This document shows positions 1-36,913 of a stretch of 36,913 nt of DNA, piece by piece. Every line of letters starts with the position of its first letter. Positions within the stretch are counted from its first letter, which is position 1. This DNA is from a virus, in the IMG/VR virus record IMGVR_UViG_3300037796_000051, positions 1-36,913 of that record; one strand, 5' to 3'. The position numbers and the translations under genes are program-made. The notes beneath the pieces were generated by a model, which saw nothing but the letters and a program-made list of their open reading frames with translations, made no database searches and had not been told where the DNA came from.

Positions 1-97
1 TATCCCGTATCATCGCTTGACCCTTGCTTGCAAAGGGTGGGAATTTAACTTGAACGCAATGGTAGAACAAACCACTTTGTTTTCGTTTATGGAGTGA
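1..97 (+). CDS. C-terminal fragment of upstream gene, probably terminase large subunit
   Basis: An open frame enters from the left edge and stops with TGA at 95-97, eight bases before the portal start. Only about 31 residues are visible, ending in TTLFSFME, with no diagnostic motif. The guess of terminase rests only on position: in tailed phages the large terminase usually lies directly upstream of the portal gene. It could be another gene. Confidence 0.4.
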   Translation, partial: IPYHRLTLACKGWEFNLNAMVEQTTLFSFME

Positions 98-104
98 CCT
101 GGTT

Positions 105-1691
105 ATGAGCACGCTTGTATTGCCGAATGGCATGCCGTACCAGCCACAGCAGCCAACGAATGAGGGCGCGTACTTCGAGGCGCTCGCCTCCCTACTGGAG
201 AGCCGCATTGGCGAGCTTGAGCTTGAGTTGTACGGTCCGGATGCACGCTGGGAACAACTACACGGCAGCGGCGATCAGTTCACGCGGCAATCTATCCAGG
301 AAGTGGCAAACCTTGCTGAGGTGATGTACCTCAAAAATCCGCTCATTCAGCGGGGCATCAACATCAAAACGTTTTACACCTTCGGACAGGGCGTACAGGT
401 GAGCGCGCCAAACCCTGAGATCAACGACGTTATTCAATCATTCTGGGATGATGAGCGAAACCAGGCCGAACTCACCCGAACGCAGGCAATGATGGGCAAG
501 GACGTTGACTTGCAGGTGTCGGGCAATCTTTTCTTTGTGCTCTTTACAAACCAGCGGAGCGGGCGCGTACGTGTGCGGAGCGTGCCGCTTGCTGAGATAC
601 AAGAGATCGTCTGTAACCCAGACGACGCAAAGGAGCCGTGGTATTATCTGCGCCGATGGACGCAGACAGGTGCGCAAGGTGGCTACCGCGCCGCGTACTA
701 TCCCGACTGGCGCTATACGCCGCGTAACAAACCTGATGCCTACAACGGCATTGCTATCGAATGGGACGCGCCGATCTATCACATCAAAGTCGGCGGCATG
801 TCCTGGTGGCAGTTCGGGCTGTCAACGGTGTATGCGCAGATCGATTGGGCACGGGCGTACAAGGTGTTCTTGGAGAGCATCCACAGTTACACTCAGGCCG
901 TGAGCCGCATTGCCGTCAAAGTCACGACGGGCGGCGGCGCGGGCGGCGTTGCGAAGGCCAAGAGTAAACTTGCCTCTACCATTAGCAGCCATGATCGGCG
1001 CGAAACCAACCCCGCAACCGCAACCGGAAGCGCGTTCATTCGGGCAAACTCGGACTCCGATTATGAGCCGCTGAACATTCGCGGGCTGTCGGTTGCGCCT
1101 GAGGATGGTCGTCGTTTTCTGCTGATGGTCGCGGCAGCAGCGGGCATTCCTGAGGTGTTTTACGGTGATGCCGATGTCGGCAACCACGCAACGGCGAAGA
1201 GCCTGGATAGGCCGACTGAGTTGATGATGCGTTACCGTCAGGAGATGTGGCGGAGTGTCCTGCAAGACATCCTCGGGTATGTTGTCAAGAACGCAGCGAT
1301 GGCGCCACGCGGCGCGCTGGCAGGGATGGCGGATGTGCAGCGCGAGCCAGACGAGGCCGACCCAGGGCAAGACACTATCACCCTGGATTGGAACACGAAC
1401 CCCGAGACGGGCGAGCCATACGACAGCAGTATCGTGATCGATTTCCCTGAGATCATCAACATCGATGTAAAGGAACGTGTCGAGGCGATCACCACGGCGT
1501 ACCAATCGCAGACGGTGAGTGCTCGCACGGTAGCGCGCCTTCTCCTCGTTGCGCTTGGCGTTGAGGATGTAGACAAAGAACTGGACGCGATGTACCCCGA
1601 CGACTGGCAGCCCGGGGACTTCGGCGACGGCACACCGCCGGATATGGAAGAGGTAGCACGGCGGATTGTAGAAGCAGTGCGGGAGGTGTAG
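105..1691 (+). CDS. Phage portal protein
   Basis: A 528-residue protein of the size and composition usual for portals. These form the dodecameric ring at one capsid vertex through which DNA is packaged and to which the connector binds. Portal-like features include the early segment LKNPLIQRGINIKTFYTFG (about residues 77-95), a central region with VPLAEIQEIVCNPDD, a core with GIPEVFYGDADVGNHATAKS (about 348-367), and an acidic C-terminus. Its position ahead of the Mu-F-like, protease and capsid genes is canonical. The start ATG follows a GGAG at 91-94. No other family fits as well. Confidence 0.85.
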   Translation: MSTLVLPNGMPYQPQQPTNEGAYFEALASLLESRIGELELELYGPDARWEQLHGSGDQFTRQSIQEVANLAEVMYLKNPLIQRGINIKTFYTFGQGVQVSAPNPEINDVIQSFWDDERNQAELTRTQAMMGKDVDLQVSGNLFFVLFTNQRSGRVRVRSVPLAEIQEIVCNPDDAKEPWYYLRRWTQTGAQGGYRAAYYPDWRYTPRNKPDAYNGIAIEWDAPIYHIKVGGMSWWQFGLSTVYAQIDWARAYKVFLESIHSYTQAVSRIAVKVTTGGGAGGVAKAKSKLASTISSHDRRETNPATATGSAFIRANSDSDYEPLNIRGLSVAPEDGRRFLLMVAAAAGIPEVFYGDADVGNHATAKSLDRPTELMMRYRQEMWRSVLQDILGYVVKNAAMAPRGALAGMADVQREPDEADPGQDTITLDWNTNPETGEPYDSSIVIDFPEIINIDVKERVEAITTAYQSQTVSARTVARLLLVALGVEDVDKELDAMYPDDWQPGDFGDGTPPDMEEVARRIVEAVREV

Positions 1692-1692
1692 A

Positions 1693-1995
1693 ATGAGATG
1701 GGATTGGTGGAATGTTCCACAAAAAACGGTATTCACCCCGCCGCCCAAACACGAGCCAGAGGCGCCCGACTGGATTAGCACGCGTGATGATCTGCCGGAA
1801 CCTCATAAAATTGTGCTCGCGTGGGGCGCCGAAGGGTACAGCCTTGCGCGTTGTGTGCGGCAAGGGCTCGGACCTCAAGATTACGTCTGGGTGGGAGTAT
1901 CGTTTCTCTTCGAAGGGGAAGGGTGTCCGATAACAAACGTGCAGGTATCGCACTGGCAACACCTACCCAGGCCGCCGAAACGGGAGGGAACATGA
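1693..1995 (+). CDS. DUF551-like small protein
   Basis: A 100-residue protein. Its core WISTRDDLPEPHKIVLAWG (about residues 28-46) and its C-terminal VSHWQHLPRPP match the pattern of the DUF551 family (W-I-S..D.LP...VL through to THW..LP.PP). That family is small, phage-borne and of unknown function. Translation is probably driven by the GGGAGG at 1681-1686 at the end of the portal gene. It is wedged between portal and head-morphogenesis genes, an unusual site for this family, so it looks like a moron-type insertion in the late operon. Confidence 0.65.
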   Translation: MRWDWWNVPQKTVFTPPPKHEPEAPDWISTRDDLPEPHKIVLAWGAEGYSLARCVRQGLGPQDYVWVGVSFLFEGEGCPITNVQVSHWQHLPRPPKREGT

Positions 1996-2273
1996 TCGGT
2001 CCGATGACAGAGCGTGACAAAATCTCGACAGGGCACGCTATTCAGCACTTGCGCGATTGTGGTTGGACGATCCGCCGTATTGATGATGATGAGGCGTCAT
2101 GGGCGGTGCTTGATCTCGACAATAACACTCGTGAGCGTTATACGTATCCCGTCTGGCGCTATGAGGTGACGCCGCCGCCGGGCACGCCGCCGCCCGATCA
2201 CACACCGATAGAGTGCAATGATAGCATGTTACGCTGCATTGCCCATTATGACGCGGGATGGACATGGGAGTGA
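1992..2273 (+). CDS. Hypothetical protein, 93 aa
   Basis: The frame is open further upstream, but the ATG at 1992 is preferred: it overlaps the previous stop (ATGA) and is preceded by GGGAGGGA. The product begins MIGPMTERDKISTGHAIQ and has a short basic/acidic N-terminal half, then a Pro-rich stretch (TPPPGTPPPDHTP, about residues 65-77). Near its middle, IRRIDDDEASWAVLD looks like a small beta-rich domain. No family is recognised. It is translationally coupled on both sides. Confidence 0.6.
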   Translation: MIGPMTERDKISTGHAIQHLRDCGWTIRRIDDDEASWAVLDLDNNTRERYTYPVWRYEVTPPPGTPPPDHTPIECNDSMLRCIAHYDAGWTWE

Positions 2274-3073
2274 TCGTCGTTGATCGCATCACTGAGGCAC
2301 TCGGCACGAACGAACGTGACCGGCGCCTGCGCCCGATTGAGCGCCGCCTGTCGCGGGCTATGGCTGATGCATTCAAGCGCCAATCGAATACATTTTTGCG
2401 AGAGTTGCGGAAGTTGCGAGACGCGTTCCCGGAACCGCTTCAGGAGAGTGTGCCAGAGAACATCTGGATTACCGCCTGGCTCGATACCGTGCGACTGACA
2501 CAGCAGGTTATGACGGCGCCAATCGAAGCAGCGGCGCGGGCGTCCTGGATTGTTGGCAATGAAGACATTCAGCGTGAGGCGGGCCTACGCATCGCATTCG
2601 ACATTGACAACCCGGAGGCTGTGCAATTCCTACGTGACTACGGCGCGCAACGTGTCACGATGATCAACGATACGACGCGAGACTACATCCGTACGTTGAT
2701 GGTTGAGGGGATGGAGCAGGGCACATCGTATACCGAGATGGCGCGCCAGATACGCACCCGCTTTGCCGAGTTCAGCGCGCCACAGCCGCAGCGCCATCTG
2801 CGCAATCGTGCCGAGCTGGTAGCCGTGACTGAGACGGCGAATGCATACGGGACCGCGCAACGTCAAGCAGCGGAGCGCATAGAGCGCGAGGGTATTCGCA
2901 TGCAACATCGCTGGATTACGACGGGGGATGATCGGGTGAGCGACGGGTGTAGGCAGAATGCAGCGGTGGGATGGATACCAATGGCGCAAGCGTTCCCATC
3001 TGGTGACTATCACGAGCCGCGCTTCCCCGGTTGTCGCTGCGCCGTACAGCACAGGAGGGCACGCGATGGATAA
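2258..3073 (+). CDS. Head morphogenesis / minor head protein (Mu gpF-like)
   Basis: A 271-residue protein overlapping the end of the previous gene. The C-terminal half carries the typical Mu-F pattern: AELVAVTETANAYGTAQRQA (about residues 186-205), then HRWITTGDDRVSDGC (about 216-230) and a terminal FPGCRCAVQHR. In this family the His/Cys cluster and the TEx(2)NAY helix are the conserved core. These proteins attach near the portal and help build the procapsid. The N-terminal half is helical. A second ATG at 2264 is an equally plausible start. Confidence 0.8.
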   Translation: MDMGVIVVDRITEALGTNERDRRLRPIERRLSRAMADAFKRQSNTFLRELRKLRDAFPEPLQESVPENIWITAWLDTVRLTQQVMTAPIEAAARASWIVGNEDIQREAGLRIAFDIDNPEAVQFLRDYGAQRVTMINDTTRDYIRTLMVEGMEQGTSYTEMARQIRTRFAEFSAPQPQRHLRNRAELVAVTETANAYGTAQRQAAERIEREGIRMQHRWITTGDDRVSDGCRQNAAVGWIPMAQAFPSGDYHEPRFPGCRCAVQHRRARDG

Positions 3074-3284
3074 CCAACAGAAGGTCCGTGAGGCGCTACT
3101 CAAGCTCCATCCACCGCTTGTGGAATGCGCGCAACTGCTGCCCACCTCTGAGCAGCGCATTCGCCCACAGGTGATCTCACTGGCGGTGCTCATCGAACGG
3201 CATTACGATCTGCCCCGTACCCTGTTCACCAGGCGCGAACGGCGCGATGGCGGCGAAATCGAAGGTTGTATTAGTAAATATTGA
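3066..3284 (+). CDS. Hypothetical protein, 72 aa
   Basis: Starts at ATG 3066, overlapping the last codons of the minor head gene. The frame extends further upstream, but only as a shadow of that gene. The protein begins MDNQQKVREALLKLHPPL and is mostly helical and charged. A C-terminal RRERRDGGEIEGC is basic then acidic. No family is recognised. The end of the gene overlaps the -35 box of a promoter (3281-3286), so this is the last gene of the first late block. Confidence 0.5.
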   Translation: MDNQQKVREALLKLHPPLVECAQLLPTSEQRIRPQVISLAVLIERHYDLPRTLFTRRERRDGGEIEGCISKY

Positions 3285-3309
3285 CAACACATATCCACAC
3301 GCTTATAAT
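3281..3309 (+). promoter_or_regulatory. Consensus sigma70-type promoter upstream of capsid genes
   Basis: TTGACA at 3281-3286 and TATAAT at 3304-3309 are both perfect hexamers with a 17-base spacer. The predicted start is near 3316. It lies in the only sizeable gap of the head module and points at the decoration, protease and capsid genes, but a strong terminator hairpin intervenes. Confidence 0.8.
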
Positions 3310-3315
3310 AAGGAT

Positions 3316-3410
3316 AGTCTACGCTTAAACTTTTAGGCGTTTTATATATTCACTGAATGCGGAAACGTAAGCGGTGCATTCTCCTTCGGGAGGGTGCGCC
3401 GCTTTTTTTG
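3316..3410 (+). ncRNA. Candidate short structured leader or small RNA
   Basis: This is the interval between the predicted transcription start and the T-tract of the terminator, about 95 nt. It holds a 5' hairpin at 3321-3340 (arms ACGCTTAA and TTAGGCGT with one G-T pair, loop 4 nt). The 16-bp UUCG-capped terminator hairpin follows. No ORF with a ribosome site is evident. It could be an independent small RNA, or a leader whose terminator is relieved to switch on the capsid genes. Confidence 0.4.
3369..3409 (+). terminator. Strong intrinsic terminator with UUCG loop
   Basis: The arms 3369-3384 and 3389-3404 pair over 16 positions, with three G-T pairs, around a TTCG tetraloop. Seven Ts follow at 3403-3409. 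It lies 60 bases downstream of a consensus promoter and 20 bases upstream of the decoration-gene start. Confidence 0.75.
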
Positions 3411-3428
3411 TCCTCTGGGAGGGAACGA

Positions 3429-3833
3429 ATGGCAACAAACATTACCGAGTACCTGAGCGATTACGGACGGTCGGTCACGGTGACGCACCCGACGACGCCC
3501 GCCAGCGGTGACCCGGTGCTCTGGAATAATGTCACCGGCGTTGCAATCACGGACGAGGGCGACGGGCAGAATGATGCAACCGACACGACTGTGCTATTCG
3601 GCGATTACGTCGCGACGGTGCGTGTTATTCCATACAGCGGCCCGGTTGACGGGCGCGTACAGACGACCGTAGTGGCAGGGGACGCGATTTATTACGACAG
3701 CACTGTGAGTGCTACCGAAAGCAGCCCGCTCAACCTCAACACCGATGGCGTGTTCTTCGGCTACGCCGTGAGTAGCGTCGCATCGGCGGCAGGTGTCGCG
3801 GGCGCTGAAATTTCGGTGTGGCATATCCAATAA
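3429..3833 (+). CDS. Capsid decoration / cement-like protein (DUF2190-like)
   Basis: A 134-residue protein, Gly/Thr/Val-rich with a beta-strand pattern and few charges. Features such as DPVLWNNVTGVAITDEGD (about residues 29-46), VAGDAIYYD and FFGYAVSSVASAAG match DUF2190/YjcG-type decoration proteins that bind the outside of HK97-fold capsids. Position immediately upstream of the protease and capsid genes supports this. The start ATG 3429 follows GGGAGGGA. The frame is open upstream into the terminator, which is not coding. Confidence 0.65.
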   Translation: MATNITEYLSDYGRSVTVTHPTTPASGDPVLWNNVTGVAITDEGDGQNDATDTTVLFGDYVATVRVIPYSGPVDGRVQTTVVAGDAIYYDSTVSATESSPLNLNTDGVFFGYAVSSVASAAGVAGAEISVWHIQ

Positions 3834-5590
3834 TGCCCTACACCGTCCGCCAGTGTGATACTCAGTGGTGCGTCGTCAAGGACGATGGCGAGGTTGTGGG
3901 TAGGCACGACAGCCGCGCCGCTGCTGAAGATCAGAAAACCGCTCTCGACATCAACGTCACCTCACAAGAGGCCGAGAGTTACACGCCGCCTCAAGGTGTC
4001 CGAGACGCCGCACAACGTGCGCTGGACTGGCGAGATGAGTACGGGCGCGGCGGCACTGACGTTGGCATTGCGCGGGCGCGTGACCTGGCGAATGGGCGCA
4101 ACATCTCGGCAGACACTATCCAGCGGATGGTCTCGTTCTTTGCCCGTCATGGTGTCAATCGCAGCGAGCATTACGCTCTGGAAGACGGTGAGCCGACGAC
4201 GTGGCGCATTGCCTGGGATTTATGGGGCGGCGATGCGGGGCGGCGATGGTCGGAGAGGATAGCAAGACAAATGGACAGAGAACAGGAAAGCACAACTGAA
4301 GCGCAAGAGGACGCGCCGAACTATCGCGCTACTTTCGATGAGCTTGAGACGTGCGGCAATTGCGAGTTTCGCCGGGGCAGTATTTGCACCCGCTTTGATT
4401 TCGAGACGTCGGACGAAATGACGTGCGATGATCATCAGTTTGCCGAAGCCGAAGAGGCTGCCGCGTCTCTCGAGAACGCTATCCAGGAGGCGGGGCGCAA
4501 ACTCAACAAGCGCAACATGCAGCGCGTGATGGACGCCATGAAGATGCTGCAAGAGATGATCGATGAGATGACGCCCGATGAGGCGTACAAAGATGATGAG
4601 ATGGAAGAGGCGTCGTTTCTGGCCGAGACGAAACTGCGCGAGCAGGAGCGCAACGGGCGCGCCCTCATTCGCATCATTACCCCTGGCTGGGGCAGCAGCG
4701 GCTACTACCCGGCAGACGTACTACGCCGCGATGGGCCGACCGTGTTCAGGGCTGGCACCCAACTGTACCTGAACCACCCAACGCGAACCGAGGAGGCCGA
4801 ACGCCCCGAGCGCGACATCCGCGATCTTGCGGGCAAGTTGGCCAGTGACGCGGTGTGGATGGATGATGGCCTGTATGCCGATGTCGAGTACTACAACAAC
4901 CATCGTCCGCTTATTGCGGCTATTGGCGAGGACCTTGACGTATCCATTCGCGCTGATGGCACCTACCGCACCGGCGAGGCCGAAGGACGCAAGGGCCGCA
5001 TTATTGAGCAGCTTGTTAGGGCTGAGAGTATAGACTTCGTCACGCGTGCAGGCGCGGGCGGCAAAGTGGCGCGCCTTATGGAAGGGCGCCAGGATAAACC
5101 AACTGAAAAAGTCCGGAGGGGCAAAGTGAAACCAGAGGAACTCACGGCACTCCAGGAGCGGCTTGCCCGTCTGGAGGAAACCAATCAGGCACATGTCAAT
5201 GTGCGAACGGAACTCGAGGAGGCGCTGAAGGCAGAGCGACAGGCGCGCCTGCTGACTGAGGCGCGGCATTACATCCAGGAACGTCTCGACAGAAACTTCC
5301 CGCCGCTCACGGCGGCGCGCCTGTCGCGGGAACTGGAGCGCAATATTCCGTACACCGAGGATGGTATGGCGATTAACTATACCGAGTTTAGCAAGCACAT
5401 CAAAGAGGCGAGCGACGCGGCACGCGCTGAACTGGTAGAAGGTGCGCCGTCGGGCATCATTCGCGGGATGGGCGCTAGCGCGCCTGCTGTACTCACAGAT
5501 GCCGATCTTGATGCGAAAATTGAGGAGGCATTCCGGGCTAGTGGCATGGATGAACAGCGCGCCAAGATTGCAGCGCGGGGGGTGCGGTAA
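3833..5590 (+). CDS. Prohead protease fused to a scaffold-like C-terminus
   Basis: A 585-residue multi-domain protein starting at ATG 3833 (TAATG overlap with the decoration gene). Residues about 1-145 carry a module with LDWRDEYGRGGTDVGIARAR and IAWDLWGGDAGRRW, seen at the front of some phage proteases. A cysteine motif follows (C174, C177, C185, C198). Residues about 280-420 look like a serine maturation protease, with His315 in LNHPT and Ser371 in LDVSIRADG as catalytic candidates. Residues about 430-585 form a charged coiled coil resembling a scaffold. Protease and scaffold in one chain would be self-cleaved during maturation. The catalytic assignment is inference from spacing. Confidence 0.75.
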   Translation: MPYTVRQCDTQWCVVKDDGEVVGRHDSRAAAEDQKTALDINVTSQEAESYTPPQGVRDAAQRALDWRDEYGRGGTDVGIARARDLANGRNISADTIQRMVSFFARHGVNRSEHYALEDGEPTTWRIAWDLWGGDAGRRWSERIARQMDREQESTTEAQEDAPNYRATFDELETCGNCEFRRGSICTRFDFETSDEMTCDDHQFAEAEEAAASLENAIQEAGRKLNKRNMQRVMDAMKMLQEMIDEMTPDEAYKDDEMEEASFLAETKLREQERNGRALIRIITPGWGSSGYYPADVLRRDGPTVFRAGTQLYLNHPTRTEEAERPERDIRDLAGKLASDAVWMDDGLYADVEYYNNHRPLIAAIGEDLDVSIRADGTYRTGEAEGRKGRIIEQLVRAESIDFVTRAGAGGKVARLMEGRQDKPTEKVRRGKVKPEELTALQERLARLEETNQAHVNVRTELEEALKAERQARLLTEARHYIQERLDRNFPPLTAARLSRELERNIPYTEDGMAINYTEFSKHIKEASDAARAELVEGAPSGIIRGMGASAPAVLTDADLDAKIEEAFRASGMDEQRAKIAARGVR

Positions 5591-6762
5591 TGAGTATTGA
5601 ATTTGCGGGCCTGATGGAGGCCGATGGTGTACAGGCGGCGACGTTTGAAGCGTTGGCACGCCAGAACGCACAGATCAGCCGCGACACAACCGAATACAAA
5701 CGGCGTTTTCACGAGGCTCAGTTGTATCTGGACAAACTACGAACCAAGCAGACACGCATCCCGCTCCGTGAGGCAATGTCCACCAGCGATTTCCCCAACC
5801 TCTTCGGGGATATCCTCTCACGTCGTCTTGCTGCTGACTATATGGTATACGGCACGTCCTGGACAGAGTATGCCGAGCGCCGAATGGTGCCTGACTTTCG
5901 CAACGTCAAGACGTTCGCCGTGTATGGCGGCGACCAGTTGCTCACAGAGGCGCCCGAAGGTACCACCGGCGTGGGTTATAAGCCTGTGGAAGACCGGGAA
6001 CTTACTGAATATGCCGTCAAGAAGTACGTGCGGCGACTCCAGTTGACGATGGAAGCACTCGTGAATGATGACCTTGGCGCGTTTGATCGGTTGCCTACCA
6101 AGTTGGCGGCAGGCGCTCGCCGCAGTGAAGAGAAGTTCGTAACTGAACTGTACGCAGGCACGTCGGGACCGCTCGCGGCTGTCTACAACGCAACCAATAA
6201 CAACGTCGTCACGAGTAACCCGGAACTCTCAATCAGCGCACTCCAGACGGCATACCAGGTACTCAAGAACCAGACTGATGAAAACGGGCTGCCCATCTTT
6301 ATCGATGCGGTGACGCTCGTAGTGCCGCCTGCACTGGAGATCACAGCACGCAACATTCTCAACGCGACACAACTGGAGATCGGCCTTGTGGGCCAGGGCG
6401 CTGTTGCTGCCCCGGCGGATGAGCAGCGGATTGTTACCGCAAACTGGATGGCGAACAAAACGCAGATTGTCGTCAATCCGTGGCTGCCGTACATTGCCAC
6501 GTCTAATGGCGATACCTCGTGGTATCTGTTCGCATCGCCCACCAGCGGGCGCCCGGCGATTGAAGTGGGGTTCCTGTCGCTCCTGGGAGGCGCGCCTGCG
6601 ATTTTCCGGCGCCGTCCAGACGCCGTGAGCCTGACCGGCAACACCGAAATTCCCATCGGCTCGTTTGATAGTAACGCCTACGAGTGGGGCGTGATGCATG
6701 TGTTCGGTGGGCAACTGGCCGATTTCCGCTGCACGGTGGCTAGTAACGGAAGCGGCTCGTAA
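5590..6762 (+). CDS. Major capsid protein (HK97-fold)
   Basis: A 390-residue protein translated from an overlapping start (TAATG) after the protease-scaffold. The N-terminal 70 residues are helical (N-arm). Then come TRIPLREAMSTSDFPNLFGD (about residues 55-74), an extended-loop-like segment with FAVYGGDQLLTEAPEGTTGV, and the long helix EEKFVTELYAG. A beta-rich P/A-domain section contains TLVVPPALEITARNILNA, and the end contains EWGVMHVFGGQLADFRC. The length and order are those of HK97-type capsid proteins. It is expected to be the most abundant virion protein. Confidence 0.85.
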   Translation: MSIEFAGLMEADGVQAATFEALARQNAQISRDTTEYKRRFHEAQLYLDKLRTKQTRIPLREAMSTSDFPNLFGDILSRRLAADYMVYGTSWTEYAERRMVPDFRNVKTFAVYGGDQLLTEAPEGTTGVGYKPVEDRELTEYAVKKYVRRLQLTMEALVNDDLGAFDRLPTKLAAGARRSEEKFVTELYAGTSGPLAAVYNATNNNVVTSNPELSISALQTAYQVLKNQTDENGLPIFIDAVTLVVPPALEITARNILNATQLEIGLVGQGAVAAPADEQRIVTANWMANKTQIVVNPWLPYIATSNGDTSWYLFASPTSGRPAIEVGFLSLLGGAPAIFRRRPDAVSLTGNTEIPIGSFDSNAYEWGVMHVFGGQLADFRCTVASNGSGS

Positions 6763-6980
6763 TGCAGCCCGCAACGAACGGCACTGATGAGCGTCTGGAC
6801 GCCATACTAAAAGAACTCCAGGCGCTCAAGGCACAAATGGCGGCGTTGAAACCAGCGCCGTCCGAACCGCCCGAGGGGCAGATGAGACTACAGGAGCCTG
6901 CTGATGGCCGCAACGTACGTACCCGGAACAACCGTCGGAAATCTTCGCCTCCTGGCACTGAAGGACACAGACACGACTGA
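6762..6980 (+). CDS. Small coiled-coil protein, 72 aa
   Basis: The ATG at 6762 overlaps the capsid stop (TAATG). Residues 8-33 form a short heptad helix (LDAILKELQALKAQMAAL), followed by a Pro-rich and basic tail. Its last 77 bases overlap the next gene in another frame, so the basic tail may be partly an accident of overlap. Function unknown. Small coiled-coil proteins in this slot can be capsid accessory proteins. Confidence 0.5.
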   Translation: MQPATNGTDERLDAILKELQALKAQMAALKPAPSEPPEGQMRLQEPADGRNVRTRNNRRKSSPPGTEGHRHD

Positions 6981-7296
6981 TCCGGTTTTCACGGATGAGG
7001 AGTATGGCGTATTCTTTAGTTTCGAAGGCAGCAACATGCGGCGCGCCATTGCCCGCATATACGAGACGGTGGCCGGAAGCGAGTTGTATATCCAGAAGGT
7101 TATCCGACTGTTGGATATCCGGACAGACGGCGCGCAACTGGCAGAGGAGTTTCGGGAACAGGCAAAACACCAACGGCGGCTGGCAGACGAGGAAGAGGCC
7201 CGTGAGGGCACCGCCTGGGACATCGCAGAACAGAACGTGGGTGAATTTGCTGCTCGCGAGATATGGATGAATGAATGGCTACGCGACGCCACTTGA
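6904..7296 (+). CDS. Head-tail connector protein (adaptor-like)
   Basis: A 130-residue, mainly helical protein. The ATG at 6904 follows AGGAG at 6892-6896. MAATYVPGTTVGNLRLLALKD then acidic and helical segments (FTDEEYGVFFSFEGSNMRRA, LYIQKVIRLLDIRTDGAQLA) resemble gp6/gp15-like adaptors that bind below the portal. Position directly after the capsid gene and before the stopper fits this role. The family is assigned by pattern and synteny only. Confidence 0.6.
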   Translation: MAATYVPGTTVGNLRLLALKDTDTTDPVFTDEEYGVFFSFEGSNMRRAIARIYETVAGSELYIQKVIRLLDIRTDGAQLAEEFREQAKHQRRLADEEEAREGTAWDIAEQNVGEFAAREIWMNEWLRDAT

Positions 7297-7745
7297 TACA
7301 TCCGAAATTGCTGCGCAACCTGGCGGATTTCTACCCGCAGACCGGCACGGTACAGCGCCTCAACGCAGCACAGGATACCTATGGGCAGCCGGTAGAGGCG
7401 TGGCAACTGATCAGCAGTCGTCTGATCAACGTTCCGTGCCGTGTCTCGCCTGTCGCCGTGAGCGAGACAGATACCGCCGAGCAAACGTATGGCACGATTA
7501 CGCATCGCATCGCGTTGCGCGGCGCGTATCCAGAGGTAGAGGAGCGCATGCGATTTGTCTCAAGTGGGCAGGCATACGATATTCAGGGCGTCCAGACAGA
7601 TCCACAGACCCGTAGCACCTATCTGGATACTGAGATTGTACGCGGTGAGCCGGATACCGTGACGCTGGCGAGTATTCCGACGCTCGCAACGGACGGTGAC
7701 GCGATCATCGTAACCGACGGCGGCGTCGGCTTGTGGGTGGTGTGA
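7275..7745 (+). CDS. Head-tail joining protein (stopper-like)
   Basis: A 156-residue beta-rich protein. Segments such as FYPQTGTVQRLNAAQDTYGQ and VEAWQLISSRLINVPCRV (about residues 19-55) match the start of many head-tail joining proteins (SPP1 gp16 / HK97 gp7 type), which open with a 'T..R...D.YG....W' pattern. It overlaps the adaptor gene by 22 bases. It would close the connector and dock the tail. The last 30 residues are low-complexity and acidic/Gly. Confidence 0.7.
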   Translation: MATRRHLIHPKLLRNLADFYPQTGTVQRLNAAQDTYGQPVEAWQLISSRLINVPCRVSPVAVSETDTAEQTYGTITHRIALRGAYPEVEERMRFVSSGQAYDIQGVQTDPQTRSTYLDTEIVRGEPDTVTLASIPTLATDGDAIIVTDGGVGLWVV

Positions 7746-8803
7746 TGGCTGAGAACGAACTGACACAAATCATTGAGCTCACCGAGGACCTGACGCCTGC
7801 GGATGATGACTACCTGCCCATTCAGGGATCGGCGGGTGGCACTGGCAGTACGAAACGCACGTCCATTGCTGCCATCCGTGACGGTGTATCATTTGCCACG
7901 TATCAGCGTACGCTGTTCGTCGGGAAACACGGCGCCGACACAAACGACGGCACGAACCCGCAAACGGCATTCCTCACCATCGGCGCGGCGATTACCGCAG
8001 CGTCGGCACTGTCGCCAGGGCTGTATAGTCGCGTGTCGATTGTGATCGTGGATAGCGGCGAGTACGCCGAGAACATCGCACAGCCTGACTATGTGGATAT
8101 TGACGGGCCGCTCGCCACGGTACGCGGCACGGTCACGCTCGGGGATGAGGTACAGCTTCGGTTGTTTCGCATCTCAGCGACTGCGAACGGCACAACGCTG
8201 CTGGATAAAACATCTGGTGATAACACGTCGTTCTGCTACATCAACGAGGTGGACGGGACGGGCGCAACCGGCGCTGAGCAGCCCGGCCAGGGTAGCATCG
8301 TCAACACGTTCTGCGTCAAGAACACGTCGTCACCGGGTATCTTTTTTCTGTTCACGCCGAAGATATGGGTGCCTCAAAATGGGGAGGGCATCGGCGACAG
8401 CACGGTCGGGCAGGGGCATCTGCATGTCAATGTAGAGGATTTGTACCTCGCAGGCGACAACGCGCTCGGCATCGCGGGGAACATTGTGAATAGCAGCCTG
8501 ATTGTGCGGTTTGGGCACATCCTGGAAACAGGCAGCCATAGCGGTACGGTGGGCATCAAGATGGGCAGTTCGGGCGACTGCTACGCCGTGGGTACCCAGA
8601 TCATTGCTGATACCGTCTGGGACGTCAATGTCAATCGCAATCTCAGGATTGTTTGCCCAGATACGCAGGGTAGTTACATCGGCGTTCCGCAAGTCGCCTT
8701 TACCGACAATTACGTCGTGGCTCCAAGCCTGCCCACGTCGGCAAGCGGCCTGCCCACCGGGGCGTTCTGGAATGATGGCGGTACGCTCAAGATTGTGACG
8801 TGA
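7745..8803 (+). CDS. Beta-helix fibre/spike-like protein
   Basis: A 352-residue protein. The ATG at 7745 overlaps the previous stop (TGATG); an in-frame ATG four codons upstream lacks a good ribosome site. After a short N-terminal part (IELTEDLTPADDDYLPI, a virion-attachment-like motif), LFVGKHGADTNDGTNPQTAF begins a repetitive beta-rich region typical of right-handed beta-helix spikes. The C-terminus SASGLPTGAFWNDGGTLKIV is a motif seen at the ends of phage fibre and spike proteins. Its place between head-tail connector genes is unusual and suggests a neck or capsid fibre rather than a distal tail spike. Confidence 0.6.
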   Translation: MAENELTQIIELTEDLTPADDDYLPIQGSAGGTGSTKRTSIAAIRDGVSFATYQRTLFVGKHGADTNDGTNPQTAFLTIGAAITAASALSPGLYSRVSIVIVDSGEYAENIAQPDYVDIDGPLATVRGTVTLGDEVQLRLFRISATANGTTLLDKTSGDNTSFCYINEVDGTGATGAEQPGQGSIVNTFCVKNTSSPGIFFLFTPKIWVPQNGEGIGDSTVGQGHLHVNVEDLYLAGDNALGIAGNIVNSSLIVRFGHILETGSHSGTVGIKMGSSGDCYAVGTQIIADTVWDVNVNRNLRIVCPDTQGSYIGVPQVAFTDNYVVAPSLPTSASGLPTGAFWNDGGTLKIVT

Positions 8804-8982
8804 TGACACAGAGAACCGCAATGATTATACAGGTTGTGCTGCTCAATGTGGCTGCACTCATCATCCTGGCAGACTGGATACGCAATCCAGAGGCAACCGA
8901 AATGCAAATGTTTCAGCGGCACTGGGTGTCGATTGTGCCGCTGCTTCTGGTGTTGATCGTTATGTGGGTTCGGCGGAAGTAG
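8803..8982 (+). CDS. Small two-TM membrane protein (holin-like?)
   Basis: A 59-residue protein coupled to the previous gene (TGATG). Residues about 7-24 (MIIQVVLLNVAALIILA) and 40-57 (VSIVPLLLVLIVMWV) are hydrophobic segments, followed by a basic end RRK. The size and two membrane spans would suit a class II holin, but no lysis gene is seen next to it, so this is only a possibility. Confidence 0.55.
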   Translation: MTQRTAMIIQVVLLNVAALIILADWIRNPEATEMQMFQRHWVSIVPLLLVLIVMWVRRK

Positions 8983-8997
8983 CATAGTGAGCAGTTT

Positions 8998-9408
8998 ATG
9001 GCGAAGCGCAACGTGACAATTGAGGGACTACCCGAACTTAAGCGCAAGTTGTTAGACATGTCCGAGGAGATGCGACAGGCGAAACTGGAGGCGGCGGTGC
9101 TCACCGGCGGGCAACTTATCAAAAATGAGGCGCAAGTGAGGGCGCCCGTCAAGACTGGCACGCTGCGGCGATCCATCACCGTGCAGATCAGTGAGAGCAG
9201 CGCCACGAGTGCCAGCGCAGCCATCGGGACGAACCTGGCCTATGCCCGGCGTATCGAGTTTGGGTTTAACGGGCGTGACAAACTTGGACGGCTCTACAGC
9301 CAGCCAGCGCAGCCGTACCTGAGGCCCGCGTTTGATCAGGAACGCGAGAACGCCTATCGGGAAATCCAGGACGCGCTACGGGATGCGATAAATGACGCCA
9401 TCGATTGA
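8998..9408 (+). CDS. Tail completion protein, HK97 gp10-like
   Basis: A 136-residue protein with the family signature: VTIEGLPELKRKLLDMSE near the N-terminus, AQVRAPVKTGTLRRSI (about residues 43-58), LAYARRIEFGF, and QPAQPYLRPAFDQERE near the C-terminus. HK97 gp10-like proteins join the connector to the tail terminator. The gene is in the expected place, ahead of the tail terminator. Confidence 0.85.
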   Translation: MAKRNVTIEGLPELKRKLLDMSEEMRQAKLEAAVLTGGQLIKNEAQVRAPVKTGTLRRSITVQISESSATSASAAIGTNLAYARRIEFGFNGRDKLGRLYSQPAQPYLRPAFDQERENAYREIQDALRDAINDAID

Positions 9409-9769
9409 GCAGGGGTTGTGGACATACCTGAAGAGCAGCATCACGGATTTGCGGCTCTATCCAGACAGACTACCGCAGCAGCCTGATCTACCTGCTGCCA
9501 TCTATCAGCGCATTAGTACCACACCATCCTACACGCACGACGGCGATACCTGTACCGATGATGTGCGCATTCAGATTAGCGCGTTCGGTGTGCGGCGTAT
9601 CGATGCCGATGAGTTGCTCGATAAGATACGCGAGCGGTTGTCGGGCTTCTCTGGTGATATGGGCGGCGTCAGAGTGGGGCGCGTGTTCCTTCGTAATCAG
9701 GTAGCGAGTTACGAGCCGGATGTGGACTATTACGTATCGCGGCAAGATTACATCATAGGACGGGGATGA
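9392..9769 (+). CDS. Tail terminator-like protein (DUF3168-like)
   Basis: A 125-residue protein overlapping the gp10-like gene by 17 bases. Short segments such as LWTYLKSSITDLRLYPDRLP near the N-terminus, PAAIYQRISTTPSYTHDGD and VRIQISAFGVRRIDADELLD match the DUF3168 pattern. Members cap the tail tube and stop its growth. Placement and length agree. Confidence 0.75.
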   Translation: MTPSIEQGLWTYLKSSITDLRLYPDRLPQQPDLPAAIYQRISTTPSYTHDGDTCTDDVRIQISAFGVRRIDADELLDKIRERLSGFSGDMGGVRVGRVFLRNQVASYEPDVDYYVSRQDYIIGRG

Positions 9770-10155
9770 TAGCAGTATCGACAGCACAACTGGAGCGGCT
9801 CGGCATTGTGGCACGCCAAAAGCCGTTTGCGTTGATGAACGGCACAAGCGGACGCGTCGTCGGCCCGGTTGACGCGGCGTATGACGCCCTGAAATGGGTC
9901 ATCAGCGTGGGCCGTAATGCGAACGGCGGGCATGTCTCAGTGGAGATTGAGCACAGCCCAGACGGCGATGCCTGGTACGCATACGAGCCGCCACTCGTGT
10001 ACCAGACAACGAACGCGGGCGAGACGGCATATATTGATATGACGCGAGCGGATGATGTGCCAGCGTCAACGATTGCGCTACGCGCCGTCATTCGCGGGTG
10101 GTTCGAACTGGACTGGCAGCATGCCGGAGTAGAGGTGGTGTGCCGCTATGCCTAA
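9766..10155 (+). CDS. Hypothetical virion-associated protein, 129 aa
   Basis: The ATG at 9766 overlaps the previous stop. The protein is predicted beta-rich (VISVGRNANGGHVSVEIEHS, ALRAVIRGWFELDWQHAGVE). Its regular strand spacing, few charged clusters and Trp-rich end suggest a sandwich-like fold, perhaps carbohydrate-binding. It precedes two sugar-transfer genes, so it may be a structural protein or a substrate for them. No family is recognised. Confidence 0.5.
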   Translation: MIAVSTAQLERLGIVARQKPFALMNGTSGRVVGPVDAAYDALKWVISVGRNANGGHVSVEIEHSPDGDAWYAYEPPLVYQTTNAGETAYIDMTRADDVPASTIALRAVIRGWFELDWQHAGVEVVCRYA

Positions 10156-10843
10156 CGTTTTGATCGCTGTTCCCATCCATACGGGTATTCATCGCCGCAC
10201 CCTGGATAGTCTTTTCCAGTTGCAGCACAGCCGCGCATACCAGTCTGACATTGTGATGCTGCGAGGTGGTGACGAGCATATAGCCGATGCCAAAACGCGC
10301 ATCGCCTGGAAGTACAATCAAGCTCGAGATATGTGCCTACGCGGCAACTATGACTACCTATTGACGGTTGAGCAGGATATCGTATTCGAGAAAGACGCGC
10401 TCACACGGATGCTTGCCACGCTAGACGAGCACGACGCCGATGTCGGCTATGCGCTCTACTGTTTTCGGCAGCCGCCGTTCTATCGTTGGAATGCATTCCC
10501 GGCGATGGATAACGTGACGTTCACAGGTCAATCGCTATCGTTCTTTCCAGAGCGGGCGCGGGCCGCGTGGGGCAGCGTGATCGAATGCGAGGGCCAGGGC
10601 AACGGATTTACCCTCATTCGTCGCCGCGTCTTGGAACGCATTCGCTACCGTGTCGAGCACCGCATTGGAGAAGGCGCCCACTCCTCGCAAGACACCTATT
10701 TTGCTTTTGACTGCCAGATGGCAGGCATCAAACAGGTGTGCGATACCAGTATCGTATGTGGGCATATCGATATGCAGGAAGGTGCGTTTGTCACGCTGTG
10801 GCCGGATATCAACGAAGAGAAGATGCACAGGATTGAGGCATGA
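10148..10843 (+). CDS. GT-A glycosyltransferase-like protein
   Basis: A 231-residue protein. MPNVLIAVPIHTGIHRRTLD is a typical nucleotide-binding start of family-2-like glycosyltransferases. YDYLLTVEQDIVFEKDALTR (about residues 66-85) places an acidic motif (EQD) where the metal-binding DxD usually lies. QGNGFTLIRRRVLE and the C-terminal IVCGHIDMQEG (His and acidic) complete the usual order. It is expected to move a sugar from a nucleotide-sugar to a protein or glycan. The acceptor is unknown. It overlaps the preceding gene and is coupled to the next. Confidence 0.75.
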   Translation: MPNVLIAVPIHTGIHRRTLDSLFQLQHSRAYQSDIVMLRGGDEHIADAKTRIAWKYNQARDMCLRGNYDYLLTVEQDIVFEKDALTRMLATLDEHDADVGYALYCFRQPPFYRWNAFPAMDNVTFTGQSLSFFPERARAAWGSVIECEGQGNGFTLIRRRVLERIRYRVEHRIGEGAHSSQDTYFAFDCQMAGIKQVCDTSIVCGHIDMQEGAFVTLWPDINEEKMHRIEA

Positions 10844-11949
10844 GCGACTACCCAACTTTGACTATTGTTACCGCACTGAGCAGGCCGGAGTATCTACCGG
10901 GCATATTCGAGAGCCTGAACACAGCCGAAGGACACAACCTGGACATTCGGCATTACATCATCCATCCACATGGCGCCACACATCCGGGGAATGGGCGGGC
11001 CGATATGGCGCGCAACGTTGGCGCGGCACTCTCCAGCATCCGTGATGGCTGGGTCTGGATTTTGGACGACGACAACAGCGTGCATCCGGGATTTTTTCGG
11101 CGGCTCGAGGAGGAAATCGCAGCGCAGCCGGAGGCGCGGGCGTTTGTGTTCTCTCAGGAGCGCGCCGACGAGCGGCGCCTCTTGCAGGCCGCGCCGGAAA
11201 ACGTCCGCATCGGCAGTATTGACACAGCGCAGTTCGTGCTACGCCGCGATCTGATCGGCGACCTGCGGTGGTGCGAACTGCCCGTGCATGACGGTATTTT
11301 TATCCAGGAATTGTACGAACAATGTCCCGAAGATTTCCGCTTTGTGGACGAAGTGCTGTGCTACTTCAATCGTCAATCGCACGGCGCGCCACGCCATGTG
11401 ATGGTCAACCTGGGGTGTGGCACCGACGTGCGTGATGGCTGGATTAACATCGACAGCGCGCCGCGTGCAAACGTCAAGGCACACGATATCCGACAGGGAT
11501 TACCGTTTTTTAACAACAGCGTTGACTACATCTATGCATCGCACGTCTTGGAACATCTCGACTATTCCGTCGCGTTGAAACTGATTGACGAGTGCCATCG
11601 GGCGCTCTTGCCTGGTGGTGTGGTGCGGCTCGTGCTGCCAGATGTGCCGCGCCTCCTCGCTGACTATGTGCGTGGGGATGTGTCTGACTGGACAGGCTTT
11701 ACGCAGTTCGTGTGCTCTGCCATTCCCGGCGTAGAGGAACCACAGCCGATTGATTTTGTTAACGCTATCATTTTTAACGTGGCACGCGACCCGCATCGTT
11801 ACGTCTGGGATGTGCCGCGCCTGTGCGATGTACTACTGGCAGCGGGTTTTGCGACAGCGGAGCCGGTTGCATTCGACAGCCGCATCGATATCGATGATCC
11901 ATTCAGAACTGATCATTCATTCTATGTAGAAGCTCGTAAGGAGGGCTAG
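10840..11949 (+). CDS. Fused glycosyltransferase-methyltransferase
   Basis: A 369-residue protein with two domains. Residues about 1-180 look like a GT-A glycosyltransferase (SDYPTLTIVTALSRPEYLP, then GWVWILDDDNSVHPGFFRRL with a DDD metal motif). Residues about 188-365 form a class I SAM methyltransferase: MVNLGCGTDVRDGWINIDSA is motif I with the acidic end of strand 2, followed by IYASHVLEHLDY (motif II/III region) and LLPGGVVRLVLPDVPRLL. Such a pairing could add and cap a sugar. It is coupled to the upstream glycosyltransferase (ATGA). Confidence 0.8.
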   Translation: MSDYPTLTIVTALSRPEYLPGIFESLNTAEGHNLDIRHYIIHPHGATHPGNGRADMARNVGAALSSIRDGWVWILDDDNSVHPGFFRRLEEEIAAQPEARAFVFSQERADERRLLQAAPENVRIGSIDTAQFVLRRDLIGDLRWCELPVHDGIFIQELYEQCPEDFRFVDEVLCYFNRQSHGAPRHVMVNLGCGTDVRDGWINIDSAPRANVKAHDIRQGLPFFNNSVDYIYASHVLEHLDYSVALKLIDECHRALLPGGVVRLVLPDVPRLLADYVRGDVSDWTGFTQFVCSAIPGVEEPQPIDFVNAIIFNVARDPHRYVWDVPRLCDVLLAAGFATAEPVAFDSRIDIDDPFRTDHSFYVEARKEG

Positions 11950-11951
11950 AT

Positions 11952-12335
11952 ATGGCGACGATTACCGTAGTAGAAGGCGTAGGGACGTATCCATCGCTGG
12001 CGTCGGCAAATGGCGCGGCTACCGGCGCGTGGGTTGACCTGGACACGGGCGCCAGCGCGAACAGTTTCAACGCCAAAAAAGGCGACGTGCTGATCGTCTG
12101 GAATGACGCGGCATCGAGCGGCGACACCATCAGCGCAACTGTGGAAGGAACCAATAATCCGTATGGCGTGCAGGCCGATAAGGTTAAAGAGGTTGATGGT
12201 ATGGCCTTCACCATCTTCGAGTTTGAGGTGCTCGAAGGGTGGGTGCCCGACGGCGGCTCGCTCGTGTACCTGACGGTTGAAGAAAGCGGCACCGCAACGG
12301 CGAAGGCGGCAGTGTTCCGCCCGAACCAGGGCTAG
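11952..12335 (+). CDS. Structural protein, 127 aa
   Basis: A Thr/Gly/Ala/Asp-rich beta protein (ITVVEGVGTYPSLASANGA, KGDVLIVWNDAASSGDTISA, SLVYLTVEESGTATAKAAVF). Low aromatic content and even strands suggest a virion component such as a tail decoration or a second tail protein. Its location between the glycosyltransferase-methyltransferase and the tail tube, with a good GGAGG-like site, makes it a candidate glycosylation target. No family is recognised. Confidence 0.55.
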   Translation: MATITVVEGVGTYPSLASANGAATGAWVDLDTGASANSFNAKKGDVLIVWNDAASSGDTISATVEGTNNPYGVQADKVKEVDGMAFTIFEFEVLEGWVPDGGSLVYLTVEESGTATAKAAVFRPNQG

Positions 12336-12346
12336 AGGAGGGCATC

Positions 12347-12796
12347 ATGGCAAACTGCCCAACAACCGGTGATGCCATCTGGGCATACGGCACGACGTTA
12401 TGGCGCTCCGATGGTGACGCAAACAACCCGCAATGGACACGCGTCACATATATCAATCAGATCAACCCGCCCGGCGGCTCAACCGCAGAGATCGAGACAA
12501 CCCATCACGATACGCCGGACGGGTTTACCACGTTTATCAGTGGATTAAAAACCACAGACGATATCGAGATGGTGGTGAACTGGCAACCGACTGAAACATC
12601 ACACCGGATGCTCTATAACGACTGGATTGCAGGATGCAATCGCGACTGGATGGTTGAAGTCAAGAGCAACGACAGCGTGATTGCAACATTTACGGTAACA
12701 GCGTTTGTGATGAGTTTTAGTGTTGAGACGCCGATCGATGGTCGGGCCGTGGCAAATGTCACGCTCAAGCCGTCGGGTAAGCCAACGCTATTATAG
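12347..12796 (+). CDS. Major tail tube protein
   Basis: A 149-residue protein with a strong ribosome site (GAGGAGGG). Motifs such as GDAIWAYGTTLWRSDGDA (about residues 8-25), GGSTAEIETTHHDTPDGFT, MVVNWQPTETSHRMLYNDW and the end VTLKPSGKPTLL follow the tail tube pattern of 'A.IDVT.H.' then 'W.P....H..L...' and a final KPSG. It would polymerise into the tail tube. The location is exactly before the chaperone pair and the tape measure. Confidence 0.8.
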   Translation: MANCPTTGDAIWAYGTTLWRSDGDANNPQWTRVTYINQINPPGGSTAEIETTHHDTPDGFTTFISGLKTTDDIEMVVNWQPTETSHRMLYNDWIAGCNRDWMVEVKSNDSVIATFTVTAFVMSFSVETPIDGRAVANVTLKPSGKPTLL

Positions 12797-12805
12797 GAGA
12801 GGGCC

Positions 12806-13177
12806 ATGCTGCTCACACGCGAGCAAATCGAGACACGAGAGCAGCGGTACCGCGATATCCCCGTTCCCGAGTGGAACGGGGATGTTCGCATTGTGCCGAT
12901 GAGCGCAGCGGATTTGCAAGTATTTTTGAAGGCGAAAGAGAACGGCGATATGGCGCGGGCGGGAGTGCAGGTATTGGCACGCGTCATGGTTGGCGAGGAT
13001 GGCGAGCGGCTCTACTCTGACAAAGATGTCGACAAGCTCTACAGTCTGCCAGGGACAGCGGCGGTCATGGCAACGCTACTGCCTGAAATCCTGGAATTCA
13101 GCGGCGTCGATAAAGCGCGGCAAGAGGAGTTAGCAAAAAAATCCGCGAGCCCCAGCAACGGCTCCTCTATCGATTAG
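12806..13177 (+). CDS. Tail assembly chaperone, upstream frame (gpG-like)
   Basis: A 123-residue protein coupled to the tail tube gene (GGAGAGG). Short helical, acidic segments (REQIETREQRYRDIPVPEWN, DLQVFLKAKENGDMARAG) suit the tail assembly chaperone role, in which a short product and a frameshifted longer product prime tube assembly on the tape measure. A run of seven As at 13135-13141 near its end is placed for a -1 shift into the next frame. Confidence 0.7.
   Translation: MLLTREQIETREQRYRDIPVPEWNGDVRIVPMSAADLQVFLKAKENGDMARAGVQVLARVMVGEDGERLYSDKDVDKLYSLPGTAAVMATLLPEILEFSGVDKARQEELAKKSASPSNGSSID
13135..13141 (+). promoter_or_regulatory. -1 ribosomal frameshift site
   Basis: The heptamer A AAA AAA is correctly phased in the upstream frame (codons GCA AAA AAA). 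Five bases later a small stem pairs 13147-13151 (GAGCC) with 13160-13164 (GGCTC). A -1 shift continues through an open frame (encoding REPQQRLLYRLVLRAGGRY) into the second chaperone frame without a stop. This is the classic G/GT arrangement of long-tailed phages. Confidence 0.8.
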
Positions 13178-13503
13178 TGTTGCGGGCGGGCGGGCGCTAC
13201 ATCGCCAATCCATACGCGTTGCTCGAGGAGATGAGTGCGGAGACGTGGGTGCTGTGGCAACTGTACTACGATCTCGATCCCTGGGGTGAAGAGCGCGCCG
13301 ATCTGCGTTCTGGAATGATCGCGGCGGTGATCGCCGAAACAAACCGCGACAAAAAGAAGCGGCGCAAGCCGTACGCGCCGCAGGAATTTATGCCTCAATT
13401 CGACAGGCCTCCGCCCAAACCGCAGACGCCAGAGGAGCAGGCCGCCATTCTCAGGATGTGGGTAGAGGTACTCGGTGGTGATGATAGGACACAGGCTGCA
13501 TAA
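13177..13503 (+). CDS. Tail assembly chaperone, frameshift extension (gpT-like)
   Basis: A 108-residue frame whose only in-frame start is GTG 13177, overlapping the upstream TAG. The frame is actually open back to the slippery site near 13141, so the natural product is most likely the -1 fusion with the upstream chaperone. Features include RAGGRYIANPYALLEEMSAE, WVLWQLYYDLDPWGEERADL and basic KKKRRKPYAPQ. The C-terminal part is acidic. The length and order before the tape measure are typical. Confidence 0.7.
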   Translation: MLRAGGRYIANPYALLEEMSAETWVLWQLYYDLDPWGEERADLRSGMIAAVIAETNRDKKKRRKPYAPQEFMPQFDRPPPKPQTPEEQAAILRMWVEVLGGDDRTQAA

Positions 13504-15797
13504 TGGCTGATGTTTTAGAACAACTAAATGTCCTGCTCTCTCTGGACGCGTCCGAGTTTGATCGAGGGACGCGTGATGTTGCCAACCGTGCGGAGCGCAG
13601 CGGTAATCGCATCAGCGGCGCTTTGTCTGCCGGGATGGGCGCGGCGGCGACAGGCATTGCAGCGAGTGCAACCATTGCGGTGGGCGCCATTGCGGGCATT
13701 GGCGCGGCGGCGATCTCAGCTCAAGGGCGCGTTGCGACGCTCGAAAAGGCGTTCGGCGGCGCGCTTGACGAGGCGACAGCGGATGCACTGTTCCTTGCCG
13801 ATGCGTATGATCAGGACCTGACCGAGGCAGCCCGCAGCGCACAGCGTGTGCAGGATGAGTTCGGCACATCGGCAGAAGATGCATTCCTGGTGCTCACCGA
13901 AGGGCAAGAGCTTGGCCTTGATCGGTTCGGCGACCTCAACGACACCCTCAACGAATACTCCGATGATTTTGCCGATCTCGGTGTCACTGGCTTTGACTCC
14001 CTCGCATTGATCAACGAGGGGCTCGAGGCCGGATTTATGAACACCGACAAAGTTGGGGACGCCTTCAACGAATTCGGTATCCGCCTTCGTGACCCGGCAG
14101 TCATCAAAAACATCCGCGACATTGACGAGAGCACCGCCGATCTGTTTGATCAGTTCGCACGTGGCGAGATTACGCAGCGACAGGCGTTTGAACGCATCGC
14201 CGATAGTATCGAGAGCATCGAGGACCCTCTGCTCCGGCAAGAGGCAGGCGTGCAGGCGTTCGGCACCACGTTTGAAGACTTCGGCGCCGATGCCACGTTC
14301 GCGCTTGGGGAGGCGCTGGAGGGGGTAGAGGCCCTCGGCACAGAGATCGAGGAGAGTGGGCGGCAGTACGGCACGTTCGGCGCGCTGTGGGCAGGCATCA
14401 CGAGCGAGGCCACGGCGGCGCTGGCACCGCTTGGGGATAAACTCCTCGAGATTGCTAACGAAGCCATGCCGCATATCATATCGGCTATTGAGTGGTTCGG
14501 CACGAACGCGCCCGGCTGGATTGACATGGCGGTGGGTGCGCTCGATAGGTTTATGGCGGTCGTTGTGCCGTTGGCGCGCTACCTTGGCTTCGTTTTGGAA
14601 GAAGGCGATTACCTTAACGACTGGCTCACTCACCTCCCCGACGCGATGCAGCCGGTGGTGCAGTTTATTGGTGAGTTAATATTTCAATTTCAGCAATTGG
14701 CGAGCCAGGTTGGCGCTATCATCGGCCCGCTCGTCTCGTCTATCCAGGGAGCATTCCAGGGCGCAGAAGCAGCAACGCAGGGCTTCAGTATGGCGACCAT
14801 TGGACTAGGCGAGCAATGGGCCATGCTGCAACAGACATTCGGCGCGGTTGTCACTGCTATCACGAGCATCGTACAGAGTGGGTTCGGGATTATTCAGGCG
14901 TTCCTACAAGAGAACGGCGCCAGTATTCAGATGTTCTTTCAAACAACCTGGCAGCAGATCACGACGATCATATCGCTTGCTATCCAGTTGATAGACGCAA
15001 CCATCGTGCCTACATTGCAGGGCATCGCGGCATTCATCGCTGCCCACGGAGATGAGATTGTCAGCATCCTGACAATGGCATGGGAACAGATCAGCACTGC
15101 CGTCGGATTGTTTTTGGACGCGATCACAGCCGCGATCACGCTGGCGCTCCAGATCATCGATGGGGACTGGCGCGGCGCGTGGCAGACTATCCAGCAGTTT
15201 AGCCTGCAGTTCGTTTTGACATTCGCGCAAATGTTTGAAAATGGTTTCAACATGATCGTTGAGATTGTGCGCCTGGCTATGGAAGCGTTCGGCATTGATA
15301 TCGATGCGGCGTTCGCCGCGGCGGTGGCAGGCTTCCAGGTGTTTCGGGCCAATTTCATCGATCCGATTATTGCCGCGTTCAACGCCATCGGGCAGGCTAT
15401 TCAAAACGCCATTGGGAACATCCTCAATCTTGGCGAAAAACTACGCAACATCAGGCCGCCTGACTGGCTGAGCCAATGGGGTACTGATATTCAAGAGGGC
15501 GCCGGGGTTGTGGCGTCGCAATTTGGTGAGCGCGCTATGGGTGGCACAGGCTCCGGCTGGACGGTCGTTGGAGAGCAGGGGCCAGAACTCGTCAACCTTG
15601 GGCGGGCCAGTGCTGTATTGCCAGCGGGCGTGACTGGCAGCGCGATGGGTGGGAATGCGAGCGTATCTATGAATATGAACATCGGCAGTGTGGACAGTGC
15701 CGAGCGAGCGCAGCAGGTTGCTGACATGGCAGCGGCGCGCATTATGGCCGCGCTCGAATATGGGCAGGATGATGTGCTCAAGCAGGGGGTGCGCTAG
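13503..15797 (+). CDS. Tape measure protein
   Basis: A 764-residue protein, the second longest in the window. N-terminal LLSLDASEFDRGTRDVANRA is a typical tape-measure opening. Hydrophobic segments occur at about 45-75 (AAATGIAASATIAVGAIAGI) and again at about 440-550 (repeated Ile/Gln-rich stretches). The end carries WTVVGEQGPELVNLGRASAV, the 'G..GPELV.L..G' motif frequent at tape-measure ends. It sets tail length. At about 1.5 angstrom per residue the tail would be roughly 115 nm. Confidence 0.85.
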   Translation: MADVLEQLNVLLSLDASEFDRGTRDVANRAERSGNRISGALSAGMGAAATGIAASATIAVGAIAGIGAAAISAQGRVATLEKAFGGALDEATADALFLADAYDQDLTEAARSAQRVQDEFGTSAEDAFLVLTEGQELGLDRFGDLNDTLNEYSDDFADLGVTGFDSLALINEGLEAGFMNTDKVGDAFNEFGIRLRDPAVIKNIRDIDESTADLFDQFARGEITQRQAFERIADSIESIEDPLLRQEAGVQAFGTTFEDFGADATFALGEALEGVEALGTEIEESGRQYGTFGALWAGITSEATAALAPLGDKLLEIANEAMPHIISAIEWFGTNAPGWIDMAVGALDRFMAVVVPLARYLGFVLEEGDYLNDWLTHLPDAMQPVVQFIGELIFQFQQLASQVGAIIGPLVSSIQGAFQGAEAATQGFSMATIGLGEQWAMLQQTFGAVVTAITSIVQSGFGIIQAFLQENGASIQMFFQTTWQQITTIISLAIQLIDATIVPTLQGIAAFIAAHGDEIVSILTMAWEQISTAVGLFLDAITAAITLALQIIDGDWRGAWQTIQQFSLQFVLTFAQMFENGFNMIVEIVRLAMEAFGIDIDAAFAAAVAGFQVFRANFIDPIIAAFNAIGQAIQNAIGNILNLGEKLRNIRPPDWLSQWGTDIQEGAGVVASQFGERAMGGTGSGWTVVGEQGPELVNLGRASAVLPAGVTGSAMGGNASVSMNMNIGSVDSAERAQQVADMAAARIMAALEYGQDDVLKQGVR

Positions 15798-16162
15798 TGG
15801 CATGGACATTCACCGTAGGTAGCACAACCGCAACATTCGAACCACAGGCGGGCGATAATGCAAAACTGACACCGCAGCGGGAGGCGCGCTATGAAACGAA
15901 TATGTTCATCGGCGGCATCGCGGGGCGCGTTGATGTGTTCGGCTACGGCCCGCTTGTGTTCAAAGGCGGCGATTTTCAGGTCCGTTGCTCGACTGCCGAC
16001 GCATTAAAACTCCGCAACGTCTCACAACTGTATGGCAAGCCGGGGCAACTCAGCGACGGCACAAACACGTATGACGTGACGCTAGTTGGTGTCACGCTTA
16101 CTGAATTGCTCGCGAGTTGCACCGATTATGAGTATGTGGGTACACTGAGGTTTGAAGGGTGA
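15797..16162 (+). CDS. Tail protein, 121 aa (distal-tail-like)
   Basis: Starts at GTG 15797 overlapping the tape-measure stop (TAGTG), with GGGGGTG upstream. The beta-rich protein (MAWTFTVGSTTATFEPQAGD, FGYGPLVFKGGDFQVRC, TYDVTLVGVTLTELLASC) sits where a distal tail or baseplate adaptor protein is expected. No specific family could be confirmed. Confidence 0.55.
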   Translation: MAWTFTVGSTTATFEPQAGDNAKLTPQREARYETNMFIGGIAGRVDVFGYGPLVFKGGDFQVRCSTADALKLRNVSQLYGKPGQLSDGTNTYDVTLVGVTLTELLASCTDYEYVGTLRFEG

Positions 16163-19100
16163 CTATTCCATTTCCCGTTACCGACAGACACGTCACGTGG
16201 AATGCCGCCGTTTATATTGACGGTGTGTACTATCGTTGCGTAACATTCCCGCGGCGCCGCATTGGCTACAATCAGCAGCGCAGTAATTGCACGGTGGTAC
16301 TCGACAGATATGTCGAGATCACGACAGGCGAGCCGCTGTCTGCCTACGTCGTGATCAATGCGGCGGGCGTTGACGGTGTGTCAGCGCGCCGCCGGTTTTT
16401 TACCGGATTTGCTGATCAGCCCGTGGTGAGCGTGGCGCCATTCGGTTTTCGGCTCACACTGATTGATATCCTCGGGCAACTCGACAAGCCACTATCGAGT
16501 GATCTCACCTGGAATAATCGCCCATTTACCGACGCGGTTACTGATCTACTCACCGATGCAGGCATTGACAGCGCGTTGATAGGCGACATTCACGACCCGG
16601 GTACTGACTACAATCTCTGCCCTGTGGAGAGCATCACGCTCGAGGCGGGCGCCGAAAACGTCGCGAAACTCATAGACGAGTTGATGAAATTTACATCGTG
16701 TGCCATATGGGTAACTCCCGGCGGCGTCATTCGCGTCTCATATGATCTGGACATTCCACAGGAGACGGGCGCGCATACGTATGTCTATGGCGATCCGACA
16801 GGCGATCAGCGTGGCATCTATGCGGGCTATAGTGACGAGGCCGGTAGTTTCGAGAGCGTCATTGCCGGATGGGTAGCGCGGGGCCGCAAATTATCAGACG
16901 GCACAACACCAAACTTCACCTTTGCTGCGACAGGCGTGTCAGGCAAAACAGGGAGTGGTACATACCGATTTGCACAGTCCAATGCAGTCTGCGAGTTGAT
17001 TGCAAAACGCGAGACGGCAAAAGGTATTCGGGCGAAACGAACTGTGCAAATCCCATGTGCGATGGACGCCGATCTGCTGCCAGCGACAACGATTGCACTA
17101 GACATTCCCAATCGACAGGGCTATGTCGTCACCACAACGGCAATTGTCAGGAGCGCCGACACCAGCCAGGGGACAATGACGCTCAATTGCTCGCTCGGCG
17201 TGCCGGATTTGACAGGTACCGGGTTCAGCGAGGATGACAAAGACGACATTGGCATCACCGATCCAGGGTATCCAGTACCGCCGCCGCTGTTTGTCGATTT
17301 CACGCTCACCGTGGACACCGAACCCATCGACACGGGCGCGGGCCTATCAGATAGATTATTCGTCCACGTTGACGCGACACAATCAGACGATGGCACACGT
17401 ACATGGACGGTCACGGGTGCCACGCCGACGCCTTCCACGCCCGTGACAGGTAACACAGCATCGTTTGTCTTGGACACGGGCGATCCCACCAGTGTTACGA
17501 TCAGTCTGGAGGTTGACGACGGCGTTGCGACACCGCAGAGTATCAGCAAATCATTGGATACCGTTGACGTGCAATCGTTGTTCAGGCCGCTTTCAACGGC
17601 AACAGGAAGTAACGGGCATCGATTGTTGACTGTGAGTGGCTGGAGATCGCATACCAGGACGGGGCAAACCTGCACGGCGGTGTCGAAATTTAACCCGAAC
17701 GGCGCGTGGTCGGGTTGGGATGACGGCGCGCTCTACCAGTGGATATATCCTACACCTACCGCGCTCATATGGACGCACCCGTCCAATACACAGATTGACG
17801 TTATCTGGATACCTGAGGAAGAGCAGGCCATTGTGCTCGTTGCCGCGGGGAGTGATCTGTACCTCTCGACTGATGAGGGCGCGTTGTTCACCCTGCTGCG
17901 CTCGAATGCTGCCATTGCCGACGTGAGCACGCCGCCTGACAATGCAGACTATATCCGCATTTGCGAGGGCGCCGATGTACTGGAGAGTTTTGACGGCGGC
18001 GCGTCTTGGACTACCGCAATCGCCGGAGCCGGGGGCAGCACAGCCGAGCAACTTGCAGATGCACCATGGGGCAACGCGGCAGTATTCAGCAGCGCCGGGA
18101 GTAGTACAGATGCACTTAAAATCCAGCAAGGCTATACCGTGAATTGGGGCGCGCTAAGTCCCACATCACTCACGGCGATCACGCCGCTCGCCACGGAGCC
18201 GGGCTACATCGTCGGGGATGCGTCAGGTAACCTGTATCTGCTGTTACAAAACGGCGTCAATTTTGACGCGACTGCTATCGGCACAAACACGAGCGGCAAC
18301 ACTGCATCGCTGCTGCGAGACGGCGCCGTCGGGGGCGACAGCCCGTTTAACGATCTCTGCTACATCGGGGATACCGGCGCGGGAACGAACCAGGGCACGC
18401 TAAAAATTATTAATAACGATATCAACACGCTGCTACGAATTGACGATGTGAGTACGGCCACCACTGCCATCGGGTACCTGCCAGTGGGGGCAACGAAACT
18501 GCCAGAGGACTGGTATCTGCTCATTCCGCAGCGCAATGTCACGCAGGCTGGCGTGTACGAAGTGCGCTCCGATGGTACGGCAACGCTGCGCAATGCGGGG
18601 CTTCCGGCTGTCACGCTGTGGGTTGAGTGGGTTGTTGCCAATCCGCTTAATAGTGGCGAGTGGCTAGCGATCATCCACACGAACGGCAATCAGGAGGCGG
18701 TGGTGAGTGGCGGCCAACTGGTGAGCAACGGCTCCACCTATAGCCCGCTGTGGCGCTGGAGTGGCACGACATGGCAAGAGGTTACTATTAGCACGTCGCT
18801 GGTGTCAGGAACGGTCGTCATGGAGCGCACCGAGTGGGATACCGAGACAAATGGCCTGTGGATGTTTACGGCACTATTGAGCGACCATACATCGTATCTA
18901 TTTCGCGGCACTGGCACGGCAAGCACGCAAGAGTATGAGCTGTCAACGCTAGCTACTGGCGCTCGTGCGCTGTATCTCATCGGGGCAGGCGTCGGCGGCG
19001 ATACGGTTATGTACCAGAATTTCCCGGACGAATACCTTTTGTATGCCAATGCCAGTGGCACATTAGTGGAGCCGTCGCCGAATATTGGCGACATCGATGT

Positions 19101-19536
19101 ATTGTTCTACGGCAACCGCTATCCCGGCGCCAGCCGAAAGGTTGCACTGCGCGCAGATGACCCGAGTTTTGACGGCTATACCTATGTGTCTGCCGACTAT
19201 CGCGGCGCCGCCATTCCGACGCAGGCACGCGCCGCCCTTTCTGCTAAAACCCCTCCAGCCATTGCCGTTGGGGATAGATTGTGCATTGCAACAGGCAGCG
19301 GCATTGTGGAAATCCTCGACCCGTTCGGCACCCCGAGCGATCAGACCGTTGCAATGTCGGGATTGGCTGTCAATTGGCTGCACTGCGATGCACAAAGCAG
19401 GGAGTTGATCGCCGGTATTGCGTCGAATGAGGTGCACGTGTGGGATAGCACAACCGATGAGGTTATTATCATCGACGTGACGGCATTGTCTGATGAGTGG
19501 CAGTATGTCCATATTGTCAAGGAAGGGGGCGTGTAG
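16159..19536 (+). CDS. Tail hub / receptor-binding protein with Asp-box repeats
   Basis: An 1125-residue protein, the longest in the window, with a GTG start at 16159 overlapping the previous stop. The N-terminal third (RHVTWNAAVYIDGVYYRCVT, LTLIDILGQLDKPLSSDLTW, AIWVTPGGVIRVSYDLDIP) resembles baseplate hub proteins. A likely Ig/PKD-like domain lies at about 375-470. Residues about 480-1100 look like a beta-propeller with Asp-box (BNR) repeats: LYLSTDEGALFTLL near 568 and LESFDGGASWTTAI near 610. Asp-box propellers occur in sialidases and glycan-binding proteins, so host surface recognition is likely. Any enzymatic activity is unproven. Confidence 0.65.
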   Translation: MTIPFPVTDRHVTWNAAVYIDGVYYRCVTFPRRRIGYNQQRSNCTVVLDRYVEITTGEPLSAYVVINAAGVDGVSARRRFFTGFADQPVVSVAPFGFRLTLIDILGQLDKPLSSDLTWNNRPFTDAVTDLLTDAGIDSALIGDIHDPGTDYNLCPVESITLEAGAENVAKLIDELMKFTSCAIWVTPGGVIRVSYDLDIPQETGAHTYVYGDPTGDQRGIYAGYSDEAGSFESVIAGWVARGRKLSDGTTPNFTFAATGVSGKTGSGTYRFAQSNAVCELIAKRETAKGIRAKRTVQIPCAMDADLLPATTIALDIPNRQGYVVTTTAIVRSADTSQGTMTLNCSLGVPDLTGTGFSEDDKDDIGITDPGYPVPPPLFVDFTLTVDTEPIDTGAGLSDRLFVHVDATQSDDGTRTWTVTGATPTPSTPVTGNTASFVLDTGDPTSVTISLEVDDGVATPQSISKSLDTVDVQSLFRPLSTATGSNGHRLLTVSGWRSHTRTGQTCTAVSKFNPNGAWSGWDDGALYQWIYPTPTALIWTHPSNTQIDVIWIPEEEQAIVLVAAGSDLYLSTDEGALFTLLRSNAAIADVSTPPDNADYIRICEGADVLESFDGGASWTTAIAGAGGSTAEQLADAPWGNAAVFSSAGSSTDALKIQQGYTVNWGALSPTSLTAITPLATEPGYIVGDASGNLYLLLQNGVNFDATAIGTNTSGNTASLLRDGAVGGDSPFNDLCYIGDTGAGTNQGTLKIINNDINTLLRIDDVSTATTAIGYLPVGATKLPEDWYLLIPQRNVTQAGVYEVRSDGTATLRNAGLPAVTLWVEWVVANPLNSGEWLAIIHTNGNQEAVVSGGQLVSNGSTYSPLWRWSGTTWQEVTISTSLVSGTVVMERTEWDTETNGLWMFTALLSDHTSYLFRGTGTASTQEYELSTLATGARALYLIGAGVGGDTVMYQNFPDEYLLYANASGTLVEPSPNIGDIDVLFYGNRYPGASRKVALRADDPSFDGYTYVSADYRGAAIPTQARAALSAKTPPAIAVGDRLCIATGSGIVEILDPFGTPSDQTVAMSGLAVNWLHCDAQSRELIAGIASNEVHVWDSTTDEVIIIDVTALSDEWQYVHIVKEGGV

Positions 19537-20876
19537 TGGACTTCCAGCAGCGCGCCGCTGAGATTGAGCGCAAACGGCAACAGCGCATTCAGCGCGATCA
19601 GGATGAACAAACCGACGCGGTGTTAGCACAGGCAAACGACATTGCTGAGAACGTCGTTAACTCTGCCGATATCCGGCTCGATCAGTTGCTCCAGACGGGC
19701 GCCACAGCGGGCCAGGTGGTGACGTGGAATAACGTCACGGGCGAATGGGAGCCTGCTGACGCATCGAGTTTGACAGACCCGACGACGACAGAGGGGGATG
19801 TTATCTATCGCGACGGCTCTGGATTGCAGCGGCTTGGTATCGGCACAGCAGGACAGCGGCTCACCGTCAATAGTGCAGAGACGGCGCCAGAATGGACCGA
19901 TGATCCGGCATTTAGAAATCTTATCCTCAATCCGAATGGCGCTATTGCACAGAGACTAGCTGATCCCACTACAGCTAACACTATCGATGATACTGACTAT
20001 GGGGTTGATCGGTGGAAGGTTTTGTCAGAGTTGGCAAATAGTGTAAGTGTAATAAGGAGAAATGGCAATATCCAAAAATATTCAGTAAGATTGAGGCAGG
20101 AAAGTACTACATCTCAACAAATAGGCACCGCACAGTATATTGAAGGCGAAAACTGCCAACACCTGAGAAATAAAGAAGTAACACTATCCGGCTCTTTGCG
20201 TTGTGATAATAATGTAACAGTAAAAGTAGTTGTCGTCCAATGGACTGGTACCGAGGATACCATAACAAACGATCCCATATCCTCCTGGGGCTCTACCGTG
20301 ACACTTGCCACTAATTTTAGTGTGGCAGGGACAGAGAAGTCTATCAGTCTGACTGCCAACACCTGGCAAGATTTTAGCCATACCGTCACGTTAAATGCTA
20401 GCTTTAGAAATCTATGTATATTGTTTTATACAACAACTGACATAGCACGATTGACCACACTAGATTATGAGGCGATAAAGTTGAGTGAAGGCGACTTTGC
20501 CACACCCTTCGAGCCGCGCCCGATTGGCATGGAACTGGCGTTGTGCCAGCGGTATTATGAAGAGATCGGCGGGGAAGACAACTTTCAGTCCTTCGGTATC
20601 GGGTACGTCAATAATTCGACTAGTGTCCGCGTGCTCGTGCCTTTCATTACGACCAAACGTACCACACCAACGATGTCGCTCTCAGCAGCCGGAGACTTTC
20701 AGATTATTGAAATCGGCTTGACCACCGCAGACAGTTCAGCCTTCTTTAGTCCCACGCCGATCAATGCCTTGCTGCAATTAGGAGCTACGGGTGCTTCATT
20801 TACGAGTGGGAATAGTGCAGCAGCACGCGCAGCTAATACATCAGACGCTCGAGTTATTGCAGATGCGGAGCTTTGA
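19536..20876 (+). CDS. Tail fibre-like protein with a carbohydrate-binding-type domain
   Basis: GTG 19536 overlaps the previous stop, with AAGGAAGGGGG upstream. The frame opens earlier, at GTG 19497, but that start lacks a ribosome site. The product (446 aa) starts with a coiled-coil (QQRAAEIERKRQQRIQRDQ). A Gly/Thr linker follows, with a repeat-like GQVVTWNNVTGEWEPAD. A jelly-roll-type domain spans NLILNPNGAIAQRLADPT to LSEGDFATPFEPRPIGMELA. The end ALCQRYYEEIGGEDNFQS is a motif of many tail fibre C-termini. About 20000-20470 is clearly AT-richer than the flanks. Confidence 0.65.
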   Translation: MDFQQRAAEIERKRQQRIQRDQDEQTDAVLAQANDIAENVVNSADIRLDQLLQTGATAGQVVTWNNVTGEWEPADASSLTDPTTTEGDVIYRDGSGLQRLGIGTAGQRLTVNSAETAPEWTDDPAFRNLILNPNGAIAQRLADPTTANTIDDTDYGVDRWKVLSELANSVSVIRRNGNIQKYSVRLRQESTTSQQIGTAQYIEGENCQHLRNKEVTLSGSLRCDNNVTVKVVVVQWTGTEDTITNDPISSWGSTVTLATNFSVAGTEKSISLTANTWQDFSHTVTLNASFRNLCILFYTTTDIARLTTLDYEAIKLSEGDFATPFEPRPIGMELALCQRYYEEIGGEDNFQSFGIGYVNNSTSVRVLVPFITTKRTTPTMSLSAAGDFQIIEIGLTTADSSAFFSPTPINALLQLGATGASFTSGNSAAARAANTSDARVIADAEL

Positions 20877-20877
20877 C

Positions 20878-21108
20878 ATGGCAGACTATCAACTCCTCGA
20901 GGGTGGCGGCGTCAAGCACGTCCCAAGCGGGCGCAGCATTCCAGACGACCCGCGCAACCGGCACTGGCAGCAGTATCAAGACTGGCTCGCAGCGGGCAAC
21001 ACGCCGGAGCTGGCGCCGTCTGCCGTGCGCGAGCCGCAACCGTTTCGAGTGGCGCGCCCGGCTGGTGTGGCGCGGGAATATTATCAGAGAGAGAGGATAT
21101 ATGGATAA
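20878..21108 (+). CDS. Small tail-associated protein, 76 aa
   Basis: The ATG at 20878 starts two bases after the fibre stop. The frame is open upstream as a shadow of the fibre gene. VPSGRSIPDDPRNRHWQQYQ and DWLAAGNTPELAP resemble the common phage motif 'IP.DP.N..W..Y..WLA.GNTP' found in fibre-linked proteins. The role is unknown, perhaps fibre assembly. It is coupled to the next gene by a short overlap. Confidence 0.6.
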   Translation: MADYQLLEGGGVKHVPSGRSIPDDPRNRHWQQYQDWLAAGNTPELAPSAVREPQPFRVARPAGVAREYYQRERIYG

Positions 21109-21406
21109 GGCAACATTGGTGCAATCGATGGTTGATGCAGGCACGGCGATCGCACAGGCACACGAGGCGCTCCAGACGGCGTATGCAATTTACTTCGACA
21201 ATGAATATAACGTAGGCGATCCACAAAGCCCGAATGCGAACCGGATCACTGACGCCGATTTGACAGGCGCGGGTTTCCCGTTCACGGCTGCGCAGCTTGC
21301 AAGCCTGGTGACGTTCGCAGAACAGTTGAACAACCTGATGGAAGGCCAGGCGACGGCGACGAATGATTACAGCGCCACGCTCAACGTCGTGCGAAGTGTG
21401 GTATAA
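21101..21406 (+). CDS. Hypothetical protein, 101 aa, last late gene
   Basis: The ATG at 21101 follows GAGAGAGAGGAT. The product is helical at both ends (MDKATLVQSMVDAGTAIAQ, LASLVTFAEQLNNLMEGQAT), with a loop containing NANRITDADLTGAGFPFT. The general shape is of a small fibre/tail accessory protein. The gene ends within an extended -10 element (TGGTATAAT) and closes the late operon. Confidence 0.6.
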   Translation: MDKATLVQSMVDAGTAIAQAHEALQTAYAIYFDNEYNVGDPQSPNANRITDADLTGAGFPFTAAQLASLVTFAEQLNNLMEGQATATNDYSATLNVVRSVV

Positions 21407-21407
21407 T
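21399..21407 (+). promoter_or_regulatory. Extended -10 promoter element
   Basis: TGGTATAAT overlaps the stop of the last late gene. There is no clear -35. The predicted start is near 21414. The short downstream region holds a GC-rich hairpin and no gene on this strand. Confidence 0.45.
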
Positions 21408-21454
21408 AGGGCGCGTGTGGTTGAACACTTCCTTGATGCTACCTTCACGCGAGG

Positions 21455-21483
21455 CGCCGCCCTTCTCTCCAGGGGCGGCGTTT
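21455..21483 (+). terminator. Hairpin terminator after the late operon
   Basis: CGCCGCCC (21455-21462) pairs with GGGCGGCG (21473-21480), extended by a T-G and a T-A pair, and is followed by TTT. Probable terminator for the late transcript. The T-tract is short, so efficiency is uncertain. Confidence 0.6.
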
Positions 21484-21485
21484 CG

Positions 21486-21494
21486 TGCTATAAT
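21486..21494 (+). promoter_or_regulatory. Extended -10 promoter element
   Basis: TGCTATAAT lies 6 bases beyond the previous hairpin. The predicted start is near 21501. The transcript would begin with CGCCAT..ATGGCG, a 6-bp hairpin, then meet another GC-rich hairpin at 21537-21565. No -35 is recognisable. Confidence 0.45.
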
Positions 21495-21536
21495 GGGGCG
21501 CGCCATCGGATATGGCGTATGCATGTAGGAAGCAGG

Positions 21537-21568
21537 GCGCGGCGGGAGGGGGAAGTCCGCCGCGCTTT
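21537..21568 (+). terminator. Second GC-rich hairpin with TTT
   Basis: GCGCGGCGG (21537-21545) pairs with CCGCCGCGC (21557-21565), followed by TTTGTG. It lies between the convergent late and minus-strand operons, and may end transcripts from the element at 21486. Confidence 0.5.
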
Positions 21569-21575
21569 GTGTTGT

Positions 21576-21764
21576 CTACTGTTTCTTGGGTCTGCCGCGC
21601 TGCCGCGGCTCTTGTCGATACCGCTCGATTTCTTCGTCCGATATTTGCCAATCGCGCCCATGCTTTTCGGCGTTTAGTTTGCCGCGCCTGATGGCTGCAA
21701 GTACGCCCTGTTGAGTGAGCCCCAGGAGGCGGGCGGCCTCCTGGGTGGTGTGGTGAGTGGTCAT
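21576..21764 (-). CDS. Excisionase-like helix-turn-helix protein, 62 aa
   Basis: The start ATG at 21764 overlaps the upstream stop. The frame is open earlier, but only as a shadow. MTTHHTTQEAARLLGLTQQG through AEKHGRDWQISDEEIERY is the MerR-like / HTH_17 pattern: T..EAA.LLG.....V...I..G.L.A...GR.W.I. The tail RQRGRPKKQ is basic (AT-hook-like RGRPKK). Likely a small DNA-binding regulator. The first 8 codons are duplicated in a relic at 22116-22160. Confidence 0.75.
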   Translation of the reverse strand: MTTHHTTQEAARLLGLTQQGVLAAIRRGKLNAEKHGRDWQISDEEIERYRQEPRQRGRPKKQ

Positions 21765-22078
21765 CACATATGCCAGTTTTTGAGTTGTGTTCGGGCATTG
21801 CTTGCCATCCCAATAGCGTGCATAGCTTCCTCCATCTCTCTGGAAAGTTCCGTTTTCTGGTAGAACGGCACAGGCTCTACCAATGTTTTGAAGCGCGGGT
21901 TGTATTCTGCGCATAGTCGTCCGTCGATCTCCACAGCAACGTAAGCGCGTGGCTCATAGCCAGTTGTTGAGATGCTGCACTCCTGGCTGCCCTGGTTTCG
22001 TGCGATGCGTTTAGCATCCTTCAGGTTGTCAAATTCGGCTATAACCTCGTTCGTGTCCCAGACGATCACCTTATACAT
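21764..22078 (-). CDS. Hypothetical protein, 104 aa
   Basis: Good ribosome site (AAGGAG). The N-terminus MYKVIVWDTNEVIAEFDNLK with alternating strands and DAKRIARNQG, then AYVAVEIDGRLCAEYNPRF, reads as a small alpha/beta domain. The C-terminal half is helical. No family is recognised. It overlaps the start of the HTH gene by one base. Confidence 0.6.
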   Translation of the reverse strand: MYKVIVWDTNEVIAEFDNLKDAKRIARNQGSQECSISTTGYEPRAYVAVEIDGRLCAEYNPRFKTLVEPVPFYQKTELSREMEEAMHAIGMASNARTQLKNWHM

Positions 22079-22115
22079 TATCTCGTCTCCTTACTCATCG
22101 TGCAGATTTTTCTAC

Positions 22116-22160
22116 CTAGCCCGAATACGATGCTCCCTGGGTGGTGTGGTGAGTGGTCAT
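22116..22160 (-). pseudogene. Relic of a helix-turn-helix gene start
   Basis: The 25-base segment 22137-22161 is identical to 21741-21765. It encodes the same start MTTHHTTQ as the HTH gene at 21576-21764, but after eight codons it runs into unrelated bases and stops (MTTHHTTQGASYSG). It begins in overlap with the stop of the 22157-22444 gene, as a coupled gene would. Confidence 0.65.
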
Positions 22161-22444
22161 CGCCTGCCCTTTTGTGGGAAGCCTGTGTCGGCACCGCGTA
22201 GGGCGTCCGACATGGTTATCATTGCCGTTGACCACGATGCAGTATTATGATGCTCCCCGCCGGAATGTAGCACATAAAAACTATATGAATTGCTTGCCTC
22301 ATCATAGCCATACACGCCAACCTGCACCATGCCATCTCTAGCACCCCACGTCAGCGTGCCCTCTTTCTGGTTTTCCCTGCATTCGTTCAATAGTGCGCGG
22401 ACTGTAGCTTCGGCTATTTGTCGGCGGTTGCCATTGGTAATCAT
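22157..22444 (-). CDS. Hypothetical protein, 95 aa
   Basis: Ribosome site AAGGAG. MITNGNRRQIAEATVRALLN is helical, followed by a beta segment GMVQVGVYGYDEASNSYSFY and a Ser/Thr-rich segment. No family is recognised. The leader holds the 20-base repeat (22458-22477) that recurs in front of the 104-aa gene. Confidence 0.6.
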   Translation of the reverse strand: MITNGNRRQIAEATVRALLNECRENQKEGTLTWGARDGMVQVGVYGYDEASNSYSFYVLHSGGEHHNTASWSTAMITMSDALRGADTGFPQKGRR

Positions 22445-22506
22445 TGTGTGTCTCCTTACCTAGCCCGAATACGATGCCTTCGGGCGGGGCTGTGTGTGTG
22501 TTTATT

Positions 22507-22893
22507 TCACTGCATATCAATGCCATATGCGTCGCGGATGTCGGCAGGCAGGCTGTCAATTGCCATCGCATACATTGGCTCACCGACGACCGGGTTGTCA
22601 AACTCGTCCATCAGATCATCAAACTCGGGATAGATGTCGCGGATGTCAACGACGTGCAGCAGCACCTCGGTATCTGTTTTGTCTGCTTCATACATTCGCT
22701 CAATTTGTTTCACTGCGTGCCAGCGGTGCGATCCAGTGATCAGGCAGTCACCATCAGCAACCACGGGCGCGCCTTGCCAGCCATTAAGAACCATATTGCC
22801 AATCAGTGTCGCGAGTTTATCTTCGTCATGTACGCCGTGGTAGGGTTCGTACTGGCGGGCGCTTGCTGTGGTTGGTTCGATTACCTGTGTCAT
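22507..22893 (-). CDS. ParB-like nuclease-fold protein, 128 aa
   Basis: The start ATG at 22893 has an AAGGAG leader and its own promoter upstream. HDEDKLATLIGNMVLNGWQG and APVVADGDCLITGSHRWHAV match the ParB/Srx-fold core (..L...I...G...PV...G..I..G.HR..A). Stand-alone proteins like this occur in many phages as DNA-binding or CTP-binding regulators. No HTH follows, so this is not a complete plasmid ParB. The acidic C-terminus EFDDLMDEFDNPVV follows. Confidence 0.7.
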   Translation of the reverse strand: MTQVIEPTTASARQYEPYHGVHDEDKLATLIGNMVLNGWQGAPVVADGDCLITGSHRWHAVKQIERMYEADKTDTEVLLHVVDIRDIYPEFDDLMDEFDNPVVGEPMYAMAIDSLPADIRDAYGIDMQ

Positions 22894-22937
22894 TGTCCTG
22901 TCTCCTTGCTCATCGCTTGTCTTTCTCAACTGCCCTA

Positions 22938-22966
22938 ATTGTAGCACACATTCGCCATTTTTGCAA
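22938..22966 (-). promoter_or_regulatory. Promoter for the 22893-21576 minus operon
   Basis: Read on the minus strand, TTGCAA and TACAAT are separated by 17 bases, and TGC precedes the -10 (extended -10 TGCTACAAT). The start lies near 22930. It drives the ParB-like gene and downstream small genes. Confidence 0.7.
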
Positions 22967-23004
22967 GGCCCTGCAAAGCCAGATCGTGTGAGTTTCCGGG
23001 CAAC

Positions 23005-23030
23005 AAAAAAAGCCCGCCACCTCGGCGGGC
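23005..23030 (-). terminator. Intrinsic terminator of the partition operon
   Basis: On the minus strand GCCCGCC pairs with GGCGGGC around a 5-base loop, and seven Ts follow (23005-23011 read in reverse). It ends the operon that starts at parM, just after the 53-aa membrane gene. Confidence 0.85.
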
Positions 23031-23044
23031 GGTGGTAGGGTGGG

Positions 23045-23206
23045 CTACATCATATCTCGATAAACGAAACAGATAGTGATGCCGAGCCAGGCAATGGTGC
23101 TCAGGGTAAACACCCCGAACGGGAGATCATACGTAAAAACAACATACATCCAGCAACCTATCAGGATGACATGTAATACCAGTTCAACCGTCATCACAAG
23201 TTTCAT
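23045..23206 (-). CDS. Small membrane protein, 53 aa
   Basis: The start ATG at 23206 has GGAGAGGGGGA upstream. The frame is open earlier, but that part overlaps the end of the previous gene. Two hydrophobic stretches span about residues 4-24 (VMTVELVLHVILIGCWMYVV) and 31-48 (GVFTLSTIAWLGITICFV). It could be a holin or an accessory to the two membrane proteins upstream. It is last in its operon, with a terminator just after. Confidence 0.65.
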   Translation of the reverse strand: MKLVMTVELVLHVILIGCWMYVVFTYDLPFGVFTLSTIAWLGITICFVYRDMM

Positions 23207-23220
23207 ATGTCCCCCTCTCC

Positions 23221-24093
23221 TTACGGCTTCACAGCTAGCATACATGCCTCTGACTCAACGTTCCGGCGTGCTATGCTGTAGCCATCTGGTACGGCGCCGC
23301 TAAAACACCGGCACTCATCAGTATTGCACGCAATCGTCCAGCCGACCGACTTTGCCGTCGCTGCCACCTCAACCTCAACACCTGCCGATGTTCGCACGGT
23401 GTCGGGCGGCAGTACCGGCGCGGCGGTAGCGGTTGGCACGGGTGTCTGCACAGGCGGTGCGAGCGGTGCGGGCGGTGCGGGCGGTGCGGGTTGCTCTACG
23501 ACAATGACGTGCGGCGTCTGTGTCGGCGCTGGCGTCGGTTCTGCAAGATCGGGCGCCTCTATCCAGAGATGGCCGTCAATCTGGACGTAGCGTCCGTATG
23601 TGCCGGTCACAGGCCCGCCGATAGGGATATCCTGTGCGTACTCCCCGCCTGGCGCGTAGTAGGCCGCGACCATCGGCACATTTGTCGGGGTAGCAGTGGG
23701 CGCCGTTGTGGGTGTCGGCTGTACTGCTACAGGCTCATTCTGTCGAGTGAGCGCCGCGAACGACGCCACGGCAGCTATCACGAGCGCACACGCGATGCCC
23801 GCTGCAATCCAGGGCATAGGGACGCGGCGCGTGCGTTGTGTGCGGGCGCTCGCGGGCGCGTGCGGGGGCATCTGTCCGTCTGTCTGTGCTGTTTCGGACA
23901 CGGGTTCGTCGGCTACCCACGCACATACCTGCGTCGTGCTAGAGTATCGCACAGTAATATGCCCTGCAATTTCCCATTCCCGAATTAAATTGCCCGCTTT
24001 TGTCTGTTTTATGTTAAGCACGCGCTGCAAGTCGGCGCGGCGCCACTCTCCAGAGAGTTCGGCACGGGCAATAGTCAACAATTCGTCACTCAT
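23221..24093 (-). CDS. Membrane-anchored winged-helix protein with a P/T-rich exterior part
   Basis: A 290-residue protein. Residues 1-60 read as a winged helix (SDELLTIARAELSGEWRRAD, then LNIKQTKAGNLIREWEIAGH), similar in pattern to FtsK-gamma-type domains. Residues 93-115 are one membrane span preceded by RTRRVP. Then come a P/T-rich linker (about 125-140, 185-230) and two small domains, the last with Cys 256, 261, 263 and 284, probably outside. This layout (HTH in the cytoplasm, sensor outside) suggests a one-component regulator or a DNA anchor. The start overlaps the next upstream gene. Confidence 0.65.
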   Translation of the reverse strand: MSDELLTIARAELSGEWRRADLQRVLNIKQTKAGNLIREWEIAGHITVRYSSTTQVCAWVADEPVSETAQTDGQMPPHAPASARTQRTRRVPMPWIAAGIACALVIAAVASFAALTRQNEPVAVQPTPTTAPTATPTNVPMVAAYYAPGGEYAQDIPIGGPVTGTYGRYVQIDGHLWIEAPDLAEPTPAPTQTPHVIVVEQPAPPAPPAPLAPPVQTPVPTATAAPVLPPDTVRTSAGVEVEVAATAKSVGWTIACNTDECRCFSGAVPDGYSIARRNVESEACMLAVKP

Positions 24094-24782
24094 ACGGTAT
24101 ACTCCGGTAGTAGTTTATTGAGCACGTCTGACACAGTTTGTGGCGTCCATTCGCCTGCTGTTTTCTCACGACGCCCGCTAATCAAGCCACAGCGGGCGAA
24201 TAACTCTGCGAGGCGCTGCGCTTCCTGCTCACTCGCAGCCTGCCCGATGCGGAGCTGTCGCGTGCCACCGAATGCAGGCGCGTTGAGCGAGAGAAACAGC
24301 GGCTTCTGGAGCGCCCGCACACTATATGGGCGCGTGGCATCGTTGCGACGCTGGTGCAGAGCGAGCGCGGCGAGGATGATCTGGCCTGGATTGTCGGCGG
24401 TGATCGTCGTCTCGCTTAGCACCTCTGTTGTTACAACTCCCTGAGCATTCCAGTGCGCCTCCAACACTGCCTCGCGGCGCTCGCGTTCGTAGCGCAAATC
24501 GGCGCGCCACTTCTCGATATGATGCCACACAAATAGCATCACAAAGCTCCACGCGAGCAAACACGTACCTCCCGCGAGCATCCCCGCGAACTGGAGCGCG
24601 CCGCCGGGGCCATGCATCGGAAACGACGCGCCGAACAGGAGCACGCCCATCGCACCCACCAGGGCGGCCAGACACGTCACACCCACCGCGAGCGCAGCCT
24701 CGCGGGCATCGAGGCGCGGCGGCTCCTGTGCCAGTTCGTAGACGCTCTGTTGTTTCGAGTATTCAACGTTGTTGAGTTGCAC
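24090..24782 (-). CDS. Two-TM membrane protein with cytoplasmic C-terminal domain
   Basis: GTG 24782 follows CGGAGGGA. In the 230-residue product, about residues 28-52 (AALAVGVTCLAALVGAMGVL) and 62-88 (LAGGTCLLAWSFVMLFVWHH) are hydrophobic. An amphipathic charged helix (EKWRADLRYERERRE) and a C-terminal domain follow, with repeats of helices (EQEAQRLAELFARCGLISGR) that could be a winged helix. It overlaps the 290-aa gene (ATGA). Proposed to act with it near the membrane. The function is not known. Confidence 0.65.
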   Translation of the reverse strand: MQLNNVEYSKQQSVYELAQEPPRLDAREAALAVGVTCLAALVGAMGVLLFGASFPMHGPGGALQFAGMLAGGTCLLAWSFVMLFVWHHIEKWRADLRYERERREAVLEAHWNAQGVVTTEVLSETTITADNPGQIILAALALHQRRNDATRPYSVRALQKPLFLSLNAPAFGGTRQLRIGQAASEQEAQRLAELFARCGLISGRREKTAGEWTPQTVSDVLNKLLPEYTV

Positions 24783-24797
24783 AGTGTCCCTCCGTAT

Positions 24798-24898
24798 CTA
24801 TGCTATGATGGGGCTGGCGCGCAGCTGGCGGTGTGTCCCTCCGCCAGTGCCCTGCTTCCTCAGGGCAGCGCGCCTCTCTGTGGACTAGTATAGCATAG
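24798..24898. ncRNA. Three-way-junction structured element
   Basis: Within 24816-24874, GGCGCGC pairs with GCGCGCC (P1, 7 bp). Inside it CTGGCGG/CCGCCAG (24825-24831 with 24841-24847) and TGCCCTG/CAGGGCA (24848-24854 with 24861-24867) form two more perfect 7-bp stems, with only two unpaired bases at the junction. Flanking 9-bp arms CTATGCTAT (24798) and ATAGCATAG (24890) could extend it. Either strand can fold. On the minus strand it is the 5' leader of the two-TM gene. On the plus strand an extended -10-like TGCTATGAT (24801-24809) would start RNA at about 24816, the first base of P1. Confidence 0.65.
24887..24895 (-). promoter_or_regulatory. Extended -10-like element ahead of the 230-aa membrane gene
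   Basis: TGCTATACT on the minus strand, with no clear -35. RNA would start near 24880 and would carry the three-way junction before the GTG start at 24782. It could give an internal start in the partition operon. Confidence 0.4.
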
Positions 24899-24899
24899 C

Positions 24900-25100
24900 T
24901 CACAGCGTGAATGTGTCATCATCATCATCAGGCGACTGTGGCGGCTGTGGCGCGTTCTGTTGCTGTATACCGCGCAGTAGGGCCGCCTTTACATCGTTTT
25001 GGCGTTTCCGTAATGAGAGGCTGTCGAGCCATTTGGCGATGGCGTTGTCGCTCTCATCGTCCAGATAGAGCAGCAGTGTATAGCGGCGCGGCTCAGGCAT
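24900..25100 (-). CDS. parR: ParR-like partition adaptor, 66 aa
   Basis: The ATG at 25100 overlaps the parM stop (8-base overlap). The upstream extension of the frame is a shadow of parM. MPEPRRYTLLLYLDDESDNA starts a short strand followed by two helices (IAKWLDSLSLRKRQNDVKAA), as in small ribbon-helix-helix ParR/StbB proteins. The C-terminus DDDDDTFTL is acidic and could contact ParM, as the C-terminal tail of ParR does in known systems. It is assigned by its place directly after the actin-like gene and its size; sequence identity is low. Confidence 0.65.
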   Translation of the reverse strand: MPEPRRYTLLLYLDDESDNAIAKWLDSLSLRKRQNDVKAALLRGIQQQNAPQPPQSPDDDDDTFTL

Positions 25101-26145
25101 CGTCACGGCCCCACTTCTGCACAGCCATTTCTGCATATCCCCTGACAGGCGCCTCGTGTGGCGCGTGTTTTTCTGGCATTCCCATCGGCAGTTTTCCGTG
25201 CCACGTTGCGCGAATGGACGGCCCGAACGTCGTATCTGTTGCGCCGCCTCCAACAACTAGCAAATAATGCGTTGAGAACCCTTCAAAATGGGCACGTATC
25301 TCCTCATGTGCGCGTGCCCAGAGACTATCACGAAGGTCGTCAATCTCAGGCGCGATGCTCTCATCCTTGCCGTCAATGGTCACAACCCGCTCTGCAATGG
25401 CCCGATCAACCTCCCAGAGTTCCGGCAGACCCGGCGCGCCTTGCAATCGCTGGAGTAACTCGGCAACCTTGCTACGTAGCGTCTGGACGCCAAACCGCAA
25501 CGCTTTAGAACGTCGGTAGATTTCTTGCATCTCACTGCTGCCATCGGCGCGGCGTTCGGGCCGGAGCGCGATCAAGTCGGTGGTAAATGTACCCACGTCA
25601 ATGCCAATAATGTTGGCCTTATGGAGCGGTCGCTTCTGGAGTGCCTGTTTCAGCTCGGCAGGAGTATGTGCGCTGAAATAGAGCACGGCGCCGCGCGGCT
25701 GCGAGGTCACATGCACGTCTGTGATATTCACACGGTAGCTCGCGTCCGCTCGCGTGAACTCATGTGAGCCTGTGAAAAAGTCTTGAATGTCGCGTTTCAA
25801 TGCGCGATATGCTTCCGCGTTCGCCCCCGCGACCATCCGAATGGTGTACTCTCCAGGCGGGAGTAGTTCGGAAAGTGCGGCGTAGAGGCGGATGTGCGCA
25901 TCTGGCGACGTGTAGCGGTAGTTGCTCGTGGCATAGGCGGTGGCGCCCTGTGCGCGGGCCGCATCGCCTACAAGATACTGATTACGATTATGACCGATAA
26001 CAATCACATCAGGGCGCAATAGGTATTCTTCATCCATGCCTGCCTCAACGGGTAGCACTAGTGCTGGTATCGCCGTGACCTGCATTCCATTGTCCGCTAC
26101 ACCCGCCTTTGTCAATCCAGCTCCATCATCATACACGACATGCAT
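25093..26145 (-). CDS. parM: ParM-like actin-family ATPase
   Basis: A 350-residue protein starting at ATG 26145 (GAGGAGGGG upstream). The actin-superfamily motifs are in order: VVYDDGAGLTKAG (phosphate-1, about residues 3-15), GIDVGTFTTDLIA (phosphate-2, about 181-193) and YLLVVGGGATDTTFG (adenosine motif, about 294-308). The length fits plasmid ParM/Alp proteins rather than chromosomal MreB. It would form filaments that push ParR-bound centromeres apart. It shares an operon with parR and lies downstream of three 11-bp repeats. Confidence 0.8.
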   Translation of the reverse strand: MHVVYDDGAGLTKAGVADNGMQVTAIPALVLPVEAGMDEEYLLRPDVIVIGHNRNQYLVGDAARAQGATAYATSNYRYTSPDAHIRLYAALSELLPPGEYTIRMVAGANAEAYRALKRDIQDFFTGSHEFTRADASYRVNITDVHVTSQPRGAVLYFSAHTPAELKQALQKRPLHKANIIGIDVGTFTTDLIALRPERRADGSSEMQEIYRRSKALRFGVQTLRSKVAELLQRLQGAPGLPELWEVDRAIAERVVTIDGKDESIAPEIDDLRDSLWARAHEEIRAHFEGFSTHYLLVVGGGATDTTFGPSIRATWHGKLPMGMPEKHAPHEAPVRGYAEMAVQKWGRDDA

Positions 26146-26160
26146 ACACCCCTCCTCACA

Positions 26161-26193
26161 ACAACTTATAACAAACTTATAAGTCAATTATAA
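26161..26193. repeat. Three tandem 11-bp repeats, candidate centromere (parC)
   Basis: ACAACTTATAA (26161-26171), CAAACTTATAA (26172-26182) and GTCAATTATAA (26183-26193) are exact tandem 11-mers sharing the TTATAA core. Plasmid parC sites bound by ParR are built from short tandem repeats close to the helical pitch, placed just before parM. Here they also overlap the -10 of the parM promoter, so ParR could autoregulate it. Confidence 0.7.
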
Positions 26194-26195
26194 CA
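26187..26195 (-). promoter_or_regulatory. Extended -10 promoter of the parMR operon
   Basis: TGTTATAAT on the minus strand. A TTGACA-like box at 26201-26206 lies only 8 bases away, too close to serve as a -35, so the extended -10 is the main element. The start would be near 26180, within the repeats. Confidence 0.6.
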
Positions 26196-26228
26196 CGTTG
26201 TGTCAATCCTGCACAGTCCAGGCAAAAC

Positions 26229-26252
26229 GTAGCCCCGCTTCAGCGGGGCTAC
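26229..26252 (-). terminator. Terminator hairpin of the operon ending at 26309
   Basis: GTAGCCCCGC pairs with GCGGGGCTAC around a 4-base loop (10-bp perfect stem). On the minus strand GTTTTG follows. It separates the small-gene operon from the parM promoter. Confidence 0.7.
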
Positions 26253-26308
26253 TGATAGTGGCGGACGCGCCCGCCCTCTATTGCTTTTGTCGCCTGTACC
26301 GTTGCCGT

Positions 26309-26515
26309 CTATACGTCACCTTCGATATACTCCAGACCAAGAGCTGCCATAATGTCATTAATTGCCTTTACATAGCCGTTGAGGTACGTGCCGTGTTCGG
26401 CGTCGTCTGTCTCGTTTGCCTGCTTAGCGATGCGATCTGCGTTCTTGCTGAGTGTCCGACCAATGTATTCGGTGTCGCCGTTAAAAAGCGCCTGCTTTAA
26501 ACTTTCGTACTTCAT
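26309..26515 (-). CDS. Hypothetical protein, 68 aa
   Basis: The ATG overlaps the upstream stop, with GGAAGGGGACGA before it. An all-helical acidic protein (MKYESLKQALFNGDTEYIGR, YLNGYVKAINDIMAALGLEY). No family is recognised. It is the last gene of a unit promoted at 27811-27840. Confidence 0.55.
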   Translation of the reverse strand: MKYESLKQALFNGDTEYIGRTLSKNADRIAKQANETDDAEHGTYLNGYVKAINDIMAALGLEYIEGDV

Positions 26516-26754
26516 TCGTCCCCTTCCTTCCTTCTCCTATACCGTTGTCGTTCGGATAACTCCTCAAGCGGCTTCAATTGTCGCTGCCCCCGCTGCGCAG
26601 CGTAGCGTTCCACCGAGGCGCGGGTGACGCGGCCACGGTTGCCGACGGCAGGCGCGGCGTCCAGTTTGCCCCATTGCACGAGCTTGCGCACATAGTCGGA
26701 GCGGACACCCAACAGTGCAGCGGCTTCGCGGTAGGTGATGGTGTCGTCGGTCAT
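26512..26754 (-). CDS. Excisionase-like HTH protein, 80 aa
   Basis: MTDDTITYREAAALLGVRSD and YVRKLVQWGKLDAAPAVGNR follow the HTH_17/excisionase pattern (..Y.EAA.LLG......V..L...G.L.........R..). The C-terminal half is helical and basic (RYRRRKEGDE). A DNA-binding regulator is likely. A relic of a similar gene start is at 27005-27058. Confidence 0.7.
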   Translation of the reverse strand: MTDDTITYREAAALLGVRSDYVRKLVQWGKLDAAPAVGNRGRVTRASVERYAAQRGQRQLKPLEELSERQRYRRRKEGDE

Positions 26755-26755
26755 T

Positions 26756-26998
26756 CTATACTTCTGTCCATTGCCCTGGTTGCAAGTCGCTCGTCTTTTT
26801 GCCAGTTCGCTCTATCAATGGCTGTTCGTGCGTCATGATGCGCACGGCAGATTGCATCCGACTAGCAGCGCGGCGTGCCAATTCGCACGTCTCGTCATCA
26901 AACTCTGCAAGATACAGGATGTCATTTGCGCTGCCTTCGCCTAACGCTTGCGCGATCTGTCGTGTCCAGTCCCCTTTGGTTGGTCTGAATGCTTTCAT
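26756..26998 (-). CDS. Hypothetical protein, 80 aa
   Basis: MKAFRPTKGDWTRQIAQALG, then NDILYLAEFDDETCELARRA and SRMQSAVRIMTHEQPLIERT form a small alpha/beta protein of unknown family. Preceded by an AAGGAG site. Confidence 0.55.
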   Translation of the reverse strand: MKAFRPTKGDWTRQIAQALGEGSANDILYLAEFDDETCELARRAASRMQSAVRIMTHEQPLIERTGKKTSDLQPGQWTEV

Positions 26999-27004
26999 CG
27001 TGTT

Positions 27005-27058
27005 TTACTCCTTGTTGCTATGGGCGTTTCCCTGGTAGGTGATGGTTTCATCTGGCAT
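27005..27058 (-). pseudogene. Relic of an excisionase-like gene start
   Basis: A 17-codon frame, MPDETITYQGNAHSNKE, starts with eight codons close to the start MTDDTITY of the HTH gene at 26512-26754 and has GGTGATGG matching bases on the opposite strand. It then enters unrelated sequence and stops before the next gene. It looks like the retained 5' end of a gene whose body was lost. Confidence 0.5.
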
Positions 27059-27075
27059 TCTGTGCCTGCCGCTTT

Positions 27076-27297
27076 CTATACCTGACTTTTCAGATATTGC
27101 AACACCTCTGTCACGTCGTAACCATCGACAACAAACAGATCATACATGTTTGCATGCATTATGGCTTCATAAACTCTGCCGAACTGACGCGCTGTTTCTA
27201 CAATCGACAGCGCGTCGGGTGTGTGTACCGTAATGCGTATGGTGCGGTCTGCCATCTGGCGTACGATTGCTTCTTGTGTCGGTTGCGGTTTATTCAT
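27076..27297 (-). CDS. Hypothetical protein, 73 aa
   Basis: ATG with AGGAGCAAGGAAG upstream. MNKPQPTQEAIVRQMADRTI is followed by alternating strands and a C-terminal helix (LSIVETARQFGRVYEAIMHA). A small alpha/beta protein, unknown. Confidence 0.5.
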   Translation of the reverse strand: MNKPQPTQEAIVRQMADRTIRITVHTPDALSIVETARQFGRVYEAIMHANMYDLFVVDGYDVTEVLQYLKSQV

Positions 27298-27315
27298 CTT
27301 CCTTGCTCCTGTGTT

Positions 27316-27343
27316 ACCATGAGCGGCGCGCGCCGCCCATGGT
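27316..27343. repeat. Near-perfect 28-bp palindrome
   Basis: ACCATG then GCGGCGC and GCGCCGC and CATGGT pair, with a single A-C mismatch. It lies between the 134-aa and 73-aa minus-strand genes. No T-run follows on either strand, so it may control RNA stability or protein binding. Confidence 0.5.
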
Positions 27344-27361
27344 ATTGTTTGCCTAACTTTC

Positions 27362-27766
27362 TCAAAAAAGCGTCACGCATTCCAGTGGCGTCCATTCCGG
27401 CACACCGAAGAAGTACCAGCCGCCTTCTGCCAACGGGCGCATCTTGTCCACTTTCGCCCATGTGCGAGTATCGCGGGGCATTTTCGCAACCTCTACAATC
27501 TTGACGTGTACCACGTCCGTCGCTCGCTCCATCGTGCCATCCGGGGTAATCTGCTCTGTCATTGTGTCTTGCTCTTGCTGTGCGAAATACTCTTCTGCGT
27601 TCGCATTGTTCACACCTATCGCCGTCAGGCTATCTAGCGTGTGCATATCAGTGCTATTGTCAGTTTCGACAATCGCAATGCGTGTGCCGTCAACGTCGTG
27701 TGTGTAGTCTGCAATTGTACCTTCGATGCCGTCTGCCGTCTTGACCGTGGTATTGATTGCGAACAT
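27362..27766 (-). CDS. Hypothetical protein, 134 aa
   Basis: Begins MFAINTTVKTADGIEGTIAD. The first 50 residues are beta-rich (KOW/SH3-like: VKTADGIEGTIADYTHDVDG), which is common in phage accessory proteins. The C-terminal part has KMPRDTRTWAKVDKMRPLAE and WYFFGVPEWTPLECV. No family is recognised. It has its own promoter (27811-27840). Confidence 0.55.
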   Translation of the reverse strand: MFAINTTVKTADGIEGTIADYTHDVDGTRIAIVETDNSTDMHTLDSLTAIGVNNANAEEYFAQQEQDTMTEQITPDGTMERATDVVHVKIVEVAKMPRDTRTWAKVDKMRPLAEGGWYFFGVPEWTPLECVTLF

Positions 27767-27810
27767 TGTGTGTCTCCTGTGTTGCTACCAGTTGTCTCTC
27801 AACTGACATT

Positions 27811-27840
27811 AGTATACACGATTGTGTGTCGATATGTCAA
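27811..27840 (-). promoter_or_regulatory. Promoter of the 27766-26309 minus operon
   Basis: Minus strand: TTGACA (27840-27835) and TATACT (27816-27811) with an 18-base spacer. The start lies near 27804, just ahead of the 134-aa gene. Confidence 0.7.
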
Positions 27841-27890
27841 GGGGTTCGGGAGATATGATAGAAGATTGCCGCAAAACTACCTCAGAGACA

Positions 27891-27920
27891 CACAGCCCGT
27901 GCCTCGAGGCACGGGCTGTG
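27891..27920. repeat. Perfect 30-bp palindrome
   Basis: The 30 bases are their own reverse complement (arm CACAGCCCGTGCC, centre TCGA). It sits in the 246-base gap between two minus-strand operons, upstream of the 27811-27840 promoter. No T-run follows, so it is a binding site, a cruciform or a poor terminator. Confidence 0.7.
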
Positions 27921-27947
27921 AGACCAACTCAAAGCTCAAAACTACAG

Positions 27948-27963
27948 AAGGAGCGTCCTCCTT
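27948..27963 (-). terminator. Weak terminator-like hairpin
   Basis: AAGGAG pairs with CTCCTT around CGTC. On the minus strand CTGTAGTTTTG follows. It lies just downstream of the operon that ends with the 62-aa gene at 28013. Confidence 0.4.
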
Positions 27964-28012
27964 TCTTCTATGTGGATACTATCTATGCACACGCCCACGC
28001 GGGCGAATGTGC

Positions 28013-28201
28013 CTAGTCTCTGCGGCGAGCTTCGTCGCCGTGTAGGTCATCCTTGCTATGCTGCCTACGCACCAGGCGGTAGCGTTTGCCGTTGCTGCCA
28101 ATAACAACAGGCGCATAGTCGCGCCGTTGTTGGCGTGACAGGCGCTTCAGGTACAGCCGGCGCGCTCGCTGTTCTGGTGTTTCGTTTGTGCGCTTGCTCA
28201 T
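28013..28201 (-). CDS. Basic small protein, 62 aa
   Basis: The ATG at 28201 overlaps the stop of the dCTP deaminase gene. MSKRTNETPEQRARRLYLKR and LSRQQRRDYAPVVIGSNGKR: highly basic, helical, then a short strand. Probably binds nucleic acid. Unknown. Confidence 0.55.
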   Translation of the reverse strand: MSKRTNETPEQRARRLYLKRLSRQQRRDYAPVVIGSNGKRYRLVRRQHSKDDLHGDEARRRD

Positions 28202-28758
28202 ACATTCCCCCGGCGCGGCAGCATTGCCGTGGCCTGCCACTCGGGGGCAGGCGTGTTGTATCGGCCTGTGTAGAGGCTGCTATTACTCTCGACACGATAG
28301 AATTTGATTAATCCGATACGTAGCCCGGCGTATACCCGGATGGAAACGTTGTTGTGGTTGTACAGCTCGAGTGTCCACCGGCTGCAATACCCGGCGTCGC
28401 CAATGCCGGCGCTCACGTGGACGGTGATACCCCAACGAGCCACGGTCGAACGCGTCTCGAGGTGCGGCTCCAGCCACGGCACCGTAGTGCCGACGTATTC
28501 GTCGGTGTGTGCCAGTGCAAACCCGCCCGGCGACAGTATCACCGGGTCGTGTTCTGTGCAGTTCTCCAATAACATATAGTAGTCGTGTGGGTCACAGTGC
28601 CGCATGTCAAGCGGCGCGCTATTCGGGCGCGGCACCCAGAACGCCGCGCCTAGATGCACGTCAATATGTGTCTGGATAGCAGCAGCGTCGGGCGCGGGAT
28701 CACACACGATGTGGCCCGCGTCAAGCGCCGCCTGTATCGCCTCATTTCCCAGGATCAT
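28198..28758 (-). CDS. dCTP deaminase / dUTPase-family protein
   Basis: A 186-residue protein of the dUTPase fold. ILGNEAIQAALDAGHIVCDP is the standard Dcd start (..I...L..G...I.P). Further on, TRSTVARWGITVHVSAGIGD corresponds to the 'RSSLGR' motif, and YCSRWTLELYNHNNVSIRVY holds the catalytic-type Glu in TLE. It converts dCTP to dUTP, possibly in one step towards dUMP for dTTP synthesis. Sited in the repressor-led operon, away from replication genes. Confidence 0.75.
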   Translation of the reverse strand: MILGNEAIQAALDAGHIVCDPAPDAAAIQTHIDVHLGAAFWVPRPNSAPLDMRHCDPHDYYMLLENCTEHDPVILSPGGFALAHTDEYVGTTVPWLEPHLETRSTVARWGITVHVSAGIGDAGYCSRWTLELYNHNNVSIRVYAGLRIGLIKFYRVESNSSLYTGRYNTPAPEWQATAMLPRRGNV

Positions 28759-28773
28759 GTTCTCTTCTCCCTG

Positions 28774-29394
28774 TCATTTTTTTGCATAGCCCCGCTCGCT
28801 CGGCGGCGTGAATGCCGCGAGGTCCTCACTCCAGACGTACCACCAATGATGATGGCGTGTGCCTGTGAGGTATCCGAGCCGTATCCAGCGTTGTGATGCG
28901 TCGTTCGTGTAACCGCGTACTTTTGCCCAATCCGATATGCGTATCCAATGCCCATCGGCCTCAGCACGGAGCCGCAGCGCCTCGTCACGGATGTATGGGT
29001 CGGTGATGCGTTCTGGCTCCCATCGCATCCAATGCTCTCGTTTACTGATGAAATCCAGGATGCCATCCTGCGAGATGCGAAACTCTGTGTTGCGCGTACC
29101 ACTCCGCTTCGGGGATGTGTAAACACGGTACGCCTTCATCCATCCATTAGCAATCCATCGTGTCACGGAGTTGACGGCTGCAAACCCAAACAAACTTGCT
29201 GTCTGCCCTGCAGATAGCGGCGCATACCAATAGGTGCGCAATCCAAACAGAGTGCCGTGTTGGCGTTTGCACCGCGATCGTATCGAGTCGACAGAGCGAT
29301 CTAACTCGCGTGCAATCTGCCAAGCGAGCGCGCCCTGTTGTGCCATCTCAACGAGGCGTGTATCCTCCTCAGGTGTCCATGCGCGGCGTGTCAT
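28774..29394 (-). CDS. Multi-HTH DNA-binding protein
   Basis: Starts at ATG 29394 with GGAGGTG. An N-terminal SANT/Myb-like segment (RRAWTPEEDTRLVEMAQQGA, then LDRSVDSIRSRCKR) is followed by two MerR/excisionase-like segments (TASLFGFAAVNSVTRWIANG near residue 70, RISDWAKVRGYTNDASQRWI near 165). The middle HTH-like segment is followed by TEFRISQDGILDFISKREHW. A regulator with several DNA-binding units, possibly multi-site. The frame extends further upstream but overlaps a small gene. Confidence 0.65.
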   Translation of the reverse strand: MTRRAWTPEEDTRLVEMAQQGALAWQIARELDRSVDSIRSRCKRQHGTLFGLRTYWYAPLSAGQTASLFGFAAVNSVTRWIANGWMKAYRVYTSPKRSGTRNTEFRISQDGILDFISKREHWMRWEPERITDPYIRDEALRLRAEADGHWIRISDWAKVRGYTNDASQRWIRLGYLTGTRHHHWWYVWSEDLAAFTPPSERGYAKK

Positions 29395-29468
29395 CCGAAC
29401 ACCTCCAAGCCCCATAGCGCGATGTAGATACAAAAGATAGCGAGCGCCCACCACTTCCAATCACGCAT
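29391..29468 (-). CDS. 25-residue single-TM micropeptide
   Basis: MRDWKWWALAIFCIYIALWG then LEVFG. Start ATG 29468 overlaps the end of the 49-aa gene, with AAGGAGCGAGATA upstream. The stop overlaps the next start (ATGA). One aromatic-rich hydrophobic span. Close coupling on both sides argues that it is translated. Confidence 0.6.
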   Translation of the reverse strand: MRDWKWWALAIFCIYIALWGLEVFG

Positions 29469-29610
29469 TATCTCGCTCCTTCCTCAACTGCCGCCGCTCG
29501 CGCTGCATTGCTGTTTCGTAGCAACGCTCGCAGCGATGGCGCTGGCTGCTACGGCTGATGATATACACGGTGCCACATGAGCACCGGCGGTATTCCTGGT
29601 ATGATTTCAT
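29461..29610 (-). CDS. Small zinc-ribbon-like protein, 49 aa
   Basis: Starts at ATG 29610, overlapping the upstream stop. MKSYQEYRRCSCGTVYIISR, then HRCERCYETAMQRERRQLRK: a C-x-C (12-aa gap) and C-x2-C pair, typical of a small zinc ribbon, with a basic helix at the end. Function unknown; probably binds DNA or RNA. Confidence 0.65.
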   Translation of the reverse strand: MKSYQEYRRCSCGTVYIISRSSQRHRCERCYETAMQRERRQLRKERDNA

Positions 29611-29834
29611 TGCTCACCCGTGGCTTTTCCCATCGCCGCCTGTGTCTTTCCGGCCATAAATCCCTGTACCCAATAACTAATCAACATCAACACATCTGTG
29701 TCGTTGTTAATCGTACCCACGATGTACACACCGCCGTGCTGAGTGATTTCGCACTTGCGTTTAAAACGGTTGGCTACAGCGTCAACCACTGATTTAGCCT
29801 CGTTATGGTCTTCTGTTACAAGTAATTGGAACAC
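29607..29834 (-). CDS. Hypothetical protein, 75 aa
   Basis: GTG start at 29834 with GGAGAAGG. MFQLLVTEDHNEAKSVVDAV, RKCEITQHGGVYIVGTINND, LISYWVQGFMAGKTQAAMGK: small alpha/beta. Unknown. Confidence 0.5.
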   Translation of the reverse strand: MFQLLVTEDHNEAKSVVDAVANRFKRKCEITQHGGVYIVGTINNDTDVLMLISYWVQGFMAGKTQAAMGKATGEQ

Positions 29835-29868
29835 ACCTTCTCCTTGCTTATCACGCTTCCTGGGGCGC

Positions 29869-30168
29869 TTATTTAATCGCTCCTATCACCTTCAACGCCT
29901 CATCCTCTGACAATACGACGTGATATGTCACATCGTGCAGGGCGAGCGCGGCCTGTTGTTCCCGCTCTCCCTCTGTCAATTGGCGCTCACACGGTGGTTT
30001 GCTGCCGTCCTTGACCTCGATGAAATACACATACCCACGAAACACTACAAGCAGATCAAATCCCAATTGTGGCGCGACTGCTGCGTCTATGACGTGCGCG
30101 CCAATTTGGCGCAGCGTACGCACAATCCGCCCGTGGTTGGCGTCCTTCCGATTAGCCCTTCGTCCCAT
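29869..30168 (-). CDS. Phage nuclease-like protein, PD-(D/E)XK type
   Basis: A 99-residue protein. GRIVRTLRQIGAHVIDAAVA then FDLLVVFRGYVYFIEVKDGS has the PD-(D/E)XK core (GxD...EVK). A helix with LTEGEREQQAALALHDV follows. It resembles short VRR-NUC/Holliday-junction-resolvase-like phage proteins. Likely a small endonuclease or resolvase. Confidence 0.65.
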   Translation of the reverse strand: MGRRANRKDANHGRIVRTLRQIGAHVIDAAVAPQLGFDLLVVFRGYVYFIEVKDGSKPPCERQLTEGEREQQAALALHDVTYHVVLSEDEALKVIGAIK

Positions 30169-30177
30169 AAGTTACTC

Positions 30178-30951
30178 CTACACAAAGCACATCCCCATAC
30201 CACACTGCCTATTCTCGCCTTTGTCGGGTGTGTCGATGTCGGCCTCTGCTAGTGGCACACGGCCACGGTGCAGCCAGAGAGGGAAATCGTCTACGGTGTC
30301 CAGTGTTGCGGCGTCTCTCAATTCTTCGTCTAATTGAATGGCCCTTTCCCATTCCTCTGGGTAGTTGTCGCGGATGTGGCGCCATTGCGCGTTGGTGCGA
30401 TGAGGACACATCCAACATGCCGACTTCGGCGGCTCTGGTAAGCCCTCTGCCTGGATAATGTTCAAACAATCCTGCCGGGTCAGGTTGAGTTCGAGCAGAG
30501 GATAGCGGATGCTGATCCACTTCTCGCTGTCCTGAAGCGTAGCCCGGCGGCGCTCGTCAAGCGAAAACCCTATCCAGGCAACAGCACTGGTCACTCCCTG
30601 GGCGCGTAGCCAACGATTACGCACGCGTTTTTTCCACTCGATGCTGCACCATGTCCGTAGTTGCCCGGTTGCAGTGTGCATCGGCATAAGCACATCACCC
30701 TGGTGGCTGTACAGGTCGACGGTAGACAGTTCGTGTGGCGCGATGTCCACGTGTAGCCCGTGGCGCTCCAGGAACGGTTGCATCACTTCGTCCAAATAAT
30801 CCCACGTGCTAGTTGCCTCGCGCCCGGTATCGGCACATACGATGTAGTCAGGCCGCTCCAGGACGCCGCGTGCCACCAGGACACACATAGCGACACTCTG
30901 CACGCCGCCGCCATAACTTAAGACGTTCGTTCTATGGTCATTCACATTCAT
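30178..30951 (-). CDS. PP-loop / PAPS-reductase-like enzyme
   Basis: The ATG at 30951 is chosen because the protein then begins just before RTNVLSYGGGVQSVAMCVLV, a PP-loop (GGGVQS). YIVCADTGREATSTWDYLD matches the adenylate-binding region. LRTWCSIEWKKRVRNRW and, near the C-terminus, SACWMCPHRTNAQWRHIRDN provide cysteines. The chain ends CGMGMCFV. Phages carry such ATP-pyrophosphatase-type enzymes, perhaps in DNA or tRNA modification. None of its partners is visible, so the substrate is unknown. Confidence 0.7.
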   Translation of the reverse strand: MNVNDHRTNVLSYGGGVQSVAMCVLVARGVLERPDYIVCADTGREATSTWDYLDEVMQPFLERHGLHVDIAPHELSTVDLYSHQGDVLMPMHTATGQLRTWCSIEWKKRVRNRWLRAQGVTSAVAWIGFSLDERRRATLQDSEKWISIRYPLLELNLTRQDCLNIIQAEGLPEPPKSACWMCPHRTNAQWRHIRDNYPEEWERAIQLDEELRDAATLDTVDDFPLWLHRGRVPLAEADIDTPDKGENRQCGMGMCFV

Positions 30952-31135
30952 ATACCCCCACAATGCTATTCCACAGCGCAACCTTGCGGCGCTGGCGGTA
31001 GTCTTTCTGTGTTCGCCGCTTATACTCGCGGCTGTATTCGCGGCGCCGCTCGCGGTTGCGCTCTCTCCAGCGGCGTTGTGCCTCCTTGACGCGCTCCGGA
31101 TGGCGCTTGCGGTATCGCGTGGCACGGTCGCTCAT
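30938..31135 (-). CDS. Highly basic small protein, 65 aa
   Basis: RYRKRHPERVKEAQRRWRER and NRERRREYSREYKRRTQKDY are Arg-rich helices, as in the basic linker of some HNH-type phage proteins. No HNH motif is present. It is coupled on both sides. A nucleic-acid-binding role is likely. Confidence 0.5.
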   Translation of the reverse strand: MSDRATRYRKRHPERVKEAQRRWRERNRERRREYSREYKRRTQKDYRQRRKVALWNSIVGVYECE

Positions 31136-31411
31136 CTATGACATCGCCTTCATATACCACCACGCACCGCTCGTCGTTTCATGTATCTCTGAATTGATGT
31201 CCGGACAGATACGCTGAACCTCATCGCGTATCGCGTTTGCCTTGACACTATTTGATACCAGTACAACAAGCCACTCATCAGACCAGATGTGATCAATAAC
31301 GAGGTTTTTTGTAAGCCGTTGACCAATCAACCTCATAACGTCGTTCTGTGTTACTGGTGTGTGTGGCTGCAAATGCAAGCGCACCAGAAACAATTCTCCA
31401 TTGTCATTCAT
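31136..31411 (-). CDS. Hypothetical protein, 91 aa
   Basis: MNDNGELFLVRLHLQPHTPV, NDVMRLIGQRLTKNLVIDHI, VLVSNSVKANAIRDEVQRIC: alternating strands and helices, ferredoxin-like in pattern. Unknown. Overlaps its neighbours. Confidence 0.5.
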   Translation of the reverse strand: MNDNGELFLVRLHLQPHTPVTQNDVMRLIGQRLTKNLVIDHIWSDEWLVVLVSNSVKANAIRDEVQRICPDINSEIHETTSGAWWYMKAMS

Positions 31412-31644
31412 CCCGGGAACCTCTCTGTATCATCATAGGCGTGCCCTGTCTGTGGTGAGACGGGTGGCATACGCACCCAATCATGCCCATTCCACTCCCA
31501 ACCGTGGGCAGTTAGGAAGGCGTACAGTTGCTCACGTGGGCCTGTCGCCGCTTCTGCGCCTGCCTGCGTTGTCATGCTAAAGGCCAGGTTAGTGGCCTTG
31601 ATTTCCTTGCGCGTCTCTGCCGGGGGCCGTGGCGGGTTATTCAT
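31408..31644 (-). CDS. Hypothetical protein, 78 aa
   Basis: MNNPPRPPAETRKEIKATNL, then GWEWNGHDWVRMPPVSPQTG: a C-terminal segment with three Trp. Unknown. Ribosome site AAAAGGG. Confidence 0.45.
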   Translation of the reverse strand: MNNPPRPPAETRKEIKATNLAFSMTTQAGAEAATGPREQLYAFLTAHGWEWNGHDWVRMPPVSPQTGHAYDDTERFPG

Positions 31645-31885
31645 TGGTGCCCTTTTCTAGTCGCATGTTGACGACCCGCGCTAGTGCGTTTTTGGTTTCC
31701 TCGTGCATCTTGGTCCCGTTGCGTTCGGTGAATAGGTGTGCCGCCTTGCTGTAAAACGCATGGGTGGTCGGGTCCATGTCGAATTGTGCTGTCAGGTTCA
31801 GCGCCACCAGCTCATCATCTGTCAGGTTACTGCATGCTATATGAACTGCGCTCGCCATGATTGCCTGCATTTGCTGTTCATTCAT
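31637..31885 (-). CDS. Hypothetical protein, 82 aa
   Basis: ATG 31885 with AAAGGAGACGACCA; the frame extends 12 codons further but only overlaps the next gene. MNEQQMQAIMASAVHIACSN and DELVALNLTAQFDMDPTTHA: all helical, acidic. Unknown. Confidence 0.5.
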   Translation of the reverse strand: MNEQQMQAIMASAVHIACSNLTDDELVALNLTAQFDMDPTTHAFYSKAAHLFTERNGTKMHEETKNALARVVNMRLEKGTNE

Positions 31886-32096
31886 TGGTCGTCTCCTTTG
31901 TTGCTTCGTTGAACTGTTCATACCGCTCCACGATAGAGCGGGCCTCTTCCATCCGTCGCGTGGTGCCGATGATCATATCATCACACCACACGTCTGCCAC
32001 GCCTGTATCGAGATGTAGCAGTAGTGCCGAGCCGCGGTAGAAATTCGGACACAATGACTTGTCTAAAAATCGCAGCCAGGGACGCGAATGTTTCAT
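31878..32096 (-). CDS. Hypothetical protein, 72 aa
   Basis: Strong ribosome site (GGGGGAGGA), start overlapping the repressor stop. MKHSRPWLRFLDKSLCPNFY then LLLHLDTGVADVWCDDMIIG: alpha/beta. Unknown. First gene after the repressor. Confidence 0.5.
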   Translation of the reverse strand: MKHSRPWLRFLDKSLCPNFYRGSALLLHLDTGVADVWCDDMIIGTTRRMEEARSIVERYEQFNEATKETTNE

Positions 32097-32362
32097 TCCT
32101 CCCCCTCTGTTACAATATGCTCCAACAAATCATCCAGTTCAACAATGTACTCCAACAGATGGCCGGGTTGAACGTTGTAGTATGCGCAAAGTCGTGCGAT
32201 CATGTCGCCCGTTGGTGTCTCGCCTGGGTTGTTCTCAAAAAATGACACGCGCGATCGACTGAAGCCAATTTCACGAGCCACATCTGACACGGAAAGATTT
32301 TCGCCCAATTCCGCTGCTCGTTGCAGGCGAACATCTCTCAATTTATTCACAAGCTTCCCCAT
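32093..32362 (-). CDS. XRE-family repressor, 89 aa (cI-like)
   Basis: Start ATG 32362, after AGAAAGGAGAGGGGG; the frame extends about 66 codons further but that part lies in the promoter region. VSDVAREIGFSRSRVSFFEN is the Cro/cI-type helix-turn-helix, with a preceding N-terminal helix (KLVNKLRDVRLQRAAELGEN) and the C-terminal DLLEHIVTEGEE dimer-type helix. Unlike lambda cI it has no peptidase domain, so SOS self-cleavage is not expected. It sits opposite the early promoter and is likely the lysogeny repressor. Confidence 0.85.
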   Translation of the reverse strand: MGKLVNKLRDVRLQRAAELGENLSVSDVAREIGFSRSRVSFFENNPGETPTGDMIARLCAYYNVQPGHLLEYIVELDDLLEHIVTEGEE

Positions 32363-32395
32363 AAACCCCCTCTCCTTTCTCCTCTGCACAGGCTC

Positions 32396-32424
32396 ATTGT
32401 ATCTCATCACAACCGTTTTGTCAA
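32396..32424 (-). promoter_or_regulatory. Repressor promoter (leftward)
   Basis: Minus strand: TTGACA (32424-32419) and TACAAT (32401-32396), 17-base spacer. The start lies about 27 bases before the repressor ATG. It drives the repressor-led operon of small genes. Confidence 0.8.
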
Positions 32425-32465
32425 CATCCCCATACGCTTCGTAAAACAACCTAGACAAAGCGGTT
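32411..32465. promoter_or_regulatory. Inverted operator pair in the divergent control region
   Basis: AACCGTTTTGTC at 32411-32422 and GACAAAGCGGTT at 32454-32465 are inverted copies differing at one of 12 positions. Each overlaps the -35/spacer of one of the two divergent promoters, so one repressor could control both directions. Confidence 0.7.
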
Positions 32466-32480
32466 ATAGTATGATACAAT
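32452..32480 (+). promoter_or_regulatory. Early rightward promoter
   Basis: TAGACA (32452-32457) and TACAAT (32475-32480), 17-base spacer, start near 32487. It drives the replication operon beginning at 32526. Confidence 0.75.
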
Positions 32481-32525
32481 AACAGCACGTCGCAACGGGC
32501 GGCGCCACACAAAGAGGAGCATCGG

Positions 32526-32675
32526 ATGAACCACAAGCACGTTGAGTACGACACGATCACAGGCGACTATGCCGCGTATCTGGACGGCGACCTTATAGGA
32601 TTTTATCCTACGCGCCAGACAGCGCAGGCGGCGCTGGATGATATCGTTTTCAAACGTTTGAAAGGGCAAAGGTGA
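32526..32675 (+). CDS. Early protein, 49 aa
   Basis: First gene after the early promoter, with AAAGAGGAG. MNHKHVEYDTITGDYAAYLD through GFYPTRQTAQAALDDIVFKR: short strands and a C-terminal helix. It overlaps the next start by one base (TGATG). Its place suggests a regulator (Cro-like role), but no HTH is evident. Confidence 0.6.
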   Translation: MNHKHVEYDTITGDYAAYLDGDLIGFYPTRQTAQAALDDIVFKRLKGQR

Positions 32676-32818
32676 TGGCAGACATCACACAAGAGCAAGC
32701 CGTCCGCCTGTTAGAACGGGCAGACGAGATACAGCAGGAGCAGGGTTGTAACAGCGGACAGGCACTTGCACAGGCACACAAGGAACAACAACAGGAGGAG
32801 GAGGAAGAGGAGTCATGA
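32675..32818 (+). CDS. Small acidic helical protein, 47 aa
   Basis: Overlaps the previous stop. MADITQEQAVRLLERADEIQ, then a tail QQQEEEEEES. One helix plus an acidic end. Unknown. Confidence 0.5.
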   Translation: MADITQEQAVRLLERADEIQQEQGCNSGQALAQAHKEQQQEEEEEES

Positions 32819-33123
32819 GCATGGACATTGCACAACTCCTGCAAAACATTGCAAAAGAGGAGGCGGCTGGGCGTGGGGATTATATGATGGCAATGGAGTG
32901 GAGGGGCATGGTTGAGGCTATGCGGGCACTCGGCGCCCAGACAACTGACGAGTTGCACGACGCCGAGCTGCTCCAGTTGCGCGCCGAACTTGAGCAGGCG
33001 ATAGCTGCAGAGGATTGGGATGCTGTCCTGGAGATTGGCGGAAGTAACTCGGATATCGCATACGAGGTGCACAAAGACCGGCGCATCCCGACGTGGTGTC
33101 GCTGGCAGGTGGTGACGGTATGA
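32815..33123 (+). CDS. Hypothetical protein, 102 aa
   Basis: ATG in overlap (ATGA). MSMDIAQLLQNIAKEEAAGR, WRGMVEAMRALGAQTTDELH, LRAELEQAIAAEDWDAVLEI: all-helical. The C-terminal part has a Trp/Arg-rich end (RRIPTWCRWQVVTV). Unknown. Confidence 0.55.
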   Translation: MSMDIAQLLQNIAKEEAAGRGDYMMAMEWRGMVEAMRALGAQTTDELHDAELLQLRAELEQAIAAEDWDAVLEIGGSNSDIAYEVHKDRRIPTWCRWQVVTV

Positions 33124-33341
33124 GCAAGTTTGATTACGATCAGGTATGCCAGTGGCTCGGCGTGTATGATCTATGTGAAGGCGACTATGACAACGAAGAG
33201 GAGTGTCCACATTGCGGCGAATGGTTCGACTGGATTGTCGACGAAAATGACGAGGTTGTCTGCCCACACTGCGATGCATTGGTGTGGTTCTGGGAGCCCG
33301 AAGCGCCGCAAGGTGTAGACGAAGAGGAGGTGCCACTATGA
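33120..33341 (+). CDS. Zinc-ribbon protein, 73 aa
   Basis: The ATG at 33120 overlaps the previous stop. Two CPHC knuckles (ECPHCGEWFDWIVDENDEV, then VCPHCDALVWFWEP) form a zinc ribbon. The ends are acidic. Such small proteins occur in phage early operons; the function is unknown. Confidence 0.7.
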   Translation: MSKFDYDQVCQWLGVYDLCEGDYDNEEECPHCGEWFDWIVDENDEVVCPHCDALVWFWEPEAPQGVDEEEVPL

Positions 33342-33382
33342 TGCACATCGATGACACCATTGACTATCAATTGAAGCCGTAA
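33338..33382 (+). CDS. Possible 14-residue peptide
   Basis: MMHIDDTIDYQLKP begins in overlap with the previous stop after AAGAGGAGGTG. Tight coupling is suggestive, but it is too short to be sure. Confidence 0.3.
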   Translation: MMHIDDTIDYQLKP

Positions 33383-33396
33383 TAATCGCACAAGAG

Positions 33397-33417
33397 CGCC
33401 GGGCGCGATGCCCGGCG
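33397..33417. promoter_or_regulatory. Hairpin in the ERF leader
   Basis: CGCCGGGC pairs with GCCCGGCG around GCGAT (8-bp perfect stem), immediately before the GGGAGG of the ERF gene. No T-run follows, so it may affect translation or RNA stability. Confidence 0.45.
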
Positions 33418-33429
33418 GGAGGTTGAGAG

Positions 33430-34065
33430 ATGCAACGTAGTGAGACAATTGCAAGCATAGCCCCGGCGCTGACTAAGGCGCAGGCTGCTGTGAAGCCTGC
33501 TGCGAAGGACAGCCTTAATCCACATTTTCGCAGCCGCTACGCCGACCTGGGCGCCGTGTGGGATGCCTGCCGCGATGCCCTGGCCGCGAACGAACTCAGT
33601 GTACTGCAACTCCCCACGGCAGCCGAGACGGGGTACTGCGGTCTGGAGACAATCCTGCTCCACACCAGTGGGGAGTTTATCAGCAGCACCGCACAAATCC
33701 CACTTGGCAAAAATGAACCACAGGGCTATGGTTCGGCCCTGACGTATCTGCGCCGCTACTCGCTAGCATCATTGCTCGGTATTGTTGCCGACGATGACGA
33801 CGATGCCAGTGCTGCACAACCGCAACGCGGCGCCAGCCACCAGGCAGCCAGGGAGAGTAAGCACAACGGTATACCGAAGGCGGGCGCGCAATTGGTTCGA
33901 AAACTGAAACTCGCCCGCGATGAGGGGCGCCGACGAGGAGTGGCATTACCCGAAATGACGAGCGGGCAAGTCAGTGCGATGAGCGCCGAAGAGGTTGAGG
34001 CCGCGATTGAGGAAACGCGCAAACTGGTGTATGGTGATGTGGCGGCAGAAGCAGGGGAGGTATAA
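33430..34065 (+). CDS. erf: ERF-family single-strand annealing protein
   Basis: A 211-residue protein. SIAPALTKAQAAVKPAAKDS, FRSRYADLGAVWDACRDAL and ISSTAQIPLGKNEPQGYGSA, then LTYLRRYSLASLLGIVADDD follow the ERF core, in which 'N..F...YA.L..V..A......G......' precedes 'G...TY..RY.L....G'. Acts in recombination and genome circularisation, together with SSB. GGGAGG is upstream of the ATG. The C-terminal third is linker-like and basic. Confidence 0.8.
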   Translation: MQRSETIASIAPALTKAQAAVKPAAKDSLNPHFRSRYADLGAVWDACRDALAANELSVLQLPTAAETGYCGLETILLHTSGEFISSTAQIPLGKNEPQGYGSALTYLRRYSLASLLGIVADDDDDASAAQPQRGASHQAARESKHNGIPKAGAQLVRKLKLARDEGRRRGVALPEMTSGQVSAMSAEEVEAAIEETRKLVYGDVAAEAGEV

Positions 34066-34478
34066 TGCAACAGATCACAATTATCGGGAATGTGTCCATG
34101 AACCGCTCCGAGATGAAGTACACGCAAAATGGCAAGGCTGTTATGACTATCTCGGTAGCTGTCAATCGCCGGAGCCGTGACGGCAACGAGGAGCCGCCAA
34201 CGTGGTACCGCGTCTCTCTTTGGAGCGGGCAAGCAGAAGCATGGGATGGGAAATTACGCGACCGTGTGAAAGCGGTTGCGGTGACGGGTGAGCTTGAGGT
34301 GCGCGAGTTTACCCGCAACGACAACACTGTCGGCTATTCGCTCGATATCCCATTCCCGCATAACGTGGAGGTTGTGGCCTGGAAAAATGACACAACCGAG
34401 GATGAACCACAGCCCGCCCGCCGCAATCGCCCGACACCCGTAGCGGCGCACGAAGGTGAGGGAGACATGCCGTTTTAG
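34065..34478 (+). CDS. ssb: Single-stranded DNA-binding protein
   Basis: A 137-residue protein coupled to ERF (TAATG). MQQITIIGNVSMNRSEMKYT, VMTISVAVNRRSRDGNEEPP and TWYRVSLWSGQAEAWDGKLR form the OB fold in the usual order. The C-terminus GEGDMPF resembles the acidic tip DDDIPF that recruits partner proteins. Confidence 0.85.
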   Translation: MQQITIIGNVSMNRSEMKYTQNGKAVMTISVAVNRRSRDGNEEPPTWYRVSLWSGQAEAWDGKLRDRVKAVAVTGELEVREFTRNDNTVGYSLDIPFPHNVEVVAWKNDTTEDEPQPARRNRPTPVAAHEGEGDMPF

Positions 34479-34486
34479 CCGAGACG

Positions 34487-34524
34487 ACCGCGCCTGGTGG
34501 GTGACTGCCGGGCGCGGTGTTTTT
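34487..34524 (+). terminator. Terminator between ssb and the helicase gene
   Basis: ACCGCGCC (34487-34494) pairs with GGCGCGGT (34511-34518), followed by GTTTTT. It may be an attenuator that reduces transcription of the helicase relative to SSB. Confidence 0.6.
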
Positions 34525-34543
34525 GTTGCAATAGGGTTGATCA

Positions 34544-35731
34544 ATGGCAGATTACGACAATGCACGTGCTGCAATACAGGAACTCCTAGAGGGTGCGACA
34601 GAACAGCCTGCTACCGGGCTAGACGCGTGGCAGCACGTCTATGATGATCTCTACTCCATCTATCAAAGCGACGGGGTAGAGGGTGTGCGTCGTGCAGCAA
34701 TGGCAGACAAAACGATAGTCAAGTTGATTGCAAGCGGCAAGGACTTGACGTATACCACGGGGCAACCTGTCCCCGTCAGTGCCCGCGATTTAGCATACAA
34801 AGACATTCCTCCTACACGGTACTACCTGGATGGTATCCTGCGCACGGGGTTGGCGCTATACATCGGCAACCCAGGGATAGGCAAGACGCCCGCTCTGTTG
34901 CAGTTGGCAATTGCGCTCACCTACGGGGGCCGTTGGATGGGGGCATTCCAGTGCCGTAAAAGTCGCGTGCTGTACATCGGTGTCGAGTATGACGAAGCCT
35001 ATATGCAGGAGTTGTTGATTGATAGCCACGGCAGCAAGGACTTGCCCGATGGCCTGTTCATCCACACCGTTGAGACATTCACTCCGCCCACCAGCGAGGC
35101 CGATAGTATCGAGATGATGGAGTTCTATATTTCCACAATGCAGATCGACGTGGTGATTATTGACACGTTTTCCGGATTTTTACCCCGCGAAAAGTTTAAA
35201 CAAGACAAATATCGCGGGGATTATGCCGAGTTCCTCGCGTATCATCGCATTAGCCTGAAGCATAGCGCGCTCATCCTCGGTTCATGGCATGGCACCAAAC
35301 GCGACCCAGACCCAGAGACGGCATACAACGGGGGCCAGGGCATGTGGGGCAGTGCTGGCGGTGGGCGCTTGACGATGTTCCGAGACAACGACGAAGAAGT
35401 GCGGTTGCGCTCGCAACTCCGTGGACACGAGCGACAGGAATGGTTACTCCAGCAGGTGCGCCTGGGGGAGGCTCGGCAGTGGGCAGTGGTAGACGCCGAC
35501 CCAGAGCCGATTTTTGGGAGCGACATACAACGGGACGTGTACCGCGTGGTGAAACAGTACAGCACGAAAGCGGAGCCGATCACGCCGGCGGGCGTGATGG
35601 GTATTCTCAAAGGTGACGACCCAACAAGTTCCATTAAAGAAGGCACCGTGCGACAGACGATGAACCGGATGGCAGATCGGGGCTTCTTTACCAAGGCGGG
35701 CGGCGGCTACATTGTTACAGGGCAAAAGTAG
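34544..35731 (+). CDS. RepA-like hexameric helicase (RecA-fold ATPase)
   Basis: A 395-residue protein. Walker A GNPGIGKT at about residues 108-115, Walker B IDVVIIDTFSG with Asp near 207. LGSWHGTKRDPDPETAYNGG corresponds to the sensor/linker region of AAA_25/RepA-type helicases. The N-terminal 60 residues are helical; the C-terminal 100 (VYRVVKQYSTKAEPITPAGV, GTVRQTMNRMADRGFFTKAG) form a winged helix. Likely the replicative helicase. It sits directly next to the iteron array. Confidence 0.75.
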   Translation: MADYDNARAAIQELLEGATEQPATGLDAWQHVYDDLYSIYQSDGVEGVRRAAMADKTIVKLIASGKDLTYTTGQPVPVSARDLAYKDIPPTRYYLDGILRTGLALYIGNPGIGKTPALLQLAIALTYGGRWMGAFQCRKSRVLYIGVEYDEAYMQELLIDSHGSKDLPDGLFIHTVETFTPPTSEADSIEMMEFYISTMQIDVVIIDTFSGFLPREKFKQDKYRGDYAEFLAYHRISLKHSALILGSWHGTKRDPDPETAYNGGQGMWGSAGGGRLTMFRDNDEEVRLRSQLRGHERQEWLLQQVRLGEARQWAVVDADPEPIFGSDIQRDVYRVVKQYSTKAEPITPAGVMGILKGDDPTSSIKEGTVRQTMNRMADRGFFTKAGGGYIVTGQK

Positions 35732-35914
35732 CTGTAACGCAAAAAGCCTGTAACAGCTGTAACAGGGCGCGAATATGGCATACCAAAGACAAATGAGCTG
35801 TAACGCAAGTTGTAACAGGGCTGTAACAGCTGTAACGCTTATAGAGACTAAGCATCAATAAGCGTTACACCTGTTACACCTGTTACAACTGTAACAGGTG
35901 TTACAAGCGTTACA
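35714..35914. repeat. TGTAAC iteron array, candidate replication origin
   Basis: Fourteen copies of TGTAAC or its reverse complement GTTACA occur in about 200 bases, many 9 bases apart. Forward copies start at 35733, 35749, 35758, 35799, 35811, 35822, 35831 and 35890; reverse copies at 35714, 35864, 35873, 35882, 35900 and 35909. A perfect 12-bp inverted repeat (35831-35842 with 35858-35869) marks where orientation flips. The first copy lies inside the helicase gene and the last ends 30 bases before the next start. Confidence 0.85.
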
Positions 35915-35943
35915 GCGAGTGAGGGAAGTTGAAGGGGTGTGAG

Positions 35944-36456
35944 ATGACCATTAAACCTATCGAGACACACTACAAGGGGTATCGGTTCCGAAGTCGGCTT
36001 GAGGCACGGTGGGCGGTGTTTTTTGATGCGTTGGGGTTGCGATGGGAATATGAGCCAGAAGGGTATGACCTGGGCAGTGTCGGGTGGTACTTGCCTGACT
36101 TCCGTGTCCAGTATCCCGGCAGGGCACCAGATGAGGCACACGCACGATGGATTGAAGTCAAGGGGAGTAAACCATCACAGGATTTTCTGCGGCATATGGA
36201 GTTTGCTAGGAATGTTGCTGACTTGACGGTGGTATGTGGACTGCCAGAATGCAAAGCATACACATGCTATACGTTTCTTGACAGTGAAGATGATGTACGG
36301 ATTGTCGATGCGTTACTGTGGTCAACCAAAGGGCGGATGTGGTTTGCTCCATCTGATAATGATGTTGCATATTATCTTAGTAATGAACCATTGTATATCA
36401 CAGCCATCAATGCCGCCCGCGCCGCACGTTTTGAGCACGGGGAGAATAGAAAATGA
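35944..36456 (+). CDS. Phage nuclease-like protein (PD-(D/E)XK-type pattern)
   Basis: ATG 35944 with GAAGGGG; an upstream TTG has no ribosome site. In the 170-residue product, ETHYKGYRFRSRLEARWAVF and FFDALGLRWEYEPEGYDLG match a phage family with a YLPDF...WIEVKG core (WYLPDFRVQYPGRAPDE, HARWIEVKGSKP). The D...EVK arrangement is that of PD-(D/E)XK nucleases. The C-terminal half is helical. Likely acts in replication or recombination. Confidence 0.7.
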   Translation: MTIKPIETHYKGYRFRSRLEARWAVFFDALGLRWEYEPEGYDLGSVGWYLPDFRVQYPGRAPDEAHARWIEVKGSKPSQDFLRHMEFARNVADLTVVCGLPECKAYTCYTFLDSEDDVRIVDALLWSTKGRMWFAPSDNDVAYYLSNEPLYITAINAARAARFEHGENRK

Positions 36457-36913
36457 TCAACCTTCTCGATCTCATTCCCAACCTGAAGCGTGCCGCTGGT
36501 ACAAACGGCGGCGAATACCACGGCCCGTGTCTGTTCTGTGGCGGGCATGACAGGTTGCGTGCATGGCCGGAGCCTGCAAATGGTGATGCACCGAACTGGA
36601 CATGCCGCCAGTGTGGCAAGGGTGGGGACGCGATCAACTACGTGCGCTACCGCGACGGCGTGGGGTATCAGGAGGCGCTACGTATTCTTGGAGTGTCACA
36701 ACCTGAACCACGCGACATTGCCAATACGGTACCAGCCCCACAACCAACAGCACCACCGTGTGATGCATGGCAAGCGCGCATGCGTCGCTTTGTCGGATGG
36801 ACACAAGAACAACTGTGGACAGACACAGGGACATACCAGGGTGGAAGTCCGCTCGACTATCTGCGGCGGCGTGGTTTGACTGATGCAACGATCCGCAGCG
36901 CAAACATCGGCTA
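36453..36913 (+). CDS. Primase-like protein with zinc finger (N-terminal part)
   Basis: ATG 36453 overlaps the previous stop (ATGA). The frame runs off the window after about 153 codons. MINLLDLIPNLKRAAGTNGG is followed by PCLFCGGHDRLRAWPEP and WTCRQCGKGGDAINYVRYRD, a CHC2-like zinc finger of phage and bacterial primases. GGSPLDYLRRRGLTDATIRS precedes the expected catalytic (TOPRIM) domain beyond the window. It is probably the replicative primase working with the RepA-like helicase. Confidence 0.75.
   Translation, partial: MINLLDLIPNLKRAAGTNGGEYHGPCLFCGGHDRLRAWPEPANGDAPNWTCRQCGKGGDAINYVRYRDGVGYQEALRILGVSQPEPRDIANTVPAPQPTAPPCDAWQARMRRFVGWTQEQLWTDTGTYQGGSPLDYLRRRGLTDATIRSANIG

Follow-up and report, generated by a model that had tools for sequence, protein, structure and literature searches.

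Why would a phage place a consensus promoter, and a strong terminator shortly behind it, in front of its capsid genes? This question is raised by a viral DNA sequence of 36,913 nucleotides (IMG/VR record IMGVR_UViG_3300037796_000051), which we call the window and always mean at its full length. The original prediction offered two answers: either a small RNA of roughly 95 nt is made, or the capsid genes are controlled by relief of termination. Here, we compare the locus to related phages, and the comparison leads us to regard the element as probably a self-contained small-RNA gene between head genes, that is, a noncoding 'moron'.

A promoter, a predicted RNA and a terminator between head genes

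The promoter consists of TTGACA (3281-3286) and TATAAT (3304-3309) on the + strand with a 17-nt spacer, and the 72-aa ORF upstream ends with a TGA stop that shares bases with the -35 box (Table 1). This is the sole exact match (12 of 12 bases) in the 36.9-kb record when spacings of 16-18 nt are searched. Base composition predicts about 0.0014 exact matches by chance with a 17-nt spacer and 0.004 with spacers of 16-18 nt. The claim that consensus boxes at exact 17-base spacing are rare here thus holds, with a single match compared to an expectation of about 0.001-0.004. The terminator was also placed correctly (3369-3409): about 60 bases past the promoter, a hairpin of 16 pairs with a UUCG loop (3369-3404) leads into a run of seven Ts (3403-3409), the first two of which are paired in the stem. 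Stems of at least 12 pairs followed by six Ts were absent from 100 dinucleotide shuffles of the window.

Table 1. Features of the element and its neighbouring genes in the window.
Feature	Position	Strand	Evidence or remark
Portal gene	105-1691		Upstream of the element; Pfam/PHROG searches
Mu-F-type head gene	2258-3073		Upstream of the element; Pfam/PHROG searches
Small ORF, 72 aa	3066-3284	+	No Pfam or PHROG match; conserved in relatives
Promoter, TTGACA-17-TATAAT	3281-3309	+	Expected start near 3316; hexamers invariant in window-type relatives
Predicted small RNA, about 88-96 nt	3316-3410	+	Start placed by the -10 box, 3' end by the T run
Type-specific 5' hairpin, ACGCUUAA/UUAGGCGU	3321-3340	+	Folding; one copy in the window
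Unpaired AU-rich stretch, its end starting ACUGAAU	3341-3357	+	Window type: none of 17 sites varies
Four-pair hairpin with GNRA loop	3358-3369	+	3 of 4 pairs changed on both sides among relatives
UUCG intrinsic terminator and T run	3369-3409	+	Sequence, covariation, shuffles
Decoration (cement) protein gene, directly downstream	3429-3833	+	PHROG 122, 4.6e-7
Head maturation protease gene	3833-5590	+	PHROG 15531, 1.6e-29
Major capsid gene	5590-6762	+	Pfam Phage_capsid_4, 2.4e-38

The predicted RNA folds with an energy of -39.2 kcal/mol (z-score -5.8), which was reached by none of 200 shuffles. Its terminator hairpin had been recognised from the start, but two smaller hairpins (3321-3340 and 3358-3369) had been overlooked. 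The hairpin at 3321-3340 is palindromic as DNA and could have an operator role. A shared repressor operator was rejected, as the palindrome occurs only once in the window and no operator link could be established. The linker of the RNA has no complementarity of at least 9 nt to the phage itself.

The element was described as lying ahead of the capsid genes. This needs one correction: with portal and Mu-F genes upstream and decoration, protease and major capsid genes downstream, it sits inside the head block and does not precede it. The decoration gene is assigned by its PHROG match, and its Pfam cement score of 22.8 bits is slightly below the cut-off of 24.

A conserved 3' module in related phages

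To find relatives, we used three proteins (capsid, Mu-F and protease) as queries against IMG/VR. This resulted in 18 further contigs that contain in full the region from the small ORF to the decoration gene (hereafter the slot); most of them come from one metagenome series and several are near-identical. The flanking DNA is alike on both sides of the slot, whereas many contigs differ or gain DNA between the ORF stop and a position corresponding to about 3350. What follows is kept in all 18 relatives, just before the decoration gene: a 3' module of unpaired ACUGAAU, GNRA hairpin and UUCG terminator. ACTGAAT is invariant in all 15 aligned sequences, and a covariance model finds the module once per record in 11 of 11 related phage records, including L057, whose capsid protein has 69% identity.

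The structure of the module was evaluated in an alignment of 15 sequences, 13 of which are distinct. All cells of hairpin and terminator are paired (100%), and five pairs are changed on both sides. None of 500 shuffles matched the real alignment in covariation score, percentage of paired cells or changes on both sides, and sliding the structure along the alignment reduced the paired cells to 37-67%. The GNRA hairpin and the invariant ACUGAAU are features that a terminator alone would not be expected to need.

A pattern search for the module in other phages gave no new true cases, its extra matches lying in unrelated sequence without this terminator, and a search of 400 Chloroflexota genomes with one mismatch allowed gave none that was convincing. 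The covariance model detected no module in five whole bacterial genomes, where part of the candidates was scored. GenBank phages contain no DNA match to positions 2900-4000, and the element is absent from distant prophages whose capsid genes are homologous. In L147, a different phage, a weak match of the covariance model is a related hairpin without T run, on the strand opposite to the RNA-like segment described below. No Rfam family cut-off was reached, either by the window and nine relatives searched at cut-off or in a permissive search with the slots of the window, L025 and L057. We rejected a match to NrrF (24.8 bits compared to a cut-off of 60) and other matches far below their cut-offs as chance.

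The nearest relatives of the capsid protein in genomes are found in Chloroflexota and Actinobacteria prophages with about 40-46% identity. With regard to lifestyle, the window encodes a partition protein (25093-26187, - strand) and a repressor-like regulator (32093-32560, - strand) with divergent promoters beside it, which point to a phage that is temperate and perhaps plasmid-like. Some ten TGTAACAG/CTGTTACA repeats lie in an intergenic region adjoining an AAA_25 helicase gene (35731-35920) and are likely a replication origin. Furthermore, the window encodes a PAPS-reductase-like protein (30178-31125, - strand) with a PADLOC match to SspD (6e-18).

Exchange of the promoter and the 5' part

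A promoter-like site is located upstream of the module in all 18 relatives, at distances of 10-645 nt. At the same promoter score, only about 2% of 120-nt stretches per strand hold such a site by chance. The sites differ in sequence and in their distance to the module. In the window type, the -10 box ends 42 nt before ACUGAAU. In a second short type, this distance is 25 nt and the -10 box is covered by a palindrome. L007 has an extended -10 form only 10 nt before ACUGAAU, the distances in L057 and L031 are 89 nt and 112 nt, and the promoter candidates of L025 are found 405-645 nt upstream of the module. Two relatives (L018 and L020) contain one more whole promoter-RNA-terminator unit in tandem, ahead of a unit of the window type. 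In the 5' part, relatives thus have one of several short types, an additional tandem unit (two cases) or a longer segment that is RNA-like. Judged from these sequences, the unit that is exchanged is the promoter together with the 5' part of the predicted RNA, and the 3' module is the constant part. In five relatives (L010, L021, L026, L029 and L033), additional reading frames are located before the promoter, so that the promoter there would serve the RNA alone.

The perfect palindrome of the second type, GCCAGTGCGGTATACTGGC, is found over the -10 box at L002:3669-3687, L033:7381-7399, L010:5398-5416 and in others, and is possibly an operator. The idea that it is an operator shared with other sites was discarded, since the records searched contain no second perfect copy.

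To estimate selection on the RNA, we compared variable sites among the window and three other phages of its type (L017, L027 and L024). The predicted RNA is variable at 5 of 95 sites and the promoter hexamers at 0 of 12, whereas variation in the flanking coding genes amounts to 129 of 620 sites overall and to 98 of 205 when third-codon positions are counted alone (RNA compared to third-codon positions, Fisher p 9e-15). The putative noncoding RNA is under stronger constraint than the adjacent genes, which points to strong purifying selection.

Further contents of the slot

Some phages carry longer RNA-like segments, located at L025:1540-2192, L147:7100-7600 (- strand) and L019:4850-4957, where only the start is present because the contig ends. 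The segments of L025 and L147 are 96% alike over 215 nt, though the capsid genes differ, and in L147 the protease and capsid genes that the segment precedes represent another capsid type. The long segment contains sequences resembling the acceptor and T-arm of a tRNA and ends in ACCA. In L025, it was found neither by Rfam nor by ARAGORN, and a group II intron origin was dismissed as it has no Rfam support. The L025 segments fold no better than shuffles; their structure is thus argued from sequence likeness only. With their tRNA-like pieces, the long segments of L025, L019 and L147 resemble the structured phage RNAs GOLLD and ROOL (PMC12286853); however, they have no Rfam match to either, are shorter and have no tRNA genes nearby in the loci scanned.

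The slot of L057 contains a type IV-B-like cas cluster (L057:151-4359) with csf1, cas11, csf2, a DNA methylase gene, a cysH-like gene and csf3. A promoter-like site follows directly, and behind it lie a short tRNA-like RNA and the 3' module. The ORFs examined do not include a cas6 gene, and in passing we noticed no CRISPR array. PADLOC also detects a type IV cluster of csf1, cas11, csf2 and csf3, apparently array-less as well, between the portal and Mu-F genes of L007 (L007:1166-4792), with one intervening ORF that matched nothing known. No natural RNA partner is known for type IV-B complexes (PMC7937560, PMC8175902), and the RNA of L057 could be such a partner. On a wider interpretation, the slot would serve for the exchange of noncoding phage RNAs that either cooperate with RNA-guided complexes of host or phage or counteract them, with the RNA of the window as a minimal member of the set; we regard both ideas as improbable. 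Since csf2 is present in only 2 of the 16 records searched, and the window is not one of them, a connection between cas genes and slot RNAs is a lead only. The cas genes beside the slot RNA of L057, together with the longer RNA-like segments of the slot for which Rfam has no family, provide a testable candidate for the partner of type IV-B complexes.

Switch, decoy or relict?

The main alternative to a small-RNA gene is regulated readthrough into the capsid operon. In phage lambda, the strong promoter PR' is followed by the short 6S RNA, the terminator tR' and the late genes; this unit lies beside Q and before the whole late operon. The window has the same order of promoter, short predicted RNA, terminator and capsid genes. 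According to this explanation, the promoter is constitutive and transcription stops at the terminator until, late in infection, an antiterminator of the phage that loads on or close to the promoter lets polymerase into the decoration, protease and major capsid genes; the promoter types would then differ because antiterminator specificities differ. It agrees with this explanation that in every relative the element directly precedes the genes for decoration protein, protease and capsid, and that in L147, a different phage, a promoter and an RNA-like segment are also located ahead of protease and capsid genes. Furthermore, the terminator ahead of the capsid genes is strong and no other good + strand promoter is seen between it and the capsid gene. 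Late transcripts must somehow get past the terminator, which gives a protein-driven switch some probability. It fits less well that the portal and Mu-F head genes are upstream of the promoter, unlike in lambda, that L018 and L020 have tandem units, and that the element is missing from distant prophages with homologous capsid genes. No Q-like gene or other antiterminator was recognised among the proteins searched with PHROGs, but many proteins are unassigned or lie outside this search, so that a missing antiterminator or integrase proves nothing. Weighing these observations, we see regulated readthrough as possible but rather doubtful.

Relief of termination could also be achieved by the RNA itself, if GAAUGC in the leader paired with GCAUUC in the terminator stem to form an antiterminator. 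The complementarity is present in the window and 94.7% of the cells in the alignment can pair; however, the covariation of this helix is on par with shuffles (90 of 500) and the fit fails in several relatives, whereas the terminator form pairs perfectly. In L007, the module begins only a few bases after the expected start, with hardly any room for a leader sensor. An antiterminator formed by alternative folding is therefore the least credible of the explanations considered. It is similarly hard to see the element as a relict, that is, a former moron that lost its cargo gene and kept a promoter and a terminator without function. Although some relatives have reading frames in the same slot, these precede the promoter and do not lie between promoter and terminator, and the RNA is more conserved than the surrounding genes; we thus disfavour a relict as very unlikely. 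We give an equally low chance to an RNA anti-CRISPR or a similar decoy of RNA-guided host defence. Racrs are short phage RNAs near predicted promoters in intergenic regions (PMC10651486), which is also where the predicted RNA of the window lies, close behind its promoter. The turnover of the 5' part would suit an arms race, and two relatives have type IV cas genes in the same or a neighbouring slot. Racrs, however, mimic CRISPR repeats (PMC10651486), whereas by eye we noticed no likeness to CRISPR repeats in the window RNA, and Rfam gave no match at family cut-off.

A probable small-RNA gene with an exchangeable 5' end

We return to the small-RNA gene, which we consider the probable explanation. 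The comparison of relatives has strengthened the suggestion of an RNA of about 95 nt, as there is a promoter-like site in every relative, a covarying structure, purifying selection, and exchange of the promoter together with the 5' part. The element has its own promoter and terminator, and the unit is present, exchanged or extended in relatives, as is characteristic of morons. As far as sequence comparison can tell, the slot has the appearance of a place where small RNAs are plugged in, and not of an ordinary switch for coat genes.

We infer that the unit is transcribed, also in lysogens, that termination is efficient and that the RNA acts in trans. Transcription would start near 3316 from a strong promoter of constitutive type and stop at about 3403-3410, yielding an RNA of about 90-95 nt with the type-specific 5' hairpin, unpaired ACUGAAU, the GNRA hairpin and the terminator hairpin. 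The terminator would form the 3' end of the RNA and, outside the lytic cycle, would shield the capsid genes from the strong promoter; late transcripts from farther upstream would presumably cross it by antitermination or leaky readthrough. That the 3' module is kept while the promoter and 5' part are exchanged suggests a division of labour. Like prophage sRNAs with targets among host RNAs, the slot RNAs may have a 5' part that provides a changing target specificity and a 3' module with a common function such as stabilising the RNA or binding a shared partner.

The nearest known kind appears to be the anti-sRNAs of EHEC prophages, where the likeness is one of architecture and not of sequence. 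AgvB and AsxR (EcOnc01-03) are 51-60 nt long with variable parts of 14-18 nt (Tree et al. 2014, PMC4104026). They occupy moron sites next to the late promoter PR' and are bound by Hfq in E. coli, and two of them have been shown to antagonise host sRNAs (PMC4104026). The slot RNAs share with them the moron site, a conserved 3' part with terminator and a variable 5' part, but are predicted to be longer (about 60-95 nt or more), lie inside the head genes and have their own promoters, which are exchanged as well. The Pas sRNAs of E. coli prophages similarly adjoin capsid or tail genes and end in an intrinsic terminator, and PasA and PasA-2 share their 3' end whereas the first 40 bases differ (PMC13192938). 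The Pas sRNAs are enterobacterial, however, and are not known to have a covarying GNRA hairpin module or exchanged promoters.

If our explanation is right, small RNAs can be plugged in at one site within the head genes of these phages, where the 3' end is common to all and the promoter and 5' end are exchangeable. The idea of prophage anti-sRNAs, known from E. coli, would then extend to uncultured phages. It would also provide a rule for finding further cases, namely to search the gaps that separate structural genes for units of promoter, RNA and terminator that can be aligned at the 3' end but not at the 5' end.

Follow-up and report, generated by a model that had tools for sequence, protein, structure and literature searches.

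The locus raises the question of whether an actin-like operon in phage DNA serves to partition that DNA as a plasmid. The original prediction placed a ParMRC-type (type II) partition locus at 23005-26206 of the window (the whole stretch of DNA analysed, 36,913 nucleotides) and suggested a plasmid-like lysogen. The actin-type cassette itself was located at 24900-26202 on the minus strand, as a compact unit of ~1.3 kb in which three 11-bp repeats lie upstream of the motor gene and the adaptor gene follows it, while 23005-24782 holds neighbouring genes outside the cassette. Only two cassette types, A and B, were seen among the related phages, and the window carries type A, with the following features:

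24900-25100, minus strand: adaptor gene (ParR-like), 66 aa, directly downstream of the ATPase gene, the end of which its ATG overlaps by 8 nt
25093-26145, minus strand: actin-like ATPase (ParM-like) of type A, 350 aa, with ALP_N and PHROG 691 matches and conserved site residues
26157-26202, minus strand: putative centromere/operator (parC-like), three 11-bp tandem repeats in an imperfect 46-bp dyad CACAAC...GTTGTG
26229-26252, minus strand: terminator-like hairpin just upstream of the cassette, with an equivalent common to type-A and type-B phages

The motor, whose ATG is preceded by GAGGAGG, proved to be an actin-like ATPase with nucleotide-binding motifs, as had been predicted. It matched Pfam ALP_N (2.9e-15, 57.2 bits, cut-off 26.3) and the PHROG 691 family "partition protein" (4.1e-26), and MreB-like_C stayed under its cut-off (23.9 bits against 27.8). 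The residues G8, G10, T12 and K13, D183, G185, T188 and D190, and GGGA at 299-302, which we take to form the phosphate and adenosine motifs of actins, do not differ between this ATPase and that of type B, to which it is ~28% identical. The type-A sequence is far under the cut-off of the NCBIfam ParM equivalog NF010498 (22.2 bits against 417), a distance that sets it apart from the ATPase of plasmid R1 parMRC. Because the best NCBIfam match of both ATPases was PRTRC system protein D (TIGR03739), membership of that system was considered, and it was rejected on score (47.4 bits against a cut-off of 214.8). Against the sequences of solved structures, type A gave nothing meaningful, type B gave ParM 3js6 (E 0.017) and the joint A+B profile gave CorM (4.4e-4). 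The profile-profile comparison of the two types (E 0.025) was uninformative, since the profiles have an Neff of 1, and the AlphaFold model of the ATPase (7 rows) was unusable at a pLDDT of 42.5, so that a fold search with it was left out.

The small coupled gene is of the predicted ParR size. Its product matched Plasmid_stab_B at 1.2e-4 with 22.2 bits (adaptor scores ranging over 22.2-23.9 bits), below the cut-off of 25, and ends in an acidic tail, DDDDDTFTL. The predicted model (pLDDT 70) shows the order extended segment-helix-helix; Foldseek gave no significant fold match to it (E of at least 2.5), and rows 5-7 of the nine returned (6kyt, 7ycv, 7ycw; E 5-6) are antitoxin-type entries, of which two are titled RHH and 6kyt presumably contains an RHH chain. 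The adaptor profile found no match among the sequences of solved structures. Support for an RHH fold of the 66-aa adaptor is weak. For the type-B-like ParM genes found on two plasmids, the downstream gene matched no Pfam family above cut-off in either case.

The three repeats upstream of the motor were also recovered as described, at 26163-26173, 26174-26184 and 26185-26195, with a spacing of exactly 11 and TTATAA at the centre of each. The period-11 signal in the 115 bp upstream of the type-A motor was reached by 0 of 1000 dinucleotide shuffles, and none of nine other periods examined there stands out; for the type-B repeats, the same test reached the signal in 1 of 1000. The repeats are conserved in all four type-A records, whereas the flanking DNA diverges, and an exact-pattern search for the type-A site returned three viral records, which are also the three with the type-A ATPase. 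The parMRC locus of plasmid R1 has ten repeats, compared with three here.

Comparison of the related phages showed how the cassette varies. It is present in all seven records that reach the locus (four of type A, three of type B); in the more distant relative G005, a 33-kb fragment, the 4.9 kb past the tail gene contain no cassette. The type-B cassette has the same locus and the same layout, with a dissimilar adaptor of 99 aa and 11-bp repeats of different sequence; the motors are 93-99% identical within a type and 27-28% identical between types. At the downstream junction, G001 (type A) and G018 (type B) share 1,835 bp at 87%, beginning within 3 bases past the adaptor stop. At the upstream junction, G002 (type A) and G004 (type B) match at 92.6% over 54 bp, a stretch that stops at -66/-75 upstream of the ATPase start, and at 91.6% over another 1,993 bp farther upstream; the terminator-like hairpin marks the upstream edge of the exchange. 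Since homology breaks off shortly before the repeats and resumes just past the adaptor stops, the exchanged unit comprises site, motor and adaptor. This replacement at one locus by a second complete cassette of the same layout, together with the motor-then-adaptor order and the upstream 11-bp repeats, makes the assignment of 24900-26202 as a type II partition locus well supported at the level of sequence, in agreement with the original prediction.

We consider it likely that the cassette is self-contained and segregates a phage genome persisting as a low-copy plasmid. Dimers of the adaptor would bind the three repeats and, bound there, would also repress the operon promoter located at that place; the centromeres of known ParMRC loci serve as operators too. 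The free tail of the adaptor would capture the end of an ATP-driven actin-like filament, the growth of which would push sister genomes apart before division. It is very improbable that the repeats act solely as the operator of an autoregulated promoter, with the small gene a plain repressor and the actin-like gene active alone: all three parts, motor, adaptor and site, are exchanged as a set, and R1 ParR requires no more than two 11-bp repeats for binding (PMC9426499). In favour of this reading are the low number of repeats, the weak fold assignment of the adaptor and the position of the repeats, which adjoin the start region and overlap a -10-like sequence; TGTTATAAT in the first repeat resembles an extended -10 by eye, and the promoter scan did not call it.

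A different role for the filament has to be weighed, namely intracellular transport: in the course of lytic growth it would carry phage DNA under replication to some place in the cell, in the way that AlpC/AlpA acts on the excised prophage CGP3. SPO1-like Bacillus phages have actin-like genes too, and SPO1 is lytic. The AlpA/AlpC proteins and alpS sites of Corynebacterium CGP3 form an analogous three-part system, with a phage actin-like protein, a DNA-binding adaptor and sites in the operon promoter region (PMC4446434), and exchange of a co-adapted unit of motor, adaptor and site would be expected under transport as well. However, the account of CGP3 describes an integrated prophage with a role of alpAC in DNA transport or replication after induction (PMC4446434), and no integrase was found here. 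Assignment to the AlpAC type by gene order was rejected, as the adaptor gene comes first there and the motor first here, as in ParM/ParR (PMC4446434). That phages from the same samples have one specificity in place of another (types A and B were both found in the same two metagenomes) fits incompatibility better, and we regard transport as unlikely. Selection for a different partition specificity, which would allow related phage-plasmids to share a host, best accounts for the A/B exchange; swapping of partition systems has been proposed as an escape from incompatibility (PMC10879196).

Whether the phage is a plasmid-like lysogen depends on other genes as well. No tyrosine-recombinase match was obtained in the window, as predicted, but the window covers only a fragment, with no terminase found in it, and the point is therefore weak. 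The search was extended to the type-A relative G003, which closes on itself through an end overlap of 120 bp and encodes a terminase and an amidase: it gave no match to PF00589, PF00239, PF07508 or PF00665, and its scanned non-shared ORFs no integrase, resolvase, large serine recombinase or rve match. PF00589 was absent from 4 records (the window and G001-G003) and from 14 further related records, many of them fragments, and PF07508 and PF00665 from the 8 records searched; the lack of a recognised integration module in a complete genome holds for G003 only. These absences make integration by other means (host Xer, a recombinase that escaped recognition or an integrase missing from the assemblies), with the cassette as an accessory, quite improbable, despite an excisionase-family HTH protein at 26512-26754, two genes upstream of the cassette, the fragmentary window and the lack of known function for most genes of the phage. 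It is further opposed by the scan of 84,980 bacterial and archaeal species genomes, in which, at the sensitivity of the scan, no relative of the ATPase (0/87 candidate stretches) or of the terminase (0/256) was confirmed. Searches with the terminase, the G004 beta-clamp and the portal gave only distant matches across many groups, and the host is therefore left unnamed.

The window also encodes virion proteins (portal, head protease/major head, tape measure), and the cI-like repressor noted originally is present as a Cro/CI-type HTH gene at 32093-32560. Of the proposed iteron origin, the dense, iteron-like TGTAAC/GTTACA array stood (35714-35914; 14 of the window's 25 such hexamers when counted over 35700-35930), and its role as an origin is that of a candidate only; no comparable cluster was found in G001-G004 (for G001, in 20,000 of 20,848 bases), nor any plasmid-type Rep family among the proteins scanned. 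Partition genes alone are no proof of a plasmid prophage, and circular contigs can come from linear phage DNA (PMC8026635). Plasmid-like lysogeny is the best reading, if unproven: G003 closes on itself with no recognised integrase, but actin-like genes are found in lytic phages too. The broader proposal, an integrase-less phage-plasmid family in which centromere, motor and adaptor are exchanged as one precise cassette, forming partition "incompatibility groups" through which related prophages could live in one host, we consider evenly balanced.

Phage-plasmids with ParM and an RHH adaptor are already known, as is the exchange of partition specificity in Clostridium perfringens plasmids. The Bacillus plasmid prophages IEBH and vB_BtS_B83 are likewise tailed phages of ~50 kb with a ParM-like motor and a small RHH adaptor, IEBH having no recombinase listed in that account (PMC8026635); vB_BtS_B83 differs in its two Xer-type recombinases (PMC8026635), a type of which none was found here, and the adaptor here is only 66 aa. 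No sequence relative was seen in the phages collection, where the type-A ATPase had zero matches. The pCW3-like plasmids of C. perfringens are likewise close replicons with alternative parC-ParM-ParR sets, their motors being >90% identical within a family and 15-54% between families (PMC9426499); they are conjugative plasmids whose specificity was shown by binding and co-residence tests (PMC9426499), whereas here it is inferred, and for phages. The two cassettes described here, in which the adaptor is very short and the site has three repeats, form a natural pair of minimal (~1.3 kb) actin partition systems that are probably orthogonal, and they offer a clean case in which to test exchange driven by incompatibility; as the pair occupies one locus of related phages from the same samples, partition-based exclusion between phage-plasmids becomes directly testable. 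If the proposal is true, they would be a type II counterpart of the C. perfringens ParMRC sets and of parABS in cluster A mycobacteriophages. These mycobacteriophages likewise lack an integrase and have their partition cassette at a constant position, with partition proteins that vary among relatives; their system is of type I (ParA ATPase), and parABS there replaces integration cassettes (PMC7157519), whereas here one partition cassette replaces another.

The IMG/VR record is the whole window (36,913 bases, class linear), which is probably a fragment of a phage genome. The interval 23005-26206, originally predicted to be a ParMRC-type locus, does contain an actin-type partition cassette (24900-26202), but its remainder holds two other genes and a small ORF. 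The main features are as follows.

Features of the window
105 to about 21.4 kb, plus strand: portal, head and tail genes
Up to 33.4 kb, minus strand: small genes
23045-23245: small ORF
23221-24093: neighbour gene without a PHROG match or a Pfam family over the cut-off
24090-24782: neighbour gene, likewise without a PHROG match or a Pfam family over the cut-off
Minus strand: adaptor gene (66 aa), its ATG overlapping the ATPase gene by 8 nt
Minus strand: actin-like ATPase (350 aa), over the Pfam ALP_N cut-off and matching PHROG 691 "partition protein"
Minus strand, between repeats and ATPase gene: ribosome site GAGGAGG
26163-26195, minus strand: three 11-bp tandem repeats, within an imperfect dyad (26157-26202)
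26252-26229, minus strand: terminator-like hairpin
Right of 33.4 kb, plus strand: ERF recombinase, SSB and primase-type genes

The three parts named in the original prediction, an actin-like ATPase, a coupled small gene and three in-phase 11-bp repeats upstream, were thus all recovered. Of 1000 dinucleotide shuffles of the 115 bp preceding the ATPase gene, none reached the real sequence's period-11 score (best three-copy tandem), and no other period among the ten printed stood out. The window has a single occurrence of the three-TTATAA pattern, which was itself taken from the site; even with two mismatches allowed, 0/100 shuffles contained it. Over the 33 repeat bases, three relatives with the same cassette (type A; G001, G002 and G003) show one to three differences from the window, and the DNA further upstream diverges much more.

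The 66-aa adaptor scored 22.2 bits (23.0-23.9 in the three relatives) against a cut-off of 25 for Plasmid_stab_B, a family which we take to cover StbB/ParR of R1-type plasmids. In its AlphaFold model (pLDDT 70), an extended segment is followed by two helices and a tail that is loose and acidic; this would be compatible with, but does not prove, a ribbon-helix-helix monomer; a Foldseek fold search gave no significant match.

An alternative cassette (type B) was found in the related viral record G004 (47,348 bp), at the locus equivalent to that of the window. The portal of G004 is 95% identical to that of the window, and no match to the type-A ATPase was found in this record.

Type-B cassette of G004
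L047:10159-11118: actin-like ATPase (319 aa), ALP_N 39.9 bits and MreB-like_C 40.8 bits, both over cut-off; PHROG 691, 5.9e-34
Overlapping the ATPase gene: adaptor gene (99 aa), without a Pfam match
Upstream of the ATPase gene: 11-bp repeats built on TGTTGCAC

The type-B period-11 score was reached by 1/1000 shuffles. The ATPases of the two types share 27-28% identity in alignment (BLASTP E 0.030), and comparison of the adaptors gave no meaningful similarity. Both adaptor types nevertheless finish with the acidic stretch DDDDD and an F within the next two residues (24900-24930; L053:7211-7253 in a relative). Among the 48 window proteins, at least five acidic residues in the last 14 occur in two, the adaptor and an HTH protein (32093-32560), and a DDDDD-type run followed by F in the adaptor alone. 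Possible binding partners of this tail are the end of the filament and a host protein. It recalls the acidic tip of SSB, and the phage's own SSB ends in EGEGDMPF. Directly upstream of the type-B cassette, G004 has a complete DNA polymerase III beta clamp with all three Pfam domains (L047:8839-9948).

The edges of the cassettes were located by BLASTN around the locus in 12 type-A/type-B pairs (4 x 3), and the downstream junction sequences of three pairs were inspected directly. In G001(A)/G018(B), 1,835 bp common at 87% start at most 3 bases past both adaptor stop codons. In G002(A)/G004(B), 54 bp common at 92.6% stop 66/75 bp short of the ATPase start, and a further 1,993 bp common at 91.6% lie slightly farther upstream. 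Some pairs show one edge or neither, because other small genes are inserted beside the cassette: for window/G004, BLASTN gave nothing upstream that lies close to the cassette, and the downstream match starts immediately past the adaptor stop of the window but about 1.4 kb farther on in G004. The differing block consists of site, motor and adaptor together. Cassette type is not tied to the virion genes: the window and type-B G004 share 95% identity in the portal and 79% in the tape measure, whereas in type-A G002 the window's portal was not found and the tape measure is 62% identical, yet the ATPase is 95% identical.

Relatives were collected through the right-end tail-operon gene (20873-21406), which gave seven records besides the window; one of them (L061) stops about 120 bp beyond this gene. 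The cassette is present in 7/7 records reaching the locus (the window and six others), as type A in the window, G001, G002 and G003, and as type B in G004, G018 and G019. Both types occur under record-name numbers 3300037504 and 3300037796, which we take as metagenomes; co-occurrence thus means the same sample, not the same cell. The more distant fragment G005 has no cassette in the 4.9 kb beyond its tail-fibre gene. In G005, three adjacent pentapeptide-repeat-like proteins (L050:11595-14234; named by eye) replace the right arm of the window.

The original prediction noted no integrase in the window, and indeed PF00589 gave no match, but this absence is weak because scans of the larger genes gave no terminase either. 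It had also proposed a search beyond the window. The relative G003 (48,856 bases) is listed as linear without end repeats, despite an exact 120-bp terminal overlap (L007:1-120 and L009:14737-14856), owing to which it is probably complete, circular or permuted. No integrase was recognised in G003 with PF00589, PF00239, PF07508 or PF00665 (14/14, 13/14, 4/14 and 8/14 known genomes positive as controls, respectively). Ten G003 ORFs from the part missing in the window (KilA-N, terminase, methylase with weak ParB_N, DUF5662, amidase, primase/AAA, helix-hairpin-helix protein) included no integrase, and neither did a set of ten ORFs compared with PHROGs; the small ORFs of G003 were covered in part. 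A mild counter-sign is an excisionase-family HTH protein near the cassette (26512-26754; TIGR01764, 39.8 bits, cut-off 28.8), although no integrase was recognised. This domain is common in other regulators.

We propose that the adaptor would bind the 11-bp repeats and capture the filament, that the phage may persist as a plasmid-like lysogen, and that related phages would be subject to partition incompatibility. Alternatively, the filament could serve lytic DNA transport, since SPO1-like phages carry actin-like genes (type B has matches in 25 phage records at E <= 0.01); partition genes alone are also no proof of a plasmid prophage (PMC8026635). We favour the plasmid prophage over lytic transport, because the motor-then-adaptor order is that of ParM/ParR and the reverse of AlpA/AlpC (PMC4446434), and because partition incompatibility would select for specificity swapping between phages that share a sample, as demonstrated for C. 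perfringens plasmids (PMC9426499).

The literature already contains plasmid prophages with ParM-like and RHH proteins (PMC8026635), the replacement of integration cassettes by parABS cassettes in phages (PMC7157519), a 2016 study of phage parABS specificity and incompatibility (cited in PMC11652158) and the idea of partition exchange as an escape from incompatibility (PMC10879196). In titles and abstract openings, with partial literature coverage, we found no description of type II partition cassette exchange between phages. The type-A ATPase matched 0/50,697 phage records and, weakly, 1/72,556 plasmid records.

Several other regions of the window were also noted. The replication module (34544-36911; AAA protein, nuclease-like protein and the start of a primase zinc-ribbon) is apparently another part that these phages exchange, since tblastn gave no match at E <= 1e-4 in G002-G006. 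Within it, 35714-35914 is densely packed with TGTAAC/GTTACA hexamers (14/25 of the window's copies, several spaced 9 bp) in an iteron-like manner, and no comparable cluster was found in G001-G004. One protein of the pair at 23221-24782 has a hydrophobic segment followed by a proline/threonine-rich stretch, and the other has hydrophobic segments close to its start; the 24090-24782 protein is 97% identical in G004, versus 36-37% in G002 and G003. A dCTP deaminase-like gene lies at 28198-28758 and a PAPS-reductase-like gene at 30178-31125.

Follow-up and report, generated by a model that had tools for sequence, protein, structure and literature searches.

An iteron array at the 3' end of a RepA-like helicase gene as a probable replication origin in a tailed phage

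Introduction

What is the function of a dense array of short repeats that starts within the end of a helicase gene, and which protein reads it? This question is raised by the DNA studied here, a virus record of 36,913 bp that we analysed over its whole length and refer to as the window. A sequence-only reading had suggested that the repeats are iterons of an origin, with the winged-helix C-terminus of a RepA-like helicase encoded next to them as the one candidate for a reader, and had regarded this as a novel arrangement. Our answer is that the array is probably the replication origin of the phage and that the RepA-like helicase encoded immediately upstream is its initiator; we put the probability of this reading at about 0.84.

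The claim of novelty, on the other hand, held only in part, since origin binding by a domain of the helicase itself has been described before. In SaPI Rep helicases the C-terminal domain recognises iterons directly downstream of the helicase's own gene, and in SCCmec the C-terminal domain of Cch2 binds short direct repeats downstream of its operon (PMC7581432). The PICIs have the same Rep-ori layout (PMC6092414). In phage P4 the winged helix of the replication helicase alpha binds the origin repeats, and RSF1010 has a separate iteron-reading protein, RepC (PMC4234260).

Results

The iteron array

The TGTAAC array is the densest cluster of any 6-mer in the window (Table 1). Exact TGTAAC/GTTACA sites occur 14 times within its 201 bp and only 11 times across the remaining 36.7 kb; the 14 copies in about 200 bases that had been reported are thereby confirmed. 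The maximum per 201 bp was 3 in 300 first-order Markov simulations, and the maximum for any 6-mer was 5 in 60 simulations.

The orientations have the following order: one minus copy is followed by seven plus, three minus, one plus and two minus copies. In other words, the orientation does flip around a perfect 12-bp inverted repeat, as had been claimed, with seven plus copies before it and mostly minus copies after it. The arms of this dyad, TGTAACGCTTAT (35831-35842) and ATAAGCGTTACA (35858-35869), are largely composed of two iterons facing one another. The start-to-start spacings are 19, 16, 9, 41, 12, 11, 9, 33, 9, 9, 8, 10 and 9; the recurrent 9-base spacing is therefore real as the commonest value (5 of 13), although it is not universal. 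The central spacer (35837-35863) is 63% A+T in a genome of 57% GC and might perhaps be the melting site. The predicted DNA fold of the whole array is strong (z = -7.65), largely because the iterons are inverted copies of one another.

Table 1. Positions of the array, its parts and the genes considered in the window.
Feature	Coordinates	Strand	Basis
TGTAAC iteron array, proposed replication origin	35714..35914	.	14 exact copies
Left block, 7 iterons, all +	35733..35836	+	site positions
Right block, 5 iterons - plus one + at 35890	35864..35914	-	site positions
Perfect 12-bp dyad, 15-nt loop, at the orientation switch	35831..35869	.	sequence
Gene of the RepA-like hexameric helicase (AAA_25; RecA fold; winged helix at the C-terminus), proposed initiator	34544..35731	+	Pfam, profile, AlphaFold
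C-terminal winged-helix codons (residues 327-391), proposed iteron reader	35522..35716	+	AlphaFold block, pLDDT about 91
Nuclease / Holliday-junction-resolvase-like gene directly after the array	35929..36456	+	PHROG 21138 at 2.8e-35
ERF single-strand annealing protein, in the helicase's module	33430..34065	+	Pfam ERF 1.2e-25
Single-strand DNA-binding protein, in the helicase's module	34065..34478	+	Pfam SSB 2.1e-17
Cro/CI-type HTH regulator gene	32093-32560		domain match
Actin-like (ALP/ParM-type) partition protein	25093-26187	-	domain match

The helicase gene and the genes around it

The gene upstream of the array encodes a protein of 395 amino acids without a primase domain, whose sole helicase-family match in Pfam is AAA_25 (9.8e-14); neither DUF927 nor D5/Primase_Cterm was matched. 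With the helicase family profile the best solved relative is RepA of RSF1010 (1g8y, 4.1e-15 over the core), and winged-helix regulators were matched separately over the C-terminus, at profile positions 250-311. The AlphaFold model of the protein has a mean pLDDT of 84. In PDB structure comparison its core resembles the RecA, RadA, Twinkle and DnaB folds, and the C-terminal block of the model consists of three helices (327-339, 348-358 and 366-378) followed by two wing strands (382-385 and 388-391), i.e. a winged helix. A first protein scan, made with the window only, gave no match.

The sequence-only reading had placed the array between the helicase and nuclease/primase genes. The helicase is indeed upstream and a nuclease-like gene downstream; however, the first iteron (35714) lies inside the helicase reading frame, and no primase gene was found immediately around the array, the contig ending 1 kb past it. 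Within the same limits no terminase gene was recognised near the array. The window encodes a portal protein, at its very start, and a major head protein, and we conclude that it comes from a tailed phage; with these structural genes it differs from a PICI, i.e. a satellite without a full structural set. The GC-skew check that had been suggested was run, but the skew in the window tracks gene orientation, so it decides nothing and was left out of the case.

Two other regions of the window deserve mention. The start of the partition gene is overlapped by three tandem 11-bp repeats (26163-26195, AACTTATAACA-like), which could be the operator or partition site of that gene, and the partition protein itself may mean that the prophage is maintained as a plasmid. 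Two genes at 10148-11949, amid the structural block, resemble in sequence a glycosyltransferase and a glycosyltransferase-methyltransferase fusion.

Arrays in other loci

A motif scan for three TGTAAC at 9-bp spacing selected at least 120 viral stretches. Among the matches listed, many loci lie either directly behind a D5/VapE-like primase-helicase gene or ahead of a terminase small-subunit gene, and the helicases that precede such arrays belong to the Pfam types AAA_25, D5_N, VapE, DUF927 with HTH_56, and DUF3631. In the reversed-motif control the inverted pattern gave 0 viral matches vs 5 for the real pattern. Proteins with collagen-like GYTGYT repeats mimic 9-bp TGTAAC arrays, and 18 of the motif-found loci among the matches listed are such coding repeats (they include many of L010, L023, L043, L049, L054, L071 and L081); surveys using the TGTAAC motif need to have these loci removed. 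A literature search for the motif returned noise only.

As motif-found loci are biased by their selection, helicase relatives were then fetched by protein alone, and an array was called if some 6-mer was present at least 6 times within 400 bp. Of the VapE/SF3 loci (n = 78), 82% had an array at the stop codon of the helicase gene, as opposed to 0-4% in stretches clear of the stop. The respective values for the AAA_25 loci (n = 23) were 48% at the stop and 0-9% elsewhere, with 17% at -600 and -400. These protein-fetched relatives carry other cores that differ by lineage, and the idea of TGTAAC as a universal signal was rejected.

A close relative, L135, has a helicase 71% identical to that of the window over the aligned region; the recognition helix of the winged helix reads EGTVRQTMNRM in the window and ENTVRQTMLRM in L135. 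The L135 array contains 13 TGTCAC copies, the first of them 7 bp past the stop. Six are in tandem at exactly 9 bp, inverted ones come next, and a DnaG-like primase gene follows the array. In other words, the period and the inverted layout are kept while the core changes from TGTAAC to TGTCAC. This bears on the suggested search for the same repeat in related phages: since relatives use different cores, the test is better worded as "same kind of array, same place". More distant are the PrimPol-AAA_25-winged-helix proteins of L040/L136 and L239, which are about 40% identical to the window's helicase; their TGTAAC arrays lie within the 3' coding end of the helicase gene, and in L239 a protein similar to the window nuclease begins after the array. 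TGTAAC arrays are found at the 3' end of AAA_25 genes in two genomic contigs (L123 and L126) as well, and an element of Streptococcus suis (L322) has a similar gene with GGTGAC repeats and a ParB gene downstream of the array. No array was seen in L153 and L154, AAA_25 relatives with an HTH-like C-terminus, nor at gp57 of mycobacteriophage Gadjet, a more distant relative that also has an HTH-like C-terminus.

A search of a plasmid collection with the window helicase returned a single relative, encoded by pATHE01, the native plasmid of Caldicellulosiruptor bescii (L320, NC_012036.1, 8.3 kb). This protein has an AAA_25 core and a winged helix, right after which there are six tandem ATTCAC iterons at 9 bp with inverted copies beyond. 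The annotation of the plasmid has seven genes, none of them from a phage, and this makes a packaging role for the layout less likely. Genetic tools are available for C. bescii (PMC3643907). The origin-like iterons of pATHE01 (6253-6612) lie within coding sequence and give the peptide SIHSIHSIH in what is the plasmid's only evident replication protein.

Arrays upstream of terminase genes

A second class of arrays, with TGTAAC/GGTTAC cores, lies ahead of the terminase small-subunit gene, at a distance of about 80-140 bp (L015, L017, L038, L048, L067, L092 and L107; relatives L240-L319). Of 74 loci fetched by protein, 39% had at least six copies at this site; the core is less variable than in the helicase class. 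Some of these phages carry a DNA polymerase I-type gene. The arrays of this class may be packaging sites, operators or origins.

Co-variation of the wing and the iterons

The relation between the protein and its putative binding sites was analysed in the VapE set; the AAA_25 set (23 loci) is too small for this kind of test. In the VapE set, with the core controlled for, the similarity of the iterons tracks that of the C-terminal domain (partial Mantel r 0.48, permutation p 0.001), and the reverse comparison, for the core, gave a partial r of -0.245. Within one VapE family the best 12 of 133 variable columns all fall within the last 16 residues. Between clades, the wing residue that follows GK is the top-scoring one among 291 columns (permutation p 0.0004); examples of the residues found after GK are MT and KC. 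Here N goes with GGTAGC (three clades), Q with GTCT (two clades) and R with GGTGA (most R clades), and for the most part L occurs with GGTAAC and V with GTTACA, although there are exceptions to each.

As iterons are found within the 3' coding end of the gene, a trivial coupling could arise. For the wing columns this was excluded by codon comparison: the wing codons are no more similar to their own iterons (0.566) than to those of others (0.565), so the link between wing and iterons is not an artefact of overlap. The tail beyond the wing does show an excess of self-matches with the iterons, as expected. We note that kinship of the sequences and recombination of the gene end and array as a cassette could inflate the co-variation, and that no homology between the VapE winged helices and that of the window was detectable by profile comparison. 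In one prophage family (L158-L237) the first 330 bp or so past the VapE-type helicase gene contain a conserved A+T-rich centre (like CCCCATTTATATATATAAG), and the flanking iterons differ among close relatives, as if iterons and wing were swapped around a fixed melting site.

Discussion

Origin or something else

The reading as a helicase-bound origin is based on an array well beyond chance, its anchoring to the 3' end of the helicase gene, the arrays of the relatives, the predicted winged helix, the co-variation in the VapE set, the plasmid pATHE01, and the experimental precedent of SaPI, SCCmec and PICIs. The anchoring, the winged-helix model, the co-variation and the change of core in L135 likewise support the earlier proposal that the iterons are of origin type and read by the C-terminal winged helix of the helicase. 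Against it speak several AAA_25 relatives without an array, the modest A+T content of the spacer (63%), the occurrence of the same core in arrays on the terminase side in other phages, and the source of the co-variation, a set whose winged helix is not detectably related to that of the window by profile comparison.

These terminase-side arrays are a reason to consider that the array is a pac/cos site, to which the small subunit of the terminase would bind for DNA packaging. In addition, the terminase genes are off the contig and, the window starting at the portal gene, could adjoin its right end on a circular map. We regard this as very unlikely. Arrays follow the helicase stop codon in loci fetched by the helicase, the array of L135 is followed by a primase gene, pATHE01 has the equivalent array and is annotated without phage genes, and iterons and helicase wing vary together among the VapE loci. 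A little less credible still is transcriptional control, with the array serving as an operator for the helicase or for a regulator of the Cro/CI type like the one encoded in the window. Operators are often bound by winged helices and HTH proteins, and downstream of the array there is a nuclease gene in the same orientation. However, when the array was scanned with consensus sequences for sigma-70-like promoters and for terminators, neither was found; two inverted blocks with 14 sites spread over 200 bp would be unusual for an operator, and among relatives the array is kept while the downstream genes vary.

Partition sites are often iteron arrays too, but a centromere-like site for the actin-like protein of the phage seems extremely improbable, as 9.5 kb separate the array from the partition gene, which has tandem repeats of its own, and the arrays of relatives come after helicase genes; the ParB gene downstream of the similar array in S. 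suis speaks in its favour. We give just as little credence to the array acting as a folded stem-loop rather than as separate binding sites. The strong predicted fold would agree with it, and so would pRN1, where a stem-loop of 100 nt located downstream of the replication gene is the origin (PMC4234260), but inverted copies of one iteron give such a fold anyway and relatives such as L135 keep the tandem spacing, not a long perfect stem.

Comparison with known systems

The origin layout of the window is most similar to the SaPI/PICI Rep-ori: in both, iterons lie directly 3' of the helicase gene in two opposed sets around a centre, and the C-terminal domain that reads them in SaPIs and PICIs may have its equivalent in the predicted winged helix. 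The differences are in the helicase, which is of the DUF927 or D5/Primase_Cterm type in SaPI Reps and a RecA-fold AAA_25 protein here, in the centre, which is AT-rich there and only modestly A+T-rich (63%) here, and in the element, a tailed phage with its own structural genes as opposed to a satellite. In other words, the window would work like a SaPI/PICI origin, yet it is not a member of that group by helicase family or element type. SCCmec Cch2 shares the C-terminal reader (predicted in the window) and the downstream repeats, but it has only three 5-nt iterons, a helicase of another family and an integrated cassette instead of a phage. RSF1010 shares the RepA-like core (1g8y) and an iteron array, but its reader is the separate RepC, whereas in the window the reader appears to be fused to the helicase as the C-terminal winged helix. 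P4 alpha has a Toprim primase fused to a helicase with an unrelated core, unlike the window protein, which is without a primase domain. In pRN1 the origin is downstream of the gene for ORF904, a protein that combines a primase and a helicase with a winged helix at its C-terminus (L239 likewise has a PrimPol domain), but this origin is a stem-loop without iterons (PMC4234260).

The layout is thus already known from the SaPI/PICI Rep-ori and SCCmec Cch2. As far as the open-licence literature was searched, the new elements are the core similar to RSF1010 RepA, the presence in tailed phages and a plasmid, the occurrence of one layout on unrelated helicases, and the code relating wing and iterons.

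A possible mechanism

If the array is the origin, we infer that the C-terminal winged helix of the helicase would bind the tandem, 9-bp-spaced iterons of both inverted blocks. Two helicase rings facing in opposite directions might then be loaded on either side of the central dyad, the DNA would melt at the dyad between them, and the RecA-type core would unwind outwards, giving a bidirectional start. A separate primase and the host polymerase would presumably act next; the primase gene is not seen in the contig and is located after the array in L135.

Implications

We lean, at odds only slightly better than even, towards a more general view, that of a self-specifying replicon. In this scheme many unrelated helicases of mobile elements (RecA-type AAA_25, VapE/D5 SF3 and DUF927) would each carry a C-terminal DNA reader, and each would have its origin iterons where its own gene ends. 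For the VapE type at least, the bases of the iterons would be set by a small number of wing residues through a readable code, and new, mutually compatible replicons would arise by joint change of the gene end and the repeats. If this is true, finding the origin of a phage or plasmid reduces to checking the 3' end of the helicase gene. The RepA-type helicase, which in RSF1010 depends on a separate initiator, would be linked to a self-targeting form, and a layout described as unique to PICIs would be widened to tailed phages and a plasmid. Given the co-variation of wing and iterons, origin specificity, and hence replicon compatibility, would be testable by a handful of substitutions.
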